A model generated the notes under the pieces. It saw only the letters and a program-made list of their open reading frames with translations, ran no database searches and was not told the origin of the DNA. A stretch of 64,000 nucleotides of DNA from the NCBI RefSeq assembly GCF_900112255.1, contig NZ_FOLE01000001.1:372001-436000 (forward strand), written 5' to 3'. The position numbers and the translations under genes were made by a program. Source of the DNA: Flexibacter flexilis DSM 6793 (GTDB taxonomy: Bacteria > Bacteroidota > Bacteroidia > Cytophagales > Flexibacteraceae). Positions 1 to 64,000 of the stretch are shown here, piece after piece. Position 1 is the stretch's first letter. Every line of letters starts with the position of its first letter.

Positions 1-1
1 A

Positions 2-1249
2 ATCACGATACAAAACGGAGTGTTACAAGTTCCAAATACTCCAGTGATTCCTTTCATCGAAGGCGACGGTACGGGCGCAGATATTTGGGCTGCTTCTGTG
101 CGTGTGTTCGACGCAGCAGTAGAAAAAGCATATAACGGCAAAAAGAAAATACAATGGAAAGAAGTGTTGGCTGGTGAAAAATCGTTCAACCAAACTGGCA
201 ACTGGCTTCCAACAGAAACCCTTGATGCTTTCCGTGAGTATTTGGTAGGTATCAAAGGCCCTCTTACTACGCCTGTGGGTGGTGGTATCCGTTCCCTGAA
301 CGTGGCATTGCGCCAAGAATTAGACCTTTACGCTTGCTTGCGTCCTGTGCGTTGGTTTGAAGGCGTGCCTTCGCCAGTGAAAGAGCCAAATCTTTGTGAT
401 ATGGTAATCTTCCGCGAAAACACAGAAGATATTTACGCAGGTATCGAATATATGGCGGGAACGCCTGAAGTAGCTAAGTTGTTGGCTTTCTTGCAAAACG
501 AATTTAAAGTAAACAAAATCCGTTTCCCTGAATCTTCTTCACTTGGCATTAAGCCAGTGTCTAAAGAAGGTACAGAGCGTTTGGTTCGTTCGGCTATCGA
601 ATACGCACTTACGCACAAAAAACCTTCGGTTACTATCGTGCACAAAGGTAACATCATGAAGTTTACGGAAGGTGCTTTCAAAACTTGGGGTTACGAGTTG
701 GCTGAAAGAGAATTTGGCGACAAAGTTTACACTTGGAATCAGTACGACCAATTGGCCAAAACTGACAAAGCAGCAGCCGACAAAGCGTTGGCCGATGCAA
801 CGAAAGAAGGTAAACTTATCGTGAAAGATTCGATTGCAGATGCTTTCTTGCAACAAATCTTGTTGCGTCCAGCCGAATATTCGGTAATCGCAACGCTTAA
901 CCTAAACGGCGACTATATTTCTGATGCGTTGGCGGCTATCGTTGGCGGTATCGGTATCGCTCCAGGTGCAAACATCAACTACGTTTCGGGTCACGCTATT
1001 TTTGAAGCAACACACGGAACAGCTCCAAAATACGCAGGTTTGGATAAAGTAAATCCAGGTTCTGTGATTTTGTCGGGCGCGATGATGTTCGAATACATGG
1101 GCTGGCAAGAAGCTGCCGACCTTATCTACAAAGGTTTGGAAGCCTCTATCGCCTCTAAGCGTGTAACTTATGATTTCGAACGCCTAATGTCTGGCGCAAC
1201 GCTACTCAAATGTTCTGAGTTCGGTTCGGAAATCATCAAAAATATGTAA
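2..1249 (+). CDS. icd: NADP-dependent isocitrate dehydrogenase, 5' end outside window
   Basis: This enzyme oxidatively decarboxylates isocitrate to 2-oxoglutarate in the TCA cycle and makes NADPH in the cytoplasm. The GTG at 20 is not the true start. The frame is open to the left edge and the residues before it (ITIQNG) match the usual N-terminal ITLQNG, so the gene begins before the window. The [12 protein letters not shown] segment carries the serine that IDH kinase phosphorylates in E. coli. The HGTAPKYAG lysine and tyrosine, and the tyrosine and arginine of VTYDFERLM, are the NADP-specificity residues, so NADP is the expected cofactor. The C-terminus is complete and is followed by a strong terminator. 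Confidence 0.96.
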
Positions 1250-1285
1250 TTGATAAACAACCTTTCGGGTTTTATCTTTATAAAA

Positions 1286-1325
1286 AAACAGCCTTCGCCC
1301 TTAAAAAGTGAAGGCTGTTTTTTTA
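1286..1325 (+). terminator. Rho-independent terminator of icd
   Basis: Perfect stem AACAGCCTTC/GAAGGCTGTT (1287-1296 with 1310-1319), followed by a T run. Confidence 0.9.
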
Positions 1326-1355
1326 TATTTATGGCTCAATAAAAATCCTATTCTT

Positions 1356-1754
1356 ATGCCAATTCTTAATTTGAAAGTAAGCGGCGAGGCCTCCGACGCA
1401 CTCGCCCAAACACTGGCCAACGACCTGACAGACCTTACGGCTGAGTTTTTGAAAAAGAAACCCGAAGTAACAGCGATTACAGTGGCTTTTGTACCAGAAA
1501 ATCAATGGTTTGTAAACCGCCAAACGCTCGCGACACTGGGACTAAAAAGTTTTTATTTGGATATAAAAGTAACCGAATCCACGAACCTCAAAGACGAAAA
1601 AGAGCAATACATCGCCGCCGTTTTTGAACGTATGCAACAACGTTTGGGCGCGTTGCATTCCGAAAGTTATGTGTATGTGGAAGAAGTAAAAGCCGATTCG
1701 TATGGCTTCGGCGGCCTCACGCAAGAGTATCGTTATGTGAAGGCTAAATTTTAG
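1356..1754 (+). CDS. Tautomerase family protein (4-oxalocrotonate tautomerase/MIF fold)
   Basis: A small cytoplasmic protein of 132 residues. The ATG at 1356 is chosen because it gives MPILNLKVSG, which exposes Pro as residue 2. In the tautomerase superfamily that proline becomes the N-terminal catalytic base once Met is removed. An ATG 48 bases upstream lies inside the icd terminator and can be discounted. The length fits a MIF-like subunit made of two beta-alpha-beta units. The substrate is unknown. The gene stands alone between two terminators, so context gives no pathway. Confidence 0.75.
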   Translation: MPILNLKVSGEASDALAQTLANDLTDLTAEFLKKKPEVTAITVAFVPENQWFVNRQTLATLGLKSFYLDIKVTESTNLKDEKEQYIAAVFERMQQRLGALHSESYVYVEEVKADSYGFGGLTQEYRYVKAKF

Positions 1755-1777
1755 TTTATTCTCAAAAATATCAAAAT

Positions 1778-1812
1778 TAAAAAGGTTTGTGAAGACACAC
1801 AGACCTTTTTCT
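1778..1812 (+). terminator. Terminator after the tautomerase gene
   Basis: Stem AAAGGTTTGTG/CACAGACCTTT with one G-T pair, loop around 1792-1797, then a T run. Confidence 0.8.
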
Positions 1813-1837
1813 TCATCTGAAAAATTTAGTTAAAAAA

Positions 1838-2446
1838 ATGGAAAATCAAGACCACTATAAAGCACTTATCGACTATTTCAAACAAATCACGACTTTAGAT
1901 GAAAATGAAGAACAATTGGTTCGTGAGTTATTTGTTTATAATAGCTATAACCGTAAAGAATTCTTATTGAAAGAGGGCGAAATATGCCGTCAATTTAATT
2001 TTATTATCAGAGGTTGTATGCGTATGTATTTGGTGGATGATAAAGCCAATATGCATATTTTACAATTTGCTGCCGAAAATTGGATAATGGTAGATGCGCT
2101 GAGTTTTCGTGAAAAAAACGCATCAAGGCTCTATATTGATACGCTTGAAAAAACGGAATTGCTCTACATCACACCCGAAAACCTCAAATTGCTGTACCAT
2201 AAAGCTCCTAAATTTAACTGTATTATTCGGGAACTTTTGGAACGTCATGTGGTAGCTCTTCAAAAGAGATTGTTACAATACATGAGTTCATCGGGCGAGG
2301 AACGTTACTTGTCTTTTTTGAAAACCTATTCTCAATTTTCAAATAGACTCCCCCAAACGCAAATTGCCGCTTATTTGGGTATAACCCCCGAACATTTAAG
2401 CAAAATCCGAAACGATATCGCAAAATCCAAAAAATTTACTTCTTAA
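1838..2446 (+). CDS. Crp/Fnr family transcriptional regulator
   Basis: 202 residues with an N-terminal cyclic-nucleotide-binding-like beta-roll (about 25-125, including LLKEGEICRQFNFIIRGCMR) and a C-terminal winged helix (about 150-198). The recognition helix region is LPQTQIAAYLGITPEHLSKIR. The roll lacks the complete E. coli CRP cAMP-binding signature, and no Fnr-type N-terminal cysteine cluster is present, so the ligand is unknown. Regulators of this type are common in Bacteroidota beside small redox operons. The two promoters just downstream both carry a CRP-spaced dyad at about -41.5 (see findings), which makes this protein the obvious candidate activator. Its stop codon lies inside the first dyad. 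Confidence 0.9.
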   Translation: MENQDHYKALIDYFKQITTLDENEEQLVRELFVYNSYNRKEFLLKEGEICRQFNFIIRGCMRMYLVDDKANMHILQFAAENWIMVDALSFREKNASRLYIDTLEKTELLYITPENLKLLYHKAPKFNCIIRELLERHVVALQKRLLQYMSSSGEERYLSFLKTYSQFSNRLPQTQIAAYLGITPEHLSKIRNDIAKSKKFTS

Positions 2447-2487
2447 GATAGATTAAGGGTGAGTCATTTTTGAGGGCTCTACCTTTG
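2442..2487 (+). promoter_or_regulatory. Dyad operator plus Bacteroidota -7 box upstream of the quinone reductase gene
   Basis: CTTAA-GATAGA-TTAAG (2442-2457, centre 2449.5) is followed by TACCTTTG at 2480-2487, a match to TAnnTTTG. The dyad centre is 30.5 bp before the box, which puts it at about -41.5 to -43. No clear -33 TTTG is present, as expected for activator-dependent transcription. Confidence 0.6.
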
Positions 2488-2512
2488 CATGGTCGATTTA
2501 AAGTAAAAGGAC

Positions 2513-3085
2513 ATGCAAAAAGTATTAATCGTCTCAGGACACCCGAATTTAGAAAATTCGCACGCCAACAAAACCGTTTTAGAACAAACCTTACAGCTAA
2601 TTCCTGATGCAGAAGTTAGCCGATTGGATTTGCTTTATTCCGATTTTAAAATTGATGTAAAAGCAGAACAAGAAAAGCTCATCAATGCGGATATTGTCAT
2701 TTGGCAATTTCCTTTCTATTGGTATGCCTTACCTGCGCTAATGAAAAAATATTTGGATGATGTTTATGTTTTCGGATTTGCTCACGGCGTTGGTGGCGAC
2801 AAATTGAAAGGCAAAACGCTAATCCTATCATTTACGACAGGAGCACCAGAAGAGTTGTATGATTATGGGAAGGCCATGAATTACCCAATTGATGATTTTT
2901 TACCTTCTCTTATTCAGGTTGCCAAGCTTTGTCAGATGGAAATGCAAGAACCCATTTACTCGATGGGAATGCAATATATTCCTAATGTTTATCCCATTGA
3001 AGCATTGGAAACGCTTAAAGCAAAATCCAAATCCCATGCAGAGAAATTAGCAACTCTTGTGCACAAAATCTATTCCTTAAGATAG
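2513..3085 (+). CDS. NAD(P)H-dependent oxidoreductase, flavodoxin-like fold
   Basis: 190 residues of the flavodoxin_2 family (NQO1/MdaB/KefF-like), which are FMN- or FAD-dependent quinone reductases acting as soluble dimers. Visible features are the N-terminal strand VLIVSGHPN followed by the phosphate-binding loop, the WQFPFYWYALPALMKKYLDDV segment with conserved aromatic residues, and LILSFTTGAPEE. It probably reduces quinones or nitro/azo-type electrophiles by two electrons. It lies 66 bp after the Crp/Fnr gene with its own promoter, and a second copy of that promoter type follows it. The set looks like a small electrophile or redox-stress regulon. Confidence 0.87.
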   Translation: MQKVLIVSGHPNLENSHANKTVLEQTLQLIPDAEVSRLDLLYSDFKIDVKAEQEKLINADIVIWQFPFYWYALPALMKKYLDDVYVFGFAHGVGGDKLKGKTLILSFTTGAPEELYDYGKAMNYPIDDFLPSLIQVAKLCQMEMQEPIYSMGMQYIPNVYPIEALETLKAKSKSHAEKLATLVHKIYSLR

Positions 3086-3121
3086 ATTAAGGGTAGGGCA
3101 TTCTCGCATACTTTACCTTTG
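3075..3121 (+). promoter_or_regulatory. Second dyad operator plus -7 box, upstream of the isomerase-like gene
   Basis: CCTTAA-GATAGA-TTAAGG (3075-3092, centre 3083.5), then TACCTTTG at 3114-3121. The centre-to-box distance is again exactly 30.5 bp. The dyad and its GATAGA core match the copy at 2442, while the bases between dyad and box differ. Confidence 0.62.
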
Positions 3122-3167
3122 TGGTATTAAAAAAAACAATTTATATCAATCAAAAATCTTCAAAAAA

Positions 3168-3428
3168 ATGAAAAGAATTATTTTAAACATTCGTTGCGAA
3201 CTTGATAAAGTTCCGAACATTGACGTGTTACTTCCACAAGAATTTGCAAGAGGTGAAGAGTTGAAGCAAGAAGGAATAATGGAGCATCTGTTTGTAACAG
3301 AAGGAAGAATGGGTGCTGTGCTTGTTTTCAAAGATGTAGATGAAGCGAAAGCAAAAGAAATCGCCGCTACATTTCCTCTCTTTAAATATTTTGATACTCA
3401 ATATATCACAGTAGAGAAATATTATTAA
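3168..3428 (+). CDS. Muconolactone isomerase-like small protein
   Basis: 86 residues with a ferredoxin-like dimeric alpha/beta barrel pattern. It contains RGEELKQEGIMEHLFVTEGR and a C-terminal FPLFKYFDTQYITVEKYY, which resembles the LPLFPYMDIEV region of muconolactone delta-isomerase. Members outside catabolic operons have no assigned reaction, and no other aromatic-degradation gene lies nearby. It shares the dyad/-7 promoter architecture of the preceding quinone reductase gene and is therefore probably co-regulated with it. Confidence 0.6.
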   Translation: MKRIILNIRCELDKVPNIDVLLPQEFARGEELKQEGIMEHLFVTEGRMGAVLVFKDVDEAKAKEIAATFPLFKYFDTQYITVEKYY

Positions 3429-3444
3429 TACCTAAACGCAAAAA

Positions 3445-3496
3445 AGACGGCTTACGCAGATAATGGCATAAAACAATAATCTGCGTAAGTTTTTTG
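3445..3496 (+). terminator. Terminator after the isomerase-like gene
   Basis: Perfect 11-bp stem CTTACGCAGAT/ATCTGCGTAAG (3451-3461 with 3479-3489), followed by TTTTTT. Confidence 0.85.
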
Positions 3497-3526
3497 CATT
3501 TAAAGTGTAATTAAATTAAATATACA

Positions 3527-4471
3527 ATGACAAAAATACCTAAAATAGCATTAGGAACGTGGTCTTGGGGTGCAGGATTTGCAGGAAGTGACCAAGTTTT
3601 TGGAAATAATTTAAGTGTTGAAGAATTACAGCCAGTATTCAAGACCGCCATCGAATCAGGATTAAATCTTTGGGACACCGCCTTAGTGTACGGAATGGGT
3701 TCTTCTGAAAAAGCATTGGGCGAATTTGTGAAACAATACCCTCGTGAAGAATTGATTTTATCCACCAAATTCACGCCTCAGTTGGCAAAAGAAGTAGAAA
3801 ATCCAATTGAAGAAATGCTTAATAGTAGTCTGGATAATCTCGGTACTGATTTTGTCGATTTCTATTGGATTCATAATCCCGTAGGAGCTCCTAACTGGGT
3901 TGCGGGGATGATACCTTTATTGAAAAGCGGAAAAATAAAACAAATAGGTGTTTCTAATCATAATCTGGCGCAGATTAAAGAAGCGAATGACATTTTAGCA
4001 ACAGAAGGTTTTAAAATTTCTGCCGTCCAAAACCATTATAGTTTATTATATCGTTTTTCTGAAGATACTGGTATTTTAGATTATTGTAACGAAAATGGTA
4101 TAATATTTTTCTCTTATATGGTATTGGAACAAGGGGCATTGTCAGGAAATTACAACACCCAAAATCCATTACCTGAAAACAGTGATAGAGGTAAAATCTA
4201 TAATAAAATTCTTCCACAGTTAGAAGAATTAATGAATGCCATACGCGAAATTGGTGATAGTAAAAACGCATCGGTTGCGCAAATTGTGATGGCTTGGGCT
4301 ATTGCCAAAAATACCTTACCAATTATCGGCGTTACTAAAATCAAACAAGTAGAGGACGCGGTTAAAGCAACCACTATTCTATTGTCTCAGGAAGAAATGG
4401 AACGAATTGAAATTTTGGCTGCGCAAGCTAACGTGGATACCAAAGCCTCTTGGGAAAAATTAATGAGTTAG
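3527..4471 (+). CDS. Aldo/keto reductase
   Basis: 314 residues forming a (beta/alpha)8 NADPH-dependent carbonyl reductase. The catalytic tetrad is visible as D50 (NLWDTALVYG), Y55, K81 (STKF) and H116 (WIHN). The C-terminal IIGVTKIKQVEDAVKA is the cofactor phosphate-binding stretch typical of the family. The substrate cannot be read from sequence. The gene follows the Crp/Fnr-quinone reductase-isomerase group but is separated from it by a terminator and lacks the dyad, so it may be regulated independently. Confidence 0.9.
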   Translation: MTKIPKIALGTWSWGAGFAGSDQVFGNNLSVEELQPVFKTAIESGLNLWDTALVYGMGSSEKALGEFVKQYPREELILSTKFTPQLAKEVENPIEEMLNSSLDNLGTDFVDFYWIHNPVGAPNWVAGMIPLLKSGKIKQIGVSNHNLAQIKEANDILATEGFKISAVQNHYSLLYRFSEDTGILDYCNENGIIFFSYMVLEQGALSGNYNTQNPLPENSDRGKIYNKILPQLEELMNAIREIGDSKNASVAQIVMAWAIAKNTLPIIGVTKIKQVEDAVKATTILLSQEEMERIEILAAQANVDTKASWEKLMS

Positions 4472-4563
4472 TTGCATGTGATAAGGGATATACAAACCAG
4501 AGAATTGAGTATTTAGGTATTTTCCCAAAACGTCATACAGCATAGGTGACCCGTGTTGCCAAC

Positions 4564-4606
4564 AAAAAAACCGATAAAACTGCCAAGTCTTATCGGTTTT
4601 TTTTAT
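4564..4606. terminator. Bidirectional terminator between convergent genes
   Basis: Stem AAACCGATAA/TTATCGGTTT (4568-4577 with 4590-4599), flanked by A and T runs. It serves the aldo/keto reductase on plus and the small secreted protein gene on minus. Confidence 0.85.
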
Positions 4607-4615
4607 TTATTAAAA

Positions 4616-5002
4616 CTATTTTTTCTTGATTTTGAGCAAGCCTTTTTCCATTTCCACGACCTCTACTTTGTAGCTTTGGCCATCGTCTAAAAGCATTTCC
4701 AATTCGCCATCTTTGTAACGCCAACGTCCTTTGCGGGCTTCGTTGCCGTCTGCGGCTGCAATGGGACGGTCTATAAACGTACCATCGGACGAAATCGTAA
4801 ATCCACGACGACCACGCGAAGGCGGAAACGAAAAAGTTTCATCTCTGAAAACCGTCAGGCCGTCTTTGTCTTCTTCATAAGAATGTTTCCAAGTCGTGAA
4901 TAAATATTGCATATTTTGCTGGTCTTTTCCGCCACCGCCACAACGCCCCGCCGTAAGGCTCAGGCTTGCCAGCAACAGCACCACTAAAAATAGATTTTTC
5001 AT
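4616..5002 (-). CDS. Small secreted protein, lipocalin-like
   Basis: 128 residues starting with an N-terminal signal sequence (MKNLFLVVLLLASLSLTAG). The cysteine that follows sits after Arg, which breaks the lipobox, so lipoprotein processing is doubtful. The mature part (FTTWKHSYEEDKDGL..., FSFPPSRGRRGFTISSDGTF, KGRWRYKDGELEMLLDDGQSYKVEVVEM) has the alternating strand pattern of short lipocalin-like proteins of Bacteroidota. No function is assigned. It is the last of three minus-strand envelope genes, with 92 bp between it and the barrel protein gene. Confidence 0.65.
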   Translation of the reverse strand: MKNLFLVVLLLASLSLTAGRCGGGGKDQQNMQYLFTTWKHSYEEDKDGLTVFRDETFSFPPSRGRRGFTISSDGTFIDRPIAAADGNEARKGRWRYKDGELEMLLDDGQSYKVEVVEMEKGLLKIKKK

Positions 5003-5094
5003 AAGGTTTTATAACATTTGGTTCGGTGCAAACATACACGAAATCCTGATAAAACAAACCCCATGCCACGACTTTTGGGCAGCCTTATGCTCGA

Positions 5095-5742
5095 CTAAAA
5101 ATAAAACTGCGCCGATAGGTTCAGGTTGCCGATGAGGCCATAATCGTAATCACGTGATGTATAATTGCCCAAATCTGGTCTGTCTTGGTATTTATAATTC
5201 GTGTATTTGAAATGCAATACGGAGGTTTCAATGCTAAATTTTGGTGTTATAAAATAGGCTAACCCCAAATTTACGCCAGCCGAATAAGTATCTAAGTTGC
5301 CTTTATTTGTATCTGTTATCCCACTATTGCTATAAGAATTATCCGATTTTAAACGACCCATCCCCGCGTTTGCTTGCCCCAAAACGAATAATTTATTATC
5401 CCAAATAGGATGATAATATCGCGAAAATATATTTACCGTATAGTTACTTTGGATTGTTTCGTATTCGCTTTCACCTAAAAAAACGCTTGCTGATTTTTGA
5501 TAATTTCTGGTACGGCCAATATCGAATCCTAAACCTACTGACAAATTCTCTAAGATGAAATAACTGCCAGATATTGAGCCATTCAGTTCTGTATTTCTGT
5601 ATTTGGTTTCCGAGTGCTGATACCTTTGTCCCCACAAACCGAAACCTGCGCTTACTGCTTTTGTGCCTGCGGCTATTTGGGCATTGGCTGCACTAAAAAT
5701 AGTTAAAAACAATACGACGATTAAAGATATATTTTTTTTCAT
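5095..5742 (-). CDS. Outer membrane beta-barrel protein
   Basis: 215 residues with signal peptide MKKNISLIVVLFLTIFSAANA, alternating amphipathic strands and a terminal aromatic LSAQFYF, which is the outer-membrane barrel insertion signal. The size fits an eight-stranded barrel. It is a paralog of the next gene upstream (both contain KFS-ETSVL and GLGFDIGR/GLGYAH-type strands), 32 bp away, so the two probably form an operon produced by tandem duplication. No catalytic motif is visible, and its role is structural or unknown. Confidence 0.8.
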   Translation of the reverse strand: MKKNISLIVVLFLTIFSAANAQIAAGTKAVSAGFGLWGQRYQHSETKYRNTELNGSISGSYFILENLSVGLGFDIGRTRNYQKSASVFLGESEYETIQSNYTVNIFSRYYHPIWDNKLFVLGQANAGMGRLKSDNSYSNSGITDTNKGNLDTYSAGVNLGLAYFITPKFSIETSVLHFKYTNYKYQDRPDLGNYTSRDYDYGLIGNLNLSAQFYF

Positions 5743-5774
5743 TGTTGAAATTTTATGTTAGAAAGCACCAAATT

Positions 5775-6596
5775 TTATTTGAAGAAATATTTAACAGCCA
5801 GATTCAGGTTCAGAAATGCACCATATTCCCAAAACTCAAGCTGCGATGGTTTTCCTGAATCATAATCATAACCTTCAAAGTCGTGTGGTTTTTGTTTGGT
5901 ATATCTGACATTGAGCACAGAGGTTTCTACACTAAAGTTCGGAGAAATAAAGTAGGCAATGCCTGCATCTGCTTGTACAACAAGATTTGTGCTTTTATAT
6001 TTTTGGGTATAGCCGCCTTCATGGCTGAAGAAGCTAACATTACTGGTATCTGAAGTCCAGAATAGGCTGTTGTGTACAGTGTGATCACTTGTATATTTTA
6101 CTTTATTGAATGAATAAAGGCCACTTAGTTGCCCGAAAGCATACCATTTACCTTCTTTGATAGGGAAATAGTAACGCCCAAAAAGACCTACTGATGAGGT
6201 TGTTATAGTGTTTTTGACGGTAGTATTTGAATATCCTGTTGTATTGTATTTTAAATAATCTACCGAATAATTTCGTTTATCTGCACTGTGCGCATACCCA
6301 AGACCAACTTGCCCACCAACAAGCAGGTTTTTGGCAATAAAATAGCCTGCTGAAAGATTAAGGTTAATCTCTTGATTTCTAACCTTCTGCTCATTGTGGT
6401 TTTTCGTGGTAGTGACTGTATCTAATGATAGAATAGGATATGTGGTATATACCCCATCGTATATTCGTGATGAATTATTGTTTTTACTATCGTAGGAGAT
6501 GCCTACGCCCAGCATTTTAGTACCTTTTTCGGTTTGGGCAGAAACCAAGCCGCTGGCAGAGAGTAGCACACCGAGTGCTAACGCGTGTTTTTTCAT
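5775..6596 (-). CDS. Outer membrane beta-barrel protein, paralog
   Basis: 273 residues with signal peptide MKKHALALGVLLSASGLVSAQ, Tyr/Asn-rich strands and a C-terminal LAVKYFFK. It resembles the 215-residue neighbour but has longer loops, for example the stretch around YTTYPILSLDTVTTT. It is the probable first gene of the pair. A weak -7-like TAGTTTCG lies on the minus strand at 6640-6647. Function unknown. Confidence 0.8.
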   Translation of the reverse strand: MKKHALALGVLLSASGLVSAQTEKGTKMLGVGISYDSKNNNSSRIYDGVYTTYPILSLDTVTTTKNHNEQKVRNQEINLNLSAGYFIAKNLLVGGQVGLGYAHSADKRNYSVDYLKYNTTGYSNTTVKNTITTSSVGLFGRYYFPIKEGKWYAFGQLSGLYSFNKVKYTSDHTVHNSLFWTSDTSNVSFFSHEGGYTQKYKSTNLVVQADAGIAYFISPNFSVETSVLNVRYTKQKPHDFEGYDYDSGKPSQLEFWEYGAFLNLNLAVKYFFK

Positions 6597-6705
6597 TGTT
6601 TTAAAAGAATTTGTTTAAATATTTTAAAAAAAATAGGCCACGAAACTATAATTATATTGTTTCATAAGCAAATAATTAGTTTTAAGAAACAGGCTATAAA
6701 AAAGG

Positions 6706-7176
6706 ATGCAAATCATAGAAACAAGCCCAACAGACGCGCAAGCAGCTCCATTATTAGAGGCACTTTCTCAAATTTTATATACAAAAGTAGGGAGCAGTGG
6801 CCAAGCCTCTTTTCGCGATTGGCAGGAGAGCGACCCCAGCCATGTATTTGTTGTATTGTTTAATGAAAATGAAGCCGTAGGTTGCGGTGCGATTCGGCCT
6901 ATTATGTCGCAAGTGGCGGAGCTAAAACGAATGTATGCCAAACATAGCAGGAAAGGGATTGGCGAGGCCATACTCCGTTATTTGGAAGCAAAAGCTCAGG
7001 CACTTGGCTACACCCAAATTTGGTTGGAAACCCGCAAAATAAACACCCAAGCGTGCCGTTTTTATGAAAGAAATAATTACGCAGTAATTGAAAATTATGG
7101 ACAATATGTCGGCAATAACAATGCTGTTTGCTTTGGGAAAAGAATAGACGATTTGGTATCTGAAAAAGAATTATAA
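6706..7176 (+). CDS. GNAT family N-acetyltransferase
   Basis: 156 residues. Acetyl-CoA-binding motif A is visible as AELKRMYAKHSRKGIGEAIL (about 75-95), and motif B as RFYERNNYAVIENYGQY. It is a paralog of the protein encoded at 27769-28227 in the same window, which shares the unusual ending YGQYxGxxNxVC. The acceptor substrate is unknown. The gene is monocistronic, between the divergent barrel genes and glutamate dehydrogenase. Confidence 0.85.
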   Translation: MQIIETSPTDAQAAPLLEALSQILYTKVGSSGQASFRDWQESDPSHVFVVLFNENEAVGCGAIRPIMSQVAELKRMYAKHSRKGIGEAILRYLEAKAQALGYTQIWLETRKINTQACRFYERNNYAVIENYGQYVGNNNAVCFGKRIDDLVSEKEL

Positions 7177-7270
7177 AAATATTTTATTGAAATAAATATT
7201 GATTTTCAGGTGTTTGAATATTGCTAAATTTCTTACGCAAAGGTTTGCGATTTTAATTCTGACTAAAAAC

Positions 7271-7299
7271 TTTGAGATTAAGAAATATTGCTATTTTTG
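7271..7299 (+). promoter_or_regulatory. Bacteroidota promoter for glutamate dehydrogenase
   Basis: TTTG at 7271-7274, 17 bases, then TATTTTTG at 7292-7299, matching TTTG-N17-20-TAnnTTTG. Transcription should start near 7305, leaving a leader of about 60 bases. Confidence 0.65.
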
Positions 7300-7364
7300 C
7301 GCCAAATTAAGCAACGTAGTACACCATAATTTTTTACCAAAAATAAACATTAACAATTTTTAAT

Positions 7365-8642
7365 ATGGCTAGTTATATAGAACCTGCTCCGATAAAGGAC
7401 AAGGAAAATCCGTTTGAGTCTATGATGTCCCGCTTCGATTTGGCTGCCCAAATCTTAGGCTTAGACGATGCGACTTATAACGTACTAAAAACCCCAATGA
7501 AACAAGTAATCGTTTCGTTGCCAATCACTATGGACGACGGAGCGGTAAAAGTATTTGAAGGCTATCGCGTAATTCACTCCAACATTTTAGGCCCAGCCAA
7601 AGGCGGTATCCGCTTCGACATGGACGTAAACATCAACGAAGTAAAAGCCCTTGCCGCTTGGATGACTTGGAAGTGTGCCGTAGTAGATATTCCTTACGGT
7701 GGTGCTAAAGGTGGCGTAACTTGCAACCCACGTGCTATGTCCGCTGGCGAAATCGAGCGTTTGATGCGTGCTTACACAACGGCCATGCTTGATATTTTTG
7801 GCCCAGATAAAGATATTCCTGCCCCAGATATGGGTACAGGTCCTCGCGAAATGGCGTGGTTGATGGATGAGTTCTCGAAAGCGCACGGCACGACCATCAA
7901 TGCGGTAGTAACAGGTAAACCGTTGGTTTTGGGTGGCTCTTTGGGTCGTGTGGAAGCCACAGGACGCGGCGTAATGGTTTCGGCTTTTGCGGCAATGGAA
8001 AAAATGAAAATCAATCCTTACGGAGCTACTTGCGCCGTACAAGGCTTTGGTAACGTTGGTTCTATTTCGGCGAAATTATTACACGAAAGAGGCGTAAAAG
8101 TAGTGGCTATCAGCGATATTTCGGGAGCTTACTACAACGAAAACGGTATTGACATCACGGCGGCTTTGGCTTACCGCGACCTTAACAAAGGCACGTTGGA
8201 AGGCTTCAAAGATGCAGAGAAAATCTCTAACGAAGATTTGCTTACACTTGAAGTTGATGTGTTGGTACCAGCAGCGAAAGAAGACGTAATTACAGTGGAA
8301 AATGCGCCACGTATTCGCGCCAAACTTATCGTAGAAGGTGCAAACGGCCCAACTTCAGCGAAAGCCGATGCCATCTTGCGCGACAAAGGTATCATGGCTG
8401 TGCCTGATATTTTGGCGAACGCTGGCGGTGTAACGGTATCGTATTTTGAATGGGTACAAAACCGTTTGGGCTACAAATGGGGGCTTGACCGCGTAAACCG
8501 CCGTTGCGACCGTATCATGAAAGATGCTTTCGAAAAAGTTTATACTACCGCCGAAAAACATAATCAATCTATGCGTATCGGTGCGTATATCGTATCTATC
8601 GATAAAGTAGCGCAAACATACCAATTGCGCGGACGCTTCTAA
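7365..8642 (+). CDS. Glu/Leu/Phe/Val dehydrogenase family (glutamate dehydrogenase)
   Basis: 425 residues. The enzyme interconverts glutamate and 2-oxoglutarate plus ammonia. The substrate-binding lysines are in place: K79 (GPAKGGIRF), K103 (TWKCAV) and catalytic K115 (PYGGAKGGV). The Rossmann signature is VQGFGNVGS near 225. The length matches the hexameric NAD-type enzymes rather than the 450-residue NADP biosynthetic form. Specificity for glutamate over branched amino acids is likely but was not proved here. A good promoter lies about 70 bp upstream and a strong terminator follows. Confidence 0.93.
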   Translation: MASYIEPAPIKDKENPFESMMSRFDLAAQILGLDDATYNVLKTPMKQVIVSLPITMDDGAVKVFEGYRVIHSNILGPAKGGIRFDMDVNINEVKALAAWMTWKCAVVDIPYGGAKGGVTCNPRAMSAGEIERLMRAYTTAMLDIFGPDKDIPAPDMGTGPREMAWLMDEFSKAHGTTINAVVTGKPLVLGGSLGRVEATGRGVMVSAFAAMEKMKINPYGATCAVQGFGNVGSISAKLLHERGVKVVAISDISGAYYNENGIDITAALAYRDLNKGTLEGFKDAEKISNEDLLTLEVDVLVPAAKEDVITVENAPRIRAKLIVEGANGPTSAKADAILRDKGIMAVPDILANAGGVTVSYFEWVQNRLGYKWGLDRVNRRCDRIMKDAFEKVYTTAEKHNQSMRIGAYIVSIDKVAQTYQLRGRF

Positions 8643-8659
8643 GATTTGTTTTTTATCAA

Positions 8660-8699
8660 AAAAAACTCCGTAACACCAAAAGCGTTGCGGAGTTTTTTT
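8660..8699 (+). terminator. Terminator of the glutamate dehydrogenase gene
   Basis: Stem AACTCCGTAAC/GTTGCGGAGTT followed by seven Ts. The same stem sequence, nearly exact, recurs at 24931-24974. Confidence 0.88.
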
Positions 8700-8777
8700 G
8701 TGCCTGCAACAGCATAAATGGCTTTATTCCGAAGAACAAAGCCATTTATTTAAAAGAATATTTATTGATTAAACTAC

Positions 8778-10097
8778 TTATTGTTTGATAAAGCGTTGTG
8801 CCGCTATTTCCGTTGCAGGGAATTGTATTACATATATGCCTTTAGGCAGATTTTGAACTCCTACACGTACTTGGCTTGTAGCTTCTGCATTTGTTTGTTC
8901 GAACATTAGTTTGCCGCTAAGGTCATAGATCATTACCGATTGAATAGCGGCCTCAGATGTTTGAATATTAAGTTCGTTTAGTGCCGTACTTGGGAAAACC
9001 GAAACGCTTGGACGTGCAGCATTCGCCACGATTACTGGTGAATAGGTCCGCGTGCCATCAAAGTCGATTTGTGCTAATTTGTAGTAGTTTACCGCTTGCG
9101 CTTGCGCGTCTGTATAGCTATAATTTACCGCTTTTTTAGAATTGCCCGCGCCTGCTATTTCTGTAACAACAGTCCATGTTTTCGCATCTTCGCTACGGAA
9201 AAGCTGGAATGAATGATTATTGATTTCAGAAAGCGTTTTCCAAGAAACAACTACCGTATTGCGTTCTGAAGTTTTAGCCGTAAAGCTAGCTAAAGTAACA
9301 GGCAAAGGCGAGTTTGCAATATTGCTCAACCAATCCGAAAATGTAGGATTGTGAGTTTGCATATAATCTTTGTCCTCAAGATTGGTAGTTGTGCCAGCAC
9401 CACCACCTGAATTAGTTACCGTTCCGTTTACATACAAACCGTACGGACTTGTTGTATTATTATTTTGGATAGATGAACCACCACCAGCAAAATTAATATT
9501 ACTATGTACATACACTTGAGCTCCATTATTCACATTAAAAATAGTACCACCACTCGAAGACGGAGAATTAACACTACCAAAAATAGCAGCACGTGCATTT
9601 TGATTGAAAGAAACATCTCCACTACCAGCCAAAGTCATATTACCGTTTACGATAAGGTCTGCATAAGGCGGTGCAGCTGTATTCGTTCCCACGACCAAGT
9701 TGTTTGAGTTATTGACCGTAATATTGCCATTTACGGTTAGGCTTCCCCCTGGCATAATTACTAGATTAGACGAGAGGGTAACATCTCCATTCACCACCAA
9801 GTTGCCATACACATACACTGTGGCTCCTTGCGTTACAGAAAAGCTTCCGTTGATGGTAAGTACTTTTCCTGCATTCACATTAAGACTACCAGAACCTTGC
9901 TCCGTATAGTTTCCTGTGTACGTGATGTTGTTATTAATGTTAATTGCCCCATAATTATGACCACTGGCAGGAGCTGTTGTACCCCATGTAGCCGTAGTTG
10001 CCCAGTTGCCATCAGCCACCGACGAATAACTCTGCGCTTGTGCAACAGACATAGTGGCAAATATCACTGCGAGTAAGAGTTGTAGGACTTTTTTCAT
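8778..10097 (-). CDS. Secreted protein with T9SS type A sorting domain (paralog 1)
   Basis: 439 residues. A signal peptide (MKKVLQLLLAVIFATMSVAQA) precedes a region of about 200 residues made of short repeating strands (VNAGKVLTINGSF, VYVYGNLVVNGDVTL, GGSLTVNGNITVNN), as in beta-helical adhesins. A fibronectin-like stretch (LPVTLASFTAKTSERNTVVVSWKTLSE) follows, then the C-terminal sorting domain (FPSTALNELNIQT to KGIYVIQFPATEIAAQRFIKQ) that directs export by the type IX system and surface attachment. Its 3' third is almost identical in DNA to that of the gene at 10665-11993. Confidence 0.87.
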   Translation of the reverse strand: MKKVLQLLLAVIFATMSVAQAQSYSSVADGNWATTATWGTTAPASGHNYGAININNNITYTGNYTEQGSGSLNVNAGKVLTINGSFSVTQGATVYVYGNLVVNGDVTLSSNLVIMPGGSLTVNGNITVNNSNNLVVGTNTAAPPYADLIVNGNMTLAGSGDVSFNQNARAAIFGSVNSPSSSGGTIFNVNNGAQVYVHSNINFAGGGSSIQNNNTTSPYGLYVNGTVTNSGGGAGTTTNLEDKDYMQTHNPTFSDWLSNIANSPLPVTLASFTAKTSERNTVVVSWKTLSEINNHSFQLFRSEDAKTWTVVTEIAGAGNSKKAVNYSYTDAQAQAVNYYKLAQIDFDGTRTYSPVIVANAARPSVSVFPSTALNELNIQTSEAAIQSVMIYDLSGKLMFEQTNAEATSQVRVGVQNLPKGIYVIQFPATEIAAQRFIKQ

Positions 10098-10143
10098 AGC
10101 TGCAAAAGTTTATAATGTTTTAAATTTATGTTTTAACTTTTGC

Positions 10144-10151
10144 CAAATATA
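10144..10151 (-). promoter_or_regulatory. -7 box for T9SS paralog 1
   Basis: TATATTTG on the minus strand, about 47 bases before the start codon. No good -33 element is seen. Confidence 0.45.
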
Positions 10152-10545
10152 CCTAAGAATATTCCTAAAAAGAAATTTACTTAAAAAGAATGTTGTAAGA
10201 AAAAAAAGAATAATTTATTTATTACAAATAATCGAACAATAATCATTTTGCTTATTCGCAAAATACTCCAAAAAAGCAGTATTTTTATAAACAAAAGTTT
10301 ATAATTAAGACCCATTAAATAGTAGATAAATTTAAATTACTGGTGTAAGTTTAGCTTAAATACAACAGATCCCCTTCTTTATGCATCTACAAAACAAACT
10401 ATTGATAATCAGTTAACTATATATATAATACAGAAAATATAAAACAAAATATCTGCATTAAAAATGCAACCAATCGAAAACAAACGCAATTATAATATTA
10501 AAAAAATATCAACATAAATAAACTACATTTAGATAGTTTAGCCGA

Positions 10546-10600
10546 AAAAAAACAACCAATAATTTGACAAATAAATATATCAAATTATTGGTTGTTTTTG
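10546..10600 (-). terminator. Terminator of T9SS paralog 2
   Basis: 17-bp perfect stem: AACAACCAATAATTTGA at 10551-10567 with its complement at 10580-10596. It is followed on the minus strand by a run of Ts. Confidence 0.85.
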
Positions 10601-10664
10601 TATTGTTTTTTCTTTTTCCTTTCTATAAATAAAAGAAAAACATCAAATTAGAAAAATCTAGTAC

Positions 10665-11993
10665 TTATTGTTTGATAAAGCGTTGTGCCGCTATTTCCGT
10701 TGCAGGGAATTGTATTATATATATGCCTTTAGGCAGATTTTGAACTCCTACACGTACTTGGCTGGACGCTTCTGTATTGGCTTGCTCGTACACAAGCTTG
10801 CCGTTCAGGTCGTATATCATTACTGATTGGATCGCTGCCTCTGAAGTCTGGATAGTCAGTTCTGTCGTTGCCATGCTTGGGAAAACCGAAACACTTGGAC
10901 GTGCAGCATTCGCCACGATTACTGGAGAATAGGTCAGCGTGCCATCAAAGTCGATTTGTGCTAATTTGTAGTAGTTTACCACTTGCGCTTGCGCGTCTGT
11001 ATAGCTATAATTTACCGCTTTTTTAGAATTGCCCGCGCCTGCTATTTCTGTAACAACAGTCCATGTTTTCGCATCTTCGCTACGATACAATACAAACGAT
11101 TTATTATTGACTTCAGAAAGCGTTTTCCAAGAAACAACTACCGTATTGCGTTCTGAATTTTTAGCCGTAAAGCTAGCTAAAGTAACAGGCAAAGGCGAGT
11201 TAGGAATAGAGTTGAGCCAATTAGCAAATGTAGAATTATGAGTATCCATGTAATCCTTGTCGGCTACATTAGCCGTCGTAGAAGCTCCACCACCAATATT
11301 ATTTATTGTACCATTTACATATAAGCCGAAAGGATTTGTATTATTACTATTCGTAATTTGACTGCCACCTCCTGCAAAGGTCATATCCTTATGCACATAA
11401 ACTTGTGCACCATCATCTACCTTAAAAATAGTACCGCCACTAGAAGCAGGTGAAATTACATTTCCAAATATTCCTGCACGCGCATTTTGTTTAAACTGAA
11501 CATCACCACTATTATTTAAGTATAGATTTCCTTTCAACACAAAATCAGCATAAGGAGGCGGTGTAGCGTTAGTCCCTACAATAAGGTTGTTGGCATTATT
11601 AACTGTTGCATTTCCGTTAACAGTAACACTGCCGCCTGGCATCACATACAAATCTGCGGATAATGTCAAATCGCCAGTAACCACCAGATTGCCATACACA
11701 TATATTTTTGCACCACCAGACGAAGTTAAATTTCCATTGATAGTCAGTGTTTTTCCTGCAGCAACATTTAAAGTAGCACCCTCTTCATAATTACCTGTAT
11801 AAGTAATGTTGTGATTCACATTAATGGTTCCCGAGCCATGCCCAGATGCAGGAACTGCGGCTCCCCAACCAGAAACCCGATTCCAAGTTGCAGTACTACT
11901 CCAATTGCCATCAGCCTTTGAATTATAGTCTTGTGCGTAAGTAGAAATAAATGAAGAAACAAATACAAATAAAAGTAGTAGTAATTTTTTCAT
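10665..11993 (-). CDS. Secreted protein with T9SS type A sorting domain (paralog 2)
   Basis: 442 residues from the ATG at 11993, chosen because MKKLLLLLFVFVSSFISTYAQ is a clean signal peptide. A longer frame opens at 12044 but adds a non-signal leader. The architecture matches the 8778-10097 product: a strand-repeat passenger (VNHNITYTGNYEEG, VYGNLVVTGDLTL, GGSVTVNGNATVNN), then SPLPVTLASFTAKNSERN, then a sorting domain ending QRFIKQ. The protein is probably displayed on the cell surface. The two genes are a tandem duplication, with a 3' third far more alike than the rest. Confidence 0.87.
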   Translation of the reverse strand: MKKLLLLLFVFVSSFISTYAQDYNSKADGNWSSTATWNRVSGWGAAVPASGHGSGTINVNHNITYTGNYEEGATLNVAAGKTLTINGNLTSSGGAKIYVYGNLVVTGDLTLSADLYVMPGGSVTVNGNATVNNANNLIVGTNATPPPYADFVLKGNLYLNNSGDVQFKQNARAGIFGNVISPASSGGTIFKVDDGAQVYVHKDMTFAGGGSQITNSNNTNPFGLYVNGTINNIGGGASTTANVADKDYMDTHNSTFANWLNSIPNSPLPVTLASFTAKNSERNTVVVSWKTLSEVNNKSFVLYRSEDAKTWTVVTEIAGAGNSKKAVNYSYTDAQAQVVNYYKLAQIDFDGTLTYSPVIVANAARPSVSVFPSMATTELTIQTSEAAIQSVMIYDLNGKLVYEQANTEASSQVRVGVQNLPKGIYIIQFPATEIAAQRFIKQ

Positions 11994-12657
11994 AGCAGCA
12001 ATTGGGTGAATTGGGGTGAAACGTGGAACTGGTGAGTTAAACATGGTGTAAAAGTATGCAGTATTATTTTACCCCCGAAATCTGTATAAAAACAAGATTG
12101 TAAGAAAATCAATCTTTCAATAAATATGTATATTTTAACTGTCGTGTATTTTATACAATTGGCCGAAATACGCTTAAAAACAACTTAAAATTTTACGAAT
12201 AAAAACAGTTTTCAATGATTTATATGAGCGTTTTTTTTAATGTTACGCATGTAATATTTTAACACATTATACACCATTAAAAACGATGTTGATATGTTGT
12301 TAATTGCCTGTTAATCAAATATTACGAGACAAAATTATAATTTTATTCAATATATGTACAATAAAATACAATAGCACAAATGCGCATTGTTTTATATAAA
12401 ACAAACAAAATATAACATTCATGAAATATTTGATTTATTGACAACTTATTTATGTCTTTGGATATATTTATTTAAAATAAAAACAGATAAACATTCTCTC
12501 TAAATAAACAACCTAATTTTGTACTTTATCTATATTACACAGAACATGACCGCTATTTGTACATTTGCAGGAAGTACCACTACTTTTCAAAATTTTGGTT
12601 AATTTTGCGCCTTTAAAATAAGAGGCTGCTTACGCGCTAAACGACACTATCGTTTGT
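11994..12657. other. AT-rich intergenic region between divergent genes
   Basis: 664 bp with no supported gene, rich in A/T runs. A TAATTTTG (12600-12607) could be the -7 box of the DUF4296 gene, but there is no matching -33. A weak TACTTTTA on minus (12047-12054) could serve the T9SS gene. Nothing else is recognised. Confidence 0.55.
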
Positions 12658-13020
12658 ATGAAAAAAACAATCCACATTATTATAAGCCTATACGCTTTAA
12701 CCTATCTAAGTGCGTGCCAGAAAAAAACGAATGTACTTGATGTGCCTGCCGACGTGCTTCCGCCTGCCAAAATGGTGAGTGTGCAGATCCGTTTGCATTT
12801 GGCCGAAGCCAAAGCAATGCAATCGCGTATCGGGGCAGATACCGCCGACGCGCTTTATTTGCATTATCAAAAAGAAGTACTAGCCCAACAACAAATAGAT
12901 ACAGCCACTTATAAGCGTAGCTTTCGATTTTATAGCCAGCACCCCGCCGAATTTGACAAAATTTATGCGCAGGTAATCGACAGTTTGGGTCTTCGCGAAA
13001 GTACAAACCGCTGGGAATAA
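12658..13020 (+). CDS. DUF4296 domain lipoprotein
   Basis: 120 residues. The signal ends in a lipobox (YLSAC, Cys at about 20), so the protein is expected to be lipid-anchored in the envelope. The remainder has the DUF4296 pattern: PADVLPPAKMVSVQIRLHLAEA, then LHYQKEVL...Y-RSFRFYSQHPAEFDKIYAQVIDSL. The family is restricted to Bacteroidota and has no established function. It lies 29 bp before the SDR gene and may be cotranscribed with it. Confidence 0.8.
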   Translation: MKKTIHIIISLYALTYLSACQKKTNVLDVPADVLPPAKMVSVQIRLHLAEAKAMQSRIGADTADALYLHYQKEVLAQQQIDTATYKRSFRFYSQHPAEFDKIYAQVIDSLGLRESTNRWE

Positions 13021-13049
13021 GCATTTTATACGATATTATTAGTTTTTCA

Positions 13050-13856
13050 ATGAAAGATAAAGTAGTCATCATTACGGGAGGTTCGTCGGGTATCGGCAAG
13101 GCCTGCGCCCTTGTGTTTGGGAAAGCTGGTGCCAAAGTGGTCATTACAGGCCGCCGTGCCGATGCGCTGAATGAAGCCGTAACAGAACTAAAAAGTAAAG
13201 GCATCACCGTGAAAGGCGTAGTCGCGGATGTAAGTGTACACGCCGACAATGCCAAAGTAGCTGCCGAAACGCTTGCCGCTTTTGGGCGCATCGATGTACT
13301 CATCAATAACGCGGGCATTTCGATGCGTGCGCTGTTTTCGGATTTAGATGTAAGCGTTATCGAAAAAGTAATGCAAATCAACTTTTTTGGGACGGTTTAT
13401 GCTACAAAAACCTGTTTGCCGTACATCATCGCCAACAAAGGTTCGATTGTCGGAATTTCTTCGATTGCAGGCTACAGAGGCTTGCCAGCGCGCACGGGCT
13501 ACTCAGCTTCCAAAGCCGCTATGCAAGCATTTTTGGAGTCGTTGCGAACCGAATTACTCAAAAAAGACGTTCATGTGCTAGTGGCTTGCCCAGGCTTTAC
13601 GGCTTCTAATATTCGTAATGTGGCTTTGACCAAAGACGGCAGCACGCAAGGCGAGTCGCCGCTAGACGAAGGCAATATCATGAGTGCCGAAGAAGTGGCA
13701 TTCCATATTTATAATGCTGTGATGGGGCGCAAACGCGACCTTGTCCTGACGCGTCAGGGCAAACTCACGGTTTTCTTGAACAAATGGTTGCCGTCTTTGA
13801 TGGACAAATTGGTTTTCAATCATTTTGCCAAAGAAAAAGACTCACCAATCAAATAA
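13050..13856 (+). CDS. SDR family oxidoreductase
   Basis: 268 residues of the classical short-chain dehydrogenase type. Visible are TGGSSGIG (9-16), NNAG (86-89), N111, S138 and the catalytic YSASK (Y151, K155). GRR after the second strand suggests NADP preference. The C-terminal extension (TRQGKLTVFLNKWLPSLMDKLVFNHFAKEK) is the hydrophobic/basic tail seen in DHRS7B-like members and may touch membrane. The substrate is unknown. It is followed after 3 bp by a rhomboid gene. Confidence 0.88.
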   Translation: MKDKVVIITGGSSGIGKACALVFGKAGAKVVITGRRADALNEAVTELKSKGITVKGVVADVSVHADNAKVAAETLAAFGRIDVLINNAGISMRALFSDLDVSVIEKVMQINFFGTVYATKTCLPYIIANKGSIVGISSIAGYRGLPARTGYSASKAAMQAFLESLRTELLKKDVHVLVACPGFTASNIRNVALTKDGSTQGESPLDEGNIMSAEEVAFHIYNAVMGRKRDLVLTRQGKLTVFLNKWLPSLMDKLVFNHFAKEKDSPIK

Positions 13857-13859
13857 TAT

Positions 13860-14687
13860 TTGTCTCATCTAAAAATAAAAATCGCTGTGGGAGGCCTTAA
13901 CATTACGCCTATTGTGCGCAATTTGCTAATTATGAACGTGGCTGTTTTTCTGGCAGCCGCATTACTGAACCGTGTTGAATTGTTTTCGGAATGGTTTGGT
14001 TTGCGTGCGTTTATTTCGCCGTTTTTCAGCCCGTACCAGATATTTACTTATATGTTTATGCACGGGGGCTGGCAACACCTGATTTTTAATATGATGGGCT
14101 TGATTTTCTTGGGGCCATTGCTGGAGACAGTGTGGGGGCAACAACGTTTTTTGTTCTTCTTCATTTTTACGGGAATTGGTGCGGGGTTGGTAGATGCCGC
14201 CGCCAATAGTTACGAACTGAGTGCGGTGCTTGCCGACGGACGTATTTTTTTGCAAGACCCTACGCCCGACAATTATGTACAATTTTTGGGCAAACATTAT
14301 CCTGACGGCATTTTTAATCAAGAACAATTCATTGCCAGCTTCGAGAAAGACCCACACAATCAGACATATATCCGCGAAACCACCAATTTTGTGCGAAAAT
14401 TTGATAATATGATTGCCAATCGTGTGAGTGTTGGGGCTTCGGGTGCTATCTTTGGGCTCATGACGGCACTGGGGCTTCTTTTCCCAAACACCGAACTCAT
14501 GCTTTTGTTTTTACCTATTCCCATCAAAGCCAAATACTTCGTTTTACTTTCGGCGGCTTTTGCTGTATTTATGATTATGCGCCGCGACAGCTCGGACAAT
14601 GTAGCGCACTTTGCGCACTTAGGCGGAATGTTATTTGCTTGGATTATTATTAGTTTTTGGAACAAACAGCGCACTAAATTCTGGTAA
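13860..14687 (+). CDS. Rhomboid family intramembrane serine protease
   Basis: 275 residues from a TTG start. An ATG at 13932 is possible but would remove ITPIVRNLL, which belongs to the first helix. Visible are HGGWQHLIFN (68-77), catalytic S194 in GASGAIFG and catalytic H253 in AHLGG. Unusually, about 75 residues (112-187) are inserted between the second and third catalytic-core helices, with mostly polar sequence. Rhomboids cleave transmembrane substrates within the membrane. It forms a tandem pair with the next gene, 35 bp downstream. Confidence 0.87.
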   Translation: MSHLKIKIAVGGLNITPIVRNLLIMNVAVFLAAALLNRVELFSEWFGLRAFISPFFSPYQIFTYMFMHGGWQHLIFNMMGLIFLGPLLETVWGQQRFLFFFIFTGIGAGLVDAAANSYELSAVLADGRIFLQDPTPDNYVQFLGKHYPDGIFNQEQFIASFEKDPHNQTYIRETTNFVRKFDNMIANRVSVGASGAIFGLMTALGLLFPNTELMLLFLPIPIKAKYFVLLSAAFAVFMIMRRDSSDNVAHFAHLGGMLFAWIIISFWNKQRTKFW

Positions 14688-14722
14688 AAAGCTGATTTTC
14701 TTTTGTTTAGAATAATTTTCAT

Positions 14723-15607
14723 ATGACTACTATTTTTGAAGATATAAAAAATGCTTTCAGCCGCCGCGACAATGGTCTGATGAAACTCATCCTCATCAAC
14801 ATCATTGTTTTTGTGGTTTTTAAGATTTTATATGTAGTTTTTTGGCTGATAAAGCATCCCGAATGGTATGCGATAGTGGCTTCGCAAATGTGTTTACCTG
14901 CTGATATTTCGCAGCTAATTTTCCGCCCTTGGAGTTTGCTCACGAATATGTTTTTTCATGAAGGCTTTTTCCATATCATCTTCAATTTGTTGTTTTTCTA
15001 TTGGTTTGGGGCTTTGGTGGAAGAATATTTGGGTTCGCGCCGTCTGATTAGTATTTATGTACTGGGCGGAATTTTGGGTGGAATCGCCTATATTTTAGCC
15101 TACAATCTTATTCCTCAGTTCAAGGTTTTGTCGGCTCGAACGGAGCTTTTGGGCGCGTCGGGTGCTATTTATGCCGTGGCCGTGGCTGCGGCTACGCTTT
15201 TACCCAACTACCAATTTCATGTAATTCTGATTGGGCCTGTACGCATTGTTTATATTGTAGCGGTGTATTTGTTTATTTCGGTAGTCAATATTACGGGCGG
15301 CAATGCAGGCGGCAATTTGGCACACTTGGGCGGTGCAATATTGGGTTTTATTTTTATTCGTCAACTTCAAAGAGGCAACGATTTGGGCAAGCCTGTAAGT
15401 TTTGTTTTAGAAAAATTTGAAAAACTTTCTCGCCCAAAATCAAAACTCAAGGTTACGCATTCTATCAAAAGAAACGGCGTTGGCGGAGGCGGCTCACACG
15501 TAACGCAAGAAGAAATTGACGATATTTTGGATAAAATAAATCGTTCGGGATACGAGAGTTTGAGCAAAGAAGAAAAGCAAAAACTTTTCAGTGCCAGTCA
15601 AAAATAG
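14723..15607 (+). CDS. Rhomboid family protease with C-terminal DUF6576 region
   Basis: 294 residues. Six-helix rhomboid core with HEGFFHIIFN (79-88), catalytic S146 in GASGAIYA and H201 in AHLGG. A glycine-rich linker (GVGGGG) leads to a C-terminal cytoplasmic segment of about 35 residues, EEIDDILDKINRSGYESLSKEEKQKLF. This is the DUF6576 motif often attached to Bacteroidota rhomboids. The first, insertion-bearing rhomboid lies directly upstream, so the two probably arose by duplication and are cotranscribed. Confidence 0.88.
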   Translation: MTTIFEDIKNAFSRRDNGLMKLILINIIVFVVFKILYVVFWLIKHPEWYAIVASQMCLPADISQLIFRPWSLLTNMFFHEGFFHIIFNLLFFYWFGALVEEYLGSRRLISIYVLGGILGGIAYILAYNLIPQFKVLSARTELLGASGAIYAVAVAAATLLPNYQFHVILIGPVRIVYIVAVYLFISVVNITGGNAGGNLAHLGGAILGFIFIRQLQRGNDLGKPVSFVLEKFEKLSRPKSKLKVTHSIKRNGVGGGGSHVTQEEIDDILDKINRSGYESLSKEEKQKLFSASQK

Positions 15608-15657
15608 CCCACCTTTTCGCACGTTATGGAGCTAATTACTCAATAAACTATTGTATA

Positions 15658-16083
15658 ATGAAAAAATCTATTTCGGGGCTGTGGTGGCTGCTACTAGTGG
15701 CGGTTGGTTGCTCGTCAGACTTGACAAGTTCCAATATTCCAGATGTTTATGTGCGAGAAACAGTAATTCTGGCCAATCAAGAAGCATTACCGTTGCGTTT
15801 TGATGGCGGTGTTATTTATCTTTCGGGTGGTGTGCGCGGCCTGATGATTTATAGAGAAAACGCCTCCACTTACAAGGCTTTCGACCGTGCCTGCCCCAAC
15901 AACCCCACCGCAACGTGCGAACTGCTCCGCGCCGACGATTCCAAAGTATTTATGATTGATACTTGCTGCAAATCCCAATTCGATTGGAACGGCTACTATT
16001 TGGGTGGTCCAGCTCGCGGCGTGCCGCGCCAATACGCTACGGCTTTGGTCAATGGTACACTTTATATTGACAATAATCCCTAA
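15658..16083 (+). CDS. Rieske-fold-like lipoprotein lacking histidine ligands
   Basis: 141 residues. Signal plus lipobox (VAVGC, Cys at 18). The middle and C-terminus follow the Rieske order: a first loop around FDRACPNNPTATC and a second around DTCCKSQFDWNGYYLGGPA, then RQYATALVNGTLYI. True Rieske proteins have CxH and CxxH. Here Asn and Ser/Lys replace the histidines, but four cysteines remain in the two loops. It could bind a different metal centre, form disulfides or have lost the cluster. It is probably in the same direction group as the rhomboid genes (50 bp gap). Confidence 0.65.
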   Translation: MKKSISGLWWLLLVAVGCSSDLTSSNIPDVYVRETVILANQEALPLRFDGGVIYLSGGVRGLMIYRENASTYKAFDRACPNNPTATCELLRADDSKVFMIDTCCKSQFDWNGYYLGGPARGVPRQYATALVNGTLYIDNNP

Positions 16084-16102
16084 AAATACGAGCTTTTTGT
16101 CG

Positions 16103-16110
16103 TACTTTTG
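16103..16110 (+). promoter_or_regulatory. Possible -7 box of hisD
   Basis: TACTTTTG fits TAnnTTTG but no -33 element is properly spaced. The leader that follows contains the inverted repeat at 16145-16176. Confidence 0.35.
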
Positions 16111-16144
16111 GACACAGATTACATCACCCCATTTTCTTTCCCTA

Positions 16145-16176
16145 CCACCAAACATATTGGCTTGATATGTTTGTGG
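16145..16176 (+). repeat. Inverted repeat in the hisD leader
   Basis: CCACCAAACATAT and ATATGTTTGTGG pair over 12 bp with one bulged base and a 7-base loop, 37 bases before the hisD start. There is no T run, so it is not a plain terminator. Confidence 0.5.
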
Positions 16177-16212
16177 TTTGGGCGCAAGAAAATATTTTTA
16201 GTAAACTTCATA

Positions 16213-17490
16213 ATGGAACTTATTACCAACCCACAACCCTTGCAGTGGCCTACCCTGCTGAAACGACCCATTTTTGATAATGCCGAGATTCAGCAACGCG
16301 TCATGCCCATTTTGCAAGAAGTCGCCAAGCGTGGCGACGAGGCCATCAGGCATTACACTCAACTTTTCGACAAAGTAACTCTCAACGCTTTTCAGGTAAG
16401 CGAAGAAGAAATGGCCGAGGCTCAAAGACTTGTACCCGAAACACTTCAGCAAGCCATTGCTCAAGCCAAACGTAACATTGAGCTTTTTCATACAGCTCAA
16501 TACGACGCAGAAAAACAAATCGAAACCATGCCCGATGTGATTTGCTGGCGCAAATCCGTAGGCATAGAAAAAGTGGGATTATACATTCCAGGCGGTACTG
16601 CTCCCCTCTTTTCCACGGTGCTCATGTTGGGTGTGCCCGCACAAATTGCAGGCTGCCAAGAAATAATACTCTGCACACCCGCCGACCAATACGGCAAAGT
16701 AAATCCAGCCATTTTATTCACGGCGCATCTGGTCGGTATTCAGAAAATATACAAAATCGGAGGAGCACAAGCCATTGCTGCAATGGCCTATGGCACAGCT
16801 ACAATTCCAAAAGTTCATAAAATTTTTGGCCCAGGCAACCAATACGTAACAGCCGCCAAACAACTAGTTTCGCAAACGGGCACAGCCATCGACATGCCTG
16901 CCGGCCCTTCAGAAGTGTTGATTATTGCCGACCACACGGCCAACGCCAAATTTGTTGCCGCCGATTTGCTCTCTCAGGCCGAACACGGCACTGATAGCCA
17001 AGTAATTTTACTAACCACACACGCACCTTTGGCCAATGCCGTAAACGCCGAAATAGCACGCCAATTGGAGACTTTACCGCGCAAAAGCATTGCAGAGAAA
17101 GCATTAGAAAACAGCAAAATTATAGTGCTACCCGACACGGAAACCGCAATGGCCATGAGCAATGTTTATGCACCAGAGCATTTGATTTTGGCGGTAGAAG
17201 ATCCTGACGCGTTAGGCGAAAAAGTAATTAATGCGGGATCAGTATTTTTAGGGCATTACACACCCGAATCAGCGGGTGACTATGCCTCTGGCACGAATCA
17301 CACCCTCCCAACCAACGGCTATGCCAAAGCGTACAGCGGCGTATCGTTGGACAGTTTTGTCAGAAAAATAACATTCCAACATATCAGCAAACAAGGGCTC
17401 AAAAACATAGGATTAACCATTAGTACTATGGCCGAAGCCGAGCAATTACGGGCACATGCCGCTGCCGTATATGTCCGTTTGGAAGAATAA
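16213..17490 (+). CDS. hisD: Histidinol dehydrogenase
   Basis: 425 residues from the ATG at 16213. The longer frame from 16108 is rejected because it spans the leader hairpin and adds a non-homologous stretch. The enzyme oxidises L-histidinol to histidine in two NAD-dependent steps, the end of histidine biosynthesis. Zinc ligands are visible as Q255 and H258 (SQAEHGTDSQ), D356 (GDYASGTNH) and H415 (RAHAAAVY). The acid/base pair is E322-H323 (APEHL). No other his gene adjoins it. hisC lies 14 kb away on the other strand, so the pathway is dispersed. Confidence 0.96.
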   Translation: MELITNPQPLQWPTLLKRPIFDNAEIQQRVMPILQEVAKRGDEAIRHYTQLFDKVTLNAFQVSEEEMAEAQRLVPETLQQAIAQAKRNIELFHTAQYDAEKQIETMPDVICWRKSVGIEKVGLYIPGGTAPLFSTVLMLGVPAQIAGCQEIILCTPADQYGKVNPAILFTAHLVGIQKIYKIGGAQAIAAMAYGTATIPKVHKIFGPGNQYVTAAKQLVSQTGTAIDMPAGPSEVLIIADHTANAKFVAADLLSQAEHGTDSQVILLTTHAPLANAVNAEIARQLETLPRKSIAEKALENSKIIVLPDTETAMAMSNVYAPEHLILAVEDPDALGEKVINAGSVFLGHYTPESAGDYASGTNHTLPTNGYAKAYSGVSLDSFVRKITFQHISKQGLKNIGLTISTMAEAEQLRAHAAAVYVRLEE

Positions 17491-17509
17491 ACAAAAAAGA
17501 AATATTTGT

Positions 17510-17540
17510 TATAAAGCTCGTGGTAACACGGGCTTTTTTG
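17510..17540 (+). terminator. Terminator of hisD
   Basis: Stem AAAGCTCGTG/CACGGGCTTT with GTAA loop, followed by TTTT. Confidence 0.85.
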
Positions 17541-17601
17541 TTTTAGGCAAAACCTATTTCCTTTGCGTAATTTTCTATTCACCAAACACAAACCAAAAAT
17601 A

Positions 17602-18378
17602 ATGGAATTAGTACGATACGAAGTAAAAAAACGCGTGGCTTACATCACGCTCAACCGCCCCGAAAAACGAAATGCACTTAATGGACAGATGGTTACGGCA
17701 CTCAAAAACGCCTTTGCGCAAGCCCAAACCGACGAGCAAGCCAAAGTAATTGTGTTGCGGGGGGAAGGCAAAATATTTTGTGCGGGGGCAGATTTGGAAT
17801 CGTTGCAACAACTTCAGTGCAATACTTTCGAGGAAAATATAGCAGATTCGCAGCATCTCAAATCGCTTTTTGAGCAAATTTATGCCTGTCCTAAAGTCGT
17901 GGTGGCCGCCCTCAATGGCCATGCGTTGGCGGGAGGTTGTGGCTTGGCGACGGTCTGCGATATTGTTTTTGCGGCGGAAGGCGTAAAAATGGGCTACACG
18001 GAAGTTAAAATCGGGTTTATTCCCGCCATCGTAATGGTATTTTTGTTGCGCAAAATCGGGGAAGGTCGCGCCAAAGAAATGTTGCTTTCGGGCGAACTAC
18101 TCAACGCACAACAGGCTTATAATTATGGACTTATCAATTTTGTAGTAAACGAAAATGAGCTAAACGAAGCCGTAGAAAACTACGTCCAAAAACTTTGTGT
18201 AGGCAACTCGGCGCAAGCCATGGCGCATACTAAACAAATGATAGCTGCCGTTCAGAATTTGGATTCTTTGGAAAAAGGCCTTGATTTTGCGGCTACCCAA
18301 AATGCACACGCTCGCGGCTCGGCAGATTGTCAGCGCGGCATTTCGGCATTTTTGAACAAAGAAAATTTGGTTTGGTAG
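17602..18378 (+). CDS. Enoyl-CoA hydratase/isomerase family protein
   Basis: 258 residues from the ATG at 17602, which gives the usual crotonase N-terminus (VRYEVKKRVAYITLNRPEKRNALN). The CoA-binding and oxyanion segments FCAGADLESL and NGHALAGGCGLATVCDIVFA are present. The first catalytic glutamate position (GGGCELA in rat hydratase) is Gly here. The second is retained in YTEVKIGFIPAIV. That pattern, together with EVKIGFIPA, resembles methylglutaconyl-CoA hydratase (leucine breakdown). General fatty-acid hydratase activity is less likely. Confidence 0.85.
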   Translation: MELVRYEVKKRVAYITLNRPEKRNALNGQMVTALKNAFAQAQTDEQAKVIVLRGEGKIFCAGADLESLQQLQCNTFEENIADSQHLKSLFEQIYACPKVVVAALNGHALAGGCGLATVCDIVFAAEGVKMGYTEVKIGFIPAIVMVFLLRKIGEGRAKEMLLSGELLNAQQAYNYGLINFVVNENELNEAVENYVQKLCVGNSAQAMAHTKQMIAAVQNLDSLEKGLDFAATQNAHARGSADCQRGISAFLNKENLVW

Positions 18379-18441
18379 TCTGATTTTGCCCAAAAACAAT
18401 AGCTTTGTATTCTCTCCTATTTTTATTCTAAAAAAAGAAAA

Positions 18442-19209
18442 ATGCGTGTATTTATCATCGAAGACGAAGCACCAGCCCAAAGACGTTTACAGAAAATGTT
18501 GTTGGAAATAAAACCCGACTGCCAAATAATTGGCGTGGCCGATAGCATAGAAACGGCGATCGAACTGTTTCGTAGTAATACGCAAGTCGATTTGGCGTTT
18601 ATGGACATTGAGTTGGCTGATGGGCAAAGTTTTGAGATTTTCAACCAAACACAAGTATCTGTACCTGTGGTGTTTACGACCGCTTACGACGCTTTCGCGC
18701 TACGTGCCTTTGCCGTCAATAGCATAGATTATTTGCTCAAACCCATTCGCCCCGAAGACCTGCAACGCGCCTTGCACAAATGGGAAGGTTTGCATCAAAG
18801 TAATTTAGCCATAACACCTGACATTCAGGCGATTGTGGAGGCGATGAAACCCCAAAACAAAACCTACAAATCACGTTTTTTGGTGCGCTTGGGCGAAAAA
18901 TATGTGTCGTTGGTTACCGAACAAATCGCCTATTTCACGACGGACGAAAAGTTGGTGATGGCCATCACGACCGACAACAAAAAATATCCGATAGATTTTT
19001 CGTTGGATGAGTTGGAAGACATGCTCGACCCCGCGCGTTTTTTTAGAATAAATAGGCAGTTTTTGGGACAAATATCTGCCATTCAGAGCATTCACAATTA
19101 TTTCAATGGCAAATTGAAGCTGATTTTGCAGCCGCCTACGCCACCCGACAAAGAAGTAGTAGTGAGCCGCGAACGCGCCACCATTTTCAAAAATTGGTTA
19201 GACCAATAA
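18442..19209 (+). CDS. LytTR family response regulator
   Basis: 255 residues. Receiver domain (1-120) with acidic pocket EDE, phosphoacceptor Asp in FMDIEL, Thr/Ser-type switch FTTAY and Lys in YLLKPI. LytTR DNA-binding domain (about 150-250) with FLVRLGEKYVSLVTEQIAYF and RFFRINRQFLG. In Bacteroidota these normally pair with a LytS/YehU-type histidine kinase. None is adjacent, so it is an orphan in this window. Targets unknown. Confidence 0.92.
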   Translation: MRVFIIEDEAPAQRRLQKMLLEIKPDCQIIGVADSIETAIELFRSNTQVDLAFMDIELADGQSFEIFNQTQVSVPVVFTTAYDAFALRAFAVNSIDYLLKPIRPEDLQRALHKWEGLHQSNLAITPDIQAIVEAMKPQNKTYKSRFLVRLGEKYVSLVTEQIAYFTTDEKLVMAITTDNKKYPIDFSLDELEDMLDPARFFRINRQFLGQISAIQSIHNYFNGKLKLILQPPTPPDKEVVVSRERATIFKNWLDQ

Positions 19210-19213
19210 GCAT

Positions 19214-19252
19214 GACAAAGGCCGCAGTCCAAAAGAAACTGCGGCTTTTGTT
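19214..19252 (+). terminator. Terminator of the LytTR regulator gene
   Basis: Stem AAGGCCGCAGT/ACTGCGGCTTT followed by TTTTG. Confidence 0.82.
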
Positions 19253-19283
19253 ATACTAATCTGAGAGCTATTAACATAAAATT

Positions 19284-20891
19284 TTACTGCTTTACTACTC
19301 GTCTGCTTACCATTTCGTCGGGCAATACAATTTCTAAAATGTAATTACCTGTGGGTAAGCCGCTTGGAGGCACTACTCTTGCTCTATGTTCGTGAGCCAG
19401 AATAGATTGTTGATAAATAGGGTGGCTTTGTGCGTCTAGGAGCAAAATCATTCCGTCTGCTTCGGTGTCGTGGTCTATAGTTACAAACAAATCTGTTTCA
19501 AAAATTACATTACTAACATTGATGTCGTTGGAGGCTGCCGCCACAAACTTAACAGGCGAGTAAGTAAATTCTCCATTGTCATCTACTTGTTTGAGTCGAT
19601 AATACAAATGCGTATGACCTGCGTTGTGGTCGGTGTAGCTGTATTCTGCGCCTGTACTGGCCGTGCCTTTGCCCGATATGTTAGCTATGGTTCTGAACTG
19701 CTGACCGTCTGTGCTTTTTTGCAATTCAAAACCCTTGCTATTAAGCTCTGTTTGGGTAATCCAATCCAAATCAATGGCTTGCGCATCAACCCTTGCCGCT
19801 TCAAAGTGAGCAAGCGTAACGGGCAATGTAGTAACCGAACTTCCTGCATAAATATTGAATAATAACAATTCTGTTTCTTCGGTAACCGAAGGCAATACTT
19901 GTATTTCTACTTTATCTATCATTTTATCATCAGCCGCATTTACACGCACCAACATACGTTCGGAGCCATTATATAGCGGTTCGACACTCATACTTCCATG
20001 CCCAATATATACAACTTCCGAACTGGTATCTGTATAAGTAAGCACTATTTGTAGCTGATTTTCTACTATATTTTTTGTATTGGCTTGGATAGTATTATTT
20101 TCTTTTAGTTCAAAATATAAGTCGTAACCCATTCCGTCGTAAGTGGCTTGCCAGTCATAAGCCGCATAAGCAAAAGTACCCGTAGCCAATGAGTCTGCCG
20201 CCAAGCGGAACTTAGCAAAGGATGTATTGGGGTCTGATCCTAACAAAATAGCTTCTGGATTTTGAACCGCACATTCTACGCAAGGAGCCTGCCCACCTAT
20301 GCCTACACGGTCGGTTACAACACTGGTTGTATAATTACGGTAAGTGGCAGCATGACTAATATCGTAAAGGCGAATATCTTGTCCCAAATATGCGTATAAC
20401 GAACCTCCTCTTACTTTGATGCGGCGCACATTGCTGTACGAGTTCATCAAGTGCAACGCAAATTTGCTTTCTCCTTCATTGAGTAGCTCGGCGGCAATCG
20501 TACTGTTACGGTCGTAGGTCTTTATTACTTTGCCTGTGGCATCTTGTAATTCCACCATCAAATATTTAAATATATCCTCTTCGATTTGGTCGGTAAGGAA
20601 TTTGCTATTCTCAAAGCTAAGGATTAAGGTTATTTCATTTCCGAAAGGAACATCTTTGGCAAAAGAATAAACCGCTTCGCCGTAGCCACCTATATAAGAA
20701 GGACTTACATTAAAAGTACAGACATTTATTGCTTTGCTGTCCCAAGCATAATTCGGAGTAACCATGCTGCAACCCACACAAGTAGGCACGCCAGAAACAC
20801 CATAACTTACAGTAGCATTGGGGCGTGTTTGCGACAAACCAACAAAAGATATTTGCAAACAAAAAAGGAGAGTGATTATTAGAGTTCTCAT
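19284..20891 (-). CDS. Secreted protein with T9SS type A sorting domain
   Basis: 535 residues with signal peptide MRTLIITLLFCLQISFVGLSQ. The passenger appears to have two related modules, each starting with a Cys-x-x-Cys box (GVPTCVGCSMVTPNYAW near 35 and QAPCVECAVQNPEAI near 200), which may be disulfides. Then LPVTLAHFEAARVDAQAIDLDWITQTELNSKGFELQKS precedes a C-terminal sorting domain ending MVSRRVVKQ. The product is probably exported and anchored by the type IX system. It is related only distantly to the other two T9SS cargo proteins in the window. The leader is about 240 nt long. Confidence 0.85.
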   Translation of the reverse strand: MRTLIITLLFCLQISFVGLSQTRPNATVSYGVSGVPTCVGCSMVTPNYAWDSKAINVCTFNVSPSYIGGYGEAVYSFAKDVPFGNEITLILSFENSKFLTDQIEEDIFKYLMVELQDATGKVIKTYDRNSTIAAELLNEGESKFALHLMNSYSNVRRIKVRGGSLYAYLGQDIRLYDISHAATYRNYTTSVVTDRVGIGGQAPCVECAVQNPEAILLGSDPNTSFAKFRLAADSLATGTFAYAAYDWQATYDGMGYDLYFELKENNTIQANTKNIVENQLQIVLTYTDTSSEVVYIGHGSMSVEPLYNGSERMLVRVNAADDKMIDKVEIQVLPSVTEETELLLFNIYAGSSVTTLPVTLAHFEAARVDAQAIDLDWITQTELNSKGFELQKSTDGQQFRTIANISGKGTASTGAEYSYTDHNAGHTHLYYRLKQVDDNGEFTYSPVKFVAAASNDINVSNVIFETDLFVTIDHDTEADGMILLLDAQSHPIYQQSILAHEHRARVVPPSGLPTGNYILEIVLPDEMVSRRVVKQ

Positions 20892-21140
20892 GATAGTATA
20901 TTTGTGTTTGAATGTTTGATATGACGATATATTTGAAACATCGATAGTAGTTAAGTTGCAAAAACCTTGCTAAGAAAATGGGGACATTGACATTTTGAGG
21001 AATAACAGCAAGATAACAGCCCCTTGGCGGGTTGGCCTGAGGGGAAAGGAAATGAGTAAAACTCAATATTTATCTAAAAGTGTTCGGTGTTATAACTGTC
21101 ATTTGTAGGGGCAGATGTAACACGGTATTGCAACGGGGCG
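20892..21140 (-). other. Long 5' leader of the T9SS gene
   Basis: About 245 nt lie between the predicted start site near 21135 and the start codon at 20891. The minus-strand leader can form a GC-rich stem between a CCCCT run and an AGGGG run (about 21021-21045). A 118-residue open frame on minus runs from 21066 into the T9SS gene in another frame, but it looks non-coding. No known riboswitch was recognised. Confidence 0.4.
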
Positions 21141-21169
21141 CAAATGTACAACTCTTTTTAAAAGACAAA
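21141..21169 (-). promoter_or_regulatory. Bacteroidota promoter for the T9SS gene
   Basis: On minus, TTTG (21169-21166), 17 bases, then TACATTTG (21148-21141). Good consensus and spacing. Confidence 0.6.
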
Positions 21170-21202
21170 AGGATTGTTATCACAATAACAACCCTTTTAT
21201 TC
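21165..21202 (-). terminator. Terminator of the rhodanese-thioredoxin gene
   Basis: Inverted repeat AAAAGG-TTGTTAT/ATAACAA-CCTTTT with a 4-base loop and T-rich sequence beyond. It overlaps the -33 element of the next promoter. Confidence 0.6.
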
Positions 21203-21298
21203 TAAAATTCACTATATTTTATTATTGTTATGCGCAAATCTTTACTCAGAAGAAACTACGTGTAACAAAATGCCAATTTTTTCAGCATCAAAAAAAAC

Positions 21299-22009
21299 TT
21301 ATTTGCCGCTGGCTATCGCTTTCTCGATGGTAGCTTTTTCCACAAATCCGATATTTTTCCAGATTATGGAATTGTTTTGGTAAAGTAATAGCGTCGGCAA
21401 CGCCTCAATACCCAAACTTTTGGCCAAATCGGCGTTTTGGTCGGCATCTATTTTCCAAAGTTCTACCTTATCAGCTTTTTCTTTGCTGATTTCTTCTAAG
21501 AATGGAGCCATTTTTTTGCACGGACCACACCATACAGCATTGAAATCCACTAACACCATTTTAGACGAGTTTTTGATTTTGTGATTGAATTGCTCCAACG
21601 TAATCCCCGACGGTGCGGCAGCTTTGCCCGATACTACGTTTTTGTTAGCAGCACGCCACGCCATCATACCGCCCTGCATGTCATATACTTCTTTGTAGCC
21701 CATCTCGCGTAACTTGCTGGCTGCGCGTGCACTGCGTCCACCAGACAAGCAATATACAAATACGGGTTCATTGGTTTTTACCTGCGCTTTTACTTGCTTT
21801 TCAAAATCATCGCCGTTCCAATCTATATTCGTGGCATTGGCCAAATGCCCGCCCGTAAACTCTTCCGTAGAACGAACGTCAAGCACTTGTGCTTTGCCTG
21901 CTGCTTTTATTTTTTTGTCAAAATCGTCTGCCGAAACCGCTTGCCCATTGCTGGCACTTTGACACGCCCACATAAAACCCAACATCAACAACAAATACTT
22001 TAATTTCAT
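21299..22009 (-). CDS. Rhodanese-thioredoxin fusion lipoprotein
   Basis: 236 residues. Lipobox MWAC (Cys16) predicts a lipid-anchored envelope protein. Residues 25-125 form a rhodanese domain (LDVRSTEEFTGGHLANATNI) with active-site Cys87 in YCLSGGRSA. Residues 135-235 form a thioredoxin domain with WCGPC (160-164) and cis-Pro in ALPTLLLY. The fusion suggests coupled handling of sulfane sulfur or disulfides outside the cytoplasm, with the thioredoxin half reducing persulfide or disulfide made on the rhodanese half. That coupling is inference. The gene is monocistronic. Confidence 0.87.
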   Translation of the reverse strand: MKLKYLLLMLGFMWACQSASNGQAVSADDFDKKIKAAGKAQVLDVRSTEEFTGGHLANATNIDWNGDDFEKQVKAQVKTNEPVFVYCLSGGRSARAASKLREMGYKEVYDMQGGMMAWRAANKNVVSGKAAAPSGITLEQFNHKIKNSSKMVLVDFNAVWCGPCKKMAPFLEEISKEKADKVELWKIDADQNADLAKSLGIEALPTLLLYQNNSIIWKNIGFVEKATIEKAIASGK

Positions 22010-22043
22010 ACAATTAGTTTTTAGTTTTAGTTAATACAAAAAA

Positions 22044-22078
22044 TTAGGATAGCATTTGCCTCCACGCTATCCTAACAC
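22044..22078 (-). terminator. Terminator of the pyrE-barrel unit
   Basis: Perfect stem TTAGGATAGC/GCTATCCTAA, followed on minus by TTTTTT. Confidence 0.85.
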
Positions 22079-22132
22079 ATTCAAAATAAAATATGTTGCA
22101 AAAATACTATCTAAGGCAATGTTTTTTTGCAA

Positions 22133-22798
22133 TTAATTTGGATTTAGCAAATAACGCACTGAAAATGAGAGCGTATTATTGAAAGCATTAGAACGAATAT
22201 TGGCGTTTGGATTGCTAGGAAAAATGTACAACCAATTTTTATTCATGTTTTTGAGGGAATAACTGTGGCGAATATGCAACCCCCAGCGGCTCGCGATGCG
22301 GTATTCCAAACCCAACTGCCCACACAAATCCAATTTATGGAAACTGTCTTGCACATCCACAAACCCTAAATTCGTGCCGTTGTCCACGCTGGCCGAAAGC
22401 AAGTAGTTAAACGAAAGGCCGCCTTGCAAATGCAATTCGGGGGCATCCGAAATCTGGTAATTAACCAATACAGGCAGTTCTAAATAACTGGTTCTGAATA
22501 TGATATATGGATAACCTTTATCCAACTCATCATTAGAGGATTTGCTACCTTTTTGCGAAAAAAGTAATTGTGGTTCTACGGAAAACTTGTCGTTGAACGG
22601 AAAAGCCGCCGCCACCCCCAATTGCGCACCAGGTTTATTAAATCCGCTCAAACCGTCGCCGTCTATCTGCGAGGCGTTGAGCCCCACAATTACTTTTCCT
22701 TCAAAATGTTGTGCTTGCGCAGCTACCACAGCCATTAGCAAACTGGCAGCAGCCAAAACAAGTACACGACTAATTTTATATAAGTAACTATTTATCAT
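22133..22798 (-). CDS. Outer membrane beta-barrel protein (PorT-like fold)
   Basis: 221 residues from the ATG at 22798. A longer frame from 22858 would overlap pyrE and delay the signal peptide (VLVLAAASLLMAVVAAQA). The strand pattern GLNASQIDGDGLSGFNKPGAQLGVAAAF, then FSVEPQLLFSQKGSK, is typical of the outer-membrane-beta-barrel family PF13568 of Bacteroidota. It lies 26 bp after pyrE and shares its terminator, so it is probably cotranscribed although functionally unrelated. Confidence 0.82.
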   Translation of the reverse strand: MINSYLYKISRVLVLAAASLLMAVVAAQAQHFEGKVIVGLNASQIDGDGLSGFNKPGAQLGVAAAFPFNDKFSVEPQLLFSQKGSKSSNDELDKGYPYIIFRTSYLELPVLVNYQISDAPELHLQGGLSFNYLLSASVDNGTNLGFVDVQDSFHKLDLCGQLGLEYRIASRWGLHIRHSYSLKNMNKNWLYIFPSNPNANIRSNAFNNTLSFSVRYLLNPN

Positions 22799-22824
22799 GA
22801 AGATACGTGTATTTTTCTGTAAAA

Positions 22825-23460
22825 CTACTTGCCCCATTCCGCTGGGTTTTCGCGCCACGCCTTGAGCGTTTGCAACGAATCAGGCGCGATATAGGCTTCA
22901 TCGGAGGCTACTTTTATCAAAGCCTCATAATCCGACAAGCAATACAACGGCAATTTAGCTGCTGCAAAATTGTCTTTGGCCGCCTGCAACTGATACGTGA
23001 ATACGGCCACCATGCCCAACACTTGCGCACCCGCTTCGGCTTGTAAGGCCTGCGCGGCCTTCAGTGAGCTGCCACCCGTCGAAACCAAATCTTCAATCAC
23101 GACAACTTTTTGCCCTGCTTCTACTTTGCCTTCAATCATATTTTTCATGCCATGTTCTTTGGCCGAACTGCGCACATACACAAACGGCAAACCCAAACGG
23201 TCGGCAATGAGTGCGCCCTGCGGGATACCTGCCGTTGCTACGCCCGCGATTACTTCCACATCTGGGAACTGCTTGCATACGACATCTACCAGCGCATCAC
23301 AAATTTGGCTACGCAATGCAGGAAACGAAAGCGTAAGACGATTGTCGCAATAAATCGGTGAAAGCCAGCCCGAACTCCATCGGAAAGGTTGAGAAGGACT
23401 AAGTTTGACGGCTTGCACGCGCAAAAGCTCGGAGGCAATTTCTTCGGCTACTGATTTCAT
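22825..23460 (-). CDS. pyrE: Orotate phosphoribosyltransferase
   Basis: 211 residues. It converts orotate and PRPP to orotidine monophosphate in pyrimidine synthesis. The PRPP-binding signature is VVVIEDLVSTGGSS (119-132). The flexible-loop lysines lie in YVRSSAKEHGMKN, and FRWSSGWLSPIYCDNR is the orotate-side segment. Length is normal. A TATCTTCG on minus at 23493-23500, one base off the -7 consensus, may be its promoter, divergent from hemG. The barrel gene follows. Confidence 0.95.
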   Translation of the reverse strand: MKSVAEEIASELLRVQAVKLSPSQPFRWSSGWLSPIYCDNRLTLSFPALRSQICDALVDVVCKQFPDVEVIAGVATAGIPQGALIADRLGLPFVYVRSSAKEHGMKNMIEGKVEAGQKVVVIEDLVSTGGSSLKAAQALQAEAGAQVLGMVAVFTYQLQAAKDNFAAAKLPLYCLSDYEALIKVASDEAYIAPDSLQTLKAWRENPAEWGK

Positions 23461-23556
23461 GGTGAAATGTGATTAAGAGTTAAATTATGCTGCGAAGATA
23501 AAACAAATCGCTCCAAAACATGACTTTTATCCAATCTTAAACCCAAAAACTTGGCC

Positions 23557-23564
23557 TATATTTG
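23557..23564 (+). promoter_or_regulatory. -7 box of hemG
   Basis: TATATTTG, 26 bases before the ATG at 23590. Its position rules out an upstream ATG at 23551. No good -33 element is seen. Confidence 0.5.
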
Positions 23565-23589
23565 CCCCGTATCCCAAACTTTTTTGAAT

Positions 23590-24906
23590 ATGACAATCAT
23601 TATTGGTGCAGGTATTTCGGGGCTTTCGCTAGCCTATTACTTGCAAAAAGCAGGCAAACCCTATTTGTTGTTTGAGGCCGCCAACCGCGCAGGCGGCTAT
23701 ATCAAAAGCGTAAGAGAAGAAGGTTTTTTGCTGGATACAGGCCCCAATTCCATTTTGTGCGATGCGGCCACCGAACAATTATTCAAGGATTTAGATATTG
23801 AAAATCAGGCTATTGAAGCCAACGACGTAAGCAAAGACCGTTTTATTTTCAAAAATGGCGATTATAGAGCGTTGCCATCTTCACCAAAAACATTGCTTAC
23901 CAGTTCTTTTTTTAGTTGGAAAACAAAATTCAAAATATTAGGCGAGTTCGGCAACAAAACCAAAGCCGCCCCCAACGAAACTTTGGCCGAATTTGTGGCG
24001 CGTCGCTTCGGAGACGAGGCCGTAGATTATGCCTTACAACCTTTTGTCAATGGCGTGTACGCTGGCGATTGCCGCCAACTGCTCACAGACAAAACATTTC
24101 CCATTTTGTTGGAATATGAAGAAAAATACGGCTCTGTGCTCAAAGGTTTTGCGAAAAATGCAGGCGCAGGCCGCCGCAAATCCATGAACTTCCGCAACGG
24201 AATGCAAACACTTACCGACGCGCTTTTTGCCCAACTCGATTATGTGCATTTGGAACACAGCGTGCAATCTATTGAGCATCTCAAAGACGGGCGTTGGCAC
24301 ATAAGTATCAGTACACCAGACGGAAGCACGCGCCAAGAATACACCGACAATCTCGTTATCACGACACCCGCACCCGTAGCTGCAACGCTTTTGGCTAATG
24401 CATTTCCACAATTGGCGCAAGCACTTTTGGCCATCGATTACCCGCCAATGGCCATGATTCATACGGCTTACCCCAAAGATGCAGTAGGCTTTTCGCTCAA
24501 TGGTTTTGGAGGTTTGCATCCGCCCAAAGAAGGTTTGTTTACGGCGGGCAGCATCTGGACAAGTTCGGTGTTTGAAGGCCGCAGCCCCGCCGACAAAGTT
24601 TTGTTTACCTCGTTTGTAGGCGGCGTGTTGGCCAGAGAACAAACTTTTTTGTCGGACAAAGAGATTTTGGAAAAAGTAGATGCCGAGCTGCGCAAGCTGT
24701 ACAGAATTAGTGCACAAAAACCAGCTTATCAGCGCATTACGCGTTGGCAAAAAGCCATTCCGCAATACGACAAAAATCTGAATGCGGTGTACGAATACGC
24801 GACCGAAGCCGAAAAAAATCATTTGTATTTGGCCGCCAACTGGTACAAAGGCGTTGCGCTGGCCGATTGTATCCGAAAAGGCCGCGAGTTGGCCGCGAGT
24901 TTCTAA
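23590..24906 (+). CDS. hemG: Protoporphyrinogen oxidase (HemY type)
   Basis: 438 residues from the ATG at 23590, giving MTIIIGAGISGLSLAYYLQ with the FAD-binding GxGxxG at the very N-terminus. It oxidises protoporphyrinogen IX to protoporphyrin IX in haem synthesis, in the cytoplasm or on the inner membrane. Other marks are the flavin-contacting LDTGPNSI, the substrate-side FVNGVYAGD and a C-terminal WYKGVALADCIRKGRELA. The ATG at 23551 is rejected because it lies before the predicted transcription start. No other haem gene adjoins it. Confidence 0.9.
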   Translation: MTIIIGAGISGLSLAYYLQKAGKPYLLFEAANRAGGYIKSVREEGFLLDTGPNSILCDAATEQLFKDLDIENQAIEANDVSKDRFIFKNGDYRALPSSPKTLLTSSFFSWKTKFKILGEFGNKTKAAPNETLAEFVARRFGDEAVDYALQPFVNGVYAGDCRQLLTDKTFPILLEYEEKYGSVLKGFAKNAGAGRRKSMNFRNGMQTLTDALFAQLDYVHLEHSVQSIEHLKDGRWHISISTPDGSTRQEYTDNLVITTPAPVAATLLANAFPQLAQALLAIDYPPMAMIHTAYPKDAVGFSLNGFGGLHPPKEGLFTAGSIWTSSVFEGRSPADKVLFTSFVGGVLAREQTFLSDKEILEKVDAELRKLYRISAQKPAYQRITRWQKAIPQYDKNLNAVYEYATEAEKNHLYLAANWYKGVALADCIRKGRELAASF

Positions 24907-24928
24907 ACCTTATAGGTTTTAACTCCAG

Positions 24929-24976
24929 CAAAAAAAACTCCGCAACACTTCATCAGAAAGTTGCGGAGTTTTTTGT
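24929..24976. terminator. Bidirectional terminator between hemG and the DUF349 gene
   Basis: Stem AAAACTCCGCAAC/GTTGCGGAGTTTT flanked by A and T runs. Nearly the same stem as the terminator at 8660-8699. Confidence 0.88.
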
Positions 24977-25003
24977 TTTATCGAAAAAAGGTTATTTCAA
25001 CGA

Positions 25004-26857
25004 TTAGTTATTGATTTCAGCAATAATGCGCAATTGATCTTTCAAAGAGTCGATTTCGCGTTGCGCGGCAGCCACTTTGCGTTCTACTTCGCTACGAAGC
25101 GCGTCAATGTTACGAGACGATGCAAAGAAACCTAAATTATTGCGCCACAAGTGAATATCATTTTCCAGTTGTGTCATACGGCGGCGAATGTTTTGTTCTT
25201 GGCCTTTCACATTTTGGATAACTTCTTGGTTGCGACCGCCTTTGCGTACTTGCGCGGTTAGGCGCAATTTCGCTCTGTCAGCCTCATCAATTTGCTCCGA
25301 TTGCAAAATATAGTTGTCGGTAGCTTTTAGGTAACGTTGTTGGATTTTGTCTTTTTCTTTACGAGGCACAAAACCAGCCGTTTCAAATTCTTTTTGAAGG
25401 GCTTGCAACTCTTCCCAAGTACCTGTTTTGGCGGCGGCGGCAGCTTCCATTTTTTCGCAAGCAGCCACTTTCACAGCCAAATTCTTGATATATTCAGCAT
25501 CTTGCTCATTCAAGAAAGCACGTTTGCGGTCAAAGAATGTATCAATTGCCTTTTTGAAACGCTCATACGAACTGTTGCGGAATTTATTTGGCACAGCACC
25601 GATAAGTTTCCATTGGTTTTGTAATTCTTTGAGCTGGTCGGCAGCCGTATCCCATTCTTCGCTTAGGCTCAAGGCTTCGGCTTGCTCGCAAAGTGCGTTT
25701 TTACGCGCCAAGTTATTTTGTTTGGTTTCTTCTAATTTCTTGAAGAACTGGCTCTTATTGGCAAAGAAAATTTTGAAGTTGCCCCAGAATTTCTTCACGA
25801 TTTCCGCGCCTTTGTTGCGAGGCAAACCGCCCACTTCGTTCCATTCTTTTTGCAAAGTCATCAACTCTTCCGTTTTGGCGTTCCAGTCGTCTATGCGGTC
25901 GGAATTGAAAGTAGCCAAAGCCTCTGAGCGTTCGCACAAGATTGTTTTTGCTTGCAAATTGCTGTCTTGTTCTTTGCGGATAGTCTCCACGTACTCGCGG
26001 CGGCTTGTATAAATTTTGTCCGAAACCTCTTTGAAGCGATTCCAAAGCGTTTCTTGTTCTGCTTTCGGCACAGGGCCAATATTTTTAAACTCTTCGTGCA
26101 AATCGTTGAGTTCTTTTACCGCTTTGTTAAGAGAAGGCTCATTTAGTAGCTTTTCGGCACGCTCGCAAATCTCTAATTTAGCCTCAAAGTTTTTCTTGCG
26201 GTCTAACTCTTTGAGCTCGCGATAAATGCTCATGTTGCTGTAAAACTTATCAAGCAAAACGCCATACGTAGCCGACAAGTTGGCCGCTTCGGCAGCAGGC
26301 ACAGCCCCAATGCTTTTCCATTCTTCTTGTACCTTTTTCACTTGCGCCATGCTTTCGTTGTTTTCGTTTTCAACGATGCCACGCAAACGCTCCAACAATT
26401 CTTTTTTGGCTGTAAGGTGCTGAAGTTTAGTTTTTTCCGAATCTTCGATTTGTTTTTTTCTTTTCTCGCGTACACTACGGAATGCGGCATCAAAACGCGA
26501 AGCTAAGTTGTCGCCTTTGAAACGAAAATCGCCTTCTTCACCACCATCGGCAATGAATTTGCTTAGTGCTTCGTTGCGTTCGGCTTCTCGCTTGTCGTCG
26601 AAAAGGGGTTTAATTTTACGCAAAACAGCGTCAGCGCGTTGCGCATCGGTGTCGTGGCTGAGTTTTTCGGCAAGTTCCACCAATTGCGTTTTGTCGTAGC
26701 TACTATAATCTACCTCGGCATCTTCGTGATGCTCGTCTTCGTGTAGCTCGTCCATTACTTCTGGGCTGCTGCTACTAACCTGATTTTCTGTAAGTTCACT
26801 GGCGATTTGCTCAGTTTTTTGGTTTTCAGAACCCAATTCGTCGTGTTGCGTTTCCAT
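25004..26857 (-). CDS. DUF349 repeat protein
   Basis: 617 residues, highly charged and almost wholly helical. After an acidic N-terminus (about 1-55) come five DUF349 units with the signature WKxIGxVP: EEWKSIGAVP, EEFKNIGPVP, KEWNEVGGLP, NQWKLIGAVP and KEFETAGFVP. A C-terminal coiled coil (NIRRRMTQLENDIHLWRNNLGFFASS) follows. There is no signal or membrane segment, so it is cytoplasmic. The family is widespread in Bacteroidota and its molecular role is not settled. It probably acts as a scaffold or nucleic-acid/ribosome-associated protein. It is transcribed alone. Confidence 0.85.
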   Translation of the reverse strand: METQHDELGSENQKTEQIASELTENQVSSSSPEVMDELHEDEHHEDAEVDYSSYDKTQLVELAEKLSHDTDAQRADAVLRKIKPLFDDKREAERNEALSKFIADGGEEGDFRFKGDNLASRFDAAFRSVREKRKKQIEDSEKTKLQHLTAKKELLERLRGIVENENNESMAQVKKVQEEWKSIGAVPAAEAANLSATYGVLLDKFYSNMSIYRELKELDRKKNFEAKLEICERAEKLLNEPSLNKAVKELNDLHEEFKNIGPVPKAEQETLWNRFKEVSDKIYTSRREYVETIRKEQDSNLQAKTILCERSEALATFNSDRIDDWNAKTEELMTLQKEWNEVGGLPRNKGAEIVKKFWGNFKIFFANKSQFFKKLEETKQNNLARKNALCEQAEALSLSEEWDTAADQLKELQNQWKLIGAVPNKFRNSSYERFKKAIDTFFDRKRAFLNEQDAEYIKNLAVKVAACEKMEAAAAAKTGTWEELQALQKEFETAGFVPRKEKDKIQQRYLKATDNYILQSEQIDEADRAKLRLTAQVRKGGRNQEVIQNVKGQEQNIRRRMTQLENDIHLWRNNLGFFASSRNIDALRSEVERKVAAAQREIDSLKDQLRIIAEINN

Positions 26858-27028
26858 AATTTAAAAACAAATAAGATAAGTCAATACATTGAACATTTAC
26901 AAGACGGCACACAGATTTTAACCCTCTGCATACGGTGCTTCGCAGAAGCAAATTTATGTTAAAAATAACGGAAATATCAAAAGAAAGTTTTAGTAAAACA
27001 AAAAGTATTAGGCGTGTACAGGTTTTTA

Positions 27029-27036
27029 TATCTTTG
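27029..27036 (+). promoter_or_regulatory. -7 box of the secreted protein-GNAT unit
   Basis: TATCTTTG, an exact TAnnTTTG match, about 84 bases before the start at 27120. The -33 element is not evident. Confidence 0.45.
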
Positions 27037-27119
27037 CCAATAGGCTCAACCGAAACAACAAATTAGCTTGGAAGCCGAAACATTGTCTTAAAACTCAACT
27101 TTTATTTGCACGCAGCATT

Positions 27120-27764
27120 ATGTTCAAACAAAAAATTCAACAAAAATTCTTATTTTTTATTTTGTCGTTGGCCGCTCCCCTATCGGCTTTTGCTCAAAAT
27201 CAACTGACCGACGAGCATAAAAAACAATTGGGAATCAGCTATCCCGTACAATATACACACGAATACACCGACCGCGCAGGCGCACATTTGCTCGTACTCA
27301 CTGCCCAACCCAAAGCCGATACAGCGCACAGCAATCTAAAAGCCCTTTGCCTGCAAAACAAGGCGGGAAAATGGGTGAAAGAATGGGAAGCAAACGATTT
27401 GCTCATGGGCGAAGAAGAATCTATTTTTTATAGAAATGGGCTAGTGCGTGTGCAAGATTTGGACAAAGACGGACTGGCAGAACCTATTTTGGTATATGCC
27501 ACTACGGGGCCAAATGGCACAGACGATGGCCGCCTAAAAGTCATTGTATATTATAAGGGTGCAAAATCGGCGATTCGTCATCAAAACGGCGTGTTGGACT
27601 TTGAGCGAAACACCCAAATCGACAATACATTTTACAAACTACCCACCAGCGTACAGAAAGGTGTGCAATACGTGATGGTGCAAGCCGGAAAGCAAGACCT
27701 AACTATTTTCCCGAGCAATTGGCAAGAATCCATGAGCAAAAAGGCAATCAAAATAAAAAACTAA
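27120..27764 (+). CDS. Secreted protein of unknown function
   Basis: 214 residues with a signal peptide (KFLFFILSLAAPLSAFA). The core has a calcium-binding-like turn VQDLDKDGLAEPILVYATTG, as in FG-GAP/VCBS repeats, then DDGRLKVIVYYKGAKSAIRHQNGVLDFERNTQ. The latter part recalls a Flavobacteriia family tied by name to surface polysaccharide (M949_RS01915), but I cannot confirm this. It lies 4 bp before the GNAT gene and is likely cotranscribed with it. Confidence 0.6.
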   Translation: MFKQKIQQKFLFFILSLAAPLSAFAQNQLTDEHKKQLGISYPVQYTHEYTDRAGAHLLVLTAQPKADTAHSNLKALCLQNKAGKWVKEWEANDLLMGEEESIFYRNGLVRVQDLDKDGLAEPILVYATTGPNGTDDGRLKVIVYYKGAKSAIRHQNGVLDFERNTQIDNTFYKLPTSVQKGVQYVMVQAGKQDLTIFPSNWQESMSKKAIKIKN

Positions 27765-27768
27765 CAAA

Positions 27769-28227
27769 ATGCTGATCGAACTTATTCGCACCAATTCCAC
27801 TAAACCATCTTTTCAGGAGTTAGTGAAACTCTTGGACAAAGATTTGGCCATCCGCGACGGCGCAGAACACGACTATTACGCCCAATTCAACAAAACAACA
27901 GATATTCAACACGTAATCATTGCTTACGAAAATGGCCAACACATCGGTTGCGGGGCATTCAAACCCTTTGGCGAAAACGGCGACACCGTCGAGATTAAGC
28001 GTATGTATGTGCTTCCCGAACATCGAGGACAAAAAGTCGCGGCACATATTTTAAATTGTCTGGAAAAGTGGGCGAAAGAGTTGGGCTATAAGGCTTGTGT
28101 GTTAGAAACAGGCAAAAAACAACCCGAAGCCATTCGCCTCTACGAACGCGAAGGCTACGCATTCATTCCCAACTACGGGCAATATATCGGCATGGACAAT
28201 AGCGTTTGTATGCGCAAGGAATTGTAA
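27769..28227 (+). CDS. GNAT family N-acetyltransferase, paralog
   Basis: 152 residues. Motif A is VEIKRMYVLPEHRGQKVAAHIL (about 75-96) and motif B is IRLYEREGYAFIPNYGQYIGMDNSVC. It is similar throughout to the 156-residue protein at 6706-7176, including the YGQYxGxxNxVC ending. This suggests an old duplication of a small-molecule acetyltransferase. The acceptor is unknown. It follows the secreted protein gene after 4 bp. Confidence 0.87.
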   Translation: MLIELIRTNSTKPSFQELVKLLDKDLAIRDGAEHDYYAQFNKTTDIQHVIIAYENGQHIGCGAFKPFGENGDTVEIKRMYVLPEHRGQKVAAHILNCLEKWAKELGYKACVLETGKKQPEAIRLYEREGYAFIPNYGQYIGMDNSVCMRKEL

Positions 28228-28254
28228 GTCAGGCCACTGCTTTTTATAATACTT

Positions 28255-28282
28255 TGGCCTCCCCCAAAAGGAGGCTTTTTTG
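28255..28282 (+). terminator. Terminator after the GNAT gene
   Basis: Stem GCCTCC/GGAGGC followed by TTTTTT. Confidence 0.82.
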
Positions 28283-28374
28283 TTGCTTTTACCTTTCCCC
28301 CAACCAATCACTTGATTTCATTGTCAAGGTTCATAATTTCCTACATCGCCCTTCGCATCTGTCAAGAATTCTGC

Positions 28375-28382
28375 TACATTTG
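28375..28382 (+). promoter_or_regulatory. -7 box of the E1 dehydrogenase gene
   Basis: TACATTTG about 66 bases before the GTG start. No clear -33. Confidence 0.42.
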
Positions 28383-28447
28383 TAAGAGTTGAGGCCGCAA
28401 GGCAGCAGCTTTTATACACCAATATACACCAAAAAAATTATCTTATC

Positions 28448-30523
28448 GTGCCTACACAAGTAATCAACCGAACATCTGTTGAGGTGATGCTTCGTGCCTT
28501 CCGACTCATGCACACGGCCAAATGTATGGCCGAACTCTACGACCGAGAGCGTGCCATTTGTGGGAAATACGTGCATAGCACCTCGCGAGGCCACGAAGCC
28601 ATACAATTGGCAACGGCCTTGCAACTGAAGCCCTCCGATTACCTTGCGCCCTATTACCGCGACGACTCCATGTTGTTGGGCATTGGCCTGCGACCCTCCG
28701 AAATGATGATGCAACTCATGGCCAAAGGCAGCGACCCTTTTTCGGGCGGACGTACCTATTACTGCCACCCGTCTTTGCGCCGCGACGGAATGCCCACCAT
28801 TACGCACCAAAGCTCCGCGACGGGTATGCAAACCATTCCTGCCACAGGCATCGCACAGGCTATCAATTATTTACAACAACAAAGACTCAGACCTGCCAAA
28901 GACCAAAGTATTGTAGTTTGCTCCATTGGCGATGGTGCCATGACCGAAGGCGAAGTAGCCGAAGCCCTGCAAATGGCTTGCCTAAAACAGTTGCCTATTT
29001 TGTATTTGGTACAAGACAACGACTGGGCGATTTCGGCCACTGGCAAAGAAACTCGCCGCATGGACGCTTACGACTACGCGCAAGGTTTCAAAGGACTTAA
29101 ACGCAAGCGTATCAACGGCAGCGATTTTTCGGAAGCCTACGCCATTATGACCGATGCTATTGAATATGTGCGACATACGCGAAGCCCGATGCTGGTTTGC
29201 GCTAAAGTGCCACTACTAGGCCATCATACGTCGGGCGTGCGCCGCGAATGGTACAGAAGTCCCGAAAACCTCGCACATCATGCCATCAACGACCCGATTA
29301 TTGTACTGCACGAACAGCTACTTTCCGACGGGATTAGCTCCCACGAGTTGGAGGAAATAGCGCAACAAGCGGCCCTTTACGTGGAACAAGAATACAGCAT
29401 TGCATTACAAGCCCCAAACCCTGACCCAAGTACAGCCACCAATCATATTTTTGCCCCAACTCCCATCCAAGTCGAAACAGGCGAACGCTTGCCGCCCAAT
29501 GCCGAAAAAGTATTGATGGTGGACGCGGCTTTGCACGCCATAGACGACATTTTGGCACAATATCCAGAGGCTATTTTTTATGGACAAGACGTAGGTGGAC
29601 AGCTCGGCGGAGTGTTTCGGGAGGCGGCTTTATTGGCCAAAAAATACGGCGACCACCGCGTTTTTAATACCCCAATTCAAGAAGCCTACATCGTGGGTTC
29701 GACCGTCGGGATGTCGGCGGCGGGTGCCAAACCCATCGTAGAAATTCAGTTTGCCGACTACATTTGGCCGAGTCTGAACCAGTTGGTAGAAGAGGTTTCC
29801 AAGTCTTGTTATTTATCGGAAGGAAAATTCCCTGTACAAACACTTATCCGTGTACCGATTGGAGCATATGGTAGCGGCGGCCCTTATCATTCGGGCAGTG
29901 TGGAATCTACTTTGCTCACTATCAAGGGAATAAAAGTAGTGTATCCGTCCAACGCCGCCGACATGAAAGGACTCATGAAAGCCGCCTTTTTAGACCCCAA
30001 TCCCGTGATTATGCTTGAGCATAAGGGTTTGTATTGGTCGAAAGTACAAGACACGGAAGAAGCCAAAACCTTTGAGCCTGACGAAAACTATATTGTGCCG
30101 CTTGGCCTTGCCAATTGCGTGCTGTCGGCCAGTGCGGAGGCTTTAGCCAAAGGCCAAACCGCTGCCGTGATTACCTACGGAATGGGGGTTTATTGGGCAA
30201 AAGCTGCCGCCAAAAACTTTGCGGGACAAATTGAAATTTTGGATTTGCGGACACTGCACCCCCTCGACTGGGAAAGTGTAGAAAAAACGGTTCGGACACA
30301 TGGCAAAGTACTGATTCTGACAGAAGAACCTTTAGAAAATTCTTTTGCCGAATCGTTGGCGGGACGCATTGCAAAGCATTGTTTTGAGCGTTTGGACGCA
30401 CCAGTTTTTACGCTTGGTGCCGAAAACGTACCAGCCATTCCGCTCAATTCGACTTTAGAGAAAGCCATATTGCCCAATGTCGAAAAAGTAACAGCTCAAT
30501 TGCAGGAGCTTTTAGCGTATTAG
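28448..30523 (+). CDS. 2-oxoacid dehydrogenase E1 component, fused alpha and beta subunits
   Basis: 691 residues from a GTG start. The first half (about 1-320) is the alpha subunit with the thiamine diphosphate motif GDGAMTEGEVAEALQMA...QDN. The second half (about 345-691) is the beta subunit (IFYGQDVGGQLGGVFREA, then VEIQFADYIWPSLNQL, GAYGSGGPYHSGSVES). It decarboxylates a branched-chain 2-oxoacid, or possibly another one, and passes the acyl group to lipoyl E2. The alpha-beta fusion is usual in Bacteroidota. No E2 or E3 gene is nearby, so the substrate rests on family resemblance. Confidence 0.9.
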   Translation: MPTQVINRTSVEVMLRAFRLMHTAKCMAELYDRERAICGKYVHSTSRGHEAIQLATALQLKPSDYLAPYYRDDSMLLGIGLRPSEMMMQLMAKGSDPFSGGRTYYCHPSLRRDGMPTITHQSSATGMQTIPATGIAQAINYLQQQRLRPAKDQSIVVCSIGDGAMTEGEVAEALQMACLKQLPILYLVQDNDWAISATGKETRRMDAYDYAQGFKGLKRKRINGSDFSEAYAIMTDAIEYVRHTRSPMLVCAKVPLLGHHTSGVRREWYRSPENLAHHAINDPIIVLHEQLLSDGISSHELEEIAQQAALYVEQEYSIALQAPNPDPSTATNHIFAPTPIQVETGERLPPNAEKVLMVDAALHAIDDILAQYPEAIFYGQDVGGQLGGVFREAALLAKKYGDHRVFNTPIQEAYIVGSTVGMSAAGAKPIVEIQFADYIWPSLNQLVEEVSKSCYLSEGKFPVQTLIRVPIGAYGSGGPYHSGSVESTLLTIKGIKVVYPSNAADMKGLMKAAFLDPNPVIMLEHKGLYWSKVQDTEEAKTFEPDENYIVPLGLANCVLSASAEALAKGQTAAVITYGMGVYWAKAAAKNFAGQIEILDLRTLHPLDWESVEKTVRTHGKVLILTEEPLENSFAESLAGRIAKHCFERLDAPVFTLGAENVPAIPLNSTLEKAILPNVEKVTAQLQELLAY

Positions 30524-30558
30524 TAAATATTTAGTTTGTGATTGAATTTGTATAAAAG

Positions 30559-30608
30559 CAAAAAACACTTTCGTTCCAGTTGTAAGGATTAACGAAAGTG
30601 TTTTTTTA
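30559..30608 (+). terminator. Terminator of the E1 gene
   Basis: Long stem AAAACACTTTCGTT/AACGAAAGTGTTTT followed by Ts. Confidence 0.88.
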
Positions 30609-30628
30609 TTTTACTGATAATCAGTTGT

Positions 30629-30988
30629 TTATTTTTCTAACAAAGCAATTGCATTTTTGTATTTGAGGATATTGCTTACTGGCCAAACCGTGCCAGCACC
30701 GACTAGCAATCCTAAAATCGCGACACGAATCATCAGTTTCGTCGTCAGCGCATCAAAGCCCATTCTTTTCAATAAAATCTTAAAAATAAGCCAAACACAG
30801 AATGCAAACAAAGCGGCAATTATTACGAGCAAGGCCAAATCCAGCACCTGTAAGCTTATGGCATCGCTTTCTAACTTGCCAATACGCTGTACTCGAATCA
30901 GTTGGGCGGCTGCGTCTTGCCCTGCTGCGAGCAGCAAGAAATAGATCGAAATAGCCGAAAGAGATAGTAAAAAAGTAAATTTTTGCAT
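30629..30988 (-). CDS. Small integral membrane protein, unknown function
   Basis: 119 residues with three hydrophobic spans: about 4-22 (possibly a signal), 47-71 (LDLALLVIIAALFAFCVWLIFKIL) and 87-105 (VAILGLLVGAGTVWPVS). Basic KILLKRMGF lies between the second and third. No known family was recognised. It lies 69 bp downstream of hisC on the same strand and could be cotranscribed with it. Confidence 0.6.
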   Translation of the reverse strand: MQKFTFLLSLSAISIYFLLLAAGQDAAAQLIRVQRIGKLESDAISLQVLDLALLVIIAALFAFCVWLIFKILLKRMGFDALTTKLMIRVAILGLLVGAGTVWPVSNILKYKNAIALLEK

Positions 30989-31057
30989 GAATCAAATATT
31001 CTTAGAGTGGAATTTTAGTGCGAATTTACAATGAATATTTATTTAGTTCAAAAAAAA

Positions 31058-32119
31058 TTACATACTTTTTTTCTCCCACATAGCTAATTTTTGCAATAAA
31101 ACTTCATTTTCTGCCTGCGTTCCTACCGAAATTCTCAAACAATCAGAACATAATATAACATTAGCTCTATTTCTTACTATTACCTGATTATCAATCAAAT
31201 AATCAAATATCTGTTTGGCATTAAGCATCTGCACTAATAAGAAATTCGCATCCGAAACGTGGATTTTCTGTACAAAGGAAAAAGTTTCTAAAGCTGCGGC
31301 CAAACTTACACGCTGATGCAAAATCTCGGCTACCATTGCGTCTTTTTCTGATTCGTGCAGAAGAGACTCCAATACGATTTGCTGCGTAACCAAACTAATA
31401 TTGTATGGTGGTTTGATTTTGTTCAGAACGGCAATAGGGCCCGCTTGGGCAAAAGCCATCCCCACGCGCAACCCCGCCAATCCCCATGCCTTAGAAAAGG
31501 TCTGGATAATCACCAAATTGGGGTAGCTGTCCAGCTTACTGAGCCACGAAGTTTCGGGACAAAAATCTATGTACGCCTCATCGAGTATCACGATGCCCTC
31601 GAACGTGTCCAGTAGCGTCTGGATATGTTGCGGGTTCAGAGCATTGCCTGTCGGGTTGTTGGGCGAACAGATAAACAATATTTTGGTTTGGGGTGTAATG
31701 GCAGCTTGCACAGCCGCCACATCTATCTGATAATCAGCAGTAAGTGGCACGCGCACAATACCAACATTATTGATATTGGCACTTACTTCGTACATGCCGT
31801 AAGTGGGCGGCATGATCAGGATTTGGTCGTGCGAGGGCTTGCAAAACGCCCGAATGAGCAAGTCGATGGCCTCATCGCTGCCATTGCCCAAGAAAATTTG
31901 GTTGGGATTTACGCCCTTAATCCGAGCCAATTCGGTTTTGATGGCGTGCTGGTATGGGTCAGGGTAGCGATTATAATTTTGCGAACTACCCACCGAACCC
32001 AATGGGTTTTCGTTGGCATCCAAAAAAACGCCCTCCGAACCCGTGTACTCATCGCGTGCCGACGAATACGGGGCTAAGGCCAAAATATGAGGCTGTAATA
32101 ATTCCGTAAAAGGTTTCAC
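31058..32119 (-). CDS. hisC: Histidinol-phosphate aminotransferase
   Basis: 353 residues of PLP fold type I. The PLP-binding lysine is K210 in TFSKAWGLAGLRVG. SPNNPTG (152-158), D180 and Y183 (LDEAYIDF) contact the cofactor. The N-terminal LDANENPLG is characteristic of HisC. It transfers the amino group from glutamate to imidazole-acetol phosphate. It is distant from hisD and on the opposite strand, so histidine genes here do not form one operon. Confidence 0.94.
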   Translation of the reverse strand: MKPFTELLQPHILALAPYSSARDEYTGSEGVFLDANENPLGSVGSSQNYNRYPDPYQHAIKTELARIKGVNPNQIFLGNGSDEAIDLLIRAFCKPSHDQILIMPPTYGMYEVSANINNVGIVRVPLTADYQIDVAAVQAAITPQTKILFICSPNNPTGNALNPQHIQTLLDTFEGIVILDEAYIDFCPETSWLSKLDSYPNLVIIQTFSKAWGLAGLRVGMAFAQAGPIAVLNKIKPPYNISLVTQQIVLESLLHESEKDAMVAEILHQRVSLAAALETFSFVQKIHVSDANFLLVQMLNAKQIFDYLIDNQVIVRNRANVILCSDCLRISVGTQAENEVLLQKLAMWEKKSM

Positions 32120-32148
32120 TTTTTCATGTTTTTATTTCCTAAAAAATA

Positions 32149-32156
32149 TATTTTTG
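32149..32156 (+). promoter_or_regulatory. -7 box upstream of the small coiled-coil membrane protein gene
   Basis: TATTTTTG, 63 bases before the ATG at 32219. No convincing -33 element. Confidence 0.38.
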
Positions 32157-32218
32157 CCAGAGGCTCACCCCAAACCTAAATATCTATTTCGGATTTTGAA
32201 AATAAAACACCGCACATC

Positions 32219-32446
32219 ATGCAAACACCTACCCAAACAACCAACTGGAACAGTTGGAGGCGCATCTTTCTGATTTCATTCTTTGTGTTGTGCACGGCCT
32301 ATTGGACGGGCTATTACATCGGCAAAAACCGCTACGACGCCGAAAAAATGGAACTGCGGGCAGAAGTAAATCAACTCCACGAACAGTTAGACTCTTTGCA
32401 GCAAACGCATCAGCAACTTTTGGACAAATACGAGGCAAAGAAATAG
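32219..32446 (+). CDS. Small membrane protein with coiled coil
   Basis: 75 residues. One transmembrane helix (about 15-34, IFLISFFVLCTAYWTGYYIG), then a charged coiled coil (EKMELRAEVNQLHEQLDSLQQTHQQLLDKYEAK). The shape resembles small septal or scaffold proteins such as FtsL/FtsB, but the surroundings give no support and I do not assign a function. It lies 33 bp before the CPBP protease gene. Confidence 0.6.
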   Translation: MQTPTQTTNWNSWRRIFLISFFVLCTAYWTGYYIGKNRYDAEKMELRAEVNQLHEQLDSLQQTHQQLLDKYEAKK

Positions 32447-32479
32447 CTTCTTTTTATTTAAACCTTCCCTACTATTCCC

Positions 32480-33286
32480 ATGAAAAATATATACAAAACC
32501 ATAGGCGTTTTTTTCAGTATTAGTATTCTAACAAGAATACTAATTATCTATATTCCGAGTATAGAAATTTGGGTGCCTTATTTTTTCTTTTTAGTAAGAA
32601 TCTGTTTTATTTTTTATACTATTTATCTAATCAATTATTTCAAAATAAACCTCAAAAATCTATTTGAAAATAAAATACTTGTGACTATTATTTCCGCTGT
32701 ATTTATTTATTATAGCATTGACTGGGTAAATGAGGCCATCACAGAAAAACACGCTATTATAAGCATACCAGCGCATGTTTTCTTTTTTGTCAGACAAATG
32801 AATGTTGGCATTTTTGAAGAATTGTTTTTTAGGGTTTTGGTGTTCACTATTATTTTAAGAAAACAAGACAACAATCCAGAATATTCCCATAAATTATTGC
32901 AAAAACCCATTGCAAAAGCAACTTTATGGAGCAGCCTTTTATTTGGATTAGTACATCTTATAAATATCGGTTTTGAATCCGTACCCGTTGTCTTATCTGT
33001 ATGCAATCAGGTTATATCTGCAATTGGAATCGGGATTTTATTCCAAGCAATATTGCTCAGAACCAAAAATATAGCATTCGTGGCATTGATACACGGATTA
33101 GTTGATTATTTGGGAGGCTACAATAGCAAAATGTTACAAATAACAACAGATGTAAGTCAATACGGATACAAAGAAGCATTGATTACATTTTTAGTTATTT
33201 CTTTGGCAAATTTCATTATTTTAATTCCTTTATCTATGATAATTGCTACACCAATTCTGCAAAAACAAGACTGGAAATGGGAATAA
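32480..33286 (+). CDS. CPBP family intramembrane glutamic endopeptidase
   Basis: 268 residues and about eight hydrophobic helices. The three family motifs are visible: EELFFR (EExxxR, near 113-118), FGLVHL (FxxxH) and LIHGLVD. CPBP/Abi proteins include Rce1-type CAAX proteases and many bacteriocin immunity or maturation proteins. The gene is clearly more AT-rich than the surrounding core genes and heads an AT-rich patch. It converges with the XRE regulator (1 bp apart). Confidence 0.85.
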   Translation: MKNIYKTIGVFFSISILTRILIIYIPSIEIWVPYFFFLVRICFIFYTIYLINYFKINLKNLFENKILVTIISAVFIYYSIDWVNEAITEKHAIISIPAHVFFFVRQMNVGIFEELFFRVLVFTIILRKQDNNPEYSHKLLQKPIAKATLWSSLLFGLVHLINIGFESVPVVLSVCNQVISAIGIGILFQAILLRTKNIAFVALIHGLVDYLGGYNSKMLQITTDVSQYGYKEALITFLVISLANFIILIPLSMIIATPILQKQDWKWE

Positions 33287-33287
33287 T

Positions 33288-33629
33288 CTAATCCGTATCT
33301 CTATTCGAGAATCGCGACAAAAGCTCGGACAAATGTGCTATTTCCGCTTCTCTATCAGCGAGCATTTTCTCGTAATTACTTTTTAATTCCTCCATATTTT
33401 TTTCTAAAGATTCAGTATCCGAATGCGGCAATAACGACGGTGGTAATATCTCTGCTAAAGAAACATTCAGTACTTGTGTTATTTGTACCAATTGCTTCAC
33501 AGACAATACGGTTCTGTCATTTTCGAGGGCAGAATAGGCCGCCTGCGAAATGCCAATTTGACTGGCCACGTATTCTTGGGTAAAGTTTCGGGAGGCTCTC
33601 AAGGCGCGGAGTTTACGGCCTAATTGCAT
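33288..33629 (-). CDS. XRE family helix-turn-helix regulator with coiled-coil tail
   Basis: 113 residues from the ATG at 33629, since MQLGRKLRALRASRNFTQEYVASQ is the standard XRE start. A longer frame from 33698 adds unrelated sequence. The HTH lies at about 5-58 (QEYVASQIGISQAAYSALENDR). The C-terminal 35 residues are a charged coiled coil (LEKNMEELKSNYEKMLADREAEIAHLSELL), probably for dimerisation. It is divergent from the lipoprotein gene at 33877 and may control it. Confidence 0.85.
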   Translation of the reverse strand: MQLGRKLRALRASRNFTQEYVASQIGISQAAYSALENDRTVLSVKQLVQITQVLNVSLAEILPPSLLPHSDTESLEKNMEELKSNYEKMLADREAEIAHLSELLSRFSNRDTD

Positions 33630-33771
33630 GGGAGTTTGGAGATTAGATTTGTTTAAAATGACTATCACAAACATAACACACAACGACCAATTGCACAAAT
33701 TTTTTCTACATTATTTGTAACACTGATAAATTATAAGATTTTCAAATAAGCTCGTATTACTTTTATACAGA

Positions 33772-33790
33772 CCTTTGTGAAAACCAAAGG
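33772..33790. promoter_or_regulatory. Dyad CCTTTG-N7-CAAAGG upstream of the lipoprotein gene
   Basis: Perfect 6-bp arms (33772-33777 and 33785-33790) in the gap between the divergent XRE and lipoprotein genes. It could be an operator for the XRE protein. A second dyad, TTAAGA-N8-TCTTAA (33843-33862), lies closer to the ATG. Confidence 0.35.
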
Positions 33791-33876
33791 AATAAAACCA
33801 AAATCCTTAGCCTAAACAACAGGTGGCGCACGCTGAAAAGCCTTAAGAGTAAGCAATCTTAAAACTTTTTTTTATT

Positions 33877-34608
33877 ATGAAAAAATTATTGTTAGCAGCA
33901 CTAAGCCTACTTGTAGGGACTGTGATTGTAGTATCTTGTAGTCAAGAAAATATTGAACCTAAACAAGCTATTCCCCAAAAAACAATTGAGAGTAAAAATT
34001 TCAAAGTAAATAGTAATAGTATTTATTTTAAAATTTTCAACAATAGTATACAATCACATATTGATACTAAACGGTTTGGTTCTTTTAACTTAGACCAGAT
34101 GTTTGTTGTAAATCAAAATATTAATGGAAAGGAAGGATTCATATTAAATATTCCATTAAAAAATAATACAAATACAAGTAAAGTGTCGGGCGAAAATTTG
34201 GAGTCACTAACAGCTACAAACTTGGTTATTTTGATGGATACATTATATACAGATAAGGTGATAACTCTAATAGAACAATCTAACATATTGGAAATGAAAG
34301 ATGGCCTGCCATCCCATATGCAAAGATTTCTGTATACATACGATTCTAAAATTATAGGTGGAGGTGAAACTTTAGGTAAAGACAGTACCATATATTACGA
34401 AACAGATAGCACTATTGTTTACTATAATGAAGATGGTACAACATTTCGTCCAACAGGTTTTAACAAATGCTATAAACAACAGGTTGATGAATGTGCCGAA
34501 ATAGCAGTATGTGATGTTTATTGTACTTTTAATATACTATGCAAACCTACATTCGTAATGGTTTGTGCATTACAAAGTTTTTGGTCATCAATAGGATTTA
34601 CAAGCTAA
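33877..34608 (+). CDS. Lipoprotein with cysteine-rich hydrophobic C-terminus
   Basis: 243 residues. Signal and lipobox VVSC (Cys at about 21). A Ser/Asn/Thr-rich, AT-rich body follows (about 25-190). The last 47 residues change character: six cysteines spaced through FNKCYKQQVDECAEIAVCDVYC, then TFNILCKPTFVMVCALQSF, with strong hydrophobicity at the end. No family was recognised. The tail resembles small cysteine-stabilised peptides, so a bacteriocin-like or adhesive role is possible. That is speculation. The next gene starts 15 bp later and encodes a four-helix membrane protein. Confidence 0.6.
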   Translation: MKKLLLAALSLLVGTVIVVSCSQENIEPKQAIPQKTIESKNFKVNSNSIYFKIFNNSIQSHIDTKRFGSFNLDQMFVVNQNINGKEGFILNIPLKNNTNTSKVSGENLESLTATNLVILMDTLYTDKVITLIEQSNILEMKDGLPSHMQRFLYTYDSKIIGGGETLGKDSTIYYETDSTIVYYNEDGTTFRPTGFNKCYKQQVDECAEIAVCDVYCTFNILCKPTFVMVCALQSFWSSIGFTS

Positions 34609-34623
34609 AACATACTACAAAAC

Positions 34624-34986
34624 ATGAATGCTACATCTAAAATTTTAATATCTATCGGTTTAAATATTGTTAGTATATTTTGCTGGGAGTATAGTTGTAT
34701 TGCTCATACACAGGAGTTATCCTCGCTTATTATTTCAAGTATAGGTATTCTCTGTTTTATCTCAAGTACTATATTAGTATATAATGTATGCAGAGAAAGT
34801 AGTAAAAATATAATTAATGCCTTACTTGTATTTCTTACTATTGCCTTACCTACACATAGTATATTAAAGTTAAATAAATATTATCCAATAATTTCATCGT
34901 TGTTATTTATTATTCTAATTGCAATGACAATACTTGCATACCAACAAATATATCTTTTCATAAAAAGAAAAGTAACACATAAATAA
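34624..34986 (+). CDS. Four-helix membrane protein
   Basis: 120 residues with four hydrophobic segments (about 8-26, 32-52, 63-80, 86-107) and a basic C-terminus KRKVTHK. There is no recognised family and the codon usage is very AT-rich. It is almost certainly cotranscribed with the cysteine-rich lipoprotein gene upstream. Size and topology would suit an immunity or partner protein, but nothing in the sequence proves this. Confidence 0.55.
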   Translation: MNATSKILISIGLNIVSIFCWEYSCIAHTQELSSLIISSIGILCFISSTILVYNVCRESSKNIINALLVFLTIALPTHSILKLNKYYPIISSLLFIILIAMTILAYQQIYLFIKRKVTHK

Positions 34987-34987
34987 C

Positions 34988-35029
34988 CAAAAAGACCAAG
35001 TAATTGTACTTTTACTTGGTCTTTTTTTA
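34988..35029. terminator. Bidirectional terminator between the membrane protein gene and dnaE
   Basis: Stem AAAAGACCAAGTA/TACTTGGTCTTTT with T run on plus and A run (T on minus). Confidence 0.85.
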
Positions 35030-35032
35030 TAT

Positions 35033-38000
35033 CTATCCCAACCGATATTCTACGCCTTCCAAACCTCGCAACTGATACAATAATTCGTTACTGGGGTTTA
35101 CTTTGTAGGCTTTGGAAAACATCGAGATACGCAAAGAACCATCTTCAGAAACCAGTTCCGTGTTGAGTTGTACTGTTCCCTGATGCGACTTGGCCAACTG
35201 CTCCAGCGTGTCGATGTGCAACAAGGAAAGCGTATCCAAATTCATTTTGATATTCAGGGCTTTACAATATTTTCCGCGCAACTCATTGAGCAATTCCATT
35301 TCCATTACTTTTAGTTCGTGTTGGTCGGTAGAGCCATAACGCGGCTGCATTTTGCCCCGAATACTCACAAAACGATTTAGCTCAATGTAATTTCCAAATT
35401 TCACGTAGTCTTGCCCGAACAAAGCCAACTCCAGCGTAGCGTTGTGGTCTTCTATCGAAAACAGTACAAACGGATTGCCTGTCTTGGTTTGCTTAATGAC
35501 TTTTTTGGTAACAATGCCGCCCACGCGCAATTCTTTCACATCCTTGAACTTGTCCACTTCATCAAGGCCGCAAGTACAAAACGCCTGAATGTCGGGCAAA
35601 AATTGGTCTAACGGGTGGCCAGAAATATAAAAACCGACTACTTCTTTTTCGTTTTTGAGTTTTTCCAAATCGCCCCAAACTTCGCAATCGGGCGGATTGG
35701 GCGGCGCAAAACCCGTGTTACTGCTGCCTGCTCCACCGCCAAACAACGACACTTGCGCGGCGGCTTTTTCGGCGGCGGCTTGGTTGGCATACCGAATTAT
35801 TTTTTCGATAAAAGTAACCGTATCGCCTTGCGCTGTGGCAAAATACTGCGCACGATGCAAACCGAAACAGTCGAAAGCTCCCGCATACGCCAAACTTTCA
35901 AACGTCTTTTTGTTTACGGTACGCAAGTTTACGCGCGTGGCAAAATCAAAAATATCCTTGTACGCGCCGTTGGCGTTGCGCTCCTCGATGATGCTTTCTA
36001 CGGCGGCTTCGCCCGTGCCTTTGATTGCCCCCAAACCAAAACGAATTTGGCGTTGCTTGTTCACCCCGAAAGTAGTCAAACTCTCGTTGATGTCTGGCCC
36101 CAACACCAGCAAGTTCATGCGCCTACATTCTTCCAAGAAAAACGTAATTTTCTCGATATTGCCCAGCGAGTTGGTAAGCACGGCGGCCATGTATTCTTCG
36201 GGGTAATGGGCTTTGAGGTAAGCCGTTTGGAACGCCACAAACGCATAACACGTGGAGTGCGATTTGTTGAAGGCATACGAAGCGAAGGCCTCCCAGTCCG
36301 TCCAGATTTTCTCCAAAACCTTCGGGTCGTGGCCTTTGGTGGTGGCGTTGTCGATGAACTGCGGCTTTAGTTTGTCGAGTGTTTTGCGGTCTTTTTTACC
36401 CATCGCCTTACGCAACACATCGGCATCGCCTTTGGTAAAGCCCGCCAACTTCTGCGACAAAAGCATTACTTGTTCCTGATAAACCGTAATTCCGTAGGTT
36501 TCTTTCAGGTATTCCTCCATGTCGGCCAAATCGTAGGCAATCGCCTCGCGGCCATGCTTACGCGCGATAAAGTTGGGGATATATTCCAAAGGACCTGGCC
36601 GATACAAGGCGTTCATGGCGATAAGGTCATCAAACTTATCGGGCTTGAGGTCTTTCAGGTATTTTTGCATCCCCGCACTTTCAAACTGGAACGTTGCGTT
36701 GGTTTCGCCGCGTTGGTAAAGCAAATAGGTTTTGGCATCGTCGAGCGGAATCCCGTCTATATCTATCTCAACATCATAGTTTTGTTTAATCAAATTGAGC
36801 GCGTCGCGAATAATAGACAAGGTTTTTAGCCCCAAAAAGTCCATTTTGATTACGCCCGCATCTTCGATTACCTTTCCTTCGTATTGCGTAACGAGCAAGT
36901 CCGAATCTTTGGCCGTAGCCACTGGAATAATTTCGGTGAGGTCTTTGGGGGCAATAATGATGCCCGCCGCGTGTATGCCCGTGCCGCGCACCGAACCTTC
37001 CAACACCAAGGCTTCTTTGATTACTTGGGCGGCGGTGTCCGTGCCTTGCGCGATTTCGCGAAGTTTGCGGCAATTTTCTATATCATCAGGATTGAGTTTT
37101 TCTTTTTGTTCGAGGCTGTCGTCGGTTTGCGTAAGTGGTGCTTGCATTACCCTACCCAACTTAATACCAGGTTTGTCGGGGACGAGTTTGGCCAATGCGT
37201 TGGCTTCAGCCAAAGGCAAATCCAGCACACGCGCCACGTCTTTGATACTCATTTTGGCGGCCATCGTGCCGTAAGTGGCGATTTGGGCTACTTGGTTGCG
37301 GCCATATTTTTGTACTACATAGTCAATTACCCTTTGGCGGCCTTCGTCGTCGAAGTCCGTATCAATATCGGGCATCGACTTACGGTCGGGGTTCAAGAAA
37401 CGTTCGAACAGCAAATTGTATTTGATGGGGTCAATGTTGGTAATCCCGACGCAGTAGGCTACCGCCGAACCTGCCGCCGAGCCGCGCCCCGGCCCCACGA
37501 AAACACCCAAATCGCGCCCCGCTTTGATGAAGTCGGCCACGATAAGGAAGTAACCCGCAAAACCCATTGTTCGAATCGTAAACAACTCGAATTTGAGACG
37601 GTCTTCGACCTCTGGCGTAATTTCTTTGTAACGCTCGCGTGCACCCTCAAAAGTCATGTGCTCCAAATAATCGTCCTGCGTGGCGAAGCCTTCAGGGATT
37701 TGGTAGTTGGGCAACAAAATATCTTGTTTGAGCTTGAGCGTTTCTACTTTGTCCGCGATTTCGTTGGTGTTGTCGATGGCTTGCGGCACATCAGCAAACA
37801 ACGTGGACATTTCGTTGGTATTTTTAAAATAAAATTGGTCGTTGAAAAACCCGAAACGGTGGCCTTTGGGCTTTTTCTCGTCTTCGTCGCCTTTCCAAAC
37901 GGGTGTTTTTTGCAACTCGCCTGTGTTCACACAAAGCAAAATATCGTGGGCGTTAAAGTCCTGTTGGTTAATGTAATGTGAGTCGTTGGTGGCGATAATT

Positions 38001-38602
38001 TTCACATTATATTTTTTAGCAAAACGCAAAAGCACTTCGTTTACTTTCTCTTGTTCGCCCATACCGTGCCGCTGCAATTCCACGTAGTAATCTTCTCCAA
38101 AAATATCAAGCCACCATTTAAAGAGTTTTTCGGCTTCGGCTTCGCCCTGCGACAAAATCGCCTGCGGCACTTCAGCCCCAATGCAACAAGTGGTCGCAAT
38201 CAGGCCTTTGTGGTATTTAAGAATCAACTCTTTGTCGATGCGCGGATATTTGCCGTACAACCCTTCGATGTAGCCCAACGAGCAGAGTTTGACTAAGTTG
38301 CGGTAACCTTCGGCATTTTTGGCCAAAAAAAGCTGGTGGTAACGGCGGTCTCTTTCTTCTTTGGTAAACTGGCGTTTGTGGCGGTCTTTTACCAAATAAA
38401 ACTCACAACCCACAATGGGCTTAATGCCTTGTTTGGCGGCTTCGGCCACAAACTCAAACACCCCAAACATATTGCCGTGGTCGGTAATGGCGACGGCGGG
38501 CATGTTGTCGGCATGGGCTTTTTTGATCATGTTTTTGATGGAGGCCGCCCCGTCGAGCAACGAAAATTGCGTATGACAGTGCAAATGGCTGAAAGTGGGC
38601 AT
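35033..38602 (-). CDS. dnaE: DNA polymerase III subunit alpha
   Basis: 1189 residues from the ATG at 38602, which gives the usual MPTFSHLHCHTQFSLLDG. The frame extends to 38704 but passes through a hairpin. An N-terminal PHP domain (1-270) precedes the polymerase core. Catalytic aspartates are visible in MPDIDTDFDD and VIKMDFLGLKTL. A helix-hairpin-helix region follows, and then an OB fold near the C-terminus (LRVGGIVTKKVIKQTKTGNPFVLFSIED). It is the replicative polymerase catalytic subunit and acts with the beta clamp and clamp loader. Length is normal for the family. Confidence 0.96.
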   Translation of the reverse strand: MPTFSHLHCHTQFSLLDGAASIKNMIKKAHADNMPAVAITDHGNMFGVFEFVAEAAKQGIKPIVGCEFYLVKDRHKRQFTKEERDRRYHQLFLAKNAEGYRNLVKLCSLGYIEGLYGKYPRIDKELILKYHKGLIATTCCIGAEVPQAILSQGEAEAEKLFKWWLDIFGEDYYVELQRHGMGEQEKVNEVLLRFAKKYNVKIIATNDSHYINQQDFNAHDILLCVNTGELQKTPVWKGDEDEKKPKGHRFGFFNDQFYFKNTNEMSTLFADVPQAIDNTNEIADKVETLKLKQDILLPNYQIPEGFATQDDYLEHMTFEGARERYKEITPEVEDRLKFELFTIRTMGFAGYFLIVADFIKAGRDLGVFVGPGRGSAAGSAVAYCVGITNIDPIKYNLLFERFLNPDRKSMPDIDTDFDDEGRQRVIDYVVQKYGRNQVAQIATYGTMAAKMSIKDVARVLDLPLAEANALAKLVPDKPGIKLGRVMQAPLTQTDDSLEQKEKLNPDDIENCRKLREIAQGTDTAAQVIKEALVLEGSVRGTGIHAAGIIIAPKDLTEIIPVATAKDSDLLVTQYEGKVIEDAGVIKMDFLGLKTLSIIRDALNLIKQNYDVEIDIDGIPLDDAKTYLLYQRGETNATFQFESAGMQKYLKDLKPDKFDDLIAMNALYRPGPLEYIPNFIARKHGREAIAYDLADMEEYLKETYGITVYQEQVMLLSQKLAGFTKGDADVLRKAMGKKDRKTLDKLKPQFIDNATTKGHDPKVLEKIWTDWEAFASYAFNKSHSTCYAFVAFQTAYLKAHYPEEYMAAVLTNSLGNIEKITFFLEECRRMNLLVLGPDINESLTTFGVNKQRQIRFGLGAIKGTGEAAVESIIEERNANGAYKDIFDFATRVNLRTVNKKTFESLAYAGAFDCFGLHRAQYFATAQGDTVTFIEKIIRYANQAAAEKAAAQVSLFGGGAGSSNTGFAPPNPPDCEVWGDLEKLKNEKEVVGFYISGHPLDQFLPDIQAFCTCGLDEVDKFKDVKELRVGGIVTKKVIKQTKTGNPFVLFSIEDHNATLELALFGQDYVKFGNYIELNRFVSIRGKMQPRYGSTDQHELKVMEMELLNELRGKYCKALNIKMNLDTLSLLHIDTLEQLAKSHQGTVQLNTELVSEDGSLRISMFSKAYKVNPSNELLYQLRGLEGVEYRLG

Positions 38603-38665
38603 ATATTCAGAATGTTTTATTTCAATTAACAAAAAGCAGTGCAGGAAATTCCCTTTAATCTGAAA

Positions 38666-38673
38666 CAAAAATA
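38666..38673 (-). promoter_or_regulatory. -7 box of dnaE
   Basis: TATTTTTG on minus, about 64 bases before the start codon. It sits directly at the foot of the hairpin at 38671-38709. Confidence 0.42.
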
Positions 38674-38709
38674 ACCATTGCCCACGACAAAACGTGTCGG
38701 ACAATGGTT
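38671..38709 (-). repeat. Inverted repeat upstream of dnaE
   Basis: AACCATTG/CAATGGTT arms with partly paired interior, followed on minus by TTATTTTTG. It may act as a second terminator of the upstream gene and overlaps the dnaE -7 box by three bases. Confidence 0.5.
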
Positions 38710-38732
38710 AAATTATTTTTGTTCATATACAA

Positions 38733-38761
38733 AAACACCTCTAAGTAACGTGCTTAGAGGA
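38733..38761 (-). terminator. Terminator of the 38829-39449 gene
   Basis: Perfect stem CCTCTAAG/CTTAGAGG with 7-base loop, followed on minus by GTTTTTG. Confidence 0.75.
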
Positions 38762-38828
38762 TATTTTGTAAACAATAAAAAAATTAAAAGAGGAAACTAA
38801 AAATCAATATCATTCACTTAAATCATCA

Positions 38829-39449
38829 CTACAATAGAAAAGACGAAAGCGTCCCGACTACCTCCCGAAACGAGAGCGGCGAAGTAGGCACTTCGGCACG
38901 GCGGCGCAAACGTACATCACCCGTTACAAACCAAACAGCAATGCATTCAGCCTTAGAACGTACATAAATCATGTTGTTGTACACGTCCGAAATTACTTTA
39001 GCGGCATCAAATTCTTGGTTCGGAACAAGGCTGTCGAGCAAATGGCTCTGTGTTTCTGCCAGAAAATAAGTACCAGCGACAAACAAATCGTCTATGATAT
39101 GTACTTGCATCGTAACAGATTGGCCAGCGAAGTGTTCGGTGTACCAAAAAATTTCGTAAATGGTACGTCCTTCGCGTTGGTGCGTGATATGTTCGGGCAC
39201 ACCCAACGTCTCGATTACATCATGAACCGAAGCACCCAAAATCAAACCTTTAAATCTTACACTTTCACGTACTTTGATAGCCGTGTTCGGCGTTGCTAAT
39301 ATCGCAGCTAATTCAGACAAGGTTGGCGTTGGTTGTGCTTCATACTTTTTGTTCGTAATTGCAGTTTGCCCCCTTGAGATATTATGTAAAGTAGGCAGCG
39401 ATAAAATTTCACGAAAAAGCATAAGAGCAAAGGTAATTTTGGTTATCAA
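38829..39449 (-). CDS. Protein of unknown function
   Basis: 206 residues. An alternative ATG at 39422 shortens it by nine. There is no clear signal peptide or membrane helix. The part VRFKGLILGASVHDVIETLGVPEHITHQREGRTIYEIFWYTE, followed by MQVHIIDDLFVAGTYFLAE, resembles the short beta-rich fold of SmpA/BamE-like proteins, in which a G-x-S-x-x-D-V helix precedes a strand hairpin. That is only a fold-level guess. Codon use is like the neighbours. It stands alone between dnaE and a divergent LytTR regulator. Confidence 0.6.
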   Translation of the reverse strand: MITKITFALMLFREILSLPTLHNISRGQTAITNKKYEAQPTPTLSELAAILATPNTAIKVRESVRFKGLILGASVHDVIETLGVPEHITHQREGRTIYEIFWYTEHFAGQSVTMQVHIIDDLFVAGTYFLAETQSHLLDSLVPNQEFDAAKVISDVYNNMIYVRSKAECIAVWFVTGDVRLRRRAEVPTSPLSFREVVGTLSSFLL

Positions 39450-39630
39450 CTAAAATAATATATATAATTTTACTGTGTTAAGGTTTTTGTGTGTTTTATT
39501 TGGAACTGATCGAAACAAAAATAATATGAATAATCATAGGTCTTTTGCTTTTTTAGATAAAAACTTGTTATTTCACGATGAAATTAGCTATTAGTCCGAC
39601 GAATCATTTTGTCCCTAAACTGTTGTAAAC

Positions 39631-40365
39631 TTGAAAACAAACAAAACATATTCTTGTGTACTAATTGATGACGATGCAGGTTCGAGACTTATCTTAGAAC
39701 ACTACATTAAGCTCAATCCACAGTTAGACCTTCGTGCCTCTTTGGGCGATGGTGCAGAGGGGCTTCGTTATCTTCTTGAACATCAAGATACTGACATATT
39801 ATTTTTAGATATTCAGATGCCGCAAATGACTGGGATAGAATTGTTGAAAGTGTTACCCAAAATGCCTGAAACCATTCTGATTACCTCTCAAACGGATTTT
39901 GCCATAGACGCTTATGCCCTCAACGTAACAGACTATTTGGTAAAACCACCAGAATATGCCCGTTTTTGTAAAGCAGTCGAGAAAATATTGGACAAACTCG
40001 CCTACAATGCCCAAAAAAATGCAGCGCAAAATCCTACCAATAACGAAGAGAATAGCAAAGATATTTTCGTGAAGGTGAGTAACAAGATGATTAAAATTGA
40101 TTTGGAGACGGTACTTTACGTGGAGGCATTGTCCGATTACGTGCTTATTGCTACAGAAAATGCCAAACACGTGGTATATTCTACGCTCAAAGCCGTAAGC
40201 GATCGCCTACCCAGCAGTTCTTTTATGCGAATTCATCGCTCCTATATCGTTAATCTAAAGAAAATAAGAGCCGTAGAAGACAATTCTGTACTCATTGAAA
40301 ACAAACTCATTCCGATAAGTAAATCTTATCAGACAGAATTTTACAACCACCTCAATACGCTTTAA
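39631..40365 (+). CDS. LytTR family response regulator
   Basis: 244 residues from a TTG start, accepted because the receiver strand begins at once (KTYSCVLIDDDAGSR). Phosphoacceptor Asp in LFLDIQMPQMTG, switch residues in LITSQTDFAIDAY and Lys in YLVKPPEYARF. The LytTR domain covers about 140-240 (DIFVKVSNKMIKIDLETVLYVEALSDYV, FMRIHRSYIVN). No histidine kinase is adjacent. It is the second orphan LytTR regulator of the window and is probably cotranscribed with the 151-residue unknown protein 38 bp downstream. Confidence 0.92.
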   Translation: MKTNKTYSCVLIDDDAGSRLILEHYIKLNPQLDLRASLGDGAEGLRYLLEHQDTDILFLDIQMPQMTGIELLKVLPKMPETILITSQTDFAIDAYALNVTDYLVKPPEYARFCKAVEKILDKLAYNAQKNAAQNPTNNEENSKDIFVKVSNKMIKIDLETVLYVEALSDYVLIATENAKHVVYSTLKAVSDRLPSSSFMRIHRSYIVNLKKIRAVEDNSVLIENKLIPISKSYQTEFYNHLNTL

Positions 40366-40403
40366 GGTACTGCCATTTATATTACACACTAAAACAAAGG
40401 TCT

Positions 40404-40859
40404 ATGAATAAAATTCGATACAGTTTAGAGGATATTAGAGGCTTGGTTAATCGTTTCGAAAACGTAAAACAAGCAGGTATCTTAATGATTACAGAACTAA
40501 AAGAGCTTATCAACGAAAATCCTCAACTCATTGAGTTGATTGATTCTGATTACCAGTTTCTGTATTTCAGATATTTTGACCTTAATTTTTTGGTACAAAT
40601 CGAAGTGATTTCGACAAAAATTGAAAATGCAACAGGGGTTATCAAAACCTACATGATGACCGAACAAAACAGTGCATTAGCTTTAGAAAATGTAGAATTT
40701 ACCTTCGACGATTCGGGCAACATTCAGCTCAAAGATGATTTGTATATCCTCACGACAGAGGTTTTCCCTTACTTCTTTGTGAGCAAGCTCACAGAATTTG
40801 TACTAAAAGAAAAACTCATTATCCGTCCGCAAGCCGAATTGGCCAAATATATGCGCTAA
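40404..40859 (+). CDS. Protein of unknown function
   Basis: 151 residues, acidic and without signal or membrane segments. It begins MNKIRYSLEDIRGLVNRF and is mostly helical at first (NVKQAGILMITELKELINENPQLIELIDSD), then strand-rich (FNFLVQIEVISTKIENATGVIKTYM-like pattern), then helical again. No family was recognised. It follows the LytTR regulator in the same unit and is followed by a terminator, which suggests a connected role. Confidence 0.6.
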   Translation: MNKIRYSLEDIRGLVNRFENVKQAGILMITELKELINENPQLIELIDSDYQFLYFRYFDLNFLVQIEVISTKIENATGVIKTYMMTEQNSALALENVEFTFDDSGNIQLKDDLYILTTEVFPYFFVSKLTEFVLKEKLIIRPQAELAKYMR

Positions 40860-40880
40860 TCAAAAATTACCCTTATAAAT

Positions 40881-40914
40881 AAAAAGGCCCTCTTTCTCAG
40901 AGGGCTTTTTTATT
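40881..40914 (+). terminator. Terminator after the LytTR unit
   Basis: Stem GCCCTC/GAGGGC with TTTTTT. It also lies at the 3' end of pdxH on the other strand. Confidence 0.83.
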
Positions 40915-40931
40915 TTGGTATCAATGAAAAA

Positions 40932-41588
40932 TCAGGGCGAAAGGCGTTCTATTTTCCAGTTTTCGGCGGGCTGCAACGTGTAGGCGATGCGGTCGTGTAG
41001 GCGGCTGGGGCGGCCTTGCCAAAACTCCAAGCGGTCGGCCATCAGGCGATACCCGCCCCACCCTTCTGGGCGCGGCAATGGCTCTTCTTCGCCATATTGG
41101 GCAAGCAGTTCGCTAATGCGGCGTTCGATGACCGAACGGTCTTCGATGGGTTGGCTCTGCGAGGAAGCCCAAGCCCCCAAACGGCTCATGCGCGGGCGGC
41201 TATGAAAATATTCGTCCGACTCCTGCGCCGACACACGTTCCATAAAACCCTCTACCCTCACCTGCCGTTCGAGTTCTGGCCAAAAAAACGTCATGGCGGC
41301 GGCGGCGTTTTGGTTCAAATCGTGTCCTTTGCGGCTGTTGTAATTCGTAAAAAACACAAAGCCTCTGTCCACGCCTTTGAGCAACAAAATACGCCCTGAT
41401 GGGCGACCTTCCACCGAAACCGTTGCCAAGTTCATGGCCGTTGGTTCGTGTACTTCGGATTTGATGGCTTCGTCCAACCAATGTTGGAACTGTAAAATAG
41501 GATTAGGGTTTACGTCGTTAATGTCCAACGAGCGCAAACTATAATCTTTGCGGATAGCCGCAATTTCTTTATAGTGATGTGTTGTCAT
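40932..41588 (-). CDS. pdxH: Pyridoxamine 5'-phosphate oxidase
   Basis: 218 residues from the ATG at 41588. The frame opens 72 bp earlier but that stretch is not conserved. The FMN enzyme oxidises pyridoxine or pyridoxamine 5'-phosphate to pyridoxal 5'-phosphate. FMN-binding segments are RPSGRILLLKGVDRGFVFFTNY and SRKGHDLNQN. The substrate side shows VRVEGFMERVSAQESDEYFHSRPR and LGAWASSQSQPI. The C-terminal LEFWQGRPSRLHDRIAY is the PdxH dimerisation and substrate tail. Length and all motifs are normal. Confidence 0.95.
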   Translation of the reverse strand: MTTHHYKEIAAIRKDYSLRSLDINDVNPNPILQFQHWLDEAIKSEVHEPTAMNLATVSVEGRPSGRILLLKGVDRGFVFFTNYNSRKGHDLNQNAAAAMTFFWPELERQVRVEGFMERVSAQESDEYFHSRPRMSRLGAWASSQSQPIEDRSVIERRISELLAQYGEEEPLPRPEGWGGYRLMADRLEFWQGRPSRLHDRIAYTLQPAENWKIERLSP

Positions 41589-41793
41589 GGCAGTAAGGTT
41601 TGTCCAAAAACAAGCAATAATTATGGCCGCAAACATAAAACTTTTTGCGCCTGCAACCACTCCAAAGAAGTATTTGTTAGGCTAAAAAGGTACACATGCG
41701 CCTTTTTTTAGCAAAAAACAGAAGGAATTTTGAAAAAAGGTTGTGTATATTTCAATCTTTTCTAATCATTGCAAAGAATAAAATCAGGAATCA

Positions 41794-42342
41794 ATGCTCA
41801 TAACAAAAGGAACGATACTTATTTCCGAACCATTTTTGCAAGATGCAAACTTTATACGCACCGTAATTCTGCTATGCGAACATAGCGAAACGGGTTCGTT
41901 TGGTTTTGTGTTGAACAAGCCTACCAATTTCATGTTGCAGGAAGTGTCGGAAGAAGTCATACAAAACGATATGCCCTTGTTTGTGGGAGGCCCTGTGGAA
42001 CAAAACACGTTACACTACATACACAACGTACCGCATCTAATCGAAGAAAGCATCAATGTAGCCGACGGCGTGCAGTGGGGCGGCCATTACGAACAAGTAA
42101 AAGAGCTTATCAATAGTTTTCAGATAAATGCCGAACAAATACGCTTCTTTTTGGGCTATTCGGGTTGGGGCGAAGGACAGTTGGAGGCCGAAATCAAAGA
42201 CAAAGTTTGGATTACGAGCAACGTAGGCCACGACCTTATTTTTACGACACCTCCCGAACACCTTTGGCGCGAAATACTCAAACGTATGGGCGGCGAATAC
42301 CGCGCAATGGCCAATTATCCCATAGACCCGCGCCTGAATTAG
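41794..42342 (+). CDS. YqgE/AlgH family protein
   Basis: 182 residues matching the UPF0301 family: TKGTILISEPFLQDANFIRTVILLCEH, then GSFGFVLNKPT, FVGGPVEQNTLHYIH and FFLGYSGWGEGQLEAEI. Cytoplasmic. The family was linked to alginate regulation in Pseudomonas, but a general biochemical role is not established. The preceding region has only a near-match -7 box (TATATTTC at 41746-41753). It lies between pdxH (divergent) and the MoxR ATPase gene. Confidence 0.92.
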   Translation: MLITKGTILISEPFLQDANFIRTVILLCEHSETGSFGFVLNKPTNFMLQEVSEEVIQNDMPLFVGGPVEQNTLHYIHNVPHLIEESINVADGVQWGGHYEQVKELINSFQINAEQIRFFLGYSGWGEGQLEAEIKDKVWITSNVGHDLIFTTPPEHLWREILKRMGGEYRAMANYPIDPRLN

Positions 42343-42387
42343 CGGCTGTCGCAGACTTTTTTCACCAAAATACCGTTAATTTTTACT

Positions 42388-42395
42388 TACATTTG
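42388..42395 (+). promoter_or_regulatory. -7 box of the MoxR ATPase gene
   Basis: TACATTTG. It predicts transcription from about 42401. Confidence 0.42.
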
Positions 42396-42460
42396 TGGGC
42401 TAAGGCCGCCGCAAGATGACGCGCCGCCGTCCGAATGTTTCAATCATAAACCGCAAACGA

Positions 42461-43423
42461 ATGACATTCTCCAATGAAGTAGAAGCCGCTAACGCCATGA
42501 AGGCTTCTTTCAAAGCCTTACAAGCCGAAATCGGTAAAGTAATCGTCGGGCAAGACGAAGTAGTAAAACAAGTACTGACGGCCATTTTCTGTCAAGGTCA
42601 CTGCCTACTCGTAGGCGTGCCAGGATTGGCCAAAACATTACTTATCCAAACCATTTCCTCCGCATTGGATTTGAATTTTAACAGGATACAATTTACGCCC
42701 GACCTTATGCCTTCAGACATTTTGGGTTCGGAAACATTGGACACAAACCGCAATTTCAAATTCGTAAAAGGGCCGATTTTCTCCAATATCATTTTGGCCG
42801 ACGAGATAAACCGTACGCCACCCAAGACGCAAGCCGCGTTGTTGGAGTCTATGCAAGAATATTCCGTTACGATTGCTGGCCAACGCTACGCCCTCGAACG
42901 TCCGTTTTTTGTATTGGCCACCCAAAATCCCATTGAGCAGGAAGGAACGTATCCGTTGCCAGAAGCACAACTTGACCGCTTCATGTTCAATATTTTGTTG
43001 GATTATCCGAGCTACGAAGCCGAAGTGCAAATCGTGAAAGCGACCACCACGCACTCGCGCCCAACGGCCAACAAAATTATTTCGGCAGAAGAAATAAAAG
43101 CGTTTCAGGATTTGGTGCGCAAAGTGCCCGTGCCCGACAACGTGATAGAATACGCCGTGCGTTTGGTACACAAAACCCGTCCGCGTACAAGTGGTGCCGT
43201 AGCTGACACCAACCAGTATTTGGAATGGGGCGCAGGGCCTCGCGCTTCGCAATATTTGGTGTTGGGGGCAAAATGTAACGCTTTGCTTGCGGGAAAATAT
43301 TCGCCCGACATCGAAGACGTGCAAGCCGTAGCCACGCCGATTTTGCGTCACCGCATCGTGCGCAACTTCAAGGCCGAAGCCGAAGAAGTAAGCGTGGACG
43401 AGATTATCAAAAAACTTTTATAA
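42461..43423 (+). CDS. MoxR family AAA ATPase
   Basis: 320 residues from the ATG at 42461, which starts near the conserved MTFSNEVEAANAM. An ATG at 42416 is also downstream of the predicted start site and would add a basic 15-residue lead. Walker A is GVPGLAKT, Walker B IILADEINR, sensor ATQNPIEQEGTYPLPEAQLDRF. MoxR ATPases act as chaperones that insert metal ions or assemble complexes, usually beside DUF58 and VWA genes. None is here, since the next gene is lspA, so the client is unknown. Confidence 0.9.
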   Translation: MTFSNEVEAANAMKASFKALQAEIGKVIVGQDEVVKQVLTAIFCQGHCLLVGVPGLAKTLLIQTISSALDLNFNRIQFTPDLMPSDILGSETLDTNRNFKFVKGPIFSNIILADEINRTPPKTQAALLESMQEYSVTIAGQRYALERPFFVLATQNPIEQEGTYPLPEAQLDRFMFNILLDYPSYEAEVQIVKATTTHSRPTANKIISAEEIKAFQDLVRKVPVPDNVIEYAVRLVHKTRPRTSGAVADTNQYLEWGAGPRASQYLVLGAKCNALLAGKYSPDIEDVQAVATPILRHRIVRNFKAEAEEVSVDEIIKKLL

Positions 43424-43456
43424 CCAATACAAAATCAAGCAGATACCTGCACTACA

Positions 43457-44104
43457 ATGCAAGATTCACAGCAAAAGTCCCAAGACTTTTACAAATATTA
43501 TTTAGTTAGTTTGTTGGTCATTGGCATAGACCAAGCCGTAAAACTGGGCGTTCATTTCAATATGGAATACGGCGCAGCGGGCGAAATCAAAATTTTTGGC
43601 GACTGGTTCAAACTCTATTACATCCGCAATCCTGGCATGGCCTTCGGCATGGAACTTGGCCACCAATACGGCAAACTGATGCTGAGTGTTTTTAGGCTTT
43701 TTGCCATGTTTGCCATTGCCTATTATTTGCGCTATTTGGCGATTCGCCACACGCACAAAGGCTTTTTGTATTGCTTGGCTTTGATTCTGGGCGGTGCAGT
43801 CGGCAATTTGGTGGACAGTATTTTTTATGGCGTTTGGCTGGATATTCCTGCGCCTAATGCCAGCACGCCTTGGTTTCATGGGCAAGTGGTGGATATGCTG
43901 TACGTGGATTTGTGGCAAGGCATTTTGCCCGACTGGGTGCCGATTTGGGGCGGGGAGTTTTTCTCGTTTTGGCCGATTTTCAACATCGCCGATTCCGCGA
44001 TTTTTGTGGGCGTAGTTGCGATTCTGATTTTCCAGAATACGTTTTTCCCGCAACCCAAAGACGCTGAAAGCAACGCGCCAGCCGAAAAAAAAGAAACGGA
44101 GTAA
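43457..44104 (+). CDS. lspA: Lipoprotein signal peptidase (signal peptidase II)
   Basis: 215 residues, four transmembrane helices, inner membrane. It cleaves the signal of prolipoproteins before the lipid-modified Cys. Catalytic aspartates are D120 in GGAVGNLVDSIFYG and D179 in FNIADSAI. The usual Arg after the first Asp (GNxxDR) is Ser here. A long periplasmic loop of about 45 residues (LDIPAPNASTPWFHGQVVDMLYVDLWQG...) is typical of Bacteroidota LspA. The C-terminal tail is charged (AESNAPAEKKETE). The window encodes several lipoproteins it would process. Confidence 0.93.
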   Translation: MQDSQQKSQDFYKYYLVSLLVIGIDQAVKLGVHFNMEYGAAGEIKIFGDWFKLYYIRNPGMAFGMELGHQYGKLMLSVFRLFAMFAIAYYLRYLAIRHTHKGFLYCLALILGGAVGNLVDSIFYGVWLDIPAPNASTPWFHGQVVDMLYVDLWQGILPDWVPIWGGEFFSFWPIFNIADSAIFVGVVAILIFQNTFFPQPKDAESNAPAEKKETE

Positions 44105-44134
44105 TTGACTTATAAATAAAAAAAATTAGTTTTG
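44105..44134 (+). promoter_or_regulatory. Promoter of tRNA-Pro
   Basis: TTG (44105-44107), 19 bases, TAGTTTTG (44127-44134). It predicts a start near 44140, ten bases before the tRNA. Confidence 0.65.
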
Positions 44135-44149
44135 CAGCCTCAAAAAAAA

Positions 44150-44226
44150 CGGGGTGTAGCGCAGCTCGGTAGCGCGCTTGCATGGGGTGCAAGAGGTCGT
44201 GGGTTCAAATCCCGCCACCCCGACCA
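44150..44226 (+). tRNA. tRNA-Pro (anticodon GGG)
   Basis: 77 nt cloverleaf. Acceptor CGGGGTG/CACCCCG, D arm GCGCAGCTCGGTAGCGC, anticodon stem CTTGC/GCAAG with loop ATGGGGT (anticodon GGG), T arm GTGGG-TTCAAAT-CCCGC, discriminator A and encoded CCA. It decodes CCC/CCU proline codons. A promoter and terminator bracket it. It marks the border between core genes and the AT-rich and restriction-modification region that follows. Confidence 0.96.
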
Positions 44227-44228
44227 AC

Positions 44229-44270
44229 AAAAAGCCAGTGGTACTTTATGGTGCTACTGGCTTTTTTTGT
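44229..44270 (+). terminator. Terminator of tRNA-Pro
   Basis: Stem AAAAGCCAGT/ACTGGCTTTT with inner partial pairing and seven Ts. Confidence 0.88.
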
Positions 44271-44628
44271 GTTTCAGGCAAATTAGGTCTTATAAAAATA
44301 CCAAAACACTTGTAAATGTCTCGCGACTTATTGAAAATAAAGTATTTAGACGAACAACGAAATGTGCATTTTACTATCGTTGAATTTAATAACGGGGAAA
44401 TTACAAACAAGGTTGGATAAAAATACCTGCCTGCAACATTATGTTTGCGAAAAAGCGGACGCTAAGGTATGTAATTTAGGCTTTTGCACTTTCCACAAAC
44501 ATTGTGCATATAATAAGAGAAGTACTATTTAATCCCGCCTTTCGCAATTTTTTTCCGTTGTAGTAAATTCAATTCAAACATACAGATTTTAAATATTAGA
44601 TATAAATCATTATTTTTGCAACTTTCTA
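44271..44628. other. Intergenic region after tRNA-Pro
   Basis: About 360 bp with no supported gene. No copy of the tRNA 3' end was found here. A -7-like TATTTTTG lies at 44611-44618, very close to the next ATG (44629), so that mRNA may be almost leaderless. Confidence 0.5.
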
Positions 44629-45192
44629 ATGTTTAACACCGTTATAAAATTGCAAAATAATAACCATTACGACATAGAAGTAACTTTAAATGAAGAAAGA
44701 TTACAATATCTTTTTGCAAGTATTGGTAACTCTACTATAATTAAAGCTATTGAATACAGTCCAATAACACTTTTGGGCAATAGGGTTGTATATAATTTAG
44801 GTTTTGGGGATTATGATGAAGAAAGTAAAACAATAATAGACAACATAAACAGTAATAATGGAGATATGTACACTGTGTTTAATACAGTTTTGCATACAGT
44901 TCCATTATTTTTTGAATCAAAACCAGATTGTGTATTATATGTATGCGGTAGTGATTCAACTGAAAATTTTAAGGAGAGCTGTTTACCATTTTGTGAAAAG
45001 AAATGTAATGAGTTTTGCAAAAAAGAAAATCAACGAATTAAAACATACAGATATTTTGTAGATAAAAATTTTGAAAACCTAAGTAACAATTATATTTTTT
45101 TCGGGAAAAATCGAACAGCAAATAACACTTTTGTCCAATATGTACCAGGCCATGAATATCATGATATTTTGGTATATAAAAAAAATAATTAA
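44629..45192 (+). CDS. DUF6934 family protein
   Basis: 187 residues, AT-rich and without signal. The central VVYNLGFGDYDEESKTIIDNINSNNGDMYTVFNTVLHTVPLFF, then DCVLYVCGSDSTE, matches the pattern of DUF6934, a Bacteroidota family of unknown function that is patchily distributed in accessory regions. A cluster of four cysteines (ESCLPFCEKKCNEFCKK, about 123-138) is notable. It could be disulfide- or metal-related or just local. A 53-residue ORF follows after 65 bp, and the two may form a pair. Confidence 0.65.
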   Translation: MFNTVIKLQNNNHYDIEVTLNEERLQYLFASIGNSTIIKAIEYSPITLLGNRVVYNLGFGDYDEESKTIIDNINSNNGDMYTVFNTVLHTVPLFFESKPDCVLYVCGSDSTENFKESCLPFCEKKCNEFCKKENQRIKTYRYFVDKNFENLSNNYIFFGKNRTANNTFVQYVPGHEYHDILVYKKNN

Positions 45193-45257
45193 TTTTCCGC
45201 TCTCGAATGAATATTAATTTATAGATTTGAGCAAGCTTACTTATAAAGTTAGGAGTT

Positions 45258-45419
45258 ATGAAAAAAATAGTAGAAACAAAAAGAATAATTGATATTCCTA
45301 AAGACGCTAAAGTTAAATTTAGTTCTGTAGCAGCGAATATCAAGGATAAAAAGTTGTTTCAAACCAAAATTGAAGCAGCTAAAAAATCATTGGAAGGCTT
45401 TAAAACTTTGCCTATTTAA
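45258..45419 (+). CDS. Small 53-residue protein, possible partner of the DUF6934 protein
   Basis: Starts MKKIVETKRIIDIPKDAKVK at 45258, preceded by AGGAG at 45251-45255 (a good ribosome binding site for this group), and ends ...EGFKTLPI. It is lysine-rich (13 of 53) and likely helical. It ends 25 bp before a perfect terminator. The strong ribosome binding site and terminator support a real gene. Function unknown. Small basic proteins beside DUF6934 could be regulators or toxin-antitoxin partners, but nothing here shows it. Confidence 0.5.
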   Translation: MKKIVETKRIIDIPKDAKVKFSSVAANIKDKKLFQTKIEAAKKSLEGFKTLPI

Positions 45420-45443
45420 AAAAACGTCAAACATTATAGAATA

Positions 45444-45474
45444 GAATCTGGATTAAAAAATCCAGATTTTTTAA
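45444..45474 (+). terminator. Terminator after the 53-residue ORF
   Basis: Perfect stem AATCTGGATT/AATCCAGATT with AAAA loop, then Ts. Confidence 0.82.
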
Positions 45475-45584
45475 TTTATAATACAAACCCCTACAACAGC
45501 CGTTTTGCAAAAGCGGGTTCCTCCATATTCCCCTCCCCACACACCACCCAAACGAACTGATTTGCACAATCATTTTGCATAGCA

Positions 45585-45621
45585 TTACAAAGGCCTGTGT
45601 CTTCACAGGCCTTTGTTTAAA
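45585..45621 (-). terminator. Hairpin terminator of the hsd operon
   Basis: Perfect 13-bp stem ACAAAGGCCTGTG/CACAGGCCTTTGT with TCTT loop just past the hsdR stop. The T tract on minus is weak. Confidence 0.65.
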
Positions 45622-45629
45622 AGATATTT

Positions 45630-48600
45630 TTAGCTCGTTATTTCGTTTGCTATCATTTCGGCTTGTTTCAAAACCGTCTCGGTTGCTAACAGTTGCATAT
45701 CTGGCGGATAGCCGTATTTTCTCAATATTCTTTTCACCGCTACTTTCAATTTGGCTTTTACGCTCTCCTTGATGGTCCAGTCGATAGAGGCGTTTTGCCT
45801 GATGGTTTCGGTCAGCACGACGGCAAGTTCTTTTAGTCTGTCCTGTTGCATGAGTTCTTTTGCGCTGTCGTTGTTGGCTACTGCCGTATAAAAAGCATAT
45901 TCAAAGTCGGTCAAGCCCATGTGCTTAGCTTCATTGTCCGTTTCCACAATTTCCTTACTCAGCTTGATGAGTTCGTCCATTACTTCGGCTGCCGTCAGAA
46001 TTTTGTTATGGTATTTCCTAATAGAATTTTCAAGCATTTCTAAAAACGACCTGCTTTTCACTAAGTTCTGTTTGGCTCTGGATTTTATTTCATCATTCAA
46101 AAGTTTTTTCAACACTTCTAAAGCTACATTTTTATGCTCCATTCCTTTTAGTTCTTTCAAAAACTCTTCGGATAAAATGGAAATATCGGGCTTCTTAATG
46201 CCTGCCGCATCAAAAACATCTATTACTTTTTCAGAAACCAATGCCCTGTCGATTACTTGGCGGATTGTCGTTTCGATTTCTTCGTCTGTTCTGCCAGTGC
46301 CAGTTACGTCAAACTTTGCTAACCTTGCTTTTACTGCCTGAAAAAAAGAAACTTCGTCTTTTACGTCCATGGCTTGCTCATGCGGCGTGGCAATGGCAAA
46401 GGCTTTTGACAAGGCGGTTACTTCGTTGATGTAACGTTTCTTTCCATCGTCCAAACCTAAAATGTGTTCTTCGGCGGCAAGTATCAACGACAATTTTTGG
46501 GAAGTGTCGGCCTCAAAAAAAGTTTCGTAAGGGAAACCATGATACATCTGAGAAACAACTTCTAATTTCTCCAACATCAACCCTACGGCTTGCTCTTGCA
46601 AATTGGTGGGGTCGCCTTTGCCGCCTGCATCCGAATAAAATGCCAATGCTTTTTTCAGGTCTGCCGCAATGCCCAAATAATCTACCACCAAACCACCTGG
46701 TTTGTCTTTGTACACGCGGTTTACCCTTGCGATGGCCTGCATCAAATTATGCCCTTTCATGGGTTTGTCAATGTAAAGTGTGTGCATACTTGGCGCGTCA
46801 AAACCCGTAAGCCACATATCCCGCACGATGACCAACTGTAACTCGTCGTCAGGATTTTTCATTCGTTCGGCCAATATTCTCCGTTGTTCTTTGGTGGTAT
46901 GATGTTTGGAAATGGTCGGGCCATCCGAAGAAACCGAAGTCATTACTACTTTTATCACGCCTTTCGTCAAATCTTCCGAATGCCATTCGGGTTTCAGGTT
47001 GATAATTGCCTGATACAAATCTGCCGCGATTCGGCGGCTCATGCTCACAATCATGCCTTTGCCTTCAAACACTTCCTGACGTTGGCCGAAGTGTGTTACT
47101 ATATCTTTGGCAATAGCCGCCACGCGATTTTCACTACCCACCAAGGCTTCTAACTGCGTCCATTTGGCTTTGGCTTTTTGGGTATCGGTCAAATCTTCTT
47201 GTGCCAGTTCCTCGTCCAACTCCTCAGCTAATCGTTTGCCTTCTTCGCTCAGATTCACTTTTGCCAAGCGACTTTCGTAAAAAATACGAACCGTTGCGCC
47301 ATCTTCAACGGCTTGGGCTATATCGTAAATGTCCACGTAGTTGCCAAAAACCGCTGGGGTGTTTACGTCTGAGCTTTCGATGGGCGTTCCCGTAAAGCCG
47401 ACATAAGTCGCATTCGGCAGCGCATCTCGCATATATTTTGCAAAACCATAGACGATTTTCTTGCCAATTACATTGCCCTTTTCGTCTTTTTCATCAATGG
47501 TTTTTGCTCTAAAACCATATTGCGTTCGGTGTGCTTCGTCGGCGACAACAACAATGTTTTTTCGGTCAGAAAGTTGTTCGTACACATTGCCTTCTTCTGG
47601 TTGAAACTTTTGCACGGTGGCAAACACCACACCACCCGACGAGACCTTTAATAATTCCTTTAGATGATTTCTATTTTCTGCCTGAACGGGTTCTTGTCTC
47701 AACAATTGTTTGGAGGCGGCGAAAGTATCAAAAAGTTGGTCGTCCAAATCGTTGCGGTCTGTAATGACCAAAATAGTTGGGTTTTCCAGCGTCAGGACGA
47801 TTTTCCCCGTATAAAAAACCATTGACAACGATTTTCCGCTGCCTTGTGTGTGCCAAATCACGCCGCCTTTTCTATCGCCGATGGGTTGATTCTGTACGCT
47901 GGGCACTCGGTCGTTTCCTGCAAATTCCGTATGCAAAGAGGTATCAAACCCCGACGCCCGCAACGTTGATTCTACGGCTTTGTTTACGGCATAGTATTGA
48001 TGATAATTGGCTAATTTCTTTACCGTCGAAATGGTGGTAATGCCTGTGGCGGCATCTTGTTTTTTCGATTTCTCAAAAACAATAAAATGCCTGATTAAAT
48101 CTATCAAGGTTTTTTTATTGAGCATTCCTTGAATCAGTGTTTCTAACTGGCTCACCAAATGCGAGGCTTCGGCTTTTCCGTCTGCCGATTTCCAAGCCAT
48201 AAAACGACTTAAACCCGCCGAAATAGAACCTACTTTCGCTTCCAAGCCGTCGGAAATAATCACAAAAGCATTGTAAGTAAAAAGACTTGGGATAATGGCT
48301 TTGTAGGTTTCTACTTGCTTGAAAGCCGAATGAATGGTGGTGTTTTCGTCGGCGGCGTTTTTCAACTCCATCACCACCAACGGAATACCATTGACAAACA
48401 GCATCACATCAGGCCGTTTGTTGTGGCCGTTTTCTATAATCGTAAACTGATTGACTACCACAAATTCGTTGTTGTGCGGATTTTTAAAATCGATGAGCCA
48501 AACGCTGTCGCCTCTGTCGTCGCCGTCTATGCGTTTGGAAACGGGAACGCCTTCGGTGAGCAGCCGATGAAATGTTTCGTTGTTGGTCAGCAGTTCGGGC

Positions 48601-48845
48601 GAAGCGATGCGCTGAATCGTTTTGACGGCCTCCGCCTGTGCGTCGGCTGGAATGCTGGGATTGAGCCTTTTTATGGCGTTTTGCAGCCTGCCCAACAACA
48701 GCACTTGTTCAAAACTTTCTCTTTCTGTACTTTCTGCGTTGGCGGCAAAGGGCGCAATGTCGGAGCCGTACAGATAAGTATAGCCGAGTTTTTCGAGTAA
48801 TTCAATGGCGAAGGTTTCAATAAGATTTTCGGTGATTCGTGTCAT
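45630..48845 (-). CDS. hsdR: Type I restriction endonuclease subunit R
   Basis: 1071 residues. Motor and nuclease subunit of the HsdR2M2S complex. It cuts DNA far from the unmodified target after ATP-driven translocation. The nuclease core is D146...E160-x-K162 (RPDVMLF, VVMELKNA). Walker A QGSGKS is at 334-339 and the DEAH box at 436-439. Helicase motif III is FTGTPIE and motif VI is QAIARVNRVYK. The C-terminal 200 residues are the helical MTase-docking region. Length is complete. Its ATG overlaps the stop of the transposase gene (ATGA), so translation is coupled. Confidence 0.95.
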   Translation of the reverse strand: MTRITENLIETFAIELLEKLGYTYLYGSDIAPFAANAESTERESFEQVLLLGRLQNAIKRLNPSIPADAQAEAVKTIQRIASPELLTNNETFHRLLTEGVPVSKRIDGDDRGDSVWLIDFKNPHNNEFVVVNQFTIIENGHNKRPDVMLFVNGIPLVVMELKNAADENTTIHSAFKQVETYKAIIPSLFTYNAFVIISDGLEAKVGSISAGLSRFMAWKSADGKAEASHLVSQLETLIQGMLNKKTLIDLIRHFIVFEKSKKQDAATGITTISTVKKLANYHQYYAVNKAVESTLRASGFDTSLHTEFAGNDRVPSVQNQPIGDRKGGVIWHTQGSGKSLSMVFYTGKIVLTLENPTILVITDRNDLDDQLFDTFAASKQLLRQEPVQAENRNHLKELLKVSSGGVVFATVQKFQPEEGNVYEQLSDRKNIVVVADEAHRTQYGFRAKTIDEKDEKGNVIGKKIVYGFAKYMRDALPNATYVGFTGTPIESSDVNTPAVFGNYVDIYDIAQAVEDGATVRIFYESRLAKVNLSEEGKRLAEELDEELAQEDLTDTQKAKAKWTQLEALVGSENRVAAIAKDIVTHFGQRQEVFEGKGMIVSMSRRIAADLYQAIINLKPEWHSEDLTKGVIKVVMTSVSSDGPTISKHHTTKEQRRILAERMKNPDDELQLVIVRDMWLTGFDAPSMHTLYIDKPMKGHNLMQAIARVNRVYKDKPGGLVVDYLGIAADLKKALAFYSDAGGKGDPTNLQEQAVGLMLEKLEVVSQMYHGFPYETFFEADTSQKLSLILAAEEHILGLDDGKKRYINEVTALSKAFAIATPHEQAMDVKDEVSFFQAVKARLAKFDVTGTGRTDEEIETTIRQVIDRALVSEKVIDVFDAAGIKKPDISILSEEFLKELKGMEHKNVALEVLKKLLNDEIKSRAKQNLVKSRSFLEMLENSIRKYHNKILTAAEVMDELIKLSKEIVETDNEAKHMGLTDFEYAFYTAVANNDSAKELMQQDRLKELAVVLTETIRQNASIDWTIKESVKAKLKVAVKRILRKYGYPPDMQLLATETVLKQAEMIANEITS

Positions 48846-49426
48846 GACATATAAAATTTATCTTCCGACCATTTCACGGGATTCTGAATGATGTATTCCG
48901 AAATGTTGTGATAGGCTCGTTCGTCGCGTATGATGTGGTCGTGGTAACGTGGTTGCCATGCAAAATTGGCATGCAAAAGGCGCGCATTTTTGGTTACCCC
49001 AATTTTAAATCCACGAATAATGGAGGCCAAATTTTGGGATTGTGGCCCAAATTTGTTTTGGGTTTGGGTTTCGGTGGGTGATGGTGGTGCAAATTTTTGC
49101 GTCTGTTCCCGAACCACCGCAATATTTTGCGCCTCTACATTCAAATCGGTTTCCGTTTTATCAATAATAACAATCCCGTGCACATGATTGGGCATGACAA
49201 CAAACGCCCCCAATTTTACAAACGGAAAATGTTGGGGGATTTCCGCCCAACATTTATGCGCAATTTCGCCAATGTCCGATAACACCATTTTCCCGTCCAA
49301 CACCTTGCCAAACCAGTTGATTCGGTCTTGGGTGCAAATGGTAACAAAATAGGCGGCGTTCCAACCATAATCCCAAAAATAGGCACGGGCGGAAGCAATA
49401 CGATATTTGTTGTTGAATTTATCCAT
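48842..49426 (-). CDS. REP-associated tyrosine transposase (RAYT, Y1_Tnp) within the hsd operon
   Basis: 194 residues from the ATG at 49426. The frame is open to 49630 but the upstream part is palindrome and spacer DNA. The HUH motif is H81-V-H83 in VVMPNHVHGIV. The likely nucleophile is Y178 in NISEYIIQNPVKW. N-terminal YRIASARAYFWDYGWNAAYFVTICTQDR is standard for the family. Residues about 91-137 are an insertion (NVEAQNIAVV, EQTQKFAPP, TQTQNKFGPQSQNLASI) encoded by degenerate copies of the palindrome found just upstream. RAYTs are domesticated IS200-like single-strand nucleases. Here the gene sits between hsdS and hsdR with an ATGA overlap onto hsdR. Confidence 0.88.
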   Translation of the reverse strand: MDKFNNKYRIASARAYFWDYGWNAAYFVTICTQDRINWFGKVLDGKMVLSDIGEIAHKCWAEIPQHFPFVKLGAFVVMPNHVHGIVIIDKTETDLNVEAQNIAVVREQTQKFAPPSPTETQTQNKFGPQSQNLASIIRGFKIGVTKNARLLHANFAWQPRYHDHIIRDERAYHNISEYIIQNPVKWSEDKFYMS

Positions 49427-49479
49427 TTGTAATTGGTGGTTGTAAATATTGTTTGTGGACGGGTAAATGTGGTAATGTG

Positions 49480-49507
49480 GTAGAGACGCAAAATTTTGCG
49501 TCTCTAC
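49480..49507. repeat. 28-bp perfect palindrome (REP-like) upstream of the RAYT gene
   Basis: GTAGAGACGCAAAA (49480-49493) followed directly by its exact reverse complement. Read on minus it encodes VETQNFASL in the frame of the transposase, 54 bases before the transposase ATG. Confidence 0.85.
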
Positions 49508-49535
49508 GGCCATCCAAACCGTCGTTGGGATGGCC
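49508..49535. repeat. Inverted repeat GGCCATCC-N12-GGATGGCC
   Basis: Perfect 8-bp arms immediately beside the 28-bp palindrome. Together they resemble a REP doublet flanking a RAYT gene. Confidence 0.7.
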
Positions 49536-49607
49536 ACCCGCGTTGCGAACATCCCCACACCACAACGACCACAACGTATAAAAACGCCCGACACACATCC
49601 CCTGCCC

Positions 49608-50831
49608 CTACACGACCCGAACCTCCCCACTCATCAACTTCGGCAACAACGTATCCCGTAAGGACGTAAGCGTGCGGATTTGGGTTTGATTCGCATATTT
49701 CTTTTTCCAATAACTATAAACTATGGTTGTAAAAATTTCAACAAGGTCTTTTGGCGGCAATTTAAATTCAGGTCTTTGTAAGCCATCAATCGCAAGCATA
49801 TTAACAGTAGAACCATTTGTCGCAGCTATTATTTGTTCCCGAACAGATGATGTCATCAATAAATAGTAAAGAAATTCATTTGATAGATAAGAATCTTCTA
49901 TAGGAATAAGCTTATATATGTGCTGGCTGAAGAGTCCTTTTAATCCATAGTAATCAGGAACAATTGCAGGGAAACCAATTAATCTAAATTCATGCCCTTG
50001 CTCTGTATTTGTTACAATTATGTCACCTGTATTTACCAAATGTCTTTCCTTGTACTCACCTTTATAAAATTTAATTCCTTCATATTTGTATCCACCCCCC
50101 TCGTAAACAGAATTTAAATTATGCATTGGCAATCCAACACCAATTTCAGAAAGACCACTTCCTTTATAACTCAAGCCGCGAAAAACTTCAGTATGATTTT
50201 CTAATGTGGTTTCCTCCCACTCCTCCTTTGCTTCCTCCACAAACCACTGCCTAAAAAGCGTTTCGGCCATTTGTTCTAAGGTGGCGTTTTGGCGGTGCAG
50301 CAGGTCTATTTTGTCGTCCAAACTGCTAAGCACCGAGGCAATGGCCGTTTGTTCTGGGTATTCAACCCAAGGAATTTCTGTTTTTAAAATTAATTCAGGG
50401 CTTAGATTGGGTTGCCCACTTCCAGCCCCTGTATTAAAAAGATAGTCTTGATATTTATTTGTTGTTAATATGTAATAAAGATAATCCTTATTTACGTTAA
50501 CTTCATCACATAAAAACTTCCCAACTCGTTGATTAAGAAAGGCTTTGTCTCCGTTTCTTAATTTTAATTTTCCTACTCTTCCTACACTACCCTGACCAGT
50601 CATTGCAATAAGGACATCATTATTACTCAGTAGAAACCTTTTTGTTCTATCGTTAATCAATTCTTCGGATATACGGTCTCCATTTGAGTCAACTGTGACA
50701 ACACGATTTTGTATGTTACCTATTTTAATTAAAGGGATACCTTTATTTGAATAATCTGAGCTTTTAAATGCAAAACCAGATAAAAAACTACAACCAATCT
50801 CATTGAGTGGTTTTTCTATAATCTCACTCAT
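49608..50831 (-). CDS. hsdS: Type I restriction-modification specificity subunit S
   Basis: 407 residues with two target-recognition domains (about 1-150 and 205-365), each followed by a conserved helix: [25 protein letters not shown] near 170-200 and [22 protein letters not shown] at the end. HsdS reads the bipartite target and holds two HsdM and two HsdR. The recognition-domain DNA is much more AT-rich than the helix segments and than hsdM, as expected for domains exchanged by recombination. It overlaps hsdM by 8 bp. The target sequence cannot be predicted here. Confidence 0.94.
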
Positions 50832-52398
50832 TGATTTTAATTTTTAAAAGGTTGGCAGCAATAATTTCGTTGAGTTGGGCTTCCTCTTTGAGTTGTGCTT
50901 CAAGTGTTGTTTTTAGCTCCGCGAAACGTTCCGCAAAATTAAAATCGTCCTCTTCGTCGGGCAGCCCCACATATCGGCCTGGGGTCAGTACAAAGTCCAA
51001 TTCGGCTACTTTGGCCAAGGGCGCCGCCGCACAAAAACCTGCAATATCTTGGTAGTCAGCGTCTGGGTTTCGCCACGCGTGGTAAGTCCCCGCGATTTTA
51101 TCAATGTCTTCTTTGGAAAGTTCGCGGGTGCGGCGGTTGATTAAGTGCCCCAAGTTGCGGGCATCAATAAACAAAATCTCTTTGCTGCGGTCTCTATCAC
51201 CACCCCGCTCTTTGGGCACCTCTCCGTTAGAAGGGATTTTTTTCGTGCGGGTGCGGCTCATAAACCACAGAGCCGCAGGGATTTGCGTGTTCAGAAACAG
51301 TTTGGCGGGCAGGTTCACGATGCAATCAATCAGGCCATTTTCGACCAATGCTTTTCGGATGTCGCCTTCGCCAGAGGTTTTGGAGGTCAAAGCCCCTTTC
51401 GCCAACACAACCCCCGCTCGCCCGTTGGGTGATAGGTGATAAATGAAATGCTGAAGCCATGCAAAATTGGCGTTGCCTGTGGGCGGTGTGCCGTATTGCC
51501 AGCGTCCGTCGGTTCGCATCAGCTCGCCGCCCCAATCGCTGACGTTAAACGGCGGATTGGCAATGATATAATCGGCTTTCAGGTCTTTGTGTGCGTCGTT
51601 CAAAAAAGAACCTTCGTTGTTCCATTTCACCTGCGAGCTGTCGATGCCCCGAATGGCCAAGTTCATTTTGGCCAATCGCCACGTGGTTTGGTTGCTTTCT
51701 TGCCCGTAAATGGAAATGTCGTTTAGTTGTCCTTGGTGGTCGGCCACGAATTTTTCGGATTGTACAAACATCCCCCCAGAGCCGCAGCACGGGTCAAATA
51801 CGCGTCCTTTGTAAGGCTCTAACATTTCCACCAACAATTCTACTACGCTTCTTGGCGTGTAAAACTGTCCGCCTTTTTTGCCTTCGGCCAAGGCAAACTC
51901 GCCCAAAAAATACTCAAATACGTGTCCGAGCACATCGGCACTTCTGGCTTTGGCATCTCCCAACGCAATCGTCCCGACAAGGTCGATGAGTTCGCCCAAG
52001 CTGGTGGGGTCGAGGTTTTGGCGTGCAAACACTTTCGGCAAAACGCCTTTCAGCGAAGCATTTTCTTTTTCGATGGCGTCCATGGCATCGTCCACCAATT
52101 TCCCGATTTCGGGTTGTTTGGCGTTGGCCTGCAAGTAGTTCCAGCGGGCATCCTGCGGCACAAAAAATACATTTTCGGCTTTGTATTCGTCTTTGTCTTC
52201 GGGGTCTGCGCCGTTTGCTTCCTCCGCTTTGAGCCGTGCATGCAACTCTTCGAAAGCATCAGAAATGTATTTGAGGAAAATCAACCCCAACACAATGTGC
52301 TTGTATTCGGCAGCATCTATGTTTTTGCGGAGTTTGTCCGCTGTTTTCCAAAGTTGTTTTTCGAGCGGTTCTTCGGTTGTCGCTTTTTGTTTTGCCAT
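50824..52398 (-). CDS. hsdM: Type I restriction-modification N6-adenine methyltransferase subunit M
   Basis: 524 residues. The N-terminal helical domain (1-150, [34 protein letters not shown]) is followed by the methyltransferase fold. SAM motif I is [12 protein letters not shown] (200-211) and the catalytic NPPF is at 281-284. It methylates adenine in the host target and forms the core of both the methylase and restriction complexes. First gene of the hsdM-hsdS-RAYT-hsdR operon. The region upstream holds the phased decamer repeats (52506-52555). Confidence 0.95.
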
Positions 52399-52505
52399 GC
52401 TGTTTTCTTAAAAATTTAATTGTTTTTAGCCCGCTAATGTATGTTTTTAATGCCAATTATCGGTATTGGGCACGGCGAAAAAATAGTCTGTGTTCTCGCA
52501 GGCTA

Positions 52506-52555
52506 TGATACTTTCTGATACGATATGATACGATTTAATATAAATTGATCCGATT
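52506..52555. repeat. Five tandem 10-bp repeats upstream of hsdM
   Basis: Units at 52506, 52516, 52526, 52536 and 52546: TGATACTTTC, TGATACGATA, TGATACGATT, TAATATAAAT, TGATCCGATT. The consensus is TGATACGATT with exact 10-bp period, so one face of the helix is repeated five times. The array lies 108-157 bp before hsdM and 85-134 bp before the divergent GH31 gene. It may be an operator array. Confidence 0.7.
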
Positions 52556-52639
52556 TACTCAATCTTACCCCATAACTGTATTTTAAAAACTTATAGCTTT
52601 TTTCTGTTAAATTGTGCCATTAACACACTCCCCGACCCT

Positions 52640-55048
52640 ATGGCAAATTCAGCACTTTTCCGCAGCCTTAGCGCAAGCACGCAAGCGCAATGCACCGCGC
52701 ACGGCCTGCAACTCCACACGGCAGAAGCCACCGTAAACATTAGCGTTTACACGCCCGAAATTATCCGTGTTTGCATCGAGCAAAACACCGAAACGGACTT
52801 TTCATATTCCGTCATTATTCCGCCACAAAATCCTGATTTTGAAATAATTGAACAAGAAAACCATTGGCAAATTAGTACCGCCAAACTGCGTTTGGAAGTG
52901 GGCAAATCGCCTGTGCGTTTTCGTTTTTTTGATAAAAATAATGCGTTGCTCAACGAAGATGATGCCGCTTTCGGGACGGGTTGGCTCGGCGAAGAAGTGG
53001 TTACTTACAAAAAATTGCAGCCTTATGAGCGTTTTTTGGGTTTGGGAGAAAAAACAGGCAACCAAGACAAACGCGGACGCGCGTACACCAACTGGAACAC
53101 CGATAGTTTCGCCTACGGCGCAGAAAGCGACCCACTTTACCAAACGTTGCCGTTTTATATTGGCGTGCACAGTGGCTTGTCCTACGGGATTTTTATGGAT
53201 AGCACTTATCGTTCTTGGTACAATTTCGGGGCTTCTAATAATCGTTTTGCTTCGTTTGCCGCGCAAGCGGGTCGCATGAATTATTATTTCATCCACGACA
53301 CGACGATTAAAGGAATTATTGCGGCTTATACGCAACTGACAGGCCGCGCCGAATTGCCGCCGCGCTGGAGTTTGGGGCTGCAACAATGCCGATACAGCTA
53401 TTATCCCGACGTGGAGGTACAGCGCATCGCCGACACGTTCCGACAAAAGCAAATTCCAGCCGATGCCCTGTACTTGGACATTCACTATATGCAAGATTAT
53501 AAGGTGTTTACGTGGCACGGCGAGCGTTTTTCTTCTCCCCAAAAACTCACGCAACATTTAGCAGAACAAGGCTTTGAAGTGGTCGTGATTACTGACCCAG
53601 GCATCAAGATAGAAGACGGCTACACGCCGTACGAAGAAGGCAAAGCGCAAGGGCTTTTCTTACAATACCCCGACGGCGAAAACTACGCGGCTTGCGTATG
53701 GCCAGGTTGGTGTCATTTTCCTGATTTCACGAATCCTGCGGCGCGTGCGTGGTGGGCAAATTCTATGCAAACACTTACAGAACAAGGCGTTACGGGATTC
53801 TGGACGGACATGAACGAGCCAGCCTCTTGGGGACAAGCTACGCCCGATTTGGTGGAGTTTGACTACGAAGGCCAGCGCACCAGCCACAAACAAGGCCACA
53901 ACGCCTACGGCCTACAAATGACACGCGCCACTTACGAAGGCGCACGCCAACATTTGCCTGAAAAACGCCCTTTTGTACTCACGCGGGCAGGTTATGCGGG
54001 CGTGCAACGCTACGCAGCTGTTTGGACAGGCGATAACATTGCTTCCGACGAACATTTGTTGGTTGGCGTGCGCCTGCTGATGAGCATGGGACTTGCGGGC
54101 GTGTCGTTCACGGGGACGGACATCGGCGGTTTTGTGGGCGAGGCTTCCAAAAATTTGTTTGCGCGGTGGATTTCGGTGGCAGCTTTTACGGCTTATTTCC
54201 GCATCCATACCATGATAGACAACCGCCAAACCGATGCGTGGTCTTTCGGGGAACGCACCGAAGCCATTGCCCGCAACTACATTAACCTTCGCTATAAATT
54301 GTTGCCGTATCTGTACGCGATGTTTTGGGAAAATAGCCAAACGGGTTTGCCTGTGGTGCGGAGTTTGGCCATTGAGCACAGCCACGACGAAAAAATATAT
54401 CTATTTGATTATCAGAACCAATTCATGTGCGGCGAAAGCCTTTTGATTTGTCCAACGGAAAGTTACCAGCGGTTTTGTAAAGTGTATTTGCCCGCCAATG
54501 CAGGCGGTTGGTACGACTTTTATAACGGCAAACATTGGGCAGCCGAACAAGAAATTATCATAGAATGTCCAGTAGAGCGGCTACCCGTTTTTGTGAAAGC
54601 GGGCGGTATGTTGCTTGCCCAAAACGCAACACAACACACCAAACAAAAGCCCCAGCCCGTTTTGCATTTGCATTTGTACAGAGGTGCGGCCACGCAAGAG
54701 TTGGTTTGGTACGAGGACGACGGCACAAGTTACGGCTACGCCAACGGCGATTTTTACAAGCGTGTTATTCGCTTTTCCCCAACCGAAAGAAAACTAAAAA
54801 TCGAGGCCGTAGAAGGGAATTATATTTCTGATTATCAGGAAATTAAAATACATCTGCACGATTTCGGGAAAGTGGATGGCGTGCGCCACACCACAGGCCA
54901 AACGCCTACGCACCGCGAGCATTTCGGATGGATGGACACTTTGCCCAACTTTGACCCCTTCGTAGGTGCGCCACCAGCCGCCGAAACCAGTATTTGCCAC
55001 ACGGCCACCATCGCCAACACTGCGGAAATGATAACGCTGGAGTGGTAA
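52640..55048 (+). CDS. Glycoside hydrolase family 31 alpha-glucosidase
   Basis: 802 residues. N-terminal beta-sandwich (1-215), then a (beta/alpha)8 barrel with nucleophile Asp in FWTDMNEPA and acid/base Asp in AVWTGDN. RWSLGLQQCRYSYYPD opens the barrel. The C-terminal sandwiches end near 780. There is no signal peptide, so the enzyme is cytoplasmic and probably acts on imported maltose- or isomaltose-type oligosaccharides. No SusC/SusD, transporter or amylase gene is nearby, so the substrate is open. It is divergent from the hsd operon. Confidence 0.92.
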   Translation: MANSALFRSLSASTQAQCTAHGLQLHTAEATVNISVYTPEIIRVCIEQNTETDFSYSVIIPPQNPDFEIIEQENHWQISTAKLRLEVGKSPVRFRFFDKNNALLNEDDAAFGTGWLGEEVVTYKKLQPYERFLGLGEKTGNQDKRGRAYTNWNTDSFAYGAESDPLYQTLPFYIGVHSGLSYGIFMDSTYRSWYNFGASNNRFASFAAQAGRMNYYFIHDTTIKGIIAAYTQLTGRAELPPRWSLGLQQCRYSYYPDVEVQRIADTFRQKQIPADALYLDIHYMQDYKVFTWHGERFSSPQKLTQHLAEQGFEVVVITDPGIKIEDGYTPYEEGKAQGLFLQYPDGENYAACVWPGWCHFPDFTNPAARAWWANSMQTLTEQGVTGFWTDMNEPASWGQATPDLVEFDYEGQRTSHKQGHNAYGLQMTRATYEGARQHLPEKRPFVLTRAGYAGVQRYAAVWTGDNIASDEHLLVGVRLLMSMGLAGVSFTGTDIGGFVGEASKNLFARWISVAAFTAYFRIHTMIDNRQTDAWSFGERTEAIARNYINLRYKLLPYLYAMFWENSQTGLPVVRSLAIEHSHDEKIYLFDYQNQFMCGESLLICPTESYQRFCKVYLPANAGGWYDFYNGKHWAAEQEIIIECPVERLPVFVKAGGMLLAQNATQHTKQKPQPVLHLHLYRGAATQELVWYEDDGTSYGYANGDFYKRVIRFSPTERKLKIEAVEGNYISDYQEIKIHLHDFGKVDGVRHTTGQTPTHREHFGWMDTLPNFDPFVGAPPAAETSICHTATIANTAEMITLEW

Positions 55049-55070
55049 CATTGTATACAAGCCGAAACAG

Positions 55071-56147
55071 TTAATAGTCTATCACAATAAAATTTGATAG
55101 CACTACGCCGTTTCGCAAAATGCTGTAATCCTGCGTTTCCTGTCCGTTTTCAAAGATTTTGCAATAATTATAATCGCCCATATCTACATTAATGGCGCGA
55201 CTGGCTTTATAATTTTTTTGGAGATATTCGGCCAACTCATACAACGAAAGTTGCATTTCAAACGAGTCAAAAATATGCGTATTTCCGTCTTTGGTCTGAA
55301 AAATAACCCTGCGGCGCGTTTGCGTTTGTTGCGCTTGTTTTTCTACACAAATACTGTCGTTGTACAAAATCAAATGCGACTGAACCGCCGAAGCATTTTC
55401 GTGTTTGAGCAGTTCCACAAATTTCAGATAATCCGAAATATTATCTTTGATATTTAGCGTATTAAAACCATAATTTAGGTCTCTGATATTGAAAATATGA
55501 AGCCTATTTTCTTTGTCTATGAGCAAAAGCCCATCCCATTTCTGAATACACGGATTTACAATATCGCCTTTGTCCACTGCCAAGCCCGCAGGCAAATCGT
55601 AAGGCGAAGTATAAGTACCCGAAATTACAATGCGTTTGCTGGCTGGCGGCAGCGTTTCCAGCAAAGTTTTAGAAGATTCTTTTTCTTGATTAAAAAGCAA
55701 TTCTGCATTGCTAATGGTATCCGATTTGGTCGAAAAAATAATATTTTTATCTTTAAATACGGCAGTACGATAAGGCAAATTTTCCAAATAATTTGGCAAA
55801 CATTCTTTTAGAAAATATTGGTAATCTTCGGGAATAGTTTGGCCATTAATTAAGTGCAAATATTGTTCTTTGGTGGGTAAAGAATTAGGATTTTGTGCTT
55901 TTACAAATTCAAAAAAATGGATTTGAGATTGATATACGTTTTCGCTACTATTCAAATCCTGCAAAAAGGCATTCAGATTTTCCGCAAAATTACCTGATAT
56001 TTTGCCCAATGTATGCGGCATTGGCGCAGGTGTATTGCTTATTTCTTTTTTTATATTCGATTGATTTTGATAAATAATAATTCCAACCGAAAAGAGCAAG
56101 CAAGCCCCCAACAAAATAACGATATATTGTTTTTTATTTTTGGCCAT
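55071..56147 (-). CDS. Membrane-anchored protein related to phosphodiester glycosidases (divergent)
   Basis: 358 residues with one N-terminal membrane anchor (IVILLGACLLFSVGIIIY) and the rest outside the cytoplasm. The C-terminal half is weakly but clearly like the downstream-encoded DUF2233/NAGPA family and closer to the neighbour at 56157-57803: VISGTYTSPYDLPAGLAV, then AVQSHLILYNDSICV, RRRVIFQTKDGNTHIFDS and INVDMGDYNY. The central glycines and acidic residues of the canonical active site are changed, so catalysis is uncertain. It is the last gene of a three-gene operon (9-bp gap before it). Confidence 0.6.
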   Translation of the reverse strand: MAKNKKQYIVILLGACLLFSVGIIIYQNQSNIKKEISNTPAPMPHTLGKISGNFAENLNAFLQDLNSSENVYQSQIHFFEFVKAQNPNSLPTKEQYLHLINGQTIPEDYQYFLKECLPNYLENLPYRTAVFKDKNIIFSTKSDTISNAELLFNQEKESSKTLLETLPPASKRIVISGTYTSPYDLPAGLAVDKGDIVNPCIQKWDGLLLIDKENRLHIFNIRDLNYGFNTLNIKDNISDYLKFVELLKHENASAVQSHLILYNDSICVEKQAQQTQTRRRVIFQTKDGNTHIFDSFEMQLSLYELAEYLQKNYKASRAINVDMGDYNYCKIFENGQETQDYSILRNGVVLSNFIVIDY

Positions 56148-56156
56148 TTTTAGTTT

Positions 56157-57803
56157 TTATTTGTAATAAACTATCAAATTGGTAGCCGCCGAAATATCCA
56201 CTGGGCCACGTACAGCAGGCCACAAATTACCGCGTTCGTTAAACACATTCAGAATGTCATAAGACCCTGTATCAAGGTTCATAATTCCCAATACTTTAAA
56301 CTCACGTTTGGCAATAATATTAAAAATTTCTTGCGTAATAGAGGCCAAATCGTAAGAGGCCGTAATATTAAAAATGGCGTGTACTTTATTGCCTTTTTTG
56401 TCTTCAAACAACGCCAACAAACGTCTTTCACGCTGCGCATTCGAGGATTTGGACGGATTAATCAGAATGGAATCATTACTGGCCAACAAATGCGTTTGGA
56501 ACACGGTTGCGTTATGGTCTTTGCACCATTTCAGTAGCTGCGAATAAGCCGCCAAACTCTCGAAAGGAGTATCCAAAATATCGCCGTTTGGCAATTTTAT
56601 TTTATTGGCTTTCAGGTTAATGGCCTGCACGCTATTTCCCGAAAAAACGGCCAACCCGTGCCTATCGTGCAGCAATACAGCATTAATTAATTTGCCATTT
56701 TCGAGCGTAAAACCGTCGGGCTTTTTGCTGCCGCCAAAATTGGTGGTATAACCGCCCGTAGTGGCCAACACTACGCGGTGTTGATTTTTGAAGCTACGGA
56801 ACTGATTTACAGCAGATGACGCAAAATATTGTACTTTGATTCGGGGCGCACGCATCCAAATAGAATGGCCAATGGAATGGTTGGAAGACTTATCTTTCAG
56901 GTTAAAAATCTCGACCAAATGCTCTGATTTATAGCCTGTTGGGTAAAAACTTTTCGACCAAATTTGTTTGAAATTAGGCCGCGCCTCCGACGAAACAGGG
57001 CTTGGATTACAGTCTGTCGTAAATTTTAAAATAACTAAAATAATAGCCGCTAATACGCTTATTTTTTTAAAAAAAGTAGGGATATTAACAAAAATAATTC
57101 CCAGCAATACGGCTACAATTCCCCAAACAAATATGCCCAAGCCACAAACAAAAGATTTGATACTTTGTTGGAAACGGTCTATCACATAATTAAATTTTCC
57201 TTGCTTAATATTGGCAATTATTTTTTTACTGCTGCTTTCTTCAAACGAAACTAAAACTTTATTCTTTTTGAGTCGCTTTAAATACGTTACGTTAATAGAA
57301 TCTGTGGGGTTAAATTTACTTTTTCGGTGATTTTGTTCTATTACTTCGGCTACTTTACTCAAAATATAATAACCAACTATTTGATAAGCCTCATTAGTAT
57401 TTAATTTGAAATAGTAGTTATTATCCAAACTTGGCTGGCTCGGATTGCTTAGTTTTTTAGACGTGCTTAAATACGCTTCTCCTATCGAAATTTTTTTGTC
57501 GAGTTGCGCGAGCGTTACGGGATATTGTTTCAGAAATTCGTCGGCCAAATGATACAAAAATATATCACCGTCTTGTTTGCCGTTGGCATCTCTTAGCGAT
57601 TTCCAAACAATATACCTATCTTCTTGTATGCGAGGAAAATCCGTAAAAGCAACCGTTTCTAAATATTGATTATACGGAAAATTGGCTAAAAAAACTTGTA
57701 GATTTTGGTCTCGGTGCTGGCTCACATAAGCCTGCATATCAAAGCCAAAAACACTAAAATCAAGGAAAATAAACAAAAAAAGTAGCAGTTTTTTCATACG
57801 CAA
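56157..57803 (-). CDS. Signal-peptide protein with two central helices and phosphodiester-glycosidase-like C-terminus
   Basis: 548 residues. Signal (KKLLLFLFIFLDFSVFG), an extracytoplasmic N-domain of about 200 residues with no known family, and two adjacent transmembrane helices (about 218-262). A C-terminal domain resembles NAGPA/DUF2233: VVLATTGGYTTNFGGSKKPDGFTLENGKLIN, then ATVFQTHLLASNDSILI, RERRLLALFEDKKGNKVHA and GIMNLDTGSYDI. It lies 4 bp after the canonical member and 9 bp before the other divergent member. A protein that combines a membrane hairpin with this fold is unusual. Confidence 0.62.
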   Translation of the reverse strand: MRMKKLLLFLFIFLDFSVFGFDMQAYVSQHRDQNLQVFLANFPYNQYLETVAFTDFPRIQEDRYIVWKSLRDANGKQDGDIFLYHLADEFLKQYPVTLAQLDKKISIGEAYLSTSKKLSNPSQPSLDNNYYFKLNTNEAYQIVGYYILSKVAEVIEQNHRKSKFNPTDSINVTYLKRLKKNKVLVSFEESSSKKIIANIKQGKFNYVIDRFQQSIKSFVCGLGIFVWGIVAVLLGIIFVNIPTFFKKISVLAAIILVILKFTTDCNPSPVSSEARPNFKQIWSKSFYPTGYKSEHLVEIFNLKDKSSNHSIGHSIWMRAPRIKVQYFASSAVNQFRSFKNQHRVVLATTGGYTTNFGGSKKPDGFTLENGKLINAVLLHDRHGLAVFSGNSVQAINLKANKIKLPNGDILDTPFESLAAYSQLLKWCKDHNATVFQTHLLASNDSILINPSKSSNAQRERRLLALFEDKKGNKVHAIFNITASYDLASITQEIFNIIAKREFKVLGIMNLDTGSYDILNVFNERGNLWPAVRGPVDISAATNLIVYYK

Positions 57804-57807
57804 TCTA

Positions 57808-58599
57808 TTATTCAGTTATGGCAATCATTGCCCCAAAATCTTGTACAGTTTGTGGTCTTTTCAAATCCAATAAATACATTTCAGAAATGGCACCGTCCAG
57901 ATAAAGTGCGTTATCACATTTCAATATTTCTTTAAACAAACTGGCAAAATCATAGAAATTTACCACCTCATTAGAAATCGCAAAAACAACTTCGCCATTT
58001 TTATTGATTCCCACGCCACTGCGCACAAAAACATTGGTTGAGCTTTTGGTAAAATGGGAGTTTATTTGACCATTTGTTACCAACATTGGCCCCGATTGTG
58101 TGGCATATAGCACGCCTTTTTTATGTTTTTCAAATTCGGTAGAAGGCACAACTTTTGCCTGCTTTTTGGTGATTAGAAAAACGCCATTGGGCTGCATATA
58201 AAAATTTCCGTAGCCTTTTGCGGCAAGGTCGATGGGCACTAATTCTTTTTTGTTTTCGATGTACAAACCTTGCGGCGAATTGTCGGGCATATACATTCCC
58301 GCATTGGTGGAAAACACTAATTTTTTGCCCTTCACTTCCACATATTTTTTCAGCGTTTCGATGTTTTTTAGCTTCTCGCCTTGCGCATTTTTCCAATACA
58401 TTTTTATCGTTTGTTTGGAAAAATCTACCGTATAAGTATCAAAAGTATGTTGGTTAAATGAAACGTGATTCGCTTTTTTGTTAGCAACGGCTGTCTTTGT
58501 TTTTTGCGTTTTGGCACTTTGCCCCATTACACAAAAAGCCACCGTGATAGGCAAGCTCAAAAGCAAAACAATTGCCGTTATTTTTTGGAGTTTTTTCAT
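57808..58599 (-). CDS. Phosphodiester glycosidase family protein (DUF2233/NAGPA)
   Basis: 263 residues from the ATG at 58599, which gives a proper signal peptide (MKKLQKITAIVLLLSLPITVAFC). The frame opens at 58638. The core shows the family order: VFSTNAGMYMPDNSPQGLYIENKKELV, then ATQSGPMLVTNGQIN, VRSGVGINKNGEVVFAISNE and NALYLDGAISEMYL. Relatives cleave GlcNAc-1-phosphodiesters (the mammalian uncovering enzyme) or act on bacterial cell-wall or exopolysaccharide phosphodiesters. It is exported. First of a tight three-gene operon with two divergent relatives. Confidence 0.85.
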   Translation of the reverse strand: MKKLQKITAIVLLLSLPITVAFCVMGQSAKTQKTKTAVANKKANHVSFNQHTFDTYTVDFSKQTIKMYWKNAQGEKLKNIETLKKYVEVKGKKLVFSTNAGMYMPDNSPQGLYIENKKELVPIDLAAKGYGNFYMQPNGVFLITKKQAKVVPSTEFEKHKKGVLYATQSGPMLVTNGQINSHFTKSSTNVFVRSGVGINKNGEVVFAISNEVVNFYDFASLFKEILKCDNALYLDGAISEMYLLDLKRPQTVQDFGAMIAITE

Positions 58600-58637
58600 T
58601 CGTTTCAATAGTTTTAATTCAGAAAGCCCCAATAACA

Positions 58638-59408
58638 CTATTCACCCTTACTCATGGCACTAAGGCAACGGTTGATGCGGGCGGCCAGTTCGTAGTCGGA
58701 CGCTTCCAAGATAAACTCATCAGAAACAGGACAATAGCGCATAAATTCCGTGAGGTCGTCGCCCGAAAGTCCCGTTTGTTCGGCCACTACCTCGCGGTTG
58801 TAACGCGCTGTAATATAGCGTTCTATCGCTCGGCGTGCCACCAAATCTTTGAGTTTGCGTTGTTGGCGCGGGCGGCTGCCAAACTGCTCGTACAAAAAAG
58901 ACAATGGGCTGGAAATAGTCGGCGCAATGCGCACATCACCGCGCTCAATCATTTCCCTTCGCCAATCTTGCTCGGCGGCATATTCGGGGCGCACGGTCAG
59001 TGGCCTGTATCGCTTGCGCAATTTGGGTGCGGAAACCGTAACAGGCGCAAGTTCATAGCTTTTGGGTGTGAGGCGCAAATCTATATAATAATTGCCATGT
59101 TTTTCGGGGTCTTTTTGGTAAAGAAAATCCACGTAACCGATGGCCGTAATGCGCAACGTATCTTTGGCACTAATTACAGTAGTGTAATAACCTGCTGTAT
59201 CTGAGGCTATTACTTTTTTGGTGCGCGAGTTGGTCAGGTACGCATAGGCAATAGGTTTGCCGCTGGTTGCATCTAAGATTTTGCCCGCGATACGCACATA
59301 AAATTCATGATTGGGAGGCGTTTTGAACACTTGCGCCATAGCCGACGAGGCCAAGCCCGCCAACAGCCCAACGACTACAAAACAAAACAGGTAATTTTTA
59401 CGATTCAT
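58638..59408 (-). CDS. Carboxypeptidase-like regulatory domain protein
   Basis: 256 residues with a signal peptide (FCFVVVGLLAGLASSAMA). Residues 36-115 form a carboxypeptidase D regulatory-like/CNA-B beta-sandwich (VRIAGKILDATSGKPIAYAYLTNS, then SDTAGYYTTVISAKDTLRITAIGY). The rest is charged and helical (SPLSFLYEQFGSRPRQQRKLKDLVARRAIERYI). This architecture recurs in Bacteroidota envelope proteins that are not TonB receptors, with unknown function. It lies 38 bp before the phosphodiester glycosidase gene on the same strand and may be part of the same unit. Confidence 0.75.
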   Translation of the reverse strand: MNRKNYLFCFVVVGLLAGLASSAMAQVFKTPPNHEFYVRIAGKILDATSGKPIAYAYLTNSRTKKVIASDTAGYYTTVISAKDTLRITAIGYVDFLYQKDPEKHGNYYIDLRLTPKSYELAPVTVSAPKLRKRYRPLTVRPEYAAEQDWRREMIERGDVRIAPTISSPLSFLYEQFGSRPRQQRKLKDLVARRAIERYITARYNREVVAEQTGLSGDDLTEFMRYCPVSDEFILEASDYELAARINRCLSAMSKGE

Positions 59409-59554
59409 TTACCAAATAATTTCGGGTGTGTTTGGTTCTTCTAACGCTTGAATATGGTTAAAATTTTTATTCAAAAGAAAAGCCAAAATACAAGCCACAA
59501 GTAATCAGTATTTTACAAAATCACTTTTAACAAAGATTAACAATTTAGGGCAAA

Positions 59555-59592
59555 AAAGAAACGGCAACACACCACGAAAGTATGTTGCCGCT
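59555..59592 (-). terminator. Terminator of the M23 peptidase gene
   Basis: Perfect stem CGGCAACA/TGTTGCCG (59562-59569 with 59583-59590), followed on minus by TTTCTTTTTTG. Confidence 0.78.
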
Positions 59593-59615
59593 CGCGTGCC
59601 CTACGCAAAGCCTTC

Positions 59616-60596
59616 TTAATCATAGGTTTGGCTTTGGCGCGAAGAAACATCCAACATATTTTGGTATTCTTTCGGCGAAATATCGTTGTAGTAAAAGTTT
59701 ACGGGATTAATTTTTTGCCCGCCTTTAATCACTTCATAGTGCAAGTGCGGCCCTGTGGACTTGCCCGTACTGCCCACCAAACCAATCACGTCGCCGCGAT
59801 TAATTCGCTGGCCTACACGCACTTTTACTTTGCTCATGTGGCCGTAAAGCGTTTGATAACCGTAGCCGTGATTAATCACCACACATTGCCCGTAGCCCGC
59901 CAAATGCTTGCCATAGCCCGCCACCGAAACTACGCCTTTGCCTGTGGCATAAATTTTAGAACCTGTTTTTGCGCCAAAGTCCATGCCCGAATGGAATTTG
60001 GGGGTTTTGTAAACGGGGTCGATGCGGCCACCAAAACCCGCCAACATATTAATATCGCTATTGCGCACGGGCTGAATGGCAGGCAAACAAGCCAACATTT
60101 TTTGTTTGTTTTTGACCAAACCCGTGATTTCGTCATAGGATTTGGCTTGTACATAAAGCTGTTTTTTGAGTTTATCGGCACGCGCAAACGTATTGATAAT
60201 CAACTCTTGTTGTTCCAAACCTTTATCCAAAAGGTCTTTGTAGTGATTCGCTCCCCCAATGCCCGCACCGCGCACGGCGGCAGGAATTGGGTCTGCTTCA
60301 AAAATGACTCTATAAATATTGTCGTCGCGGGTTTGGAGCGATGCCAACACTTCCTGCGACTTATTCAATTCTTTGCCCAGCAACTCATAATAAAATTTGA
60401 GTTCTTCGTTTTCTTTGCGCAAAGCAGCTTCCCTACCCGATTCAAAAAAACGACTACCAAACCAGTACGCGCCAGCTCCCGCCAATGCCGCCAAGATGAT
60501 AAAAGCACTGATATTGAACAATATATCCCACGCGCTCGTGCGAACTTTTTCGTAAGTACAGGTATGTGTATTATAATAGTATTTAATTTTGGCCAT
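59616..60596 (-). CDS. M23 family metallopeptidase (LytM domain)
   Basis: 326 residues. One N-terminal transmembrane helix (about 25-50, ISAFIILAALAGAGAYWFG), then a coiled coil (about 54-95) and a C-terminal M23 domain in the periplasm. Zinc ligands are visible: HSGMDFG (His and Asp), and the HxH of GPHLHYEV, with YGHMSKV. All catalytic residues are present, so it should cut peptidoglycan cross-bridges, as in cell separation or wall growth. Membrane-anchored M23 proteins with this coiled coil are common in the phylum. It is transcribed alone. Confidence 0.92.
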   Translation of the reverse strand: MAKIKYYYNTHTCTYEKVRTSAWDILFNISAFIILAALAGAGAYWFGSRFFESGREAALRKENEELKFYYELLGKELNKSQEVLASLQTRDDNIYRVIFEADPIPAAVRGAGIGGANHYKDLLDKGLEQQELIINTFARADKLKKQLYVQAKSYDEITGLVKNKQKMLACLPAIQPVRNSDINMLAGFGGRIDPVYKTPKFHSGMDFGAKTGSKIYATGKGVVSVAGYGKHLAGYGQCVVINHGYGYQTLYGHMSKVKVRVGQRINRGDVIGLVGSTGKSTGPHLHYEVIKGGQKINPVNFYYNDISPKEYQNMLDVSSRQSQTYD

Positions 60597-60756
60597 TTGT
60601 CTATTAGAAATAATATTACAAAAAGATATAGGTTTCTAAGAGTGTGCTTTCATGGATAACTCATTGATAATGAGCTTCAAAAATGAGCCTGCAATTTAAA
60701 GAAATAATCTAAGCCTGCCAACAAATTGTAACTTTTTCGTGTTTTTGTGGCGTTTT

Positions 60757-61887
60757 TTATTCTAATACTCTTTTCTTATTAAACAGCGCAACACCCAAGC
60801 CAAATTCTGCACCATCTGCTTTGGCAAAGTGCGTGCGCAAGTTGCAACTCAAATAAAAGTTGGGCGTAGCGTAATACTTCAGGCCCAGACGCTGATAGGC
60901 AAACGGATTCAAAGGCAATTTTTTATAGACATACACACAGAATTGGGTCATGAGCGAAACACGGCCAAAATACAGTTCGTGCCCAGCCAACAGGCTCACG
61001 CGCGTAATGTCCACGTTTTTGTACGTGGAATCGTAAAGCAAGCGTTTTTCTTCTTCAAGGGTTTTGTTATAAATAACGTCTGCGCCCACTTGCCAAGCCG
61101 AACGCCTGCTGTGCCGATACGAGGCGTAGGCTTCGAGCGTATAGAAAAAGAATTTTTTGCCCGTCACGGGATAGGTTTCTTTGCGGCCAAAATGAGTGGA
61201 CAACTGCCCTTCCCAACCATAATGCACAGGCATCAGGGTCAGAGAGTCTGGCGGCAAAAAATGCGTTGGTTTGGCTCTTTCGCCTTTGCGCAGCCCGACA
61301 CTGAGCGTCGGAATATTAACGCCGCTGTTTGGCATTTTGCTTGAACCGTTGGAATAGTGCGTAAACATAAAACCATATTGCAAAAACCAGTCTGCCGCAA
61401 GGCGATGCTTATACATGATGCCCAGTTGCACGGCTGCCGTATGAAAAGAGCCAATCGCTTGGTTGGTGTGATTGGTTTCTTTGTTAAAATGCGTAGAATG
61501 GAATCCCGTCCCAATGGCAAGTCGGTAGGTGAAATGGCGTTTTTTGTCTAGATGCCTATCTATAAAAGTAAGCACCGAATAGGCACGCCCCAACACTTTG
61601 GGTTGGCGCATGTCCACGTATAGTGCCGTAAAACCTACATCAGGAAAACGGTATATTTTGTGCCAAGATTTTTTGCCCGAAAGCGGCAGCATATAATCGG
61701 CCTGAATAGCAAACGGATGACTCACAGACAAATGTTTTACGGGCGGATTTTGGGCGAAAATCATGCCATAATGGCCATATACACGCCACGACGAAGCTAC
61801 GCCTTGCGCCTGTATATGAGATACAAAGCCAAGACATAAAAAACTGATAAGCAGACAAAAACGTACAAAAGATAAATGTTTCATCAA
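60757..61887 (-). CDS. Acyloxyacyl hydrolase (PagL-like lipid A deacylase)
   Basis: 376 residues with signal peptide (FCLLISFLCLGFVSHIQA) and a long beta-barrel strand pattern. The active-site region MFTHYSNGSSKMPNSGVNIPTLSVGLR matches the PagL HxSN...N pattern (His and Ser of the catalytic triad). PagL-type enzymes in the outer membrane remove a 3-O-acyl chain from lipid A. The protein is about twice the length of Pseudomonas PagL. The extra C-terminal 180 residues continue as barrel-like strands, as in other Bacteroidota members. Confidence 0.82.
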   Translation of the reverse strand: MMKHLSFVRFCLLISFLCLGFVSHIQAQGVASSWRVYGHYGMIFAQNPPVKHLSVSHPFAIQADYMLPLSGKKSWHKIYRFPDVGFTALYVDMRQPKVLGRAYSVLTFIDRHLDKKRHFTYRLAIGTGFHSTHFNKETNHTNQAIGSFHTAAVQLGIMYKHRLAADWFLQYGFMFTHYSNGSSKMPNSGVNIPTLSVGLRKGERAKPTHFLPPDSLTLMPVHYGWEGQLSTHFGRKETYPVTGKKFFFYTLEAYASYRHSRRSAWQVGADVIYNKTLEEEKRLLYDSTYKNVDITRVSLLAGHELYFGRVSLMTQFCVYVYKKLPLNPFAYQRLGLKYYATPNFYLSCNLRTHFAKADGAEFGLGVALFNKKRVLE

Positions 61888-61921
61888 TGCGCAATGAGTT
61901 TAGTAATCAAAACAAAACGCG

Positions 61922-61929
61922 CAAATATA
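61922..61929 (-). promoter_or_regulatory. -7 box of the PagL-like gene
   Basis: TATATTTG on minus, 35 bases before the start codon. Confidence 0.48.
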
Positions 61930-61952
61930 CGGCAGATAAGCAAAAAGAAATC

Positions 61953-62057
61953 TTATTGTTTGTCGTTTTTCTGAGCAAATATTTTGTAGAAAACCCAGCC
62001 CATGCCCAACAACAAATGGAGCATGACGATACAGAAAATAATTACTTCTATGGACAT
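61953..62057 (-). CDS. Possible single-helix membrane micropeptide (34 residues)
   Basis: The frame reads MSIEVIIFCIVMLHLLLGMG then WVFYKIFAQKNDKQ: one helix of about 22 hydrophobic residues followed by a basic, polar tail. The bias toward a clean helix plus charged end is stronger than expected by chance for 34 codons. There is no Shine-Dalgarno sequence, but many genes of this group lack one. It lies between the terminator of the Crp/Fnr gene and the promoter of the PagL-like gene, so it would be its own transcript. No known family was recognised. Confidence 0.35.
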   Translation of the reverse strand: MSIEVIIFCIVMLHLLLGMGWVFYKIFAQKNDKQ

Positions 62058-62084
62058 GACGAGTTAGTTTAAGATTGTGCGTAA

Positions 62085-62122
62085 AAACATAGCGGCAAAG
62101 CTATTGTAGCCTTGCCGCTAAA
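62085..62122 (-). terminator. Terminator of the SDR-Crp/Fnr unit
   Basis: Stem AGCGGCAA-AGCTA/TAGC-CTTGCCGCT (62091-62103 with 62107-62119), followed on minus by GTTTTTA. Confidence 0.75.
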
Positions 62123-62213
62123 GAAATGACATAAATCAGCGATTCTTTGAATCAAAAGGAAGTGCTATGGTGAAGGCACAAACTACGGAAAAGATATTCG
62201 CAAGAATTTGGTT

Positions 62214-62786
62214 TTATAGCCGAATATTTTTTCTAATTCTGCTTAACGACGACTGCGTAATACCCAAATATGAGGCCAAATATGAAAGAGGAATACGATT
62301 CGCAAGCTTAGGAAACTTCTCGAAAAACGAAAGATAACGTTCTTTCGCATCTTCCACCATCATCGGACTTATTTTATTCACTTTTTCGGCCAACGCTTTC
62401 GCTGTAATTTTCGCAATAATATTATCCCATTCAATAATAGTCATTGACAGTTCGGTCATGGCGTCTTTTGAAAATGAGATATATTTACAGTCTATAATCG
62501 CTTGAATATATTCGGTAGCAGGCGTATTTTGGTTATAGTTATTGATATCGGCAATAAAGTTATTTTCATCAAAAAAATATTTGGTTACTTCATCGCCTTT
62601 GTTGTTAAAATAACAAATTCTCATAATTCCGTCTGTCAGAAAAATGATTTCACGTGGGATTTTTCCTGCTTCAAGAACATAGTCGTCTTTCTTCGTTTCC
62701 TTGTATATCGCTTTGGCTTTGATTAAGTCAATTTGCTGATGATTCAAGTTGCTAAATTGTAACAAATAATTGATGAGTGCTTCCAT
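62214..62786 (-). CDS. Crp/Fnr family transcriptional regulator
   Basis: 190 residues. Nucleotide-binding-like beta-roll (about 18-120: VLEAGKIPREIIFLTDGIMRICYFNNKGDEVTKYFF) and C-terminal winged helix (about 140-190: RIPLSYLASYLGITQSSLSRIRKNI). No Fnr cysteine cluster. It is the second regulator of this type in the window and is only a distant paralog of the one at 1838. It is 4 bp downstream of the SDR gene, so the two are cotranscribed, and it probably controls its own operon through the dyad at 63657-63674. Confidence 0.9.
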   Translation of the reverse strand: MEALINYLLQFSNLNHQQIDLIKAKAIYKETKKDDYVLEAGKIPREIIFLTDGIMRICYFNNKGDEVTKYFFDENNFIADINNYNQNTPATEYIQAIIDCKYISFSKDAMTELSMTIIEWDNIIAKITAKALAEKVNKISPMMVEDAKERYLSFFEKFPKLANRIPLSYLASYLGITQSSLSRIRKNIRL

Positions 62787-62790
62787 ATTT

Positions 62791-63597
62791 TTACTTCATT
62801 TGACTTAATATCATTTTATCAAACATTTTATCTGATAAAATTCTTCTCATAAACAATATTGGTCTGACCATATCACCGCCAACATATCTTGCTTTAGGTT
62901 GCTTCGCCTCAATGCCTTTTTTGATAAGTTTTGCAATTACAATTGGTTCGACGGCGTTCATGGACGAATATGTTTTGGCTATGCTTTTTGCTAAGTTTTG
63001 GTAGGGCGTATTTCCAGAAACACGCATTAAATCAGCAGCTCCTATTTCAATCATTTCTGATTTTGTGGCACCAGGTTCAATTACGATTACATCAATACCA
63101 AATTGTTTTACTTCTACACGAAGGCAGTCGCTCAGGCCTTCAATAGCATGTTTACTTGCATGATACCAACTTCCCATTGGAAAATATACTTTACCACCAA
63201 CAGAGGATAGATTTACTATTTTCCCAAATTTATTTTCACGCATTTGGGGCAGTACTAATTGAATAAGACGAGCCGTACCAAACAAATTAATATCTATCAG
63301 GTTTCTAGCCTCCTGCATTGGCACATCTTCCAAAGCACCATAAGAACCTAAACCTGCACTGTTGACCAAAATATCAATACAACCCACCTCGCTGATGATT
63401 TGGCTGACGCAAGCCTTCAGACTTTCCTCATTGGTAACATCTAAACTCATCGGTTTAATACCATAAGGTATCAAATCTTGCATTTTTTCTAATCTGCGTG
63501 CTGCTCCATAAACATAGTAGCCATTTTGCGCCAAATAGATTGCCGTAGCCTTTCCTATGCCTGCCGAAGCTCCTGTTACTAACGCTGTCTTTTTCAT
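62791..63597 (-). CDS. SDR family NAD(P)-dependent oxidoreductase
   Basis: 268 residues from the ATG at 63597. The frame opens at 63645, but that ATG is upstream of the predicted start site. Classical SDR: TGASAGIG (8-15), NSAG (79-82), N104, S131-S132 and catalytic Y145/K149 (YHASK). GAARR after the second strand favours NADP. The C-terminus (VRPILFMRRILSDKMFDKMI) is hydrophobic. Substrate unknown. Its product may make or remove the signal sensed by the Crp/Fnr regulator translated from the same mRNA, but that is inference. Confidence 0.9.
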   Translation of the reverse strand: MKKTALVTGASAGIGKATAIYLAQNGYYVYGAARRLEKMQDLIPYGIKPMSLDVTNEESLKACVSQIISEVGCIDILVNSAGLGSYGALEDVPMQEARNLIDINLFGTARLIQLVLPQMRENKFGKIVNLSSVGGKVYFPMGSWYHASKHAIEGLSDCLRVEVKQFGIDVIVIEPGATKSEMIEIGAADLMRVSGNTPYQNLAKSIAKTYSSMNAVEPIVIAKLIKKGIEAKQPKARYVGGDMVRPILFMRRILSDKMFDKMILSQMK

Positions 63598-63628
63598 TTT
63601 TTTATAATTTAGAAGTGAAATAATAAGA

Positions 63629-63674
63629 CAAAGGTGACGCAACAAAAACTATAATCTTTTGCCATTTGGCAAAA
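63629..63674 (-). promoter_or_regulatory. Dyad operator plus -7-like box of the SDR-Crp/Fnr operon
   Basis: Dyad TTTTGCCA-TT-TGGCAAAA (63657-63674, centre 63665.5), also readable as TTTTGC-N6-GCAAAA. A CACCTTTG on minus (63636-63629) is one base off TAnnTTTG. The centre lies 29.5 bp before the box, close to the 30.5 bp seen at 2442 and 3075. Predicted start near 63622. Confidence 0.5.
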
Positions 63675-63729
63675 AGTGGCGCAAAGCACGTACAATCAAT
63701 TACATACTGAATACAGCGTACTATTTTCC

Positions 63730-63776
63730 ATCAAAAACAGGAACAGATATTCATAAAATAATAGCTGTCCCTGTTC
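63730..63776 (-). terminator. Terminator of the thioredoxin-reductase-like gene
   Basis: Stem AACAGG-ACAG/CTGT-CCTGTT (outer arms 63736-63741 and 63770-63775), followed on minus by TTTTGA. Confidence 0.7.
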
Positions 63777-63783
63777 ATTTTTT

Positions 63784-64000
63784 TCAAGAAAAACGCTCTT
63801 CCGTCAGTTCTTTATTGACAGCCATACCTGTTGCGGTACCCGTCGCTACGGCATTGGCAACTGTCCGCATACGAGTAGTATTGTCGCCACAGGCAAACAC
63901 ACTTTTTATACTTGTTTTCTGAAAAGCATCAACTTTGAGATAACCATCTTCGGTCAGTTCACAGCCCAACTGCATAGGAATTGGGCAATGTTGCTCAAAA
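63784..64000 (-). CDS. Thioredoxin-reductase-like FAD/NAD(P) oxidoreductase, 3' part only
   Basis: The frame is open through the right edge (it reads FEQHCPIPMQLGCELTEDGY inward), so the start lies outside. The visible 71-72 codons are the C-terminal FAD-binding segment: the SIKSVFACGDNTT box, where Asp binds the flavin ribityl, followed by a helix ANAVATGTATGMAVNKEL. This fits small thioredoxin-reductase-like proteins. The redox CxxC and NAD(P) domain are outside the window. Its terminator separates it from the SDR operon. Confidence 0.8.
   Translation of the reverse strand, partial: FEQHCPIPMQLGCELTEDGYLKVDAFQKTSIKSVFACGDNTTRMRTVANAVATGTATGMAVNKELTEERFS

Follow-up and report, generated by a model that had tools for sequence, protein, structure and literature searches.

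Identical dyads at two promoters of Flexibacter flexilis as predicted class II operators of an adjacent Crp/Fnr-type regulator

Two promoters of Flexibacter flexilis DSM 6793 carry identical inverted repeats that very probably bind the Crp/Fnr-type protein encoded beside them, which would activate both downstream genes in the class II manner and whose residue 189 would help to determine the half-site sequence. The genes lie in a window of 64,000 nucleotides (positions 372001-436000 of contig 1; genome 4.25 Mb). From position 1838, the gene of the Crp/Fnr-type protein is followed by a KefF-like flavodoxin-fold oxidoreductase gene and by a small muconolactone-isomerase-like gene.

For binding, dimer state, activation and signal we infer the following mechanism. 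The 1838-2446 protein would form a cAMP-independent Crp/Fnr-type dimer that binds CTTAA-N6-TTAAG at 2442-2457 and 3076-3091, both at about -42.5 from the predicted starts. Bound there, it would act in the class II manner and bring RNA polymerase to two promoters with a TAnnTTTG box and no -33 TTG. The KefF-like quinone reductase gene and the muconolactone-isomerase-like gene would thereby be activated on a signal that may be of redox or electrophile type. Operator 1 sits where the regulator's own gene ends, an arrangement shared with many relatives, and residue 189 would help to determine which third base the TTRA half-site has, with Lys or another non-Arg residue going with TTAA and Arg with TTGA.

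Results

Layout of the two-promoter unit

The features of the unit are as follows.

1838-2446, + strand: gene of the Crp/Fnr-family regulator, 202 aa; recognition helix TPEHLSKIR (residues 183-191), with Lys189 at the position of CRP Arg185
2442-2457, + strand: predicted operator 1, CTTAA-GATAGA-TTAAG, overlapping the regulator TAA stop (2444-2446)
2480-2487, + strand: predicted -7 box TACCTTTG of promoter 1, 30.5 bp from the operator 1 centre; box consensus from PMC9723704
2513-3085, + strand: target 1, gene of a KefF-like NAD(P)H:quinone/FMN oxidoreductase (Flavodoxin_2)
3076-3091 (6-bp arms 3075-3092), + strand: predicted operator 2, CTTAA-GATAGA-TTAAG, overlapping the reductase TAG stop (3083-3085)
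3114-3121, + strand: predicted -7 box TACCTTTG of promoter 2, 30.5 bp from the operator 2 centre
3168-3428, + strand: target 2, small muconolactone delta-isomerase-like protein (MIase, 86 aa)
3449-3491, + strand: terminator-like hairpin followed by a T run (-18.7 kcal/mol, z -5.0)

The terminator-like hairpin at 3449-3491 appears to close the two-promoter unit ahead of an aldo/keto reductase gene (3527-4471). We considered this gene as a third target and rejected it, as no dyad lies ahead of it and the hairpin precedes it. On the other side, a tautomerase-like gene (1308-1754) stands directly upstream of the regulator gene, with a strong terminator-like hairpin between them (1779-1810).

Sites, positions, adjacency to regulator genes, covariation and protein fold were established by computation. 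The sequence CTTAAGATAGATTAAG is present at 2442-2457 and 3076-3091, and the second copy extends to CCTTAA..TTAAGG (3075-3092). The dyad centres (2449.5 and 3083.5) both lie 30.5 bp from the first T of TACCTTTG, and each dyad overlaps the stop codon of the gene upstream; dyads, boxes and overlaps are where the first-pass annotation had put them. It had also set the dyads at about -41.5. In Flavobacterium psychrophilum the TAnnTTTG box was mapped to -12 to -5 (PMC9723704), and start sites predicted by counting from this mapping place the window dyads at -42.5, while the 29.5-bp spacing commoner among relatives gives -41.5. The window's own value, moved to -42.5, stays in the class II range.

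Throughout the 4.25-Mb genome, CTTAA-N6-TTAAG occurs at the two window sites only. Both copies stand 30.5 bp before a box, in contrast to the random occurrence without promoter bias that had been named as a refutation. Among 28 one-mismatch dyad sites examined in this genome, none had a consensus TAnnTTTG box at 29.5 or 30.5 bp; the nearest case was a single degenerate box, TCGGTTTG, at 29.5 bp. In this genome the regulon seems to comprise exactly two promoters, in line with the small regulon first proposed.

The regulator belongs to a widespread Crp/Fnr subfamily

Pfam scores of the 1838-2446 protein lie below the gathering thresholds (cNMP_binding, 25.1 bits against 27.5; HTH_Crp_2, 19.9 against 27), which are curation cut-offs and not a defining trait of the Crp/Fnr superfamily. 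Its AlphaFold2 model (pLDDT 92.7) has the predicted fold of that superfamily, with an N-terminal beta-barrel sensor domain, a long dimer helix and a C-terminal helix-turn-helix, and the top Foldseek matches are 3DN7 (nearest), FNR and then CRP. Because of this fold and the relationship to 3DN7, we assign the protein to Crp/Fnr despite the sub-threshold scores. The modelled chain stops at the recognition helix and is predicted to have no wing.

The cAMP contacts of CRP, Glu72, Arg82 and Ser83, are Asp, Ser and Arg in the window protein; among 147 relatives, 138 carry Asp at the Glu72 position and 100 carry Ser at the Arg82 position. With these contacts missing, cAMP is unlikely as the ligand and was rejected as a candidate, which bears out the earlier view that the protein has no clear cAMP site. 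The base-contact residues of CRP, Arg180, Glu181 and Arg185 (PMC12531629), align to Pro184, Glu185 and Lys189, a set that departs from that of CRP. The window protein has no Cys before residue 50, and an FNR-type N-terminal cysteine cluster is absent from it.

The regulator is a member of a large Crp/Fnr subfamily that is spread over Bacteroidota and has one solved structure, 3DN7. The first-pass annotation had proposed a new Crp/Fnr subtype. A subtype it is, though one far from peculiar to this genome: the subfamily is apparently widespread and uncharacterised, not a new kind of regulator.

The dyad keeps a fixed place behind Crp/Fnr genes and before the box

We searched 391 genomes of the order for CTTAA-N6-TTAAG followed by 20-24 bases and TAnnTTTG, and obtained 48 places. 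At spacings N21 and N22 (29.5 or 30.5 bp), a same-strand Crp/Fnr gene directly precedes 26 of 36 sites, against 0 of 12 at N20, N23 and N24. A control dyad of equal composition, CTAAT-N6-ATTAG, gave 15 places, none of them near a Crp/Fnr gene. Genome-wide uniqueness, the control dyad and the spacing controls rule out chance as the origin of the dyads. Matches with N24 spacing that fall between the gene of a conserved membrane protein and the gene following it (L149-L151, L168-L170) lack a nearby Crp/Fnr gene, and we treated them as unrelated. One CTTAA-type dyad-box site precedes an NDH-2-like gene (L144, position 4981) with no adjoining Crp/Fnr gene.

A protein search over Bacteroidota and near phyla supplied a second set, of 80 named loci. 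Pooling all sources gave 147 distinct regulators, some fetched via the pattern, with the 80 named loci independent of it. Around these regulators the centre-to-box distance peaks at 29.5 bp (27 cases) and 30.5 bp (20), with three or fewer at any other value; distant sites in the same loci give a weak signal at the same two distances (4 and 8). A downstream dyad accompanies 96 regulators, mostly within 40 bp of their own stop codon, and in 27 of the 96 it is centred exactly 3 bp past the gene end, the stop codon forming part of the left arm. Together, adjacency and spacing support the original reading of the dyads as putative operators of the adjacent Crp/Fnr protein in a class II place. In Flavobacterium limnosediminis (L248), two identical dyads CTTAATCCAGATTAAG stand behind one regulator, about 50 and 1091 bp past its gene and each 30.5 bp before TAACTTTG, a layout that parallels the window.

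A TTG in the -33 region was found in 0 of 43 family promoters whose box is correctly spaced. At class II promoters, the distribution of Crp motifs has its peak at -41.5 (PMC5957442). Counted from predicted starts, the family dyads lie within about 1 bp of this position and take the place of the upstream promoter element, a fixed position that argues for class II activation.

Many relatives add a second dyad further upstream. Around other regulators it is exactly 23 bp away in 34 cases; two more lie at 22 bp and one at 40 bp, with no other distance seen within 16-44 bp. A search for the tandem-dyad pattern returned 23 places in 195 genomes, some met before; in most of them the second dyad is complete and the box is spaced as expected. 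The fixed 23-bp step is seen at L063, L067, L153, L213 and about 30 further loci, and at L296-L318. Some tandem copies in large genomes (for example L297, L299, L311 and L315-L317) have no Crp/Fnr gene in the stretch examined, hinting at wider regulons in those genomes. We looked for a second dyad in the window promoters and found it absent; judged by position, these promoters would correspond to the proximal dyad alone.

Alternatively, the regulator might act as a repressor that occupies the promoter and is released by an inducer. Neighbouring regulators often repress detoxification genes of such a type, as in HxlR, MarR and TetR systems; the dyad sits right ahead of the box, at a place from which a bound protein could hinder polymerase, and a fixed place by the box is in itself compatible with repression too. 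We nevertheless regard repression as unlikely: a centre-to-box distance held at 29.5 or 30.5 bp across a phylum-wide set, promoters devoid of the -33 TTG and a second dyad placed exactly 23 bp further upstream are all more natural for activation.

Residue 189 covaries with the third base of the half-site

Regulators with Arg189 go with at least one TTGA half-site (26 to 1), whereas those with any other residue go with TTAA in both (2 to 67); the Fisher p of 5e-20 for this table treats related regulators as independent, with no correction for ancestry. The scan left A or G alone free of penalty at the third base, so other bases there would be under-counted. After the rule was proposed, a search for CTTGA-N6-TCAAG led to 30 loci being read, 20 of them directly behind a Crp/Fnr gene, and all 20 regulators, several of which are close relatives, carry Arg189. 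In the joint set, residue and base agree in 117 of 120 rows. The tree holds only 4 supported independent residue changes, of which on average 3.7 agree and none opposes; the sign test gives p 0.125, the lowest value that 4 changes allow, and the regulators share ancestry. The rule is thus strong as a pattern, not yet proven repeated co-evolution. Its main exception is L165, a distant member with Arg189, a TTAA/TTAA dyad (CTTAACAATTGTTAAG) and a different centre.

The same genome encodes a paralog, 55% identical (L063 4083-4694; G000:C2:480082-480693), with Arg at position 189. Its sites, CTTAAACTATGTCAAT and CTTGATGCTGTTCATT, are of the TTGA/TCAA type, and CTTGATGCTGTTCATT lies 30.5 bp before CAACTTTG. 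The two paralog dyads (L063 4690-4758) are 23 bp apart and precede an F420-NADP-type oxidoreductase gene.

With at least five further homologues of the regulator in this genome, a different Crp/Fnr paralog, or an unrelated regulator, might be what reads the window dyads. We consider this very improbable, since the best-matching paralog carries Arg189 and goes with sites of the TTGA type, the operator accompanies the local regulator gene in one species after another, and the genome contains just two sites.

Origin of the two promoters

The two window promoters have the same dyad, central hexamer, GGGT flank and TACCTTTG, and their 22-nt spacers between dyad and box match at 12 of 22 positions. 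The earlier note had taken the differing spacers as a sign that the shared parts are selected; the spacers have indeed diverged, but they are not unrelated, and GG(T) right after the proximal dyad, present in both promoters, recurs in many relatives. By sequence, the two promoters probably arose from one ancestor. That the dyads are mere copies of one duplicated promoter segment, symmetric without function, is scarcely credible despite these identities, because the same dyad, at equal spacing and with a different centre, recurs before unrelated genes behind Crp/Fnr genes in many genera, which argues that selection maintains it, wherever the second copy came from.

Targets and signal

Among 89 predicted first targets, Pfam matches included CMD/AhpD-like (15), SnoaL_2 (14), pirin (13), F420-NADP-type (13), NmrA (10), SDR (4) and DinB (4) families; a single protein can hit more than one family, and the choice of some downstream reading frames was automatic. 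Most of the targets appear to be enzymes that act in redox reactions or on quinones or aromatic compounds, which would fit a role in detoxification and is compatible with the sensing of quinones or electrophiles first proposed. Cys50 is present in 117 of 147 regulators, Cys60 in 107 and both in 90, a common though not universal pair that allows thiol sensing. A redox or electrophile signal is plausible, at best an even prospect, and the enzymatic diversity of targets across the clade makes a single signal uncertain.

Discussion

The preferred reading, that the regulator binds both dyads and activates both genes class II style, combines a Crp/Fnr protein with a class II arrangement, which is a known kind. 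Our literature search found no description of the operator, its embedded location or the residue rule; an earlier description, for example in surveys, is possible. Bacteroidota have many Crp/Fnr paralogs, for which few sites or signals are known. A large paralog group now gains a predicted operator with its position in the promoter, candidate targets and a specificity rule based on one residue, which can be tested with a natural paralog pair in one genome. A genome with two clean sites is also a simple place in which to seek the signal. We tentatively extend this picture to the phylum-wide clade of short, wingless Crp/Fnr proteins. These might be local redox- or electrophile-responsive activators with the operator at the end of their own gene and with paralog specificity set largely by one recognition-helix residue (Arg for TTGA, others for TTAA), many members binding as two dimers 23 bp apart.

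The window regulator shares its fold with E. coli FNR, and the recognition-helix Glu and Ser align. FNR sites have TTGA/TCAA half-sites, and its N-terminal cysteine cluster carries an Fe-S centre. Arg-type members of the clade carry TTGA-N6-TCAA, an FNR-like half-site, whereas the window regulator has Lys for the helix Arg, TTAA sites and no such cluster. E. coli CRP, in its class II mode, resembles the window system in the Crp fold and in an N6 dyad at about -41.5 to -42.5, but its Arg180 and Arg185 are replaced by Pro184 and Lys189, and its Glu72 and Arg82 by Asp and Ser.

The PrfA box of Listeria, tTAACanntGTtAa (PMC5359189), is, like the window dyads, a TTAA-N6-TTAA dyad. PrfA, a glutathione-responsive Crp/Fnr protein, belongs to another phylum and is not a close sequence relative, being absent from the protein matches; its ligand is not implied for the window regulator.

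The closest known protein is 3DN7, a cyclic nucleotide binding regulatory protein of Cytophaga hutchinsonii in the same subfamily (phmmer E 1.9e-32; top Foldseek match), for which our literature search found no paper mentioning the PDB entry. It differs in having Glu where the window regulator has Lys189 and in its target gene. Over the aligned stretch 3DN7 is identical to the regulator of locus L138. The gene of that regulator has its own dyad, CTTAAACCAGTTTAAG, which begins at the stop codon; TACTTTTG follows at 29.5 bp, and an AhpD-like gene lies downstream. The solved structure thereby gains a predicted DNA site and a predicted target.
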